Source: Thermodesulfobacteriota bacterium (lineage in GTDB: Bacteria > Desulfobacterota > Syntrophorhabdia > Syntrophorhabdales > JANXAF01). From it: 33,680 nucleotides of DNA. Below the pieces are notes generated by a model. That model was not told the DNA's origin. It was given only the letters and a program-made list of their open reading frames with translations, and made no database searches. The stretch spans positions 30,704-64,383 of the forward strand of contig JANXAF010000010.1 in assembly GCA_025062045.1 (NCBI GenBank). Direction: 5' to 3'. Made by a program: the position numbers and the translations under genes. Each line of letters opens with the position of its first letter. The first letter of the stretch is position 1. This document shows positions 1 through 33,680 of the stretch, one piece after another.

Positions 1-2
1 TT

Positions 3-1139
3 CTCAGGGAAGGAATTTTTCTCAGACGAACTAACCGTTTTGTTTGCGAATGCGCAATTGACGGTGAACAGACTTTCGCACACCTTCCAAATTCAGGAAA
101 ACTGATGGAACTTCTTACTGAAAATAGGAAGGTTTACGTGGTAAAAAATGATAAGGGAAAGTTGCCTTTTAAAATCCGGTTTGTGGAAAAGGATGGTCTA
201 AAAATTCTCGTTGATACAGTTCTCACTAATCAACTGGTATGTCATTTAGTAGAACGTGATTTGATCCCTTCCCTTGTCGGTTACAGGGTCCTAAAGAAAG
301 AAGTGCCGGTCAACCGAAGAAGGATCGATTTTATTTTGGAAAAAGATGGAAGGAAGCTCTGTCTTGAGGTTAAGAATTCAACCCTTTTTAGAACCGTTCT
401 CTCCATGTTTCCCGACTGCCAAACAGAAAGAGGAAGGTCCCACATCAAAGAGCTCCTAAAACTTAAAAATGGGGACACGGACGCTGGAATCTTATTCGTC
501 GTTAGCTCTCCAACTGTCAAGTATTTTCTTCCCGACTTCCACAACGATTTTCACTTTGCCAGAGAGCTTTTTTTGGCATCTGAAAAAATTTGGATTGGTG
601 CAATTTCTTTCGGCTTTGGCGAGGATCTCTCAATTTCGGAAGTAAAAGAGCTTTCTATCCCTTGGCATGAGCTTATCAAGGTAAAGAAGGATTCAGGGGT
701 TTACTTATTAGGTCTAAAGATCGAAAAAGACGTGGATCTCCAAATAGGAGCCCTGGGACAGGTTTCCATAAGAAGCGGTTACTATGTCTATTCCGGATCC
801 GCAAAAATGTGTCTTAAAAAAAGAATCGAAAGGCATGGGAGGAAAAAAAAGAAAGTTTTTTGGCACATAGATTATCTCACATCAAAATTTAGACCCTACT
901 TTCACCTTCCCGTAAGAATCGATAAGCCCTATGAGTGTTACATAGCTCGTAGGCTTGCTGCGATGTGTGATTGGATAATACCGAATTTCGGCTCCTCAGA
1001 CTGCAAATGCTTAAGCCATCTTTTCGGATTTGAAAAGGACCCATTAAAAAATGAAAGATTTATAGATTTCGTACTTTACTTAAGACTAGGTTTAATAGAA
1101 GAAAGGCTCGAAATGATTGAGAAGGAACATTTTCTGTGA
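3..1139 (+). CDS. sfsA: SfsA-type nuclease fused to C-terminal DUF123 domain (5' end outside window)
   Basis: The reading frame is open from base 3, and the 34 codons before the first ATG (105) already match the SfsA N-terminus (RRTNRFVCECAI, then AHLPNSGKLMELL). The true start is therefore a few codons upstream of the window. Numbering from the ATG at 105, the SfsA body covers about residues 1-190 and carries a PD-(D/E)xK-like nuclease core: D75 in RRRIDFIL, then E88 and K90 in LEVKNS. Residues about 197-310 form a DUF123 (GIY-YIG-like) domain with GVYLLGL, YYVYSGSA, ECYIARRL and FGSSDCKCLSHLFGF. SfsA proteins bind nucleic acid and are thought to be DNA/RNA nucleases; the name from sugar fermentation is historical. 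DUF123 is also known fused to endonuclease III in archaea. The nitroreductase follows directly. The domain calls are firm; the substrate is unknown. Confidence 0.9.
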   Translation, partial: LREGIFLRRTNRFVCECAIDGEQTFAHLPNSGKLMELLTENRKVYVVKNDKGKLPFKIRFVEKDGLKILVDTVLTNQLVCHLVERDLIPSLVGYRVLKKEVPVNRRRIDFILEKDGRKLCLEVKNSTLFRTVLSMFPDCQTERGRSHIKELLKLKNGDTDAGILFVVSSPTVKYFLPDFHNDFHFARELFLASEKIWIGAISFGFGEDLSISEVKELSIPWHELIKVKKDSGVYLLGLKIEKDVDLQIGALGQVSIRSGYYVYSGSAKMCLKKRIERHGRKKKKVFWHIDYLTSKFRPYFHLPVRIDKPYECYIARRLAAMCDWIIPNFGSSDCKCLSHLFGFEKDPLKNERFIDFVLYLRLGLIEERLEMIEKEHFL

Positions 1140-1162
1140 TAAAAAAGGACGGAGGTCAAATA

Positions 1163-1726
1163 ATGGATCTTATGAAAGTCATACATGAAAGGCAAAGCAT
1201 AAGAAAGTATAAAGAAGACGAGGTACCTGAAGAGATCCTTCTCGAGATCATTGATGCGGCAAGAAGATCGCCCTCCTGGGCCAATAGTCAGACCTGGCGG
1301 TTTGTGATCGTAAAGGACAAAAGCGTAAAGGAGGCTTTGGCAAAGACATTGACAGAGAATAACCCGGCCAAAGAGGCGGTAACAAAGGCTCCAATACTTG
1401 TGTGTCTTGTTTCTGAAAAGGGTGTTTCTGGCTTCAGAAAGGGTGTTCCAAGAACTTCAAAAGGAGACTACTACATGTTTGATGCGGGTATCGCTATGGA
1501 ACACATCGTTCTTGCGGCATGGAATTTTGGATTAGGAACGTGCCATATCGGAGCTTTCAACCATGAAGAAGCAGAGAAAATACTTGGAGTACCTGAAGGC
1601 TATACGATAGTAGCAATGAGTCCCATCGGGTATTTCGACGAAAAACCAAACGTAACTCCGAGAAAGCCTTTAAAGGAGATTCTTTTTCTTAACAGATTCG
1701 GAAACCCATACATAAATGAACCATGA
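1163..1726 (+). CDS. Nitroreductase-family FMN oxidoreductase
   Basis: The 187-residue product has the nitroreductase fold signatures: ERQSIRKYKEDEVP near the N-terminus (FMN phosphate and ribityl contacts), ARRSPSWANSQTWRFVIV, and the C-terminal GTCHIGAF and VAMSPIGYF segments. Family members are usually FMN-bound homodimers that use NAD(P)H to reduce nitro compounds, quinones or flavins; the substrate cannot be told here. I chose the ATG at 1163 because GGAGGT lies 6 nt upstream. The frame also opens at a GTG at 1136 overlapping the sfsA stop, which would add nine unconserved residues. The stop overlaps the next gene's ATG (ATGA), so it is probably translationally coupled to the aminotransferase and part of one sfsA-led operon. 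Confidence 0.9.
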   Translation: MDLMKVIHERQSIRKYKEDEVPEEILLEIIDAARRSPSWANSQTWRFVIVKDKSVKEALAKTLTENNPAKEAVTKAPILVCLVSEKGVSGFRKGVPRTSKGDYYMFDAGIAMEHIVLAAWNFGLGTCHIGAFNHEEAEKILGVPEGYTIVAMSPIGYFDEKPNVTPRKPLKEILFLNRFGNPYINEP

Positions 1727-2829
1727 AGATACCGTTGGTCAATCTCAAGGCCCAGTATAGGAAAGTCAAAAAGGAAATCCTTGCGGGTCTAAAACAGATT
1801 CTTGATGAACAAAAGCTCGTTTTGGGAGAGTACTGCCAGCTTCTCGAAGAAAAAATTGCTACTTACATAGGTGTTCCTTACGCTATTTCGTGTGCAAATG
1901 GAACTGACGCTTTAATTCTTTCTTTGCGAGCTCTCGACATAGGCATCGGTGACGAAGTTATAACCACACCTTACACTTTTTTTTCGACCGCAAGTTCGAT
2001 AACACTTGTGGGGGCTAAACCTGTATTTGTGGATATAGAGCCAAGATTCATGAATATAGATCCAACAAAAGTTGAAGACGCCATTACGGAAAGAACAAGG
2101 GCAATAATCGTCGTTCATCTATTTGGTAAAATCTGTCAGATTGATAAGATAATGGCCATTGCAGAAAAGCACAAGTTATACGTGATAGAGGATATGGCCC
2201 AGTCGATCGGTGCCAAAAAAGATGGCAAAATGGCCGGATCCTTTGGACACGTCTCTGCTTTAAGCTTTTATCCAACAAAAAACTTAGGGGGAATCGGCGA
2301 GGGCGGGATGGTATTGACCTACGATGAATCTATAGCAAAAAAGGCAAAAAAGTTGAGAGTCCATGGAATGGATGAGAAGCCTTACACCCATGATCTTATA
2401 GGTATAAATAGCAGGCTCGACGAGATAAAAGCCTACGCACTTTGCGCGAAATTTCCTTACCTGGAGGAATGGAACAAAAAGAGAATAGAAAACGCAAAAT
2501 ACTATAATTCGGCTTTTAAAGATCTGCCACTTGTTCTTCCCGAGTTAGAAGACGATGGATCCCACGTATTCCATCAATATGTGATAAGGACAGAAAAAAG
2601 GGATGAACTCAAGGAATTCTTAGAGAAAAAGGGGATACAGACAGGGATATACTATCCGTTACCCTTACACCTTCAGAAGTGTTTTTTGTACTTAGGGTAT
2701 AAAAAGGGGGATTTTCCCTGCTCTGAAGAGGCTTCAAGAACAAGTCTTGCCATCCCTGTGTATCCTGAACTCAAAGAGAGAGAGAAAGAGTATATAGTAC
2801 GATGCGTAAAAAAGTTTTTTAAGAGATAG
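1723..2829 (+). CDS. DegT/DnrJ/EryC1-family PLP-dependent sugar aminotransferase
   Basis: The 368-residue product has the full-length DegT/DnrJ/EryC1 fold. The PLP lysine is K186 in SFYPTKNLGG, the cofactor-ring aspartate is D157 in VIEDMAQ, and GTDAL at 60-64 contacts the phosphate. TPYTFFSTASS and the late HVFHQYVIR and GIYYPLPLHLQ segments are typical of the sugar-aminotransferase group (WecE, ArnB, PglE, DesV-like). These enzymes transfer an amino group, usually from glutamate, to a nucleotide-linked keto-sugar for surface polysaccharides. No sugar-pathway genes are next to it, so the substrate is open. It starts inside the nitroreductase stop and ends tail-to-tail with ahbD, overlapping it by 11 nt, so there is no room for a conventional terminator between the two operons. 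Confidence 0.88.
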   Translation: MKIPLVNLKAQYRKVKKEILAGLKQILDEQKLVLGEYCQLLEEKIATYIGVPYAISCANGTDALILSLRALDIGIGDEVITTPYTFFSTASSITLVGAKPVFVDIEPRFMNIDPTKVEDAITERTRAIIVVHLFGKICQIDKIMAIAEKHKLYVIEDMAQSIGAKKDGKMAGSFGHVSALSFYPTKNLGGIGEGGMVLTYDESIAKKAKKLRVHGMDEKPYTHDLIGINSRLDEIKAYALCAKFPYLEEWNKKRIENAKYYNSAFKDLPLVLPELEDDGSHVFHQYVIRTEKRDELKEFLEKKGIQTGIYYPLPLHLQKCFLYLGYKKGDFPCSEEASRTSLAIPVYPELKEREKEYIVRCVKKFFKR

Positions 2830-3826
2830 TGCAGAGAGGCTCTTCTTCCATAAAATCTCCGAATTCTTCGTAGGCCCGCGCCCGGCATCCGCCGCATATT
2901 TTTATGTATCTACATTTGCCACATCTCCCCTGGTACTCCCTAAAGTTCCTAAGTCTTAAAAAAACTTCTGATTTTTCCCACACGTATCTTACACCATGAG
3001 CTCTAACATCCCCTGAAGGTATCTCCAGATATCCGCAAGGCTGGGCAACACCCACATGGGAAATGAACATGAAACTCTTTCCTGCAAGACATCCACTCCC
3101 TCTTAATTCTTCTCCCTCTTCTTTAAGTATCCTGTAATACTGGGGAGCACAGGTGACCTTGATTTCTATCTCTTTTCTTTGTGCCAACTCGTAGATTCTC
3201 TTCAGTGTCTTTTCGTATTCCATCGCCTCAAGTCCTTTGTCTTTTATGCTCTTTCCTCGACCGACAGGCACGAAGAAAAAAAGGTGCCATGCGCAGGCAC
3301 CAAGAGATTTTGTCAGTTCAAAAATAGATTCTATCTCTCTTATGTTTAAAGAAGTTATCGTCGTATTTATCTGAAAGGGCATCCCCTCTTCATTTAGTAT
3401 CTTCGTAGCCTCAATCACACAATCAAACGATCCTTCAACACCCCTCAATCCATCGTGGGATTCTTTGTCCTTTCCATCTAGGCTGAGACTTATTCTCTTT
3501 ATTTCTAAAGCTTTTAGGATCCTAACAGTTTCCTTTGTGAGCAAACTCCCATTTGTCGCAAAAACCATATGGAGACCCTTTTTTATACTTCCGTGTTCCA
3601 CTATCTCGAAGATATCCTTCCGCAGAAGGGGTTCGCCACCTGTAAGTATAATTATCGGGGAAGAAAAAGAGGCTATTGAATCGATGATCGATTTGCACTC
3701 AGAAGTAGTGAGCTCTCCTTGAGGCACCTCCTTCGTTGCTGAGGCCCGGCAGTAGAGACACTCAAGGTTGCAGGACCTTGTAAGTTCCCAGGCTACTATC
3801 CTTAAAGGGAACCCTCTCTCATCCAC
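2819..3826 (-). CDS. ahbD: AhbD-like heme synthase, radical SAM/SPASM
   Basis: The 335-residue product opens with RIVAWELTRSCN and carries the radical SAM 4Fe-4S motif C19-x3-C23-x2-C26. The glycine-rich ILTGGEPLLR follows, and a C-terminal SPASM-like set of cysteines includes CGKCRYIKICGGC. AhbD catalyses the last step of siroheme-dependent heme synthesis, the oxidative decarboxylation of the two propionates of Fe-coproporphyrin III to give heme b. The assignment rests on this sequence pattern together with hemB and ahbC directly upstream, the arrangement seen in sulfate reducers. Translation probably starts at a GTG (3826) inside the end of hemB, a 25-nt overlap that suggests coupling. There is no strong Shine-Dalgarno sequence. 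Related SPASM enzymes such as NirJ or peptide maturases are less likely in this context. Confidence 0.82.
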   Translation of the reverse strand: MDERGFPLRIVAWELTRSCNLECLYCRASATKEVPQGELTTSECKSIIDSIASFSSPIIILTGGEPLLRKDIFEIVEHGSIKKGLHMVFATNGSLLTKETVRILKALEIKRISLSLDGKDKESHDGLRGVEGSFDCVIEATKILNEEGMPFQINTTITSLNIREIESIFELTKSLGACAWHLFFFVPVGRGKSIKDKGLEAMEYEKTLKRIYELAQRKEIEIKVTCAPQYYRILKEEGEELRGSGCLAGKSFMFISHVGVAQPCGYLEIPSGDVRAHGVRYVWEKSEVFLRLRNFREYQGRCGKCRYIKICGGCRARAYEEFGDFMEEEPLCTIS

Positions 3827-4788
3827 TTAGCTATATCCTTGGCAAAGTATGTGATGATGATGTCTGCCCCAGCTCGCCTTATCGATGTTGTAAGTTCCAC
3901 AACAAGACTTTTGTAATCTATAAATCCAGTTTTTGCCGCCTCTTTGACCATGAGATATTCACCACTCACAGAATATGCGGCAATTGGCACATTGAATGTC
4001 GATCTTGCAAGACCTATGATGTCTAAATAAAAGATGGCAGGTTTGACCATAACGATATCCGCACCCTCCGCAATATCGAGCTCTATCTCTTTTAACGCTT
4101 CTTTCTTGTTAGGATAATCCATCTGATAGGAACGTCTATCTCCAAACTGAGGTTTTGACTCGGCAGCGACTCTAAAAGGTCCGTAAAGAGAGGAGGCGTA
4201 CTTTGCGGAGTAACTCATGATCGGAATATGTGAATATCCATTCGAATCTAGCTCTCTCCTTATTGCTTGGACTCTTCCGTCCATCATATCGGATGGAGCA
4301 ACGATGTCTGCCCCAGATTCTGCGTGGGAAAGAGCCACTTTTGCGAGTATTTTTATAGTCTCATCGTTGTCAACGGTGTCACCTTTAAGCACACCACAAT
4401 GTCCGTGGCTTGTGTATTCGCATAGGCACACATCCGTTATTACAACTAAGTCATCGCCAAAGGCTTTCTTTATTTTTTTTACCGTCTTTTGGATTATTCC
4501 ATCTTCTCTGTAGGCTTCACTTCCTACCTCATCTTTCCTTCCCGGTATTCCAAATAAAAGCACCGATCTTATCGATAGATTTAAGAGTTCTTCGATTTCC
4601 CTAAGTAGACCATCGGGTGAGAATTGGTATATGCCGGGCATAGAAGGAATCTCAGTCTTCATTTGCGTCATCTCTTTGACGAATAACGGATAGACTAAGT
4701 AATTTAGGGAAAGATGGGTCTCTCTTATGAGGTTTCTAAGTATTTCAGTCTTCCTTAGCCTTCTGGGCCTTGAAAAAGGATACCCCAT
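3802..4788 (-). CDS. hemB: Delta-aminolevulinic acid dehydratase (porphobilinogen synthase)
   Basis: This enzyme condenses two 5-aminolevulinate molecules to porphobilinogen in the cytoplasm, feeding siroheme, corrinoids and heme. The 328-residue product shows the Schiff-base lysines K196 (SYSAKYASSLYGPFR) and K249 (IVMVKPA). Its zinc-site cysteines C121, C123 and C131 (DVCLCEYTSHGHCG) mark the zinc-dependent class. I use the ATG at 4788 because MGYPFSRPRRLR is the usual family N-terminus and GAGGAG lies 11 nt upstream. The frame is also open to a GTG at 4821, which would overlap ahbC. The gene sits between the two Ahb radical SAM genes, 2 nt after ahbC, so precursor supply and the last heme steps are made from one transcript. 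Confidence 0.95.
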   Translation of the reverse strand: MGYPFSRPRRLRKTEILRNLIRETHLSLNYLVYPLFVKEMTQMKTEIPSMPGIYQFSPDGLLREIEELLNLSIRSVLLFGIPGRKDEVGSEAYREDGIIQKTVKKIKKAFGDDLVVITDVCLCEYTSHGHCGVLKGDTVDNDETIKILAKVALSHAESGADIVAPSDMMDGRVQAIRRELDSNGYSHIPIMSYSAKYASSLYGPFRVAAESKPQFGDRRSYQMDYPNKKEALKEIELDIAEGADIVMVKPAIFYLDIIGLARSTFNVPIAAYSVSGEYLMVKEAAKTGFIDYKSLVVELTTSIRRAGADIIITYFAKDIAKWMREGSL

Positions 4789-4790
4789 TC

Positions 4791-5933
4791 TTACGAGATC
4801 TCCTCGTCGGTCAGATAGCACTGAGGATCAGGAGCCCAAAGATCGCTAGTTTTCGCATAGGCTCTCACCCTGAAATTTCCACCACATATGTCGATGAATC
4901 TACACCTTGCACACCTTCCCGTCAAAAACGACTTTTTATTCCTTAAGGCCTTTATAAGCCCATCGTTACTTAGGATCGAGCCCAAGGACCTTTCTTTTAA
5001 GTTGCCTAACGTATAATCTTTCCAAAACTGGTCTGGATGAACATCCCCTCTTTCATCGATAGAGACAATACCGATCCCTGAGAGGTTTCCCCCATTTTTG
5101 AGAAGGAACTGGTAAACCTCTTTAGCCCTTTTTGGATCCTCTCTTAAAAGCTTTAGATAAACATACGGTCCGTCCGCGTGGTTATCCACAGTGAGAACTT
5201 CAACTCTTCTATTTTTGGCATATATGGCTTTCGTTCGCTCAATTATGTAATCCAAAACTCTTCTTCTAGTTTCATGATCAAGATCTAGATCCATAAGGCT
5301 CTTTGCCCGTCCAGAATAGACAAGATGATAAAAACAGAGCCGGTCGATATCTTCATCCTCAAAAAAATCGAAGATTTCAGGAATATGATGATAGTTCTCC
5401 TTCGTTATCGTGAATCTTATACCAATTTTGATTTTTGCCTCCTTGCAGTTGCGTATCCCTTCTTTTGCCTCATCGAAGGCTCCTAGTCTTCCACGGAAAA
5501 GATCGTTAACATCGCCTACCCCGTCTAGGCTTACGCCAACGTAAGAGATTCCACTTTCGGCAAGTTGCTCGGCCACTTTCTTGGTAATCAGAGTCCCGTT
5601 TGTTGAAAGCACCGTTCTTAGTCCCAACATCTTTGCATGCTTTAAAAGCTCGAATATGTCGTGGCGGAGAAGGGGTTCCCCACCAGAAAAAAGAATGACA
5701 GGGACTCCAAAAGAGGCAAAATCCTCTATGATCTCCTTAGCTTCTTTGGTATCGATAATCGATTCCTCGTTTTGGCCCGGCTCTGCGTTTGCATAGCAAT
5801 GCTTGCAGAAAAGATTGCAACTTTTTGTTATATTCCATACCACAACAGGTTTTCTTTTATCGGGAGGAGTCCCGTAGCGGACTTCGTCGAAACTTTCCTT
5901 TGCACCGCAGTAAAGCTTCGTGATACTTACCAA
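4791..5933 (-). CDS. ahbC: AhbC-like 12,18-didecarboxysiroheme deacetylase, radical SAM/SPASM
   Basis: The 380-residue product begins SITKLYCG and has the radical SAM cluster C39-x3-C43-x2-C46 in CNLFCKHCYANAEP, then LFSGGEPLLR, and a C-terminal SPASM region with CARCRFIDICGG and a final conserved cysteine near the end. AhbC removes the acetate side chains of 12,18-didecarboxysiroheme to give Fe-coproporphyrin III. The segment CFYHLVYSGRA and the long central region separate it from AhbD next door. The start is a TTG at 5933 with GAGGG 4 nt upstream; no in-frame ATG precedes it. It follows the small exported protein by 7 nt. The NirJ branch of heme d1 synthesis is similar, but no other heme d1 genes are present here. 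Confidence 0.84.
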   Translation of the reverse strand: MVSITKLYCGAKESFDEVRYGTPPDKRKPVVVWNITKSCNLFCKHCYANAEPGQNEESIIDTKEAKEIIEDFASFGVPVILFSGGEPLLRHDIFELLKHAKMLGLRTVLSTNGTLITKKVAEQLAESGISYVGVSLDGVGDVNDLFRGRLGAFDEAKEGIRNCKEAKIKIGIRFTITKENYHHIPEIFDFFEDEDIDRLCFYHLVYSGRAKSLMDLDLDHETRRRVLDYIIERTKAIYAKNRRVEVLTVDNHADGPYVYLKLLREDPKRAKEVYQFLLKNGGNLSGIGIVSIDERGDVHPDQFWKDYTLGNLKERSLGSILSNDGLIKALRNKKSFLTGRCARCRFIDICGGNFRVRAYAKTSDLWAPDPQCYLTDEEIS

Positions 5934-5940
5934 GGCTCCC

Positions 5941-6249
5941 TCACTTTTTGATTATCTTTTTTGCGTAAAGATCCTTTGTCCTCTCGTAAATTAAGGTAAC
6001 CCTATCGCCCACCTTTATATCCTTTAAATCCCCCTTTTTGCCTTTTATCTCCACCACCGTCTCCGGAGTAATTATTACCCCAACAACCATTTCTGACTTT
6101 CCTATCATCTCCGAAACAACGATAGCAGTTCCTTTAGGGTCGATCGCCTTCACATTTCCAGTAAATGTTCTTAAAGCCTCCGAGGAATAGGCATGACTTA
6201 AAATAAGGAGTGAAAAAATGAAAAAGGCAAAGACCTTGCTTTTTTTCAT
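5941..6249 (-). CDS. Small exported protein of unknown function
   Basis: The product is 102 residues. MKKSKVFAFFIFSLLILSHAYSSEA is a clear signal peptide (two lysines, a hydrophobic stretch, polar c-region), so the mature part of about 78 residues is probably periplasmic. The mature part alternates short beta-strand-like stretches (FTGNVKAIDPKGTAIVV, TVVEIKGK, VGDRVTLIYE), resembling small beta-barrel proteins of the DUF5666 kind. I do not recognise a specific family. The ATG at 6249 has a perfect AAGGAGGT 8 nt upstream; a longer reading from 6279 is less likely. It is the first gene of the ahbC-hemB-ahbD transcript, so a role linked to heme or cytochromes is possible but only suggested by position. 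Confidence 0.75.
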   Translation of the reverse strand: MKKSKVFAFFIFSLLILSHAYSSEALRTFTGNVKAIDPKGTAIVVSEMIGKSEMVVGVIITPETVVEIKGKKGDLKDIKVGDRVTLIYERTKDLYAKKIIKK

Positions 6250-6299
6250 GATCTTAAACCTCCTTGGAGCTTTTTTCACCTAATCATACCATAGAGCGG

Positions 6300-6309
6300 T
6301 ATAATTATA
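6300..6309. promoter_or_regulatory. Palindromic divergent -10 box between the heme operon and the GNAT/TraB operon
   Basis: TATAATTATA is a perfect palindrome that gives a consensus -10 hexamer on each strand: TATAAT at 6300-6305 (+) and at 6309-6304 (-). The + start codon is 20 nt downstream and the - gene starts about 55 nt downstream. Neither strand has a good -35 element at 17 nt. Overlapping divergent -10 boxes would make the two operons compete for polymerase. Confidence 0.4.
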
Positions 6310-6325
6310 AACAAGAACGGGTAAG

Positions 6326-7174
6326 ATGTTGGACCGAAAACTGGAACTTCGAATAAACGAATTAGCCTACGTTCCGGAACACGTAATCCCACTTATTACG
6401 GCTCTATCAAAGGGTGAACCCTTCTTTTCCGAGGGATTTCTTTATTTTAGGGGCGATTACTGGGTCATCTTCGTTGGATATCCCCTCGGACTTCCATACT
6501 CTGAAGAGAAAATCCTTAGTTCTCTCGACCGTATCTTCGACAGTTTCGATTTCGAGTACCTTTGGCTTATAGCTCCTAAGATTCCTAATCAACTGAAAGA
6601 AAAAGCTTCTTTGCAGAGCAAGGATCGATATTACATTTTAGAGCTTAACTCTTACATACCTCCAGAAAGGCTAATAAAGAAAGTCAACAACGCTTCATCT
6701 AGGGTTTCTTTGAAGATATCCAAGTCTTATACAGAGGAGCATCTAGCTCTAACAGAGGAGTTCCTTAAAGGTAAGGTTCTAGATCCATTCGTACTAGCCC
6801 TTTTTAAGACGATACCAACTTATATACGGGATGCCCAGCTTTCGTATCTCATTGAGGCCCGTGATTTAGCCGAGAATCTTTGCGGTTTCTATGTGATAGA
6901 TGCCCATGCAAAAGACTTTCTCGTGTACCTTTTGGGATGCAGAAAAACTTCTTTGGACATAAAATGTGTTTCTGACATACTCTTCTTAGAAATGGTAAAT
7001 CTTGCAAAGAAACTTGAAAAAAAATACATCCATCTCGGCTTGGGAGTAAGCGAGGGAATAAAGAGATTTAAAGAAAAGTGGGGTGGGAAACCATTTCTAC
7101 CCTATGAGTTTATAGAGGTAAGGAGGAAAAAAAATCTGCTCGAAAAAATAAAAAGACTGGAAAGGATCCTATAG
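6326..7174 (+). CDS. GNAT-fold (DUF2156/FemAB-like) protein, paralog A
   Basis: The 282-residue product has no signal peptide or membrane segment. Its C-terminal half looks like the acyl-transferase fold of the GNAT/FemAB/DUF2156 group: a long variable region, then YIHLGLGVSEGIKRFKEKWGGKP near residues 240-262. That segment has the G-x-x-x-FKEKWG pattern found at the end of the second acyltransferase half in FemAB-type proteins. It is clearly paralogous to the gene at 8011: both share YVPEH near the N-terminus, a KGE-x-FF motif, YYIL(E/D)L and the terminal FKEKWG-x-KP-x-LPY. It is the first gene of a four-gene operon, with a TATAAT 20 nt upstream and no strong Shine-Dalgarno sequence. The substrate is unknown; aminoacyl or acyl transfer is an inference from fold only. 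Confidence 0.7.
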   Translation: MLDRKLELRINELAYVPEHVIPLITALSKGEPFFSEGFLYFRGDYWVIFVGYPLGLPYSEEKILSSLDRIFDSFDFEYLWLIAPKIPNQLKEKASLQSKDRYYILELNSYIPPERLIKKVNNASSRVSLKISKSYTEEHLALTEEFLKGKVLDPFVLALFKTIPTYIRDAQLSYLIEARDLAENLCGFYVIDAHAKDFLVYLLGCRKTSLDIKCVSDILFLEMVNLAKKLEKKYIHLGLGVSEGIKRFKEKWGGKPFLPYEFIEVRRKKNLLEKIKRLERIL

Positions 7175-7180
7175 GGAAAA

Positions 7181-8017
7181 ATGGTTCCTTTTGGTTTTTG
7201 GTCGAAACCCCTAAGGATGGTATTTAGAGTTGAAAAGTCCGGAAAGATAAACTACATCTGTGGCACAGCCCACTTCTTCCCTTTTAGCTTCCGGAAATCG
7301 CTAAAGAAGCTGATTTCAAAGGTAAATATCGTCCTATTCGAGGGACCGCTAACTGAAAGCGACATGGAAAGAGTGGTGGCCTCAGGGTATGAAACGTCCA
7401 CTTCCACTTCGTTAATCGACCTATTAGACAAAAATACCCTTAGGATCTTGGAAGAAGAGTATGAATCTAGTAAAAGCAAAAATGAATCGGAGATTTCTAG
7501 ATATTTTGGCTACTTTCAGGGCAGATCAAAAAGTAGGCTTGAGATGGATCTTAGAGGCTTAAAACCGTGGATGTGCTTTTTTAGAATATGGGCATCTTTC
7601 CTCAAAGAGAGAGGATGGACCTACTCTTTAGATTTGGAAGCCCATGTTGTGGCAAAAAAGAAAAATAAGAAGATTCACTATCTTGAAAGCATCGATGAGC
7701 AAATCAGGGCACTTGAGGGAATTCCCGTAGAGAGGTTTGTGAAGTTTCTCAACCTCTTTCGGGATTGGGAACTTTTCGCAAAAAGGTATGCGTATTTTTA
7801 TTTGGAGGGTGATCTGGAGAACCTTCTAAGAACTACCGAGCTTTTCCCAACAAGATGTGAATCGGTGGTCGAAAAAAGGGATCCCGAACTTTATAGGAGA
7901 ATCTTGCCTTTTTTTGAAGAAGGATCGGCTTCTGCTTTTGTGGGTCTTACTCACATAAAAGGAATAGTAGAGAGGTTAAAAAGTGATGGGTTTTTCATCT
8001 TTCAGGACAAATGCTGA
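7181..8017 (+). CDS. TraB/GumN (TIKI-like) family protein
   Basis: The 278-residue product carries the family signatures: YICGTAHFFP (the GTxH motif), VLFEGPLTE, the central HYLESIDEQ, and near the C-terminus AFVGLTHIKGIVERLKSDGF. In animals the related TIKI proteins are metal-dependent proteases, and bacterial TraB/PrgY inhibits peptide pheromone activity. The GTxH histidine and the conserved glutamates belong to the presumed metal site. There is no signal peptide, so it is predicted to be cytoplasmic, unlike most GumN-type homologs. It starts 6 nt after paralog A and its stop overlaps the start of paralog B by 7 nt, so the three are surely co-transcribed. The family call is good; the substrate is unknown. 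Confidence 0.75.
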   Translation: MVPFGFWSKPLRMVFRVEKSGKINYICGTAHFFPFSFRKSLKKLISKVNIVLFEGPLTESDMERVVASGYETSTSTSLIDLLDKNTLRILEEEYESSKSKNESEISRYFGYFQGRSKSRLEMDLRGLKPWMCFFRIWASFLKERGWTYSLDLEAHVVAKKKNKKIHYLESIDEQIRALEGIPVERFVKFLNLFRDWELFAKRYAYFYLEGDLENLLRTTELFPTRCESVVEKRDPELYRRILPFFEEGSASAFVGLTHIKGIVERLKSDGFFIFQDKC

Positions 8018-8841
8018 GCTCTTTTGAGTTTAAATCGATCCAGATGAACGCCTACGTACCTGAACATATCTACCCGTACGTAACCTCTATCCTTAAAGGG
8101 GAAGCCTTCTTTTTCAAGCCTTTTCTATGGTATGAGACTTCTGGACTTGTCTTTGTGGTAGGCTACCCTATATCTGGAAATTTTGATCGTGAGGTTTTCT
8201 TGTGTCTTATCGAGAACTTAAGACGCGAAAGACCACACTCTAAAGTATCCGCAATTCTTCCCTACCCTCTCCAAGACACCAAGCCTAAATCTTCTGATTT
8301 CTATTACATTCTAGATCTTAGGGAGGTAAGGATTTCGCAAAAGACGAAGAATATGATAAAGAGGGCAAAAAGAGAAGTGACTTTTGAGCTTCAAAAAGAT
8401 TTGACCATAGATCACTTACGACTTATTGATGAGTTCCTCAAAGAGAAACTCCTTAATCCTCAAATGTCAAAAATCTATAGACAAATTTCTGCCTATGTTG
8501 AAAAATCGGACCATTCGACTATAATTAGCGCTTACGATAAAAAAGGAAGCCTTATTGCTTTCTCCATTGTTGACACATCGTCTTCGGATTATGCTTTCTA
8601 CATGTTCAACATAAGAACGAAAAAAGATTACGTTCCGGGTACATCAGATCTCCTTTTTGAGGTCATGATAGATCTGTCCAAAGCTGAAAGTAAAAGGTTC
8701 ATAAATCTCGGTTTAAAAATCAATGAAGGGATAGGATTCTTTAAGGAAAAATGGGGTGCCAAACCTCATCTGCCGTACTATCTATACGAGTGGGAGGCGA
8801 ATAAAAAGCCTATGGATCTTCTTCTGGAGAAGCTTGTATGA
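8011..8841 (+). CDS. GNAT-fold (DUF2156/FemAB-like) protein, paralog B
   Basis: The 276-residue product is the second copy of the protein encoded at 6326. The pair aligns end to end: NAYVPEHIYP, LKGEAFFF, FYYILDL, and RFINLGLKINEGIGFFKEKWGAKP near the C-terminus. Identity is visibly low outside these motifs, so the duplication is old or the copies have diverged in function. No signal peptide or transmembrane segment is evident. The start ATG lies within the TraB-like gene's last codons. FemABX-type acyltransferases often carry two GNAT halves; here two separate paralogs could form a heterodimer, which is inference. It precedes the radical SAM gene by 18 nt. Confidence 0.7.
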   Translation: MLSSFEFKSIQMNAYVPEHIYPYVTSILKGEAFFFKPFLWYETSGLVFVVGYPISGNFDREVFLCLIENLRRERPHSKVSAILPYPLQDTKPKSSDFYYILDLREVRISQKTKNMIKRAKREVTFELQKDLTIDHLRLIDEFLKEKLLNPQMSKIYRQISAYVEKSDHSTIISAYDKKGSLIAFSIVDTSSSDYAFYMFNIRTKKDYVPGTSDLLFEVMIDLSKAESKRFINLGLKINEGIGFFKEKWGAKPHLPYYLYEWEANKKPMDLLLEKLV

Positions 8842-8859
8842 TGGAACAATCCTTCCGAT

Positions 8860-9921
8860 ATGAAACTCTATCAAAAATATAAATTCTTCGCCTGGCAGAT
8901 CGAAATTACAACTAGATGTCCCCTTTCGTGCAGGATGTGTATCAAGTCCGTATACGGCAACTACAAAAAAAAGGACATGGAAGTCCAAGATTTTAAAAAT
9001 CTTGCCAGATATTTTAAAAACGTGGAGTACATCGTTCTCGAAGGATGGGGAGAACCTTTAATCCACCCATCCTTAATCGATATTATAAGGATAGCAAAAA
9101 GCGAAGGTCCCAAAGTCGGCTTTGTTACGAGCGGATATGGGCTCACAAAAGATTACGCGAATGCTCTTTTGGAGTCTGGTATAGATTTTCTTGGATTTTC
9201 GTTGTCCGGAGCAAAAGCCTCAACCCACGAAAGGATAAGAGTTAATTCCAGTTTTGAGGAAATTGAAGAAGGCATAAGGAATATATGCGAACTCTCCAAA
9301 ACCACAAAAAGATATCCCAAAATTCATATCGTTTACCTTCTCCTAAAAGAAAATGTGGAAGAGTCTCCTTTGATCGTAGAACTAGCAAAAAGACTCGGCT
9401 TAAAAGAGATTGTATTCATTAACATGATCCAGATTTCTGACCTTTGGCAGGACAGTATTAAGGCATTCACGTACGAAAAAGAGAATCCATGGGAAAAAGT
9501 ATTACAAGAGGCAAAAAGGATTGCGTCCTCGTACGGGATCAAAGTTAAAGTTCCTTCGCTTACTAAAAGCGATGTGGCCATCTGTTCTGAAAATCCCTTA
9601 AATTGTCTCTATGTTTCAGTAGATGGTGATGTTTCACCATGTGTCTATCTCAATCCACCTATCCCTTCCCCATTTGTGAGGATCTTTGAAGGTAAGCTAT
9701 GTGAAACGAGAAGGCTCGTTTTCGGAAACATTTTTCAGGAACCACTAGAGGTCTTGTGGAATAAAAGAGATTACGTGGAGTTTAGAGAAGCTCATAAAAA
9801 GAGGCAAACCCTCTTAAAGAACATGTTAGATGACCTATTCAGTTTTAGGCTTGATTCCATCCATACTCTTTTTACCGTTCCTGATGCGTGCAGGACGTGC
9901 CATAAGATGTACGGTTTTTGA
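8860..9921 (+). CDS. Radical SAM/SPASM protein of unknown substrate
   Basis: The 353-residue product has an N-terminal radical SAM motif C20-x3-C24-x2-C27 (CPLSCRMC), then LEGWGEPLIHP in place of the usual GGEP loop, and FSLSGAKASTHERIR. The C-terminal third has SPASM-type cysteines (CLYVSVDGDVSPC and the final CRTCHKMYGF), suggesting one or two extra Fe-S clusters. SPASM proteins often modify peptides or proteins, but others act on small molecules; I cannot name a subfamily. No short precursor-peptide ORF is evident in this operon. The gene is last in the GNAT-TraB-GNAT operon. Its final 87 nt overlap, tail to tail, the end of the kinase gene on the other strand, and the last two cysteines lie inside that overlap. 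The Shine-Dalgarno sequence is weak. Confidence 0.8.
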   Translation: MKLYQKYKFFAWQIEITTRCPLSCRMCIKSVYGNYKKKDMEVQDFKNLARYFKNVEYIVLEGWGEPLIHPSLIDIIRIAKSEGPKVGFVTSGYGLTKDYANALLESGIDFLGFSLSGAKASTHERIRVNSSFEEIEEGIRNICELSKTTKRYPKIHIVYLLLKENVEESPLIVELAKRLGLKEIVFINMIQISDLWQDSIKAFTYEKENPWEKVLQEAKRIASSYGIKVKVPSLTKSDVAICSENPLNCLYVSVDGDVSPCVYLNPPIPSPFVRIFEGKLCETRRLVFGNIFQEPLEVLWNKRDYVEFREAHKKRQTLLKNMLDDLFSFRLDSIHTLFTVPDACRTCHKMYGF

Positions 9922-10935
9922 AAAGTCAACCTCCTTTGCAATAAGCGTTTCTCGGCATTTTTCAATGAGTTCTCTTAGTCTTTTCATATAGTCTAAGAAA
10001 TCTAAAAGGAATGACAAATTCTCTAGGGCCTGGGGTATAAATCTTTGAAAATCGCTAAGTCCAGCCACCAAAGAAAGGTAAGAGAATGCACCGAGTGCCT
10101 GCATAAGCCTCTGAGTAGAGGCGTAGGTTATAGCGTACAAGGCTTCCTCTTTTGAAAGGTTAAAATTGCTAATCTCCAGATACGCATCGATTAGTTCTTG
10201 CCTTTCGCTTTGCGAAAAAGAGACGTACGCATCGAATACTAAAGATCCGAGGTCGTAAAATGGATTTCCGATACGCATTCCTTGGAAATCTATGAGATAC
10301 ACGTCTTCTCCCTTTACCATTACGTTTTGTGACTGTAAATCCCTGTGGATCAGACACTTTGGGGTTTGAAAAAGATTAAAAGTGAGTCTTTCAAACTCCT
10401 GCTCCAGTTCTTTATAGAACTTCTCTTCCAACTTTAGGCCAACGAGCTTTTCAACAAAGTTCTCAATAAAATAAGCCCTTTCCCATCTGTAAAGCCCCTC
10501 GTCGAAGGGCGCCTGTAGCTTTACTCTCTCATTTATAGTCTCTATTGGGTAATTATGTAGCTTAGAGACCTCATCGATAGTCTTATGGTAATAGATTCTT
10601 CTTTTTTCCCAGCTAATCGATCTCAAAGAGTAAAGGTCCATGTCCCCAAGGTCTTCTAAAACCAAAATGTTTTCCTCATCTAAACGGAATATGATGGAAG
10701 GAACTTTAATCCCTATATTTTTTAAAAAATCGCAGATGTCTGCGTAGTATCTATTTTCGGTTCGATCTGGGTCGTAAAGGATCACTATGAAGCTTGAGCC
10801 GTCAGGCATTCTCAAACGGAAAAACTCTCTCTGTGATCCCCTCTTTGAGAGGGGTTCCCACACAAAAAAATTTAGCTCGATTGAAAGACTCTTCTTTAAG
10901 ATCTCTAAGATTCTACTTTTAGACTTTATGTCCAT
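9835..10935 (-). CDS. amgK: AmgK-like sugar kinase (aminoglycoside phosphotransferase fold)
   Basis: The 366-residue product has the APH/choline-kinase fold. The catalytic loop is H197-x-D199-x4-N204 (HRDLQSQN), the metal-binding aspartate is D216 in LIDFQGMRIGNPFYDLGSL, and a hinge-like LVLEDLGDMDL lies near 91-101. LYRWERAYFIENF resembles the AmgK substrate region. AmgK phosphorylates N-acetylmuramic acid and GlcNAc at the anomeric position in peptidoglycan recycling, and its partner MurU then makes UDP-MurNAc. The upstream MurU-like gene overlaps it by 10 nt, which supports this reading. The last 29 or so residues are encoded opposite the end of the radical SAM gene and look like an added tail. 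Another anomeric sugar kinase remains possible. Confidence 0.7.
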   Translation of the reverse strand: MDIKSKSRILEILKKSLSIELNFFVWEPLSKRGSQREFFRLRMPDGSSFIVILYDPDRTENRYYADICDFLKNIGIKVPSIIFRLDEENILVLEDLGDMDLYSLRSISWEKRRIYYHKTIDEVSKLHNYPIETINERVKLQAPFDEGLYRWERAYFIENFVEKLVGLKLEEKFYKELEQEFERLTFNLFQTPKCLIHRDLQSQNVMVKGEDVYLIDFQGMRIGNPFYDLGSLVFDAYVSFSQSERQELIDAYLEISNFNLSKEEALYAITYASTQRLMQALGAFSYLSLVAGLSDFQRFIPQALENLSFLLDFLDYMKRLRELIEKCRETLIAKEVDFSKTVHLMARPARIRNGKKSMDGIKPKTE

Positions 10936-11657
10936 CCTAAGATGTCTACTTTGTTTTTGCGCCTAACTTCTCTATACGACTCCTTTGTGCCTAGATCGAA
11001 CCATACACCTTCATCGACTATGACGCCTTTTACGCTATTTGGGTCATTTTTTGAAAGCTTCTGTAAAATATCAATTAGTGAGATCTTCTTTTTGGGCTCT
11101 ATGTACTTTAAGGACTCTGTCTCTACCGCATAGATACCCGTGAACTGAAAACCAAAAGTCAAAGAACCTTCTTTGTTTCTTCTGATCCCTGTGAGACGGT
11201 AAGATTCATCAAGGTAGATATGCCTTTCTGGCCCCGAGCTCCTCAAACACAGCGTAAAAAGGGGTCTTTCTCTTTCGTGGAAATCTATTACTTTGCCATA
11301 AGGAATGGTAGTTAGGATATCTCCGTTGTGACAAAGGATGGCCTCATCGTCGGTTAGAAGATCCTCAATGTTTTTTAGGGCTCCTCCTGTGTCCAAAAGC
11401 TCGCTTTCGTATCTTAAAATCATCAATTTTCCTTCCCATCTCAGTCCAGGAAAGACCTTTTCGTAACTTTCGGGTTTATGATGGACATTTATTATGAATT
11501 TTTCGAATCCGCATTTTGATAGATTATCGATGATATAAGAGATGATCGGCCTTCCCCAGAGAGGAAGAAGTGGCTTCGGTAAATATTTAGTGTACGGCCA
11601 AAGTCTTTTACCGAGTCCGGCCGCTAAGATGAAGGCCGTCTTGAATCTCCTTTTCAT
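10926..11657 (-). CDS. murU: MurU-like sugar-1-phosphate nucleotidyltransferase
   Basis: The 243-residue product has the nucleotidyltransferase signature AFILAAGLGKRLWPYTKYLPKPLLPL (G-x-G-x-R plus the PKP lysine), a metal-binding aspartate in HNGDILT, and a late DEGVWFDLGTKESY segment. Length and motifs fit MurU, which makes UDP-MurNAc from MurNAc-1-phosphate and UTP. RmlA- or GlmU-type uridylyl- and mannose-1-phosphate guanylyltransferases are related. The pairing with an AmgK-like kinase points to cell-wall sugar salvage that bypasses de novo UDP-MurNAc synthesis, the route that confers fosfomycin tolerance in pseudomonads. The start ATG lies 50 nt inside the SpoIID-domain gene; the nucleotide-binding motif begins at residue 8, so a shorter start is not possible. 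AAGGA precedes the ATG by 12 nt. Confidence 0.72.
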   Translation of the reverse strand: MKRRFKTAFILAAGLGKRLWPYTKYLPKPLLPLWGRPIISYIIDNLSKCGFEKFIINVHHKPESYEKVFPGLRWEGKLMILRYESELLDTGGALKNIEDLLTDDEAILCHNGDILTTIPYGKVIDFHERERPLFTLCLRSSGPERHIYLDESYRLTGIRRNKEGSLTFGFQFTGIYAVETESLKYIEPKKKISLIDILQKLSKNDPNSVKGVIVDEGVWFDLGTKESYREVRRKNKVDILGWT

Positions 11658-12963
11658 AAATGTTTACGATCCTTGTACCCCTAAAATAATGCTCCAGTAT
11701 CTTTTCGAACCTGTATCCTTTCATTGCCATATTTGCCGCACCAATTTGGCACATGCCCACACCATGTCCCCAACCTGCTCCAAAAAGGTTCAAGTATTTA
11801 AGATTTCCATCTCTATCTTTTTCTCCCAAAATCACAAAGGCACTCGAGAGAATGTGAGAATCGGAAAGTATCCTTCTTATTTCGAGTTCTTTGCCAACTT
11901 TAACCTTTTTTTTGGTCCCCTCAATCAAAAGCCACTTTATTCTACCAGAAGGACCTCTATGTAGGGGTTCGATTTTTCTTATGTCACCGACGTCTAAACC
12001 CGTCTTCATCTTTATAAGGTCCTTTAGGTACTCTGCCGAGAGAGTCACTTTCCACCTAAAGAAATCTTTTGTTTCTGAATCGGTTTCATTTAAGATCTTG
12101 GAGAGTAAAGCTCTGTCGGTGACATTGCAGAAGACTTTAGGCTTTGAAAAAATCCACCTTTTTACCTCATTTTCCGTCCGTGGGGGTTTGAGCGTGCGTG
12201 TACTGTCCGAGACACTTACTAAGTATGGGATTTCTATCTCTTCCCATGCGGTTGAGTATTCTTCTGTGATTCCTCCGCAACATTTTGAGTATCTCGTATC
12301 GCATATAGAATCACCGTATACGAGAACGAGACCTTCTGTTTCGTCAACTACATTTTCAACTCCCGAAGATTTGACCTTTGTTAACCCGTGATAGCGTTGG
12401 CAGTGATCATCGGCACAGACATCGTAATATTCATGGTCCCCGCTTCCATAGATTTTTACAATCTCACTTTCACTATTTTCAGAAATCTGTTGGAAAGCTT
12501 GAGACTTATGTAAGATTCTCGAAAAAACCCAACTTCTCGCCACACAGGCATGGGCTTTTAAAAACTCCCGAGGAGCCATGGGGTTCATCTCTGAAGCGAT
12601 TACACTTTTTATGTATTCTTCTACGCCTATTCGATTAATGGCGCAGAGTCGATTGTCCTTTCTCACTCTTATCAATAGATCTCCCAAAAACGTCTGCCTT
12701 TCCAATCTCTCCCAGTGAAAACCGGAACCTACTCGGATTCCATCTAGACTGAAACTTGAGCCTTTTTTTGCTAGAAGCTCTATCTCCAAACTAGAACTAA
12801 ACCTTTTACCGGAGACCGTAAGAATCACGAGCCCTTCTTTATATTCGCAAAAGAAGGGCCCTATGACCGGAATCTTTCCGGAAAGCAAAAACTCTCCGTT
12901 TAGCGTTCCTTCGATCTTTTGAACACCGTCCATCAGTCCTACCGAAATATCCTTCTTCAGCAT
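11608..12963 (-). CDS. SpoIID/LytB-domain protein lacking an export signal
   Basis: The 451-residue product contains a SpoIID domain. GVEEYIKSVIASEMNP holds E125, which aligns with the catalytic glutamate of SpoIID lytic transglycosylases, and the C-terminal signature is GAGWGHGVGMCQIGA followed by ILEHYFRGTRIV. SpoIID cuts glycan strands stripped of peptide stems, giving anhydro-muramyl ends. SpoIID/LytB proteins normally act outside the membrane, yet this one starts MLKKDISVGLMDG with no hydrophobic leader, and an in-frame TAG 18 nt upstream of the ATG excludes a longer N-terminus. The gene heads a transcript with MurU- and AmgK-like genes, so a role in muropeptide or glycan salvage is plausible. 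A TATAGT lies 14 nt before the ATG and there is no Shine-Dalgarno sequence. Confidence 0.82.
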   Translation of the reverse strand: MLKKDISVGLMDGVQKIEGTLNGEFLLSGKIPVIGPFFCEYKEGLVILTVSGKRFSSSLEIELLAKKGSSFSLDGIRVGSGFHWERLERQTFLGDLLIRVRKDNRLCAINRIGVEEYIKSVIASEMNPMAPREFLKAHACVARSWVFSRILHKSQAFQQISENSESEIVKIYGSGDHEYYDVCADDHCQRYHGLTKVKSSGVENVVDETEGLVLVYGDSICDTRYSKCCGGITEEYSTAWEEIEIPYLVSVSDSTRTLKPPRTENEVKRWIFSKPKVFCNVTDRALLSKILNETDSETKDFFRWKVTLSAEYLKDLIKMKTGLDVGDIRKIEPLHRGPSGRIKWLLIEGTKKKVKVGKELEIRRILSDSHILSSAFVILGEKDRDGNLKYLNLFGAGWGHGVGMCQIGAANMAMKGYRFEKILEHYFRGTRIVNIYEKEIQDGLHLSGRTR

Positions 12964-13081
12964 AAGGGGACGGCGAAACTATAACACATCTTTGTGAAAA
13001 ATTAGAGAGATATGTATCAAATTTCTGAGTTTCCTACGAAAAGGATCTAAGAAGGGAACTACAACTTTGCAACTTTCAAAA

Positions 13082-13154
13082 CTCCCCGGGCAGGACTCGA
13101 ACCTGCAACCTACGGGTTAACAGCCCGCCGCTACTGCCGTTGAGCTACCGGGGA
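13082..13154 (-). tRNA. tRNA-Asn (GUU)
   Basis: The minus strand folds into a 73-nt cloverleaf. The acceptor stem is TCCCCGG/CCGGGGA with discriminator G, the anticodon loop reads CTGTTAA (anticodon GUU), and the T-loop is GTTCGAGTC-like. CCA is not encoded. A TTGACA lies upstream at 13197-13192, between the tyrS stop and the tRNA. The best -10 match (TATAGT, 13178-13173) is only 13 nt away, so the promoter is uncertain, and read-through from tyrS is possible. The predicted non-discriminating AspRS in this window would be expected to charge this tRNA with Asp first. Confidence 0.95.
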
Positions 13155-13203
13155 ACGAATCTAAATTAGTTAACTATAGGTATGCGTTTTATGTCAAGCT
13201 CAG

Positions 13204-14445
13204 TTAAGCCTCAAAGATCACCTTTAAGAACTTTCGCTTTCCAACCTTAAATATGATCTGATCGAAGGTTCCTATACTTACAGTCTCGTCCGTAAGCTTT
13301 TGAAGGACACCAGACTCTCCGTATGATATTTTGACCCCTCCCTGCTTGAGTAGGCGTCTTGCCTCGGATGATGACTGGACGAGTCCCACTTCTTTAAGGA
13401 ACGTTGGAACCTGTATCTTTTCCACACTTTTTTTCAAGAAAACTTTAGGTAAATCTTTCGGGATCTGTTTTTCCTTGTGGATCCTTTCGAAATTGAGGTA
13501 AGCTTCTTCAGCCTTACTTTTTCCATGGAACCTGGCTACTATTTCCTTTGCGAGGTTTATCTTTGCATCTTTGGGATGTATCTTCCCTTCGTGTATTCCC
13601 TCCTTTAAGATTTTGAGTTCATCGAGACTTATATCGCTTAGAAGCTCATAATATTTGAGCATGAGCTCATCAGATATGGACATCAGCTTACCAAACATGA
13701 CATCAGGGGGTTCATCGATCCCAACATAGTTACCGTAGCTTTTACTCATCTTATTCACACCGTCTATCCCTTCTAAGAGGGGAACTGTAACTATAACTTG
13801 CGGTTCCTGTCCGTAAGCTCTCTGAATCTCCCTTCCCACATAAAGGTTAAATATCTGGTCGTGACCTCCAAGTTCCACATCTGCTTCCAATGCAACTGAA
13901 TCGTAAGCTTGAACAAGGGGATAGAGGAACTCATGGATGCTAATGGGCAGATTATTCTCGTATCTATTCCTAAAATCTTCCCTCTCCATCATCCTTGCGA
14001 CAGTGTAATTGGCACATAGCCTTATCATGTCCATAGCGCTCATCGTTTCGAACCATTCGCTATTGGCCCTAACTTCCGTCTTTTTTGGATCGAGTATTTT
14101 GAAGACTTGGGCTTTGTAAGTTTCTGCATTTTTAAGGATCTCTTCTTTGCTCAAAGCCGGCCTTGTTTCAATCCTTCCCGTTGGATCCCCTATCATTCCG
14201 GTAAAATCTCCTATAAGGAAGATGGCTACATGCCCCAAGTCTTGGAACTGTTTCAGTTTTTGCAAAACGACAGTGTGACCCAGATGCAAATCCGGAGCTG
14301 TCGGATCAAGCCCAAGTTTTACGCGCAGTGGTTTTTTGTCCCTGCGAGATCTAAGAATCTTCTCTTTCAGCTCCTCTTCTGATATGAGGTCTACTGTCCC
14401 TCTCTTTATTATTTGGATCTCTTTATCGACGCTTATATGGTTCAT
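13204..14445 (-). CDS. tyrS: Tyrosyl-tRNA synthetase
   Basis: This class I synthetase attaches tyrosine to tRNA-Tyr. The 413-residue product has the HIGH-type motif HLGH at 54-57, the tyrosine pocket around 76-90, KMSKS at 232-236, and a C-terminal S4-like RNA-binding domain ([22 protein letters not shown]) followed by [11 protein letters not shown]. Length and the [16 protein letters not shown] segment fit the TyrZ-like bacterial branch rather than the E. coli TyrS branch. The start ATG overlaps the ymdB stop as ATGA, so it is probably translationally coupled in the rny-ymdB-tyrS operon. tRNA-Asn follows 49 nt downstream. Confidence 0.97.
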
Positions 14446-15224
14446 AGCTCAACTTTGATTTTCAGTCTCTCTATAGTCACACATTTTCTCGTTTCTTTGT
14501 CGATTTTGAGCTTTACCCCTTGAATTTCGACATTATCTTTGCCCACACAAAATTTCTGCGGAATCTGTGTCAAAAAACGCTCTATTATAATATCTTTTTC
14601 CATTCCTATCACAGAGTCTTGAGGTCCCGTCATTCCAGCATCAGTTATGTAACCCGTACCTTTTGGAAGAATTCTCTCGTCCGAAGTCTGTACGTGTGTA
14701 TGCGTCCCGATAACTGCAGAAACTTTGCCATCAAGAAACCATCCCATAGCTATCTTCTCCGAGGTAGCCTCGGCGTGAAAGTCTACAATCACAGGTTCTT
14801 CTATTCCTTCTCTTTTTAAGAATTCTTCCATCGCCCTAAAAGGACACGGAAGGGGGTTCATAAAAATCCTCCCCTCAATATTTACAACGCATATCTTTTT
14901 GTCCCCTTTTTTTACCACCGTAAAGCCGTATCCTGGCGCTTCCGGTGGATAATTGAGGGGTCTAAGAAGCCTCTTTTCTGTGCCAAGGTATGCCATTACT
15001 TCCTTTTTCTTCCAAACATGGTTTCCAGTCGTTATGACATCCACCCCACAGGAAAACATTTCCTCTGCGACTTTTGGGGTAATTCCCAAACCTCCTGCAA
15101 GGTTTTCCCCATTTATCACGATGAAATCTGCCTCCGCTTTTTTGATAAACTCTTTGACCGCAAGTCTGCCAGGCTTTCCTACAACATCTCCCAAAAAGAT
15201 CACTTCTATGAGACTATCTTGCAT
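14442..15224 (-). CDS. ymdB: YmdB-family metallophosphoesterase
   Basis: The 260-residue product belongs to the YmdB/TIGR00282 calcineurin-like phosphoesterases. Metal-site motifs are visible in order: [36 protein letters not shown] and IGTHTHVQT. Bacillus YmdB hydrolyses 2',3'-cyclic nucleotides and influences biofilm and motility, with links to RNA turnover. Here it overlaps the end of rny by 11 nt, and this rny-ymdB pairing recurs in unrelated bacteria, consistent with removing cyclic-phosphate products of RNA decay. Its own stop overlaps the tyrS start. Cytoplasmic; the family assignment is firm, the physiological substrate is not. Confidence 0.93.
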
Positions 15225-16764
15225 ATTCTACTGCCCTAGTCTCTCGGATTACAACTACCTTTATCTGACCGGGGTAAGAGAGCTCATTTTCAATCCTCTT
15301 TGCTATATTCCTAGAGAGGATGTAAAGGTCCTCATCGGATACTAACTCACTATTCACGACTATTCGTATTTCCCTTCCGGCCTGTATAGCATACGATTTT
15401 TCAACTCCCGGAAAACTGTTTGCAATCCTTTCTAACTCTTCCAGCCTCTTTATGTAAGTCTGGAGCATCTCCCTTCTCGCTCCCGGTCGCGCACCGGAAA
15501 GAGCATCCGCTGCCTGCACGATAACGTCTAAAACCGACTGAGCTTCCACCTCTTCATGGTGCGCAAGAATTGCATGCACTATATCCTCCATTTCCCCGTA
15601 CCTTCTTGCGAGATCTGCCCCAATTTTTGAATGTGAACCTTCCACTTCGTGGTCTACCGCCTTGCCGATATCGTGGAGAAGACCTGCCCTTTTTGCATCT
15701 TTCACGTTTATCCCAAGTTCCGCCGCTATAATCCCTGAGATAAATGCGACCTCAATGGAGTGTCTAAGAACGTTCTGCGCGTAACTACTTCTAAACTGAA
15801 GTTTGCCCAGGAGCTTTATAAGCTCGGGATGGACATTATGAAGCCCCAAATCAAAGACCGCCTTCTCGCCAATCTCCTTGATCTTCTCATCGAGCTCCTC
15901 GGCCACTTTTGCTACGACTTCCTCTATCCTTGCAGGGTGTATCCTTCCATCGGTAATCAGTCTTTCAAGGGCAAGCCTTGCAACTTCCCGCCTTATGGGA
16001 TTAAAGCAAGAAAGGATTACAGCTTCAGGAGTATCGTCTATTATTATGTCGACACCAGTTGCTGCCTCGAGGGCCCTTATGTTTCTTCCCTCTCTTCCGA
16101 TTATACGCCCTTTCATCTCCTCATTTGGAAGCTGTACAACAGAAACCGTCTCCTCCACAACGTATTCTCCCGCATATCTTTGAACCGCAAGGGCTATGAT
16201 CTCTTTAGCCTTTTTGTCCGCTTTTTCCTTGGTTTCCTCTTCTATCCTTTTGTAAATCTTTACAGCCTCAAATTTAGCGTCTTCCTCTACCATCTGAAGT
16301 AGCATATTCTTCGCTTCTTCAACTGTCATTCCAGAGATGGTTTCAAGTTTTTCCCTTTCCTTCTCGATAAGCTTTTCGTACTCTTTCGCCTTTTCCCGAA
16401 CATCAGCCTCTTTCTCCATCAATTCTTTTTCCTTTTTCGCGAGCTCTTCTTCTTTTTTGTCGAGGAGATCTAGTTTCCGGTCAAAACTTGCCTCTTTCTG
16501 AGCAAGTCTCTGTTCAATCTTTTGTAGTTCAAGCCTTTTTGCCTTTATTTCCTGTTCGAGCTCAGATTTTGCCTGAAGCACAATATCTTTGGCTTGGAGG
16601 GACGCTTCTTTTTTTATGGCTTCAGCTTCCCGCTTTGCATCCTCTAGGATTTTTTTTCCTATCCTTTCGTACTCCTGTAACCTTTTTCTTTGGATGAAGC
16701 GGGAAAGATAAAGACCAAAAAAAACAGAAAAAATTGCTACGAGAACGTATCCGATAATTAACAT
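15214..16764 (-). CDS. rny: Ribonuclease Y
   Basis: The 516-residue product has the RNase Y architecture: an N-terminal membrane anchor (about residues 2-24, [19 protein letters not shown]), a long charged coiled coil to about residue 200, a KH domain with [15 protein letters not shown], and an HD domain with [12 protein letters not shown] and a further H-rich AHHEEVEA. The enzyme is the membrane-bound endonuclease that starts mRNA decay where RNase E is absent. The start ATG has AGGGGA close upstream. It is the first gene after 6S RNA and begins the rny-ymdB-tyrS run. Confidence 0.97.
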
Positions 16765-16902
16765 TTCCCCTGTTTACTTTAAGGGGTTAGGTGATGAGGG
16801 GGAAAATATTAGTTTGCCTTAGTTTTACCTCCTTTTTTGTGAGTTTATATCTGAATTCCTTTATTCCCTCAGCAACTAACCCTCAAGAATTTTTCTATTT
16901 AA

Positions 16903-17073
16903 ATCCCCGCAATGCCGTGTAAATAGTAGATCTTGAACCTCAAATTTAAAGTGGGTGCCTCGCTTGTGCCTTTGGCTTCTCGCTTTCGCGAGCTTGCTCC
17001 CGGCAACAAGATCTGGCTCCCATAGATGAGGTGTTGGCTCGAAGTCACTACTTATCACGGACATCGCAGGGAA
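16903..17073 (-). ncRNA. ssrS: 6S RNA
   Basis: The roughly 170-nt stretch just downstream of zapA folds into the 6S rod. The 5' end CCCTGCGATGTCCGTG (from 17071) pairs with CACGGCATTGCGGGG (to 16905) in a closing stem of about 15 bp. Family-like elements inside are GAGCCAACACC near the 5' side and GAAGCC...GGCACAAGCGAGGCACCCAC on the 3' side, flanking the central bubble that mimics an open promoter. 6S RNA binds sigma70 RNA polymerase in stationary phase. The zapA-6S order is the same as in E. coli and many proteobacteria. The ends are set from the stem and may be off by 5-10 nt. No separate promoter was found; processing from the zapA transcript is possible. Confidence 0.85.
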
Positions 17074-17075
17074 CC

Positions 17076-17336
17076 TCAAACCTCCTCCATTTTTTTTAAA
17101 AGACGGTTCGTACTCACTTCTATGCGATCGATTCTCTCCTTTAAGCTCAAATATTCGTCCGCCATCTCCATAAGGGTCATAATAAGAGCATTTACTGTAT
17201 TTACGATCCCATGTTCTTTTATGACCTCGCTCAGCTTATTATCCACAAGGACAGCAGCCCTTTTGATCCTTTCTTCATCATCTCCTACGAATGTGTATAG
17301 CTGGTTGCCTATCGTCACTTCCACCCTTTTTCCCAT
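17076..17336 (-). CDS. zapA: Cell division protein ZapA
   Basis: The 86-residue product is a typical short ZapA: an N-terminal beta-rich part (KRVEVTIGNQLYTFVGDD), then an alpha-helix and a C-terminal coiled coil (NALIMTLMEMADEYLSLKERIDRIE). ZapA binds FtsZ and bundles protofilaments at the division site. Its ATG shares the final A of the upstream gene's TAA, so the two are coupled. 6S RNA follows 3 nt after the stop, the conserved order that supports both calls. Confidence 0.9.
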   Translation of the reverse strand: MGKRVEVTIGNQLYTFVGDDEERIKRAAVLVDNKLSEVIKEHGIVNTVNALIMTLMEMADEYLSLKERIDRIEVSTNRLLKKMEEV

Positions 17337-17569
17337 TACCTCTGGATGGCCGATATCTTCTCAATGATGGCTCCTATCTTCTCTATAATTAAGTCTTTCT
17401 CGTTCTTCATCAATGTTACTTTCTCTTTCAGTTCCCGATTTTCAGCCTCGAGTAACCTAAACTTCTCCTGAAACCTGTCATTTTCCTCTTTCAGAGCTTT
17501 ATAGTTCTTCAAAAGTGTATCTATCTTCTCTTCCAGTTCCGAAAGTTTATCGTCATCGAAAAGGTTCAT
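17336..17569 (-). CDS. Short coiled-coil, ZapB-like protein
   Basis: The 77-residue product is almost entirely heptad-patterned coiled coil (KLSELEEKIDTLLKNYKALKEEN and onward) with no other domain. E. coli ZapB is a coiled-coil protein of about 80 residues that links ZapA at the Z-ring to MatP. Length, composition and position immediately before zapA make a ZapB-like role likely, but coiled coils align easily and homology is not proven. The stop overlaps the zapA start by 1 nt. Confidence 0.65.
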   Translation of the reverse strand: MNLFDDDKLSELEEKIDTLLKNYKALKEENDRFQEKFRLLEAENRELKEKVTLMKNEKDLIIEKIGAIIEKISAIQR

Positions 17570-17585
17570 ATCGTATTAGATACCC

Positions 17586-18717
17586 CTAATCACCTTTAAA
17601 AGTCAAGCGTAAAAGGTAAGCTTTGATAAACTCGTCTATATTTCCGTCTAGCACTTCTTCAGCGTTGTGCAACTCAAGTTTTGTCCTGTGGTCTTTAACG
17701 AGTTTATAAGGATGAAGTATATAGGAACGTATTTGGCTTCCCCAGGCTATCTCCTTTTTTTCCTGGCCTAGGGCCTTTAACTTTTCCTCCTTTTTCTTCT
17801 TTTCAAGCTCGTAAAGCCTAGATTTCAATATTGAGAGCGCGATCTGTTTATTTTTGTGCTGTGACCTCTCGTTCTGGCATTGAACGACTATTCCGGTTGG
17901 GATGTGGGTGATCCTTACCGCAGACTCGGTCTTATTTACGTGCTGTCCTCCGGGACCACTGGATCTAAAAGTTTCTATGCGTAAATCTTCTTCTCTTATC
18001 TCCACAACAATCTCTTCCGGAATCTCAGGGTAAGCGTAAAAAGAGGCAAATGATGTGTGTCTTCTTCTGTTTGCATCAAAAGGCGATATTCTTACAAGTC
18101 TGTGTATCCCATTTTCGCATTTAAGATAACCGTAGGCGTATGGACCTTTAACAATAAATGTCACATTTTTTATGCCAGCCTCTTCACCATAAAGTATATC
18201 TACGATCTGTGTCTCAAAACCTTTCTTCTCAGCCCACCTAAGGTACATCCGAAGTAGCATCTCAGCCCAGTCTTGAGCCTCAGTGCCGCCAGCTCCTGCA
18301 TTTATGTAAACTATGGCGTTGTCCTTGTCATGCTCCCCCCCGAGCATCCTTTCTATTTCAAATCTATTGAGCTCTTCTTCGAGTTTTTCGAGCTTGCTTT
18401 TGAGTTCCTTTAAATCATCCGGATCGTTCGTCTCCTTGTAAAAGCCTTCGAGGATTACTATTTCCTCGAGCTCCCTCTCACAATTCTTCCACCGTTCAAC
18501 TTCATCCGAAAGATTAGCCCTCTTTTTTAGGATCTCGTGGGCTTTTTCAGGATCTTCCCAAAAGGTCGGTTTTGCAATCTCAGAATCTAACTCTCGGATC
18601 TTTTTACCGATAGAGTCGAGGTCAAAGATGACCCCTTAAAACGTTGATCCTTTCAGAAAGGCTTAAAATCTTTGCCTTTAACTCTTCTGGCTGGATTGTT
18701 TCCTTTTTCCTTTCCAT
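17586..18717 (-). CDS. prfB: Peptide chain release factor 2 with programmed +1 frameshift
   Basis: RF2 releases finished proteins at UGA and UAA. The zero-frame ORF starts at the ATG at 18717 (AAGGA 7 nt upstream) and meets an in-frame TGA after 31 codons, at 18624-18622. The rest continues in the +1 frame from GAC at 18623 to the stop at 17586, giving a protein of about 376 residues. The SPF stop-codon-reading tripeptide is at about 211-213 ([13 protein letters not shown]) and the catalytic GGQ at about 256-258 (GPGGQHVN). The N-terminal part is the helical ribosome-binding domain of class I release factors. Annotation from the longest ORF would wrongly start it at 18347 and lose the first third. 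The gene follows icd by 12 nt. Confidence 0.96.
18622..18636 (-). promoter_or_regulatory. prfB: prfB autoregulatory frameshift site
   Basis: The minus strand reads AGGGGTCATCTTTGA. An internal Shine-Dalgarno-like AGGGG lies 4 nt before the slippery CTT, directly followed by the in-frame TGA. This matches the known RF2 site (CTT TGA C): when RF2 is scarce, the ribosome pauses at UGA and slips +1 to read GAC, restoring RF2 production. Both flanking frames encode recognisable RF2 sequence. Confidence 0.95.
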
Positions 18718-18729
18718 TATTAATCCTTC

Positions 18730-19860
18730 TTATAACAACCTGGCAAGCAAGGCTTTTCCGAATTCTGAACATCTAACCGGTTTTACACCGTCCACATGAC
18801 GTGCGAGATCATAAGTCATTATCCTTTCATTTAGGGTTCTCTCTATCGCATTCTCGATGAGTTCTTTTGCCTTACTTAACCCAATGTAGTCAAAAAGCAT
18901 ACAAGCAGAAAGTATAAACGAGAGAGGGTTCACAACATCCATTCCCGCATATTTGGGAGCACTTCCGTGGGTAGGTTCGAATATTGCCATATCATCACCT
19001 ATGTTTGCTCCAGGAGCCACTCCTAATCCGCCAACCAGGGCTGCACAACAGTCTGAAAGATAGTCCCCATTGAGATTGGGACATAAGATCACATCGTACT
19101 CTTCAGGCCTCAAAATAACCTGCATGAACATATTGTCAGCTATTACATCATTGACTGCGATTTTCTTTTCAGGGAACCTTTCTAGAAACTCGGACAACAC
19201 ACTGTAGGCCCAGGCCCTGAATGCTCCCTCAGTATACTTCATTATGTTTCCTTTATGGACGATCGTTATCTTTCTCCTTCCGTGTTCTACTGCGTAATTT
19301 AGAACCCACTTTACGAACCTCTCCGTTCTTTTTTTACTTATTGGCTTTATCCCGATCCCTGAATCGTAAGGCAAACTGACATCCATCTCATGTTTTAAAA
19401 AATCTATAAGTTTCTTTACCTCCTCACTCTCGGCCTCCCATTCTATCCCTTTATAGACGTCTTCCGTATTTTCCCTAAAAATAATCATATCGATCCTATC
19501 AGGATTCCTTATCGGGCTTGGAAGCCCTTTAATATACTTTATTGGTCTTATACAAACGTAAAGATCAAAGACCTGTCTAAGATAAACATTTATGCTTCTG
19601 AATCCACCCCCAATAGGAGTCGAAAGAGGCCCTTTTATTGCAAACTTCAACTCTTTTATTGTCTCAAGGGTCTCGGGAGGAATTAAAACCCCTTTCTTTG
19701 CCAGGGCCTGCTCACCGGCCAAAAGGAATATCCACTCTATCTCCTTTTCATGATTGTACGCCTTAATTACCGCCTCTTCCAAGAGTTCACGGGAAGCGTT
19801 CCATATATCTTGGCCTGTGCCGTCACCCATTATGTACGGAATTCTAACTTTCTGGGTCAA
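18730..19860 (-). CDS. icd: Isocitrate dehydrogenase, probably NADP-dependent
   Basis: This enzyme oxidatively decarboxylates isocitrate to 2-oxoglutarate. The 376-residue product follows E. coli Icd closely: STPIGGGFRSINVYLR holds the substrate residues S89, N91 and R95, followed by MIIFRENTEDVYKGIEWEA, HKGNIMKYTEGAF and NLNGDYLSDCCAALVGG. The KYAG segment after HGSAP, and TYDLAR later, keep the Lys-Tyr and Tyr/Arg positions that read NADP. Isopropylmalate or homoisocitrate dehydrogenases lack this substrate loop. It is shorter than E. coli Icd (416 residues), mainly by missing the insertion before the VIAD segment. Its ATG overlaps the stop of the small aconitase-like subunit by 4 nt, so product and enzyme are co-expressed. 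Confidence 0.92.
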   Translation of the reverse strand: MTQKVRIPYIMGDGTGQDIWNASRELLEEAVIKAYNHEKEIEWIFLLAGEQALAKKGVLIPPETLETIKELKFAIKGPLSTPIGGGFRSINVYLRQVFDLYVCIRPIKYIKGLPSPIRNPDRIDMIIFRENTEDVYKGIEWEAESEEVKKLIDFLKHEMDVSLPYDSGIGIKPISKKRTERFVKWVLNYAVEHGRRKITIVHKGNIMKYTEGAFRAWAYSVLSEFLERFPEKKIAVNDVIADNMFMQVILRPEEYDVILCPNLNGDYLSDCCAALVGGLGVAPGANIGDDMAIFEPTHGSAPKYAGMDVVNPLSFILSACMLFDYIGLSKAKELIENAIERTLNERIMTYDLARHVDGVKPVRCSEFGKALLARLL

Positions 19861-20354
19861 ACTTTAAACCCTCCATACTTTTTTATGTAGGGGACCAAGC
19901 CACCTTCTTTTAAGATGTCTCGCATAACGAGGGGCAGAGGAGGAAATTTTTTCTCAAAGTTCTGAGTTAAGTTTTTTATGATACCTTCACTAGTATTGAT
20001 CTCAATGAGATCGCCCTCTCTAATTTCATCGACCTCGCAAATTATGGCCAAAAGACCAACATTTATCGCGTTCCTGAAAAAGATACGAGCAAAAGAGGCA
20101 GCAACCACCGCATCTATACCCGCCATTTTTATGATTAGAGGTGCGTGTTCTCTGCTCGATCCAAGTCCGAAGTTCTTACCGGCGAATATAAAGTCTCCTT
20201 TCCTCACTTTCTTGTAAAAGCCTTGATGGATGTCCTCAAAAAGGTGTTTTGTCAGCTCCTCCAAGTTCGACCTCAGATGGTAAAACCTCCCTGGGATTAT
20301 GTGGTCAGTGGATATGTTGTCACCAAATTTCCATGCCCTTCCCCTCAGTATCAT
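19857..20354 (-). CDS. Small (swivel) subunit of aconitase/homoaconitase-type isomerase
   Basis: The 165-residue product is a LeuD-family swivel domain: [29 protein letters not shown] (substrate-binding loop) and [13 protein letters not shown] are intact. In this family the loop after the IIPG motif discriminates substrates: isopropylmalate isomerases carry hydrophobic residues (YLVY type), while archaeal homoaconitase carries an arginine (YLRT type). Here it reads FYHLRS, with R28 in the homoaconitase-like position, favouring a tricarboxylate substrate such as citrate. With citrate synthase and icd in the same operon, a two-subunit aconitase is the best guess. GGAGGT lies 5 nt before the ATG, which is inside the end of the large-subunit gene (35-nt overlap). 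Confidence 0.85.
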
Positions 20355-21612
20355 CCATTACCTCCCTGGGATCTGTGATCTTTCCTTTAAGAGCAGACGC
20401 GGCTGCTGTGGCTGGAGAAGCAAGATATACTTCAGACTCGGGGTTGCCCATTCTTCCCAAAAAATTCCTGTTGGATGTCGAAAGGCATCTCTCGCCATCT
20501 CCCGGGATTCCCATGTGGAGTCCAATGCACGGACCGCATCCCGGTGGAAGGATTATAGCTCCCGCCTCAAGTAAAGTCGTTACTATGCCTTCTTGAAGAG
20601 CCTGGTAATAGACGAATTTTGATGCGGGGCAGACGATAAGCCGCACATTTTTGTGGACCTTTCTTCCCTTCAAAATGTTAGCCGCAATTCTCAAATCTCC
20701 TATCCTTCCATTGGTACAGGAACCGATAAATATTTGTTGTACTTCAATGTTCTTTTGAGAAATCTCCTCTACGCTTTTTACGTTGTCAACTGAATGTGGG
20801 AGACTCACTTGAGGGGTTATCTTTTCGATGTCTATCTCGTAAACTTTCTCATACTTTGCGTCTTCATCTGGTATTATCTCTACGTAAGTTTTTTCCCTCC
20901 CCCGAGCCCTAAGATACATGAAAGTGACAAGATCCGAGGGAAAGAGCCCGCATTTCGCACCCGCTTCAACTGCCATATTCGCAATCGTCATTCTTGCTTC
21001 AACCGGAAGTTTCCGTACAGTTTCTCCCACAAACTCCATCGACTTGTAATTGGCACCATCTGCTCCTATCATGCCTATGATATAGAGGATAACATCTTTG
21101 CTGAAAACTCCTGTCTTAAACTCCCCATGAAGCACAAACTTATAGCATTCTGGAACTCTTATCCACGTTTTGCCGAGACCCATAGCAACCGCTATGTCTG
21201 TCGATCCCATACCTGTCGCAAAAGAACCTAACGCACCTCCTGTCGTTGTGTGAGAGTCCGCACCAAGGAGGACTTCACAGGGCGACAGAAACCGTTCGCA
21301 CATTACCTGATGACAGATTCCTTCTCCCACATCCACAAGCAATGCGCCATACTTTTCTGCAAATTCCCTTATCTTTTTATGGTCGTTGGAAAGTTCCTTT
21401 CTAGGACTTGGGGAAGCATGGTCGATAAAAAAGACAACGTTTTTAGGGTTGAAAAGCTTCTTAAAACCAAGCTCCATAAAACGATTTATCGCCAACGGTG
21501 CGGTACCGTCTTGGAGTAAGATCCGGTCAACGTTCACAATTATGTAATCTCCTTGTCTCACATCGGTTCTTGTGTTTAAACTCAAAATCTTTTCGACTAT
21601 TGTCTTGGCCAA
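20320..21612 (-). CDS. Large (4Fe-4S) subunit of aconitase/homoaconitase-type isomerase
   Basis: The 430-residue product is a LeuC-family aconitase superfamily member. The three cluster ligands are C299 (GSCTNGR), C359 and C362 ([10 protein letters not shown]), and [14 protein letters not shown] and [12 protein letters not shown] complete the active site. LeuC, homoaconitase and bacterial two-subunit aconitase-like enzymes cannot be separated by the large subunit alone. The operon (Re-citrate synthase type enzyme, small subunit with Arg loop, icd) argues for citrate to isocitrate rather than isopropylmalate isomerisation. The start is a TTG at 21612 with GGAGGG 9 nt upstream, giving the usual [12 protein letters not shown]-terminus. 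It follows the synthase stop by 2 nt. Confidence 0.87.
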
Positions 21613-21614
21613 TC

Positions 21615-23438
21615 TTACTTACCCTCCGTTTCCTCTTCTGCTTTAGTTAGATCCTCGAACCTTATGTCAAACCCCAAAACTCCCACAATGTCACCAGAGT
21701 CGTTCCTTATGGGTCCAGAAACTGTAATGCACAGTGCACCTGTGATCCTTGAAGAGTAAAGGTCTGTCACGTGTATCTTACCAGTCTTCATAGGCTGAAT
21801 GAACCAGTCCCTGTCAGAGAAGTCTTCATGGAGACCAATTTTATAGTACTTTGCCCGATCCACAACCTGAGTTATGTTTTTAGTTATTTTTATTCCTTCC
21901 CTATTTACAACGTAGGCGAACTGAATGTAAGGATATTCCTCCACAACCCTCTTTAACACTTCCTCTATCCTTTCCGGAACCATGCTTCGGATCTCGGGAT
22001 CGTCTATGTATCTTTCGATCAAGTGGGCAGCCATCTCGTAAGCCTTTTTCTTGAACATCTCAAATTCGGAAACGAAGATTTCAGGAATATACCGACGTAC
22101 AAGGTGCTCGAGCTCATGATCTGAAATGCAGGTCACTCTTCCTTCTTCGTACTGCCTTAGAACCCATTTATTTATCTTTGCTACCCCTGGATGATTCTTA
22201 TCGATCCTGTCTTTCCCGACCAATGCAAAATGTGTATTGATCCAGTGGGCGATACCTGCAAGCCCAGATTTGTCAGTAACATTGACAGAGATCTGCCTTT
22301 TGAGTATCTTTTCAGTGTCGAAGGAAGTGTATACTTCCCTGTCTTTCATAAGTCCATCTATGTGGATCCCAGCAGACGTTGTATTAAAGTCTGCTCCGAC
22401 GAATGGTTGATTCCTGGGAATGTGGTATCCTATTTCCCTTTCGAAATAGTTTCTGATTTCGGTGATAACGGTCGTATCGATCCCATTATCATTTCCAATA
22501 AGACCGATGTACTCCATGATAAGCCCTTCGATTGGAGCATTTCCGGTCCGTTCTCCTATTCCGAGTAAGGTACCGTTTACATAAGTACATCCGTAAAGCC
22601 ATGCACTGACACTATTGACCAAAACTTTGTGAAAATCGTTGTGACCATGCCACTCCAAGTATTCGGAGGGAACACCGGCATCATCTATCATTGCTCTGAC
22701 TATCTTTCCGATCGACCTGGGAAGAGCAGCCCCAGGATATGTCACACCAAGCCCAAGTGTGTCACATAGCCTTATCTTGACAGGCATCCTTGCCTTTTGA
22801 GAGAGTTCCATAAGTGCCTGTGCAAAGGGAACACAAAATCCGTAGATGTCAGCTCTAGTTACGTCCTCGAAGTGGCACCTAGGTGTTATTCCATGCTCTA
22901 ATGCATCCTCAACTATCTTTAGATATTCGTTATAAGCTTCTGATCTCTTCTTTTTGAGCTTCATGAATATGTGATAGTCGGAGACACTCGTAAGTATACC
23001 CGTCTCTTTAAGACCCATACTTTTTACAAGCTTTAAATCCTCTTTGTTCGCCCGTATCCAACCCGTGATCTCGGGGTACCGAAATCCTTTCTCCAAACAT
23101 TTTTCTACAGCCTGTCTGTCCTTTTCAGTGTAAAGGAAAAATTCACATTGCCTTATCACACCATTTGGACCGCCTAACTTATGCATGAGCTCGTAAAGGT
23201 CAGCAATTTGCTTCACCGTAAAGGGAGGTCTTGCCTGTTGGCCATCTCTGAATGTGGTATCGGTGATGAAAATCTCATCCGGCGGGTCTATGAGTTCGAT
23301 TTTGTGGTCGAATTTTATTCTGCAAACTTCCGAATAGGGAAACATGTCCCTGAAAAGTTCAGGCTCCTCAACCTCAACTAAAGGATACTTTTTTATCTTT
23401 TGAGCATTTTTGAAGATAAAACTCTTGCTCTTTTTCAA
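21615..23438 (-). CDS. Re-citrate synthase-type enzyme with C-terminal Cache/PDC-like sensor domain
   Basis: The 607-residue product has an HMGL/DRE-TIM barrel: [17 protein letters not shown] with metal-binding D60, EWHGHNDF with H264 and H266, and [13 protein letters not shown]. The pattern ([16 protein letters not shown]-like, [30 protein letters not shown]) is the one I associate with Re-citrate synthases of Clostridium kluyveri and sulfate reducers, rather than with LeuA. The reaction would be acetyl-CoA plus oxaloacetate to citrate. About residues 502-596 look like a Cache/PDC ligand-binding domain ([39 protein letters not shown]), where LeuA has its leucine-sensing domain. There is no signal peptide. 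The start is a TTG with AAGGAGGT 4 nt upstream. Homocitrate synthase is the main alternative. Confidence 0.82.
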
Positions 23439-23452
23439 GCTTACCTCCTTAT

Positions 23453-25210
23453 TTAAACTATCTTTATCCTGAGCTCACTAAGTTGCCTCTGCGTGACACG
23501 AGAAGGGGCCCCCGTGAGTGGACAAATCCCCTTCTGGGTTTTTGGAAATGGGATTACGTCGCGAATGCTTTTTTTTCCGAGAAGCATCATGAGCAACCGA
23601 TCAAACCCGAAAGCAATCCCGCCATGTGGGGGAGCACCAAGTTCTAACGCGTCAAGGAAAAATCCGAATTTTTCCTGAGCTTCGTTTTCGTCTATGCCCA
23701 AAAGTCTAAACATTTCCGTTTGAACTTCTCTTTTGTGAATCCTTATGCTCCCTCCTCCGATTTCAACCCCATTGAGCACTAAGTCGTAAGCCTTCGCCTT
23801 TATCTCTTCAGGTCTACCACTAAATTTTTTTAAATCCACGGCCGGAGATGTAAAAGGATGGTGTCTTGCAACGTACCTTTTTTCGTCCTCGCTGTATTCT
23901 AGTAAAGGAAAATCAACAACCCATACAAACTTAAGCTCATCGGCACATACACTCTCATATCTCTCACCGAGGTAGATCCTAAATTTGCCCATAATTTCAT
24001 TTACCTTTTCTTTTTGTCCAGCCATAAAGAAAAGAATGTCCCCGTCCTCAGGCGCGAGCCTTTCTTCAATTCTTTTTGAATCTTCATCCGTTAGATATTT
24101 ACTTACGGGGGACTGAAAACCATTCTTTTCTTTTCTCATCCATATTAGACCTTCCGCGCCCAACTCCTTCGCCTTATCTACGCACAGATCCAATTCTTTT
24201 CTAGAAAGGCTCCTTTTTCTGAGATGTATGCACTTAACGCTACCGTTTCTTTCGAGAACTTTTCTCACTATCTCAAGTTGCGTTGTCTGGAATATGTCTG
24301 TGGTGTCGACAATTTTTAAATTTATCCTAAGGTCCGGTTTGTCTGTACCGTAACATTCAATAGCTTCGTCGTAACTCAGTCTTGGAAAAGGTGTTATGAC
24401 ATCTTTCCCCGTCAATCCTTTTACCAGCTCTCTCACCATCCCCTCACTTACTTCTATCACGTCATCCACATCCACAAAACTCATTTCAACATCGATTTGG
24501 GTAAACTCCGGCTGCCTATCCGCTCTTAAATCCTCGTCCCTAAAACATCTGGCAATCTGAAAATATTTGTCAAATCCGGCAACCATTAGTATCTGTTTGA
24601 AGAGCTGAGGAGACTGGGGAAGTGCGTAAAAGTGTCCAGGATTGAGTCGACTCGGCACTATAAAATCCCTTGCCCCCTCCGGTGTGCTTTTTGTAAAATG
24701 TGGGGTTTCGAACTCGTAAAAACCTTTGGAATAGAAGTAATCTCTAACAATCTTATAGGCCCTGCTTCTTGCTTTGAAGATCTCCTGTATTTCGGGCCTT
24801 CTCATATCTAGGTATCTGTACTTCAATCTTAGGATTTCGTTCGGTTCCTCCTCCGTTAAGCTAAATGGAAGCTCTTTACACTCGTTAAGTATATCGAGGG
24901 TTTCGGCGGTGACCTCTACGTCACCTGTTGGAATTTCCGGATTTTCGGTTCCTGGGGGTCTTCTTCTGACGTACCCAGAAACTTTTATCACGTACTCTGG
25001 TCCCACATTCTTTGCCAAACTGTGTGCCTCGGGCGAATATTCGGGTGAAAAAACTACCTGGACAACTCCACTTGTATCCCTCAAATCGACAAAGACGACA
25101 CCACCGTGGTCTCTCTTCCTATATACCCATCCGGAAAGGAGAACTCTTTTTCCAACATCAGTCGTTTTTAGAGTTCCGCAAAGGGAATTTCTGTACACTG
25201 GCCCGCACAA
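23453..25210 (-). CDS. aspS: Aspartyl-tRNA synthetase, probably non-discriminating (Asp/Asn)
   Basis: The 585-residue class IIb synthetase has an OB-fold anticodon domain, motif 2 (FRDEDLRADRQPEFTQID), the bacterial GAD insert (about 280-420), and motif 3 (GIAFGFDRLLMML). The anticodon domain reads RKRDHGG and RRPPGTENPEIPTG. The histidine after RD and the glycine in PPGT match the H31/G83 pair found in the non-discriminating AspRS of Pseudomonas aeruginosa; E. coli has leucine at the first site. Such enzymes also charge tRNA-Asn, which then needs GatCAB. The start is uncertain: TTG at 25210 is 8 nt after a TATAAT with no Shine-Dalgarno sequence, and GTG at 25198 is the alternative. It is the first gene of the long minus-strand block. 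Confidence 0.94.
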   Translation of the reverse strand: MCGPVYRNSLCGTLKTTDVGKRVLLSGWVYRKRDHGGVVFVDLRDTSGVVQVVFSPEYSPEAHSLAKNVGPEYVIKVSGYVRRRPPGTENPEIPTGDVEVTAETLDILNECKELPFSLTEEEPNEILRLKYRYLDMRRPEIQEIFKARSRAYKIVRDYFYSKGFYEFETPHFTKSTPEGARDFIVPSRLNPGHFYALPQSPQLFKQILMVAGFDKYFQIARCFRDEDLRADRQPEFTQIDVEMSFVDVDDVIEVSEGMVRELVKGLTGKDVITPFPRLSYDEAIECYGTDKPDLRINLKIVDTTDIFQTTQLEIVRKVLERNGSVKCIHLRKRSLSRKELDLCVDKAKELGAEGLIWMRKEKNGFQSPVSKYLTDEDSKRIEERLAPEDGDILFFMAGQKEKVNEIMGKFRIYLGERYESVCADELKFVWVVDFPLLEYSEDEKRYVARHHPFTSPAVDLKKFSGRPEEIKAKAYDLVLNGVEIGGGSIRIHKREVQTEMFRLLGIDENEAQEKFGFFLDALELGAPPHGGIAFGFDRLLMMLLGKKSIRDVIPFPKTQKGICPLTGAPSRVTQRQLSELRIKIV

Positions 25211-25218
25211 AGCCCTAA

Positions 25219-25248
25219 ATTATAACTACTGAGGTAAAAGGAAGTCAA
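25219..25248 (-). promoter_or_regulatory. Promoter for aspS
   Basis: On the minus strand TTGACT (25248-25243) and TATAAT (25224-25219) are separated by 18 nt, a strong sigma70-type match. Transcription would begin about 7 nt past the -10 box, at or just before the TTG start codon, so the mRNA would be leaderless or nearly so. Confidence 0.75.
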
Positions 25249-25255
25249 TTTGAAG

Positions 25256-25284
25256 TTGACAATGCGGTTCGGTTCAGTTATCCT
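25256..25284 (+). promoter_or_regulatory. Promoter for the CAU tRNA
   Basis: TTGACA (25256-25261) and TATCCT (25279-25284) are 17 nt apart, placing the transcript start about 10 nt before the tRNA. The -35 box lies 7 nt from the -35 box of the divergent aspS promoter, so two translation-related transcripts share one short control region. Confidence 0.65.
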
Positions 25285-25301
25285 AATTGCGTAAAATCAG
25301 G

Positions 25302-25374
25302 GGGCCCATAGCTCAGTTGGAAGAGCCACCGGCTCATAACCGGAAGGTCCCTGGTTCGAGGCCAGGTGGGCCCA
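25302..25374 (+). tRNA. tRNA with CAU anticodon (Met elongator or Ile2)
   Basis: A 73-nt cloverleaf: acceptor stem GGGCCCA/TGGGCCC, D-stem GCTC/GAGC, anticodon loop CTCATAA (anticodon CAU), T-stem CCTGG/CCAGG with loop TTCGAGG, and discriminator A. CCA is not encoded. The anticodon stem has an A-A mismatch at its outer pair. CAU is read as Met, or as Ile when TilS modifies the C to lysidine; I cannot separate elongator Met from Ile2 by sequence here. The initiator is excluded because the first pair is G-C and the anticodon stem lacks the three G-C pairs. Confidence 0.92.
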
Positions 25375-25423
25375 AAGTACAAAAACTATGATGAAGCTTG
25401 AATGTAAAGTTAAGGTTTCTCCT

Positions 25424-25456
25424 TGAGGGGGTGTGCCAAAGAGGTGCACCCCCTCA
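25424..25456 (+). other. Strong hairpin in the leader of the Zn-ribbon gene
   Basis: TGAGGGGGTGTGCC and GGTGCACCCCCTCA form a 14-bp stem (two G-U pairs) with an AAAGA loop. It is not followed by a T-run (TAAGTTATT), so it is a poor intrinsic terminator. It ends about 10 nt before the GGGGGAGGG Shine-Dalgarno sequence of the next gene. It may stabilise or separate the tRNA from the downstream mRNA. Confidence 0.6.
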
Positions 25457-25479
25457 TAAGTTATTGGGGGAGGGATAAA

Positions 25480-26190
25480 TTGGAAAACGAACTTAAAATC
25501 CTTTATGAGATTCAAAAAACAGACCTTAAAATAATGGAAACAGAAAGAAAGTTAGCCCTGGGTCCCAAAAAGATAGAGGAGCTTGATTTTGAGCTTAGGC
25601 AGCTAAAAGAGAAGATAGACAAAGAGAAAATAATCATCGATGAACTTGAAAAGGAAAGGAGAAGGAAAGAGAGAGAACTAGACGAAGAAAGGGAAAAGAT
25701 AAAGAAAAAAGAAGCACGGCTATTTGAAGTGAAAACAAATAAGGAATATCAGGCGATGCTAAAAGAGATCGAAATGGCAAAGGAAGCACTGGATAAGCTT
25801 GAAGAAGACATACTGATCCTAATGGATAGGATAGAAGAGCTAAAAAAGGACTATCAGGAGTCGGTCAAATACTACGAGAAGAGAAAAAAGGAAATAGAGG
25901 AAGAGAAAAGATCGATACAGAATGATCTGTCGACCCTTGATGAACAAATCGCAGTATATAGAACTGAAAAGGAAAGACTTATGAACGAGATAAGCCCGGA
26001 ACTCAAAGAAAGGTACAACATAATTAGGGAAAAAAGACAGGGTATTGCGGTTGTTAACGTAAAAAACGGGGTTTGTCTCGGTTGTTATGTTAACATCCCT
26101 CCCCAACTCTTTATAGAAGTCACGAAAAATAACCAGATAATCTCTTGCCCCAATTGTAACCGAATATTTTACTACATAGATGAAAAGTGA
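25480..26190 (+). CDS. Coiled-coil C4-type zinc-ribbon protein (COG1579/DUF164)
   Basis: The 236-residue product is a long charged coiled coil (about residues 1-175) followed by a zinc ribbon with CLGC and CPNC as the four ligands. The N-terminal pattern ENELKILYEIQKTDLKI is characteristic of COG1579. I place the start at the TTG at 25480, which has GGGGGAGGG just upstream; the frame is also open to a TTG at 25423, but that would put the leader hairpin inside the gene. Family members are predicted to bind nucleic acid; the molecular role is not established. Its neighbours, RNase H and RNase P RNA, are also found next to it in actinobacteria, which points to a function linked to RNA or the ribosome. 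Confidence 0.85.
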   Translation: MENELKILYEIQKTDLKIMETERKLALGPKKIEELDFELRQLKEKIDKEKIIIDELEKERRRKERELDEEREKIKKKEARLFEVKTNKEYQAMLKEIEMAKEALDKLEEDILILMDRIEELKKDYQESVKYYEKRKKEIEEEKRSIQNDLSTLDEQIAVYRTEKERLMNEISPELKERYNIIREKRQGIAVVNVKNGVCLGCYVNIPPQLFIEVTKNNQIISCPNCNRIFYYIDEK

Positions 26191-26650
26191 GAGATGGCAT
26201 GCCTTCGTAGATGGGGCCTCATCTGGTAATCCCGGTCCCGCCGGGATAGGTGTTATTCTTTATGCTCCAGACGGAAAAAAAGTTTTAAGTGAGTCCATTT
26301 ATCTTGGGATTACAACTAATAACGTTGCGGAGTATGAAGCTTTAAAACACTCATTAAAAAGGGCACTACAATTTTCGGCCAAAGAGATTGCCGTGTATTC
26401 TGATTCTCAGCTCCTCGTCAACCAGATTACGGGGATTTACAAAATAAGAGACAAAAAACTAAAGGCTTGTTTTAAAGAAGTAGCTGAGCTTATTGGCAGG
26501 TTCGACAGATTTTTGATACAATATGTCCCAAGAGAGGACAACAAAGCAGCTGATAGCCTAGCGAGGGAGGCGATAAAGAGGGGTAGACGGGTGGCCGCCC
26601 CAGAAGACGGGGAGGAAAGTCCGGGCACCGCAGAGCAGGATGGTCTCTAA
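26180..26650 (+). CDS. rnhA: Ribonuclease HI family protein whose 3' end overlaps RNase P RNA
   Basis: RNase H removes RNA from RNA-DNA hybrids. The 156-residue product has the catalytic set D11 (FVDGASSGNPG), E51 (NNVAEYEAL), D75 (VYSDSQLLV) and D125 (NKAADSLARE). It lacks the basic protrusion of E. coli RnhA, like the short RNase HI group. A normal family end would fall near residue 134 (AREAIKRG). Here the frame continues 22 residues through the 5' end of rnpB before a TAA, and this tail (RRVAAPEDGEESPGTAEQDGL) is RNase P sequence read as protein. It starts 11 nt inside the Zn-ribbon gene, so the two are co-translated. There is no strong Shine-Dalgarno sequence. Confidence 0.92.
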   Translation: MKSERWHAFVDGASSGNPGPAGIGVILYAPDGKKVLSESIYLGITTNNVAEYEALKHSLKRALQFSAKEIAVYSDSQLLVNQITGIYKIRDKKLKACFKEVAELIGRFDRFLIQYVPREDNKAADSLAREAIKRGRRVAAPEDGEESPGTAEQDGL

Positions 26651-26936
26651 CCGGGACCGGGGGTAACCCCAGGGAAAGTGCCACAGAAAATAGACCGCCA
26701 CAGCAAAAGCTGTGGTAAGGGTGAAAAGGTGAGGTAAGAGCTCACCGCTTCCCTGGTGACAGGGAAGGCACGGTAAACCCCATCCGGTGCAAGGCCAAGC
26801 AGGAGTCACGCAAAAGGCGTGAATGGGTTGCTCGCCCATCAATCCGGGTAGGCCGCACAAAGACCTATAGTGGGTCTCAGAGGAATGGCCACCGTCCCGA
26901 AAGGGATACAGAACCCGGCTTATAGTCTACCCCTCT
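26578..26936 (+). ncRNA. rnpB: RNase P RNA, bacterial type A
   Basis: This is the catalytic RNA that trims tRNA 5' ends. Type A landmarks are in order: GAGGAAAGTCCGGGC (P4 5' side), GGGTAACCCCAGGGAAAGTGCCACAGA, the repeated GTAAGGGTGAAA, GAGGTAAGAGC, GGCACGGTAAACCCC, GGTGCAAGGCCAA, and ACAGAACCCGGCTTATAG (P4 3' side). The ends are set by an 11-bp P1 stem: GAGGGGTAGAC (26578-26588) with GTCTACCCCTC (26925-26935). Length is about 358 nt. The first 73 nt are also the end of the RNase H reading frame. I saw no clear promoter just upstream, so the RNA may be processed from the Zn-ribbon/RNase H transcript. Confidence 0.97.
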
Positions 26937-26966
26937 TAAAGAGAAATACGATGTAAGGGGGAAGAC

Positions 26967-27419
26967 ATGGCAGGTTTTTTAGATCGACTTGTGATTAGAA
27001 CATTAAGGGAAGAAGACCTTGATGCTATAGTGGAGATAGATACGAAAGTCCTTGGGGAGAAAAGACCGGATTATTGGTACAACAAGGTTGTGAAACAGAA
27101 AGACACAAGACCAGAGGATGTTTCCCTTGTAGCAGAGATAGACGGAAAGGTTGTCGGTTTCATATTAGGCGGAATAAGTGGTTGGGAATTTAGGGTACCT
27201 ACAAACATAGGGTGGATTGATACTATAGGAATAGATCCTGACTATCAGAACAGGGGAATTGCCAGGCTTCTGACCACAAAACTAATAGAGAATTTAAAAA
27301 AATACAAGATCGACACCGTCTACACACTCGTAAACTGGAATGACTGGGATCTTTTGCAGTTTTTCCACAAAATGGGGTTTACGAGGGGAGACATGATAAA
27401 TCTGGTCCTGAAAATTTGA
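26967..27419 (+). CDS. GNAT-family N-acetyltransferase
   Basis: The 150-residue product is a compact RimI-like GNAT. Motif A (acetyl-CoA pyrophosphate loop) is IDTIGIDPDYQNRGIARLLTTKLIE, preceded by VVGFILGGISGWEF, and it ends with the motif B region LLQFFHKMGFTRGDMINLVLK. It could acetylate protein N-termini or small amines; the substrate is unknown. GGGGGA precedes the ATG. It is 30 nt after rnpB and opens a plus-strand run of membrane-protein genes. Confidence 0.88.
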   Translation: MAGFLDRLVIRTLREEDLDAIVEIDTKVLGEKRPDYWYNKVVKQKDTRPEDVSLVAEIDGKVVGFILGGISGWEFRVPTNIGWIDTIGIDPDYQNRGIARLLTTKLIENLKKYKIDTVYTLVNWNDWDLLQFFHKMGFTRGDMINLVLKI

Positions 27420-27436
27420 TTTTTTGACCCAAGCTC

Positions 27437-28051
27437 ATGGAATCTTTTCTAGCCAGAGTTGGTACCGAGTTTTTTTTGCCATTTATACCCTTTTTTGTGG
27501 CCATAGATCCCATCGGAATTCTCCCGATATACGTTTCACTTACAAGTGAGCTAGGAGAAAATGAAAAAAGAAGGATAGTGGATGTCTCTGTGTTAACAGC
27601 CGGAGCATCGGGGGTTGGATTTCTTCTTTTTGGAGAATGGGTATTCCAGATTTTGGGTATAACCGTTTCCGATTTTAAGGTTGCAGGCGGAATCTTGCTA
27701 TTTATAATATCGATAGTTGACATAGTCTTTCCCGAAAAGATGAGATCTTTTCCTAAGGAAAGTTTAGGTGTTGTTCCAATGGGTATACCATTAATAGTTG
27801 GGCCTGGGGTTTTAACAGTCCTTCTTATCAGCGCCTCCTCTTACGGCTACATCCCTACCCTTTTATGCTTCGGAGTTAATATTCTCATTGTCTGGTTCGT
27901 TTTCCGTAACTCTATCTGGATTATGAAGATATTAAAAGAAGGGGGAACAAGGGGTCTGGGAAAACTTTTCTCAATAATTCTTGCGGCCTTTTCCATAATG
28001 ATGGTTAGAAGTGGCGTTATTGAATTGATATCCAAAGGCTATAACTTGTAG
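27437..28051 (+). CDS. MarC-family integral membrane protein
   Basis: The 204-residue product has six predicted membrane segments (for example FLPFIPFFVAIDPIGILPIYV, GGILLFIISIVDIVF, LLCFGVNILIVWFVF, LFSIILAAFSIMMV). The family-typical DPIGILPIYVSLT near the N-terminus and GVVPMGIPLIVGPGVLTVLL after segment three identify MarC (NAAT). MarC was first linked to multiple antibiotic resistance, but that link has been questioned and the transported substrate is uncertain. The gene starts 17 nt after the GNAT gene without a strong Shine-Dalgarno sequence. Confidence 0.88.
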   Translation: MESFLARVGTEFFLPFIPFFVAIDPIGILPIYVSLTSELGENEKRRIVDVSVLTAGASGVGFLLFGEWVFQILGITVSDFKVAGGILLFIISIVDIVFPEKMRSFPKESLGVVPMGIPLIVGPGVLTVLLISASSYGYIPTLLCFGVNILIVWFVFRNSIWIMKILKEGGTRGLGKLFSIILAAFSIMMVRSGVIELISKGYNL

Positions 28052-28060
28052 GGTTAAAAA

Positions 28061-28978
28061 GTGGGGATTACAGAGGCGATCATTCCCATATTTCTCGTCA
28101 TACTTTTTGGTTATTTTGTAAAAAAAGCGGGCTTTTTTGATGAAACAACGATAAAAGAGATGAATCGGTTCACCTTTAATTTCCTTTTGCCGATCCTTGT
28201 CTTTCTCGGAATAACAAAGTCAAGCCTCGAGCTCATTAAGTTAAAGAACCTTCTTTTGATTCTATTCCCCACCGCAATTACGCTTTCACTTTCTGTAGGG
28301 TCGGGAATTCTACTTAAGTTAAATGGGAGTAGATTCGGTACCTTCGTACAGACTTCAATCCACGGAAATGTCTCATATGTGGGACTTGCCGTCCTCTTTT
28401 ACACGCTTGGGGAGGAAGCATTACAGAAAGGGAGTTTCCTTGTGGGATCTTTGATCTTACTTAACAACACTATAGGGATTATCTCGCACCATTTGACCGT
28501 GAAGAAGATCGAGAACGGGTTTTTTAAAGCTATCCTCTCCATATTCAAGACTCCCGTGATAGTTGCCACTTTTGCAGGAATATTGTTTGTTTGGAAGGGT
28601 ATTAGGATACCCCAAGTCATATTTAAGACTATGAATATTCTTTCCCACGTAACTTTACCCATGGCCCTCATCATGCTTGGGGCAACAATGAAGCTAGGTT
28701 TTTCCTCCGGTAGTTCCCTACCTGCTATTATTGCATCGATCTTTAAGCTCTTCTCTCTTCCGTTTTTTGCGCTTCCGATCATAAAGTTTTTCTGCATTCC
28801 GGACGTATACGCACATCCTGCCATTATACTCCTTTCGAGCCCGGTTGCCATATCGTCATACGTTATGGCCCGTGAGTTGGGTGGGGATTCCAAGCTGGCA
28901 TCCGATGCCATAGCTTTCTCAACATTACTTTCGCCGTTGTCTTTTGTCCTCTGGAATCACGTTTTGGGGATAAAATGA
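28061..28978 (+). CDS. AEC-family (auxin efflux carrier-like) permease
   Basis: The 305-residue product has about ten hydrophobic segments arranged as two five-helix repeats, as in the AEC/BART superfamily. It begins ITEAIIPIFLVILFGYFVKKAGFFDE, typical of the family, and the repeat-crossover helices include NVSYVGLAVLFYTLG and the C-terminal AFSTLLSPLSFVLW. Bacterial members carry dicarboxylates such as malate or malonate, or unknown solutes. It starts at a GTG 9 nt after marC. No cognate enzyme lies adjacent to suggest its substrate. Confidence 0.87.
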   Translation: MGITEAIIPIFLVILFGYFVKKAGFFDETTIKEMNRFTFNFLLPILVFLGITKSSLELIKLKNLLLILFPTAITLSLSVGSGILLKLNGSRFGTFVQTSIHGNVSYVGLAVLFYTLGEEALQKGSFLVGSLILLNNTIGIISHHLTVKKIENGFFKAILSIFKTPVIVATFAGILFVWKGIRIPQVIFKTMNILSHVTLPMALIMLGATMKLGFSSGSSLPAIIASIFKLFSLPFFALPIIKFFCIPDVYAHPAIILLSSPVAISSYVMARELGGDSKLASDAIAFSTLLSPLSFVLWNHVLGIK

Positions 28979-28998
28979 TCTCTTTGTTTGTATCCTGA

Positions 28999-29397
28999 AT
29001 GGTTTATAAAGTACTTGCAGACTTTGTCATTCTGGTACACTTCTTTTGGATCCTATTTCTCTTATTTGGCGCTTTTTTTGGGCTAAAATCAAAAAAGCTA
29101 AGGATACTTCACATATTTGGTCTTTTCTTTGCATTCTTTATTCAGACTTTCGATCTTTACTGTCCTTTGACGTATCTAGAGATTTACATCAGGGAAAAAC
29201 ACGAACCAGATAAGGCATATGCGGGCTCTTTCATAGCGTACTACGTCGAAAAGCTCATCTACATTGAGCTTTCCCGAATTTTAATCCTCCTTCTAACGTT
29301 TTGTGTTGTCGGAACGAACTTATGGATCTATGCTAGAAAAACGGGGATATTTCGATTGCTAGGCCTTTATTGTCAAAGGCTCAGAGAGAAAGTATAA
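28999..29397 (+). CDS. DUF2784-family membrane protein
   Basis: The 132-residue product has three or four membrane helices: VLADFVILVHFFWILFLLFGAFF, ILHIFGLFFAFFIQTFDLYCPLTYLE and a C-terminal LSRILILLLTFCVVGTNLW. The DLYCPLTYLE segment after helix two is the family hallmark. Function is unknown. Its 3' end contains the promoter-like sequence for the next gene, so the two need not be co-expressed. Confidence 0.82.
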   Translation: MVYKVLADFVILVHFFWILFLLFGAFFGLKSKKLRILHIFGLFFAFFIQTFDLYCPLTYLEIYIREKHEPDKAYAGSFIAYYVEKLIYIELSRILILLLTFCVVGTNLWIYARKTGIFRLLGLYCQRLREKV

Positions 29398-29398
29398 T
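29370..29398 (+). promoter_or_regulatory. Promoter for the VKOR-thioredoxin gene
   Basis: TTGTCA (29370-29375) and TATAAT (29393-29398) are 17 nt apart, a near-consensus sigma70-type match, inside the last codons of the DUF2784 gene. The predicted start near 29405 leaves a 5' leader of about 16 nt before the GTG at 29421. It also argues against the TTG at 29370 being the start codon of the next gene. Confidence 0.65.
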
Positions 29399-29420
29399 TA
29401 CAGTTGCTAAAAAATTGAAC

Positions 29421-30371
29421 GTGAAACACTGTTTTGCGTTTCTTAGGAGACAAAAACACCCTTTGACACTTTTCCTTTCCATTCTTGCTATTTTCGTCCA
29501 GTATCTTTACCTTCGGTGTGAATATGGATGTTCCTTACTCAAAGGCTATATATTAAATTTCGAACTAGAGTACGTCGGCATTACTTTTATGGTAGCTATC
29601 GGGCTACTTTCGGTGCTTCGGAGACAAGGCGCCCTACTTGCTATTCTCTCCGTGGGAGTTGGAGCAGAGATATTCCTTCTTGGATACCAGCTTTATTACG
29701 AGGTATATTGTACCTATTGCCTGATATTTGGAGGTGCGCTAATGTCACAGTTCGCACTAAATTACGAAAGAACAAAAAAAATCGTCGTTTTGATACTAAT
29801 TCTTACAGGTTTGACATTCTTCGGTTTTTTCTTTAGGGGAGGCGTTTCGGTCTCCTACGCAGAAGAGACCCAGGAAAAGCTCCTTTCCACCTTCGGTGAT
29901 GGAAAAATCTTGGTGAGACTGTACACGGATTACTTTTGCGGTCCATGCAAAGCAATGGAACCAAAGATCGAACCTCTCCTTAAGGAACTAGTAGCGAAAA
30001 ACATAGTGTCAGTAACTTTCATAGATACACCCATCCACAGATATTCGGCGTTATACGCCCGTTACTTTCTTTACTCCCTAAACCAAGGCCAAAAAAGTTT
30101 GGAGTTCGCATTCTTCATACGGAACGCCCTTATCGAAGCGGCAAATAAGGAGATAGACAATCCCCAAAAGTTGGAGGAACATTTAAAAACAAAGGGAATA
30201 AAACCAGTAAAGTTTGACCCTAATCCTATCTTTGCGTCTTTCACACGCTACCTAAAGGAAGATAGAGTGAATGCCACACCGACATGTGTAATAGTAAGGA
30301 ATGGGAAAAAGGATACTTATGTGGGAGAAAAAGAAATAATTGAAGCTTTGAAAGTGTTGACAAAAAGGTGA
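29421..30371 (+). CDS. VKOR-like membrane protein fused to a DsbA/thioredoxin domain
   Basis: The product (316 residues from the GTG at 29421) begins with four helices between about 14 and 112, a fifth at 121-138, and then a thioredoxin-like domain from about 160. The CXXC pairs are C97/C100 (YCTYC, the VKOR active site at the start of helix four) and C173/C176 (FCGPC, thioredoxin motif) with the cis-proline motif ATPT near 290. The loop pair is C33/C37 (CEYGC), closer together than in typical VKOR. Such fusions make protein disulfides: VKOR passes electrons to quinone and its fused partner oxidises substrates outside the membrane. It has its own promoter. Two further in-frame TTG starts (29370, 29415) are possible. 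Confidence 0.72.
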   Translation: MKHCFAFLRRQKHPLTLFLSILAIFVQYLYLRCEYGCSLLKGYILNFELEYVGITFMVAIGLLSVLRRQGALLAILSVGVGAEIFLLGYQLYYEVYCTYCLIFGGALMSQFALNYERTKKIVVLILILTGLTFFGFFFRGGVSVSYAEETQEKLLSTFGDGKILVRLYTDYFCGPCKAMEPKIEPLLKELVAKNIVSVTFIDTPIHRYSALYARYFLYSLNQGQKSLEFAFFIRNALIEAANKEIDNPQKLEEHLKTKGIKPVKFDPNPIFASFTRYLKEDRVNATPTCVIVRNGKKDTYVGEKEIIEALKVLTKR

Positions 30372-30372
30372 A

Positions 30373-30507
30373 ATGGTAAAGAAGGTAATTTTGCTTACAA
30401 TTTGTGTGGTTATATCTTTTTTTCTAAACTTTTGCTCCCAGACCTGCAGGATACTAAAGGTTCCGACGTATAGCTCCTCTGAGGTATATAAGAACGGGAA
30501 AGAGTAA
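30373..30507 (+). CDS. Tiny exported or lipoprotein-like ORF (44 residues)
   Basis: The ORF encodes MVKKVILLTICVVISFFLN, then FCSQTCRILKVPT to KNGKE. A lysine-lysine start plus an 18-residue hydrophobic stretch ending at cysteine 21 resembles a lipoprotein signal, but phenylalanine at -1 makes it a poor lipobox. The second cysteine (C25) suggests a possible disulfide. It begins 1 nt after the VKOR-thioredoxin stop, with AGGTGA just before the ATG, as expected for a coupled gene. I do not recognise a family, and such a short ORF could arise by chance. The 79 nt that follow, before trpF, hold only a weak CACGT/ACGTG hairpin (30553-30569). Confidence 0.4.
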   Translation: MVKKVILLTICVVISFFLNFCSQTCRILKVPTYSSSEVYKNGKE

Positions 30508-30586
30508 TAGTTAAACACTTCTCCTCATTTATCTTAAAAGTCTTTATTGTCACACGTTCTCCGTACGTGGCAGGTCCCACTTCAAC

Positions 30587-31243
30587 TTAAAAAGGTCCAA
30601 TCCATGAGCGGACTTTTTTTATGAACTCCCTCACCTTCTTCCTGTCCTTCATTCCCTCAGGATCGTCTAGTTTGCTATTTGCATCTACCCCGTAAGGTCG
30701 TACCACCTCAAGGGCCTCTAAAACATTTTCAGGAGATAGTCCTCCGGCAAGGATCACAGGTTTTGACACTGACTTCCTAATAAATCTGCATATGTTCCAG
30801 TCACAGGGGATCCCCGTCCCTCCTATTCTATCCTCAGTCATGGTGTCAAGGAGTAAAGCATCCACGGTCTCTTCGTATCTTTTGGCGTATTCCAGAGGGT
30901 TTTCTCGATTGACGTGCACTGCCTTTACGAACTTCGCAAAAGGAAAAAAGTTTCTCAGTTTTACCACATTCTCGGGTGACATATCCCCTTGAATCTGCAG
31001 AACCTGACATAAGGAGAAACGAAAAAGACCCTTAAGCTCTCCTACATCTTCTAAGTGGGTCACAAAAACAGTTGTCACATATGGGGGAAGATTTTTTACG
31101 ATTTTTCGAATTGTGTCAATTTCTGTTGCGTCCTCTGCCTTATAGCGGACACCGCATATGAAACCCAAACCATCTGATCCCTCTTCGACGCACATCATAG
31201 CCTCATCCAACGTTCGAATTCCACAGATTTTAACCTTTACCAT
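30587..31243 (-). CDS. trpF: Phosphoribosylanthranilate isomerase
   Basis: TrpF catalyses the Amadori rearrangement of phosphoribosylanthranilate in tryptophan synthesis. The 218-residue TIM barrel opens with VKVKICGIRTLDEA, with the catalytic cysteine in KICGI. GGTGIPCDW and VILAGGLSPENV mark the phosphate-binding strands. The catalytic aspartate segment near the end reads YGVDANSKLDDPEG, where most homologs have VDVSSGVE. No other trp gene is adjacent, so it is a lone trpF here. A promoter with an operator-like palindrome lies upstream. Confidence 0.9.
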   Translation of the reverse strand: MVKVKICGIRTLDEAMMCVEEGSDGLGFICGVRYKAEDATEIDTIRKIVKNLPPYVTTVFVTHLEDVGELKGLFRFSLCQVLQIQGDMSPENVVKLRNFFPFAKFVKAVHVNRENPLEYAKRYEETVDALLLDTMTEDRIGGTGIPCDWNICRFIRKSVSKPVILAGGLSPENVLEALEVVRPYGVDANSKLDDPEGMKDRKKVREFIKKVRSWIGPF

Positions 31244-31273
31244 TATAAGGTGACCAACCTATTCGACCATATA

Positions 31274-31301
31274 ATTTTACTTCGGATAATCCGATCGTCA
31301 A
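31274..31301 (-). promoter_or_regulatory. trpF promoter with palindrome in its spacer
   Basis: On the minus strand TTGACG (31301-31296) and TAAAAT (31279-31274) are 16 nt apart. The spacer holds the perfect odd palindrome CGGATAATCCG (31283-31293), where a repressor would block polymerase. The predicted start would leave a leader of about 25 nt before the trpF ATG. Confidence 0.5.
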
Positions 31302-31394
31302 ATATTGGAATTGGTCTTTGGGGAGGGGCTTGTTAAAAAAGTCACATAATTGGCCCGGAAGCTAAAAGTGATTTTAAAATTTTGAAAAAAACTC

Positions 31395-31423
31395 TTGACA
31401 AGCTACATAAGAAACCTTATAAT
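31395..31423 (+). promoter_or_regulatory. Full-consensus sigma70 promoter
   Basis: TTGACA (31395-31400) and TATAAT (31418-31423) are separated by exactly 17 nt, matching the sigma70 consensus at all twelve positions. An A/T-rich stretch just upstream (31371-31390) resembles an UP element. This should be among the strongest promoters in the genome. The transcript would begin near 31430. Confidence 0.85.
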
Positions 31424-31429
31424 AAGTGC

Positions 31430-31529
31430 GAAGATTGTGTTTGAATTCACAACCTCAAGCAATCACCTCCACTAAGCTTCTCATAATAACCCCCCTTCCC
31501 CCTGGGAATTACCCAGGGGGTTTTTATTT
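31430..31529 (+). ncRNA. Predicted small RNA of about 100 nt
   Basis: Bounded by a full-consensus promoter (31395-31423) and an intrinsic terminator (31498-31529), this segment has no coding gene. Visible structure: a 5-bp hairpin TTGTG/CACAA (31435-31452), then a stem AAGC/GCTT (31457-31479) whose 15-nt loop displays CACCTCC (31464-31470), the complement of a Shine-Dalgarno sequence. Six Cs (31490-31495) and the terminator stem follow. Such C-rich, anti-Shine-Dalgarno loops are typical of base-pairing sRNAs that repress translation. It ends 33 nt before the tolQ ATG, so a leader with transcription attenuation is the alternative, but I see no antiterminator pairing. I recognise no named RNA family. 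The rest of the trpF-tolQ gap (31244-31562) holds only the promoters listed here. Confidence 0.65.
31498..31529 (+). terminator. Intrinsic terminator of the predicted small RNA
   Basis: CCCCCTGGG (31498-31506) and CCCAGGGGG (31512-31520) form a 9-bp stem, eight of the pairs G-C, with an AATTA loop, directly followed by TTTTTATTT. This is a textbook Rho-independent terminator on the plus strand, placed between the consensus promoter and tolQ. Confidence 0.92.
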
Positions 31530-31556
31530 ACAAGACCTAAACTCCTAGTGTATATT
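31528..31556 (+). promoter_or_regulatory. Possible tolQ promoter
   Basis: TATATT (31551-31556) lies 7 nt before the tolQ ATG, with a weak TTACAA (31528-31533) 17 nt upstream. If used, the first base of the ATG would be the transcript start. It would let tolQ be expressed despite the terminator directly upstream. Confidence 0.3.
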
Positions 31557-31562
31557 TAGCTT

Positions 31563-32225
31563 ATGTCGTTTCTGGGAGGCTTCTCCGGCGGTATTTTGGG
31601 AATGATAGTCCATTCCGGACCTGTCGCCAAGGCTGTGATGCTTGTTCTCCTTTTTTTTTCGGTGGTTTCCTGGGCTATCATCTTTTTTAAAATAAGGCAG
31701 TTTAACGCCATGGACAGAGAGGGGGAGCGGATAAGTTCTGTAATTGGTGAGATAGAATCATTAAAAAAACTACTCGCCGCAATGAGATCTTTCAGGGGAA
31801 GTCCCTACTACAGACTCGCCCTTATCGCATATGAGGCCCAAAGTAAAGGATTTAGGGAAAATCCAGGCCATACAAAGGAATTCACCCTTGATGTTGAAAA
31901 GAGACTAAAAATAGGGGTTGAGGAGGAGACTGAAAGGCTACAGAACTATCTTTCGTTTCTCGCAACCACCGCTAACACTGCGCCGTTTGTTGGTCTTTTT
32001 GGGACTGTCTGGGGAATTATGGACTCCTTCAGAGAAATAGGAATAAGGGGGTCCACAAGTCTCTCTGTGGTCGCCCCTGGTATCAGTGAGGCACTTATCG
32101 CAACGGCTTTCGGTTTACTCACAGCGATTCCGGCGGTTGTCGCTTACAATTATCTGGTGATAAGGAGTAGAAGGATCTCCAATCGGCTCGAAAGGTTCTC
32201 AACCTATCTTACAACTCTCGCTTAA
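31563..32225 (+). CDS. tolQ: TolQ-like inner-membrane proton channel subunit
   Basis: The 220-residue product has the TolQ/ExbB/MotA topology: an N-terminal helix (about 18-42, AKAVMLVLLFFSVVSWAIIFF), a cytoplasmic loop, and two C-terminal helices in FLATTANTAPFVGLFGTVWGIMDSF and GISEALIATAFGLLTAIPAVVAYNY. These GTVWGI and EALIATA motifs are shared by proton-driven motor subunits. With TolR it uses the proton gradient to drive envelope constriction at division. TolQ is preferred over ExbB because a tolR and a TonB/TolA-like gene follow. There is no Shine-Dalgarno sequence. Confidence 0.9.
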   Translation: MSFLGGFSGGILGMIVHSGPVAKAVMLVLLFFSVVSWAIIFFKIRQFNAMDREGERISSVIGEIESLKKLLAAMRSFRGSPYYRLALIAYEAQSKGFRENPGHTKEFTLDVEKRLKIGVEEETERLQNYLSFLATTANTAPFVGLFGTVWGIMDSFREIGIRGSTSLSVVAPGISEALIATAFGLLTAIPAVVAYNYLVIRSRRISNRLERFSTYLTTLA

Positions 32226-32229
32226 AAAT

Positions 32230-32637
32230 ATGAAGGTTCGAAGAAATAACGGTGATGTACTTTCTGAGATCAACATAATTCCGCTTGTTGATGTCATGCT
32301 CGTACTCCTTATCATATTTATGATAACTGCTCCTATGATGCACCACGGAGTAAAGGTTGACGTACCTAAAATGACAGCTAAGCCTTTACCCCAAAAGGAT
32401 GAACCGCAAATCCTATATATAACGAAAAACGAAGAACTGATACTAAATGAAAAGAGGATCAAACTTTCCGATTTGAAACCCGCACTCAGTCTGATATTTT
32501 CTGGAAAACCGGAAGCAGAGATATACCTTAAGGCGGACAAAAATGTAAGCTATGGGTTCGTAGTCAAATGCATGGGAATAATTAGAGAAGCAGGGATAGA
32601 AAGGATAAACATAGTCACGAGGCCGGAGGAAGAATGA
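32230..32637 (+). CDS. tolR: TolR/ExbD-family protein
   Basis: The 135-residue product has one N-terminal membrane helix (VDVMLVLLIIFMITAPM). It carries the functional aspartate in IIPLVDVMLVLL, which in TolR/ExbD is the proton-carrying residue, followed by a periplasmic domain that includes IYLKADKNVSYGFVVKCMGIIREAG. It partners with TolQ to couple proton flow to the TolA-like protein. It starts 4 nt after tolQ and its stop overlaps the next ATG (ATGA). Confidence 0.92.
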   Translation: MKVRRNNGDVLSEINIIPLVDVMLVLLIIFMITAPMMHHGVKVDVPKMTAKPLPQKDEPQILYITKNEELILNEKRIKLSDLKPALSLIFSGKPEAEIYLKADKNVSYGFVVKCMGIIREAGIERINIVTRPEEE

Positions 32638-33422
32638 CTCAGGAGCTATCCTTTTTTCGAATGCTTATTCTTTCTATCATCCTGCATCTCGCCTGCTTCA
32701 CTTTTTTATCCGTCGCCGTAAAGAAAAGTATAAAAAAGATGGACTTCCCTTACTCCTATTCGGTAAATATCGTAACTTCAATCGGACATGAAGCACAACC
32801 AACCAAGGCATTGGAGGAAAAAAAATTTCACGAGACTCAAACAAAAGGAGCAAAAACTGAAATCCAAACCAAACCGAAACCAAACTTAAAAACGGAAGCG
32901 AAAATCCGAAAGGACATAAAGAGGAATTCCGTGGAAAAGTCACTTTCCTTGTCGAAAGAGCTTCCAAGTTCGCCTACCAAAGAGGAGTTAGCCCATCTGG
33001 AAGAAAGGATAAAGGAACTTAGATCGAAGACCCACTATCTCAGTGTTGGCCAAGCTGAAGGCAAATCGCAAGAAGAGAAAGTTCGTGGATTAGGAACTTC
33101 GCAAGTAAGTGGAAGTTCAATTCCGATTGATCCTGCAACTCAGACATATATCGGAATGATCTGGGACAAGGTAAAAAAAGCATGGGGCCTCCCAGGAGGT
33201 CTCGCACTGAGGAAGGATTTGGAGACTATAGTCGTTATCACAATAAGGAGGGATGGAAGAATTGTCGATCTCAATATGGAAAAGAGATCTGGTAACAGGA
33301 TTTATGACGAGGCGGTCCTTAGAACTCTTCGTGCCTGCGACCCTTTCCCCCCTTTCCCACAGTCCATATCAACTGAGTACATTGAGATCGGGTTTAGGTT
33401 CCTTCCAGGGGATCTCTCTTGA
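32634..33422 (+). CDS. TonB/TolA-like energy transducer
   Basis: The 262-residue product has one N-terminal anchor (ILSIILHLACFTFLSVAV, about residues 12-30). A lysine-, glutamate- and threonine-rich linker (about 50-150) would span the periplasm. The C-terminal domain (about 170-258) is TonB/TolA-type: YIGMIWDKVKKAWGLPGG, VVITIRRDGRIVDLNMEKRSGN, YDEAVLRTLRACDPFPPFP. Position after tolQ and tolR points to TolA function at the outer membrane with Pal. Fold and linker length are closer to TonB-family proteins than to E. coli TolA with its long helix. tolB and pal are not in this window. Confidence 0.85.
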   Translation: MTQELSFFRMLILSIILHLACFTFLSVAVKKSIKKMDFPYSYSVNIVTSIGHEAQPTKALEEKKFHETQTKGAKTEIQTKPKPNLKTEAKIRKDIKRNSVEKSLSLSKELPSSPTKEELAHLEERIKELRSKTHYLSVGQAEGKSQEEKVRGLGTSQVSGSSIPIDPATQTYIGMIWDKVKKAWGLPGGLALRKDLETIVVITIRRDGRIVDLNMEKRSGNRIYDEAVLRTLRACDPFPPFPQSISTEYIEIGFRFLPGDLS

Positions 33423-33680
33423 GCTTAGCCCAAAGCCTCATCCTAGGTATAATCCAGGGTGTGACAGAGTTTTTACCGATTAGTAGTTCTGCCCACCTTA
33501 TTCTCATTCCCTGGTTTTTCCGGTTTGAACAGGGAGGGCTAACGTATGATGTCATGTTACATTTCTCTACGCTTTTTGCTACCCTCATTCTTTATGGCCG
33601 AACGTTCTTTTTTCTCATTTTGGAGGTAAAAGACAAGTTCCGGCAAAAAAGGATTAAGGAATCGCTCCTTCTTAAGATTA
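33419..33680 (+). CDS. uppP: Undecaprenyl-diphosphatase, 3' end outside window
   Basis: The first 87 residues are visible. LILGIIQGVTEFLPISSSAHLILIP is the BacA/UppP active-site signature, including the catalytic glutamate and the SSSAH motif. The enzyme dephosphorylates undecaprenyl diphosphate so the lipid carrier can be reused for peptidoglycan and O-antigen; overproduction gives bacitracin resistance. It is an integral membrane protein. The start is a TTG that overlaps the preceding TGA (TTGA), with AGGGG upstream, so it belongs to the tolQ operon. The gene runs beyond position 33680. Confidence 0.93.
   Translation, partial: MSLAQSLILGIIQGVTEFLPISSSAHLILIPWFFRFEQGGLTYDVMLHFSTLFATLILYGRTFFFLILEVKDKFRQKRIKESLLLKI

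Follow-up and report, generated by a model that had tools for sequence, protein, structure and literature searches.

In Bacillus and Staphylococcus, the small RNAs RoxS and RsaE pair through C-rich motifs with G-rich 5' regions of mRNAs and are linked to NAD/NADH (PMC5419742). A Rex site lies just downstream of the transcription start of RoxS, and Rex acts there as a repressor (PMC5419742). The Rex motif is TTGTGAAW4TTCACAA, 18 bp in length, and Rex binding is lowered by NADH (PMC2883068). AbcR1 of the alphaproteobacteria represses livK at the ribosome-binding site/Shine-Dalgarno sequence (PMC3712013), and in enterobacteria one RNA, GcvB, controls many amino-acid uptake genes (PMC11878033). 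AbcR1 and AbcR2 carry UCCUCCC in a hairpin loop, are stabilized by Hfq and are encoded by tandem genes beside lsrB. GcvB has a GU-rich pairing region and is under GcvA control.

Here we analyzed a stretch of 33,680 nucleotides of DNA (the window) from a bacterium of the order Syntrophorhabdales, which almost certainly encodes a stand-alone, independently transcribed small RNA (sRNA) upstream of tolQ. The features of this locus predicted from the sequence are as follows.

31330 to 31347, plus strand: distal Rex-like operator TTGTTAAAAAAGTCACAT, two mismatches to the Rex consensus TTGTKAANNNNTTMACAA
31395 to 31423, plus strand: sigma-70 promoter TTGACA-17-TATAAT, 12/12 match (TTGACA 31395-31400, TATAAT 31418-31423)
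31430 to 31529, plus strand: sRNA transcript of about 100 nt, spanning promoter to terminator, with the 5' end placed 7 nt past the -10 hexamer
31435 to 31452, plus strand: proximal Rex-like operator TTGTGTTTGAATTCACAA, two mismatches to TTGTKAANNNNTTMACAA, overlapping the 5' end of the RNA
31463 to 31471, plus strand: UCACCUCCA, unpaired in the fold, conserved with variation in most loci and lost in family f2
31477 to 31499, plus strand: core CUUCUCAUAAUAACCCCCCUUCC, nearly invariant over the order, unpaired, antisense to Shine-Dalgarno sequence plus start codon
31498 to 31525, plus strand: intrinsic terminator CCCCCUGGG-AAUUA-CCCAGGGGG-UUUUU with a 9-bp stem
31527 to 31556, plus strand: tolQ promoter TTTACA-18-TATATT, 10/12 match, a neighbor outside the sRNA

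The two operator-like palindromes, the core antisense to start codons and the tolQ promoter after the terminator go beyond what an earlier note, made from the letters of this DNA, had described. By comparison with known systems, the likeness is divided: the locus resembles RoxS in its predicted control, and AbcR1 and GcvB in its predicted targets, with neither RoxS nor AbcR1 matched by sequence in the tests made. Like RoxS, it has a predicted Rex operator at the transcription start (31435-31452), here with a partner 105 bp away. It differs from RoxS/RsaE in belonging to a different phylum, in giving no sequence match (Rfam, gathering and lax thresholds), in having two operators and in a core that also spans the spacer, the AUG and the early codons. 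With AbcR1/AbcR2 it shares an anti-Shine-Dalgarno motif and livK as predicted target, but it is a single copy beside tolQ and its anti-Shine-Dalgarno region is unpaired. Complementarity to the starts of solute-binding-protein genes, as expected of AbcR/GcvB-like function, was found for livK in 30 genomes and for TAXI- and DctP-type proteins identified by sequence resemblance; no sequence match to GcvB was found. The Cia-dependent RNAs of Streptococcus (csRNA; RF02379) likewise have a terminator after an open C-rich stretch, but have a different regulator and belong to a different phylum, and the covariance match to RF02379 is weak and below threshold (25 bits, cut-off 57, E 0.46).

The RNA gene is located on the plus strand between trpF (30587-31243, minus strand) and tolQ (31563-32225), and the promoter, the 9-bp terminator with a T-tail and the roughly 100 nt without a coding gene that the earlier note had reported are all present. 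The promoter is the sole 12/12 match in the region scanned, and TTGACA-16..18-TATAAT occurs once in the whole window, versus a mean of 0.03 in the base-shuffled window. The terminator DNA, CCCCCTGGG-AATTA-CCCAGGGGG-TTTTT, forms the best stem in the window, where no other is of equal quality, and the trpF-tolQ interval contains no open reading frame (ORF) of at least 60 amino acids. The window also holds genes for 6S RNA and RNase P RNA (16900-17075, minus strand; 26579-26938, plus strand).

The RNA has a folding z-score of -3.3, for which the terminator accounts nearly entirely; the terminator stem is paired at 92% over 24 relatives, among which covariation is absent. Ahead of it, positions 31462-31497 form an open single strand in the predicted fold, which holds both CACCTCC (31464-31470) and the C6 run (31490-31495) seen earlier. 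The idea that an AAGC/GCTT stem (31457-31460 / 31476-31479) presents CACCTCC in a loop did not hold. The letters of the stem exist, but it is missing from the minimum-energy and centroid folds, and in 24 relatives 46% of its pairs form, one of them in just 2 of the 24; CACCTCC lies instead in the open strand, with no conserved loop. The anti-Shine-Dalgarno tail at the 3' end of 16S rRNA is UCACCUCC, and UCACCUCCA (31463-31471) carries the same letters. Pairing with Shine-Dalgarno sequences, as proposed before, is supported, with the main element being the downstream core CUUCUCAUAAUAACCCCCC and not the CACCTCC loop.

When 60 relatives were searched at the DNA level, the RNA turned up in 42 of the 45 other genomes in the order (E 1e-37 to 2e-6); the three without a match are 66%, 75% and 90% complete, and among 14 genomes of other orders the best match had an E value of 0.04. 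A covariance model run over 297 genomes of the phylum gave strong matches confined to the order; of the roughly 285 genomes outside it, 5 had marginal matches (E 1e-3 to 1e-2), with an unconvincing layout. Rfam gave no match at the gathering threshold and only look-alikes at a lax threshold. Wherever the locus is long enough to judge, tolQ follows the RNA on the same strand. On the other side of the RNA, the upstream neighbor varies by genus (L002-L021, L102-L125) and is trpF only in the window genome. An apparent second copy in genome G026 was set aside, as both copies are at contig ends and probably represent one locus split by the assembly.

Within the RNA, CUUCUCAUAAUAACCCCCCUUCCCCCUGG is almost invariant over the order and most of the body varies. 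The relatives bore out the expected conservation and synteny upstream of tolQ, but covariation was not found among the orthologues, nor was a conserved antiterminator. Constraint on the sequence of an unpaired strand without covariation is what is expected of a base-pairing RNA. We class the RNA as a new family of sRNAs, of a known kind and confined to the order Syntrophorhabdales. The earlier suggestion that this is a new, independent sRNA with the capacity to pair with ribosome-binding sites is supported by order-wide conservation, synteny, absence from Rfam and targets at start codons.

In reverse complement, the core spells out a complete translation start, GGGGGG-UUAUU-AUG-AGAAG, so that it covers the Shine-Dalgarno sequence, spacer, start codon and first codons of complementary starts. 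A minus-strand ORF beginning in the complement of the core (ATGAGAAGC...) was rejected because its frame is broken by length differences of 1-2 nt among orthologues. A search of the 46 genomes of the order for GGGGGTTATTATGAG, allowing no more than one mismatch, returned 53 places in addition to the RNA itself, versus 7 for the reversed pattern. This control is a mild one, since gene starts are enriched in any string that combines a Shine-Dalgarno sequence with ATG. At 44 of the 53 places that ATG opens an ORF of at least 60 amino acids. LivK-type periplasmic binding proteins are the leading class (14 matches), the member in the genome of the window (own genome) being a Peripla_BP_6 protein; the remaining matches correspond, by sequence resemblance only, to TAXI/DctP-type binding proteins, acyl-CoA synthetases and CBS-domain proteins. 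The own-genome livK orthologue (L254; AGGGGGTTACCATGAAAAG) was found among the 15-mer matches, and a 19-mer with at most three mismatches matched only the RNA itself in this genome. A partial regular-expression scan for Hfq gave no match.

For duplex predictions, positions 31460-31499 of the window RNA were paired with the best livK orthologue of 30 genomes in three families, orthologues that are related and hence not independent. The mean was -29.5 kcal/mol (n = 30; range -21.5 to -38.0), and 87% of these orthologues were at or below -25 kcal/mol versus 3% of own-genome starts (747 starts sampled from about 0.8 Mb of stretches; mean -14.8 kcal/mol). Mean values for comparison starts were -13.6 for tolQ (n = 42), -15.2 for acs (n = 19) and -17.7 kcal/mol for livH (n = 30). 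With -21.5 kcal/mol, the own-genome livK gives the weakest pairing in the set of 30; the last gene of the own-genome livK operon encodes a CoA ligase, and the start of this gene, GGGGGGATCATTATG, also pairs well (-29.0 kcal/mol). None of 60 permuted cores paired with the livK set as well as the real core, and the same was true of 60 permutations that kept ACCTCC, CAT and CCCCCC in place. Over the 747 own-genome starts the real core did no better than permuted ones (59 versus 54 at -22 kcal/mol; not significant). On these predictions, livK is very probably a target of the RNA. We regard livK as the secure prediction and the wider list as provisional because own-genome starts show no excess over permuted cores; targets other than livK are mostly uncertain.

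A GGGGG Shine-Dalgarno sequence precedes 37 of the 747 own-genome genes, including 8 of 12 aromatic/phenylphosphate genes, 4 of 10 solute-binding proteins and 3 of 8 CoA ligases, an enrichment that is suggestive, the classes having been partly seeded from the same list and partly chosen post hoc. Among the genes of this type, one cluster (L386) contributes the alpha and beta subunits of phenylphosphate carboxylase (NCBIfam equivalogs), a delta-like subunit below the cut-off and phosphoenolpyruvate-synthase-like subunits; several binding proteins and CoA ligases are of this type too. Most genes of this phenylphosphate carboxylase/synthase cluster (L386:6400-18400; C3:46400-58400) have unusual G5-G7 Shine-Dalgarno sequences. 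The core also matches 14 of 15 positions at a conserved site near base 1510 of L192 and L194, from two genera; the site precedes an HU-like gene by about 40-60 nt and so is away from the start codon.

The two Rex-like palindromes flank the promoter. Of 43 orthologous loci, 33 have the distal operator with at most two mismatches, versus 0.4 in shuffles, and TTCACA of the proximal operator is kept in most loci. In about three quarters of the loci the operator centers are 103-106 bp apart, or ten helical turns, with 105 bp being typical. In the family of the window, the proximal operator is at about +6 to +23, so that the strong expression anticipated in the earlier note is unlikely to be constitutive. 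The promoter scores 11-12/12 in all three genomes of this family. Elsewhere in the order TTGACA/TATAAT is mostly weak or missing and a -10-like hexamer overlaps the proximal operator; based on this, the transcription start in other families is probably shifted relative to the operators.

A Rex domain is encoded in 45 of 46 genomes, and the own-genome Rex passes the cut-off of the NCBIfam Rex equivalog. Each genome has 0-2 copies of the exact Rex consensus, versus 2 control matches in total. These copies precede an acetyl-CoA-synthetase-like gene in 19 loci, a glutaryl-CoA-dehydrogenase-like acyl-CoA dehydrogenase in 5 loci, an HndB-like gene and, in genus g12, the RNA itself, the acs and HndB identities being by sequence resemblance only. 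In L199-L225, exact motifs lie about 100-135 nt upstream of the acetyl-CoA-synthetase-like genes and also before the glutaryl-CoA-dehydrogenase-like gene. A Rex regulon thus likely exists in the order, and we consider Rex, with good confidence, to be the regulator of the RNA.

The same start-codon-blocking sRNA could instead be controlled by a CRP/FNR-family protein bound at the operators, in which case the signal would not be NADH/NAD+. CRP-family helix-turn-helix proteins are present in all 46 genomes and recognize similar half-sites, which is why Rex is likely and not proven; TGTKA/TCACA would suit CRP too, and the promoter of family f3 is weak, as at activated promoters. At the distal site, however, the inner A-A/T-T pairs are conserved and fit the 18-bp Rex motif, the rare exact sites adjoin NADH-linked acyl-CoA and hydrogenase-type genes, and a site over the transcription start is in the position of a repressor. 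We therefore think control by CRP/FNR unlikely and keep Rex as the preferred regulator.

Other explanations concern the RNA itself. That it always precedes tolQ on the same strand would agree with a cis-acting leader or attenuator, with read-through into tolQ unless the terminator forms, which the earlier note had named as the alternative. A separate tolQ promoter of the TTTACA-17/18-TATATT type is conserved right after the terminator in most loci, and in three genomes (L102-L104) the RNA and tolQ are about 300 bp apart. These two observations make a tolQ leader unlikely; in addition, neither a conserved antiterminator nor covariation was found and the core pairs poorly with the tolQ start (-13.6 kcal/mol), so that we give this reading very little weight. 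The tolQ promoter ends about 7 bases ahead of the tolQ ATG, and in the window genome no Shine-Dalgarno sequence precedes tolQ; the tolQ mRNA may be leaderless. A general anti-Shine-Dalgarno RNA, acting broadly on translation with no defined regulon, would account for the 16S-tail letters in UCACCUCCA and for genome-wide pairing no better than that of permuted C-rich cores. Yet conservation peaks in the start-codon-matched core and not in UCACCUCCA, and the livK pairing is kept in three families and beats permutations retaining ACCTCC, CAT and CCCCCC; a general role is accordingly quite improbable. An equally slight chance as for the tolQ leader is left to a conserved terminator or DNA element with no functional RNA. 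Almost all of the folding energy is indeed in the terminator and covariation is lacking, but the approximately 20 nt ahead of the terminator are near-invariant order-wide while the flanks diverge, and they are complementary to start codons.

We favor, with some confidence, a Rex-controlled, trans-acting sRNA that would block uptake of electron-donor substrates at high NADH. At low NADH/NAD+, Rex would occupy both operators, perhaps with the 105 bp between them drawn into a loop, and the RNA would be repressed. As NADH accumulates, Rex would be released and the RNA made. The core would then pair with the Shine-Dalgarno sequence, spacer, AUG and first codons of solute-binding-protein mRNAs, livK first, with acyl-CoA ligase and phenol-carboxylation genes probably being further targets. 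Such pairing would block ribosome entry, so that less electron donor is imported and the NADH load drops, in a negative feedback.

Searching the literature for Syntrophorhabdus and small RNA yielded nothing relevant; if our reading is true, the redox circuit would be one that the papers searched do not describe for syntrophic deltaproteobacteria. Syntrophs live near thermodynamic equilibrium and their uptake of electron donors must match the removal of hydrogen by their partners, and how this is regulated is poorly known. We tentatively propose an order-wide redox valve for syntrophy, a possibility that we hold at somewhat less than even, in which NADH overload would keep the livK transporter operon, the CoA ligases and the phenol carboxylation genes from being translated, these targets sharing a G5-6 Shine-Dalgarno/UUAUU/AUG signature. 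If true, the RNA would tie the NADH sensor Rex to substrate uptake, and the RoxS design of Rex plus a C-rich sRNA would have arisen independently in another phylum.
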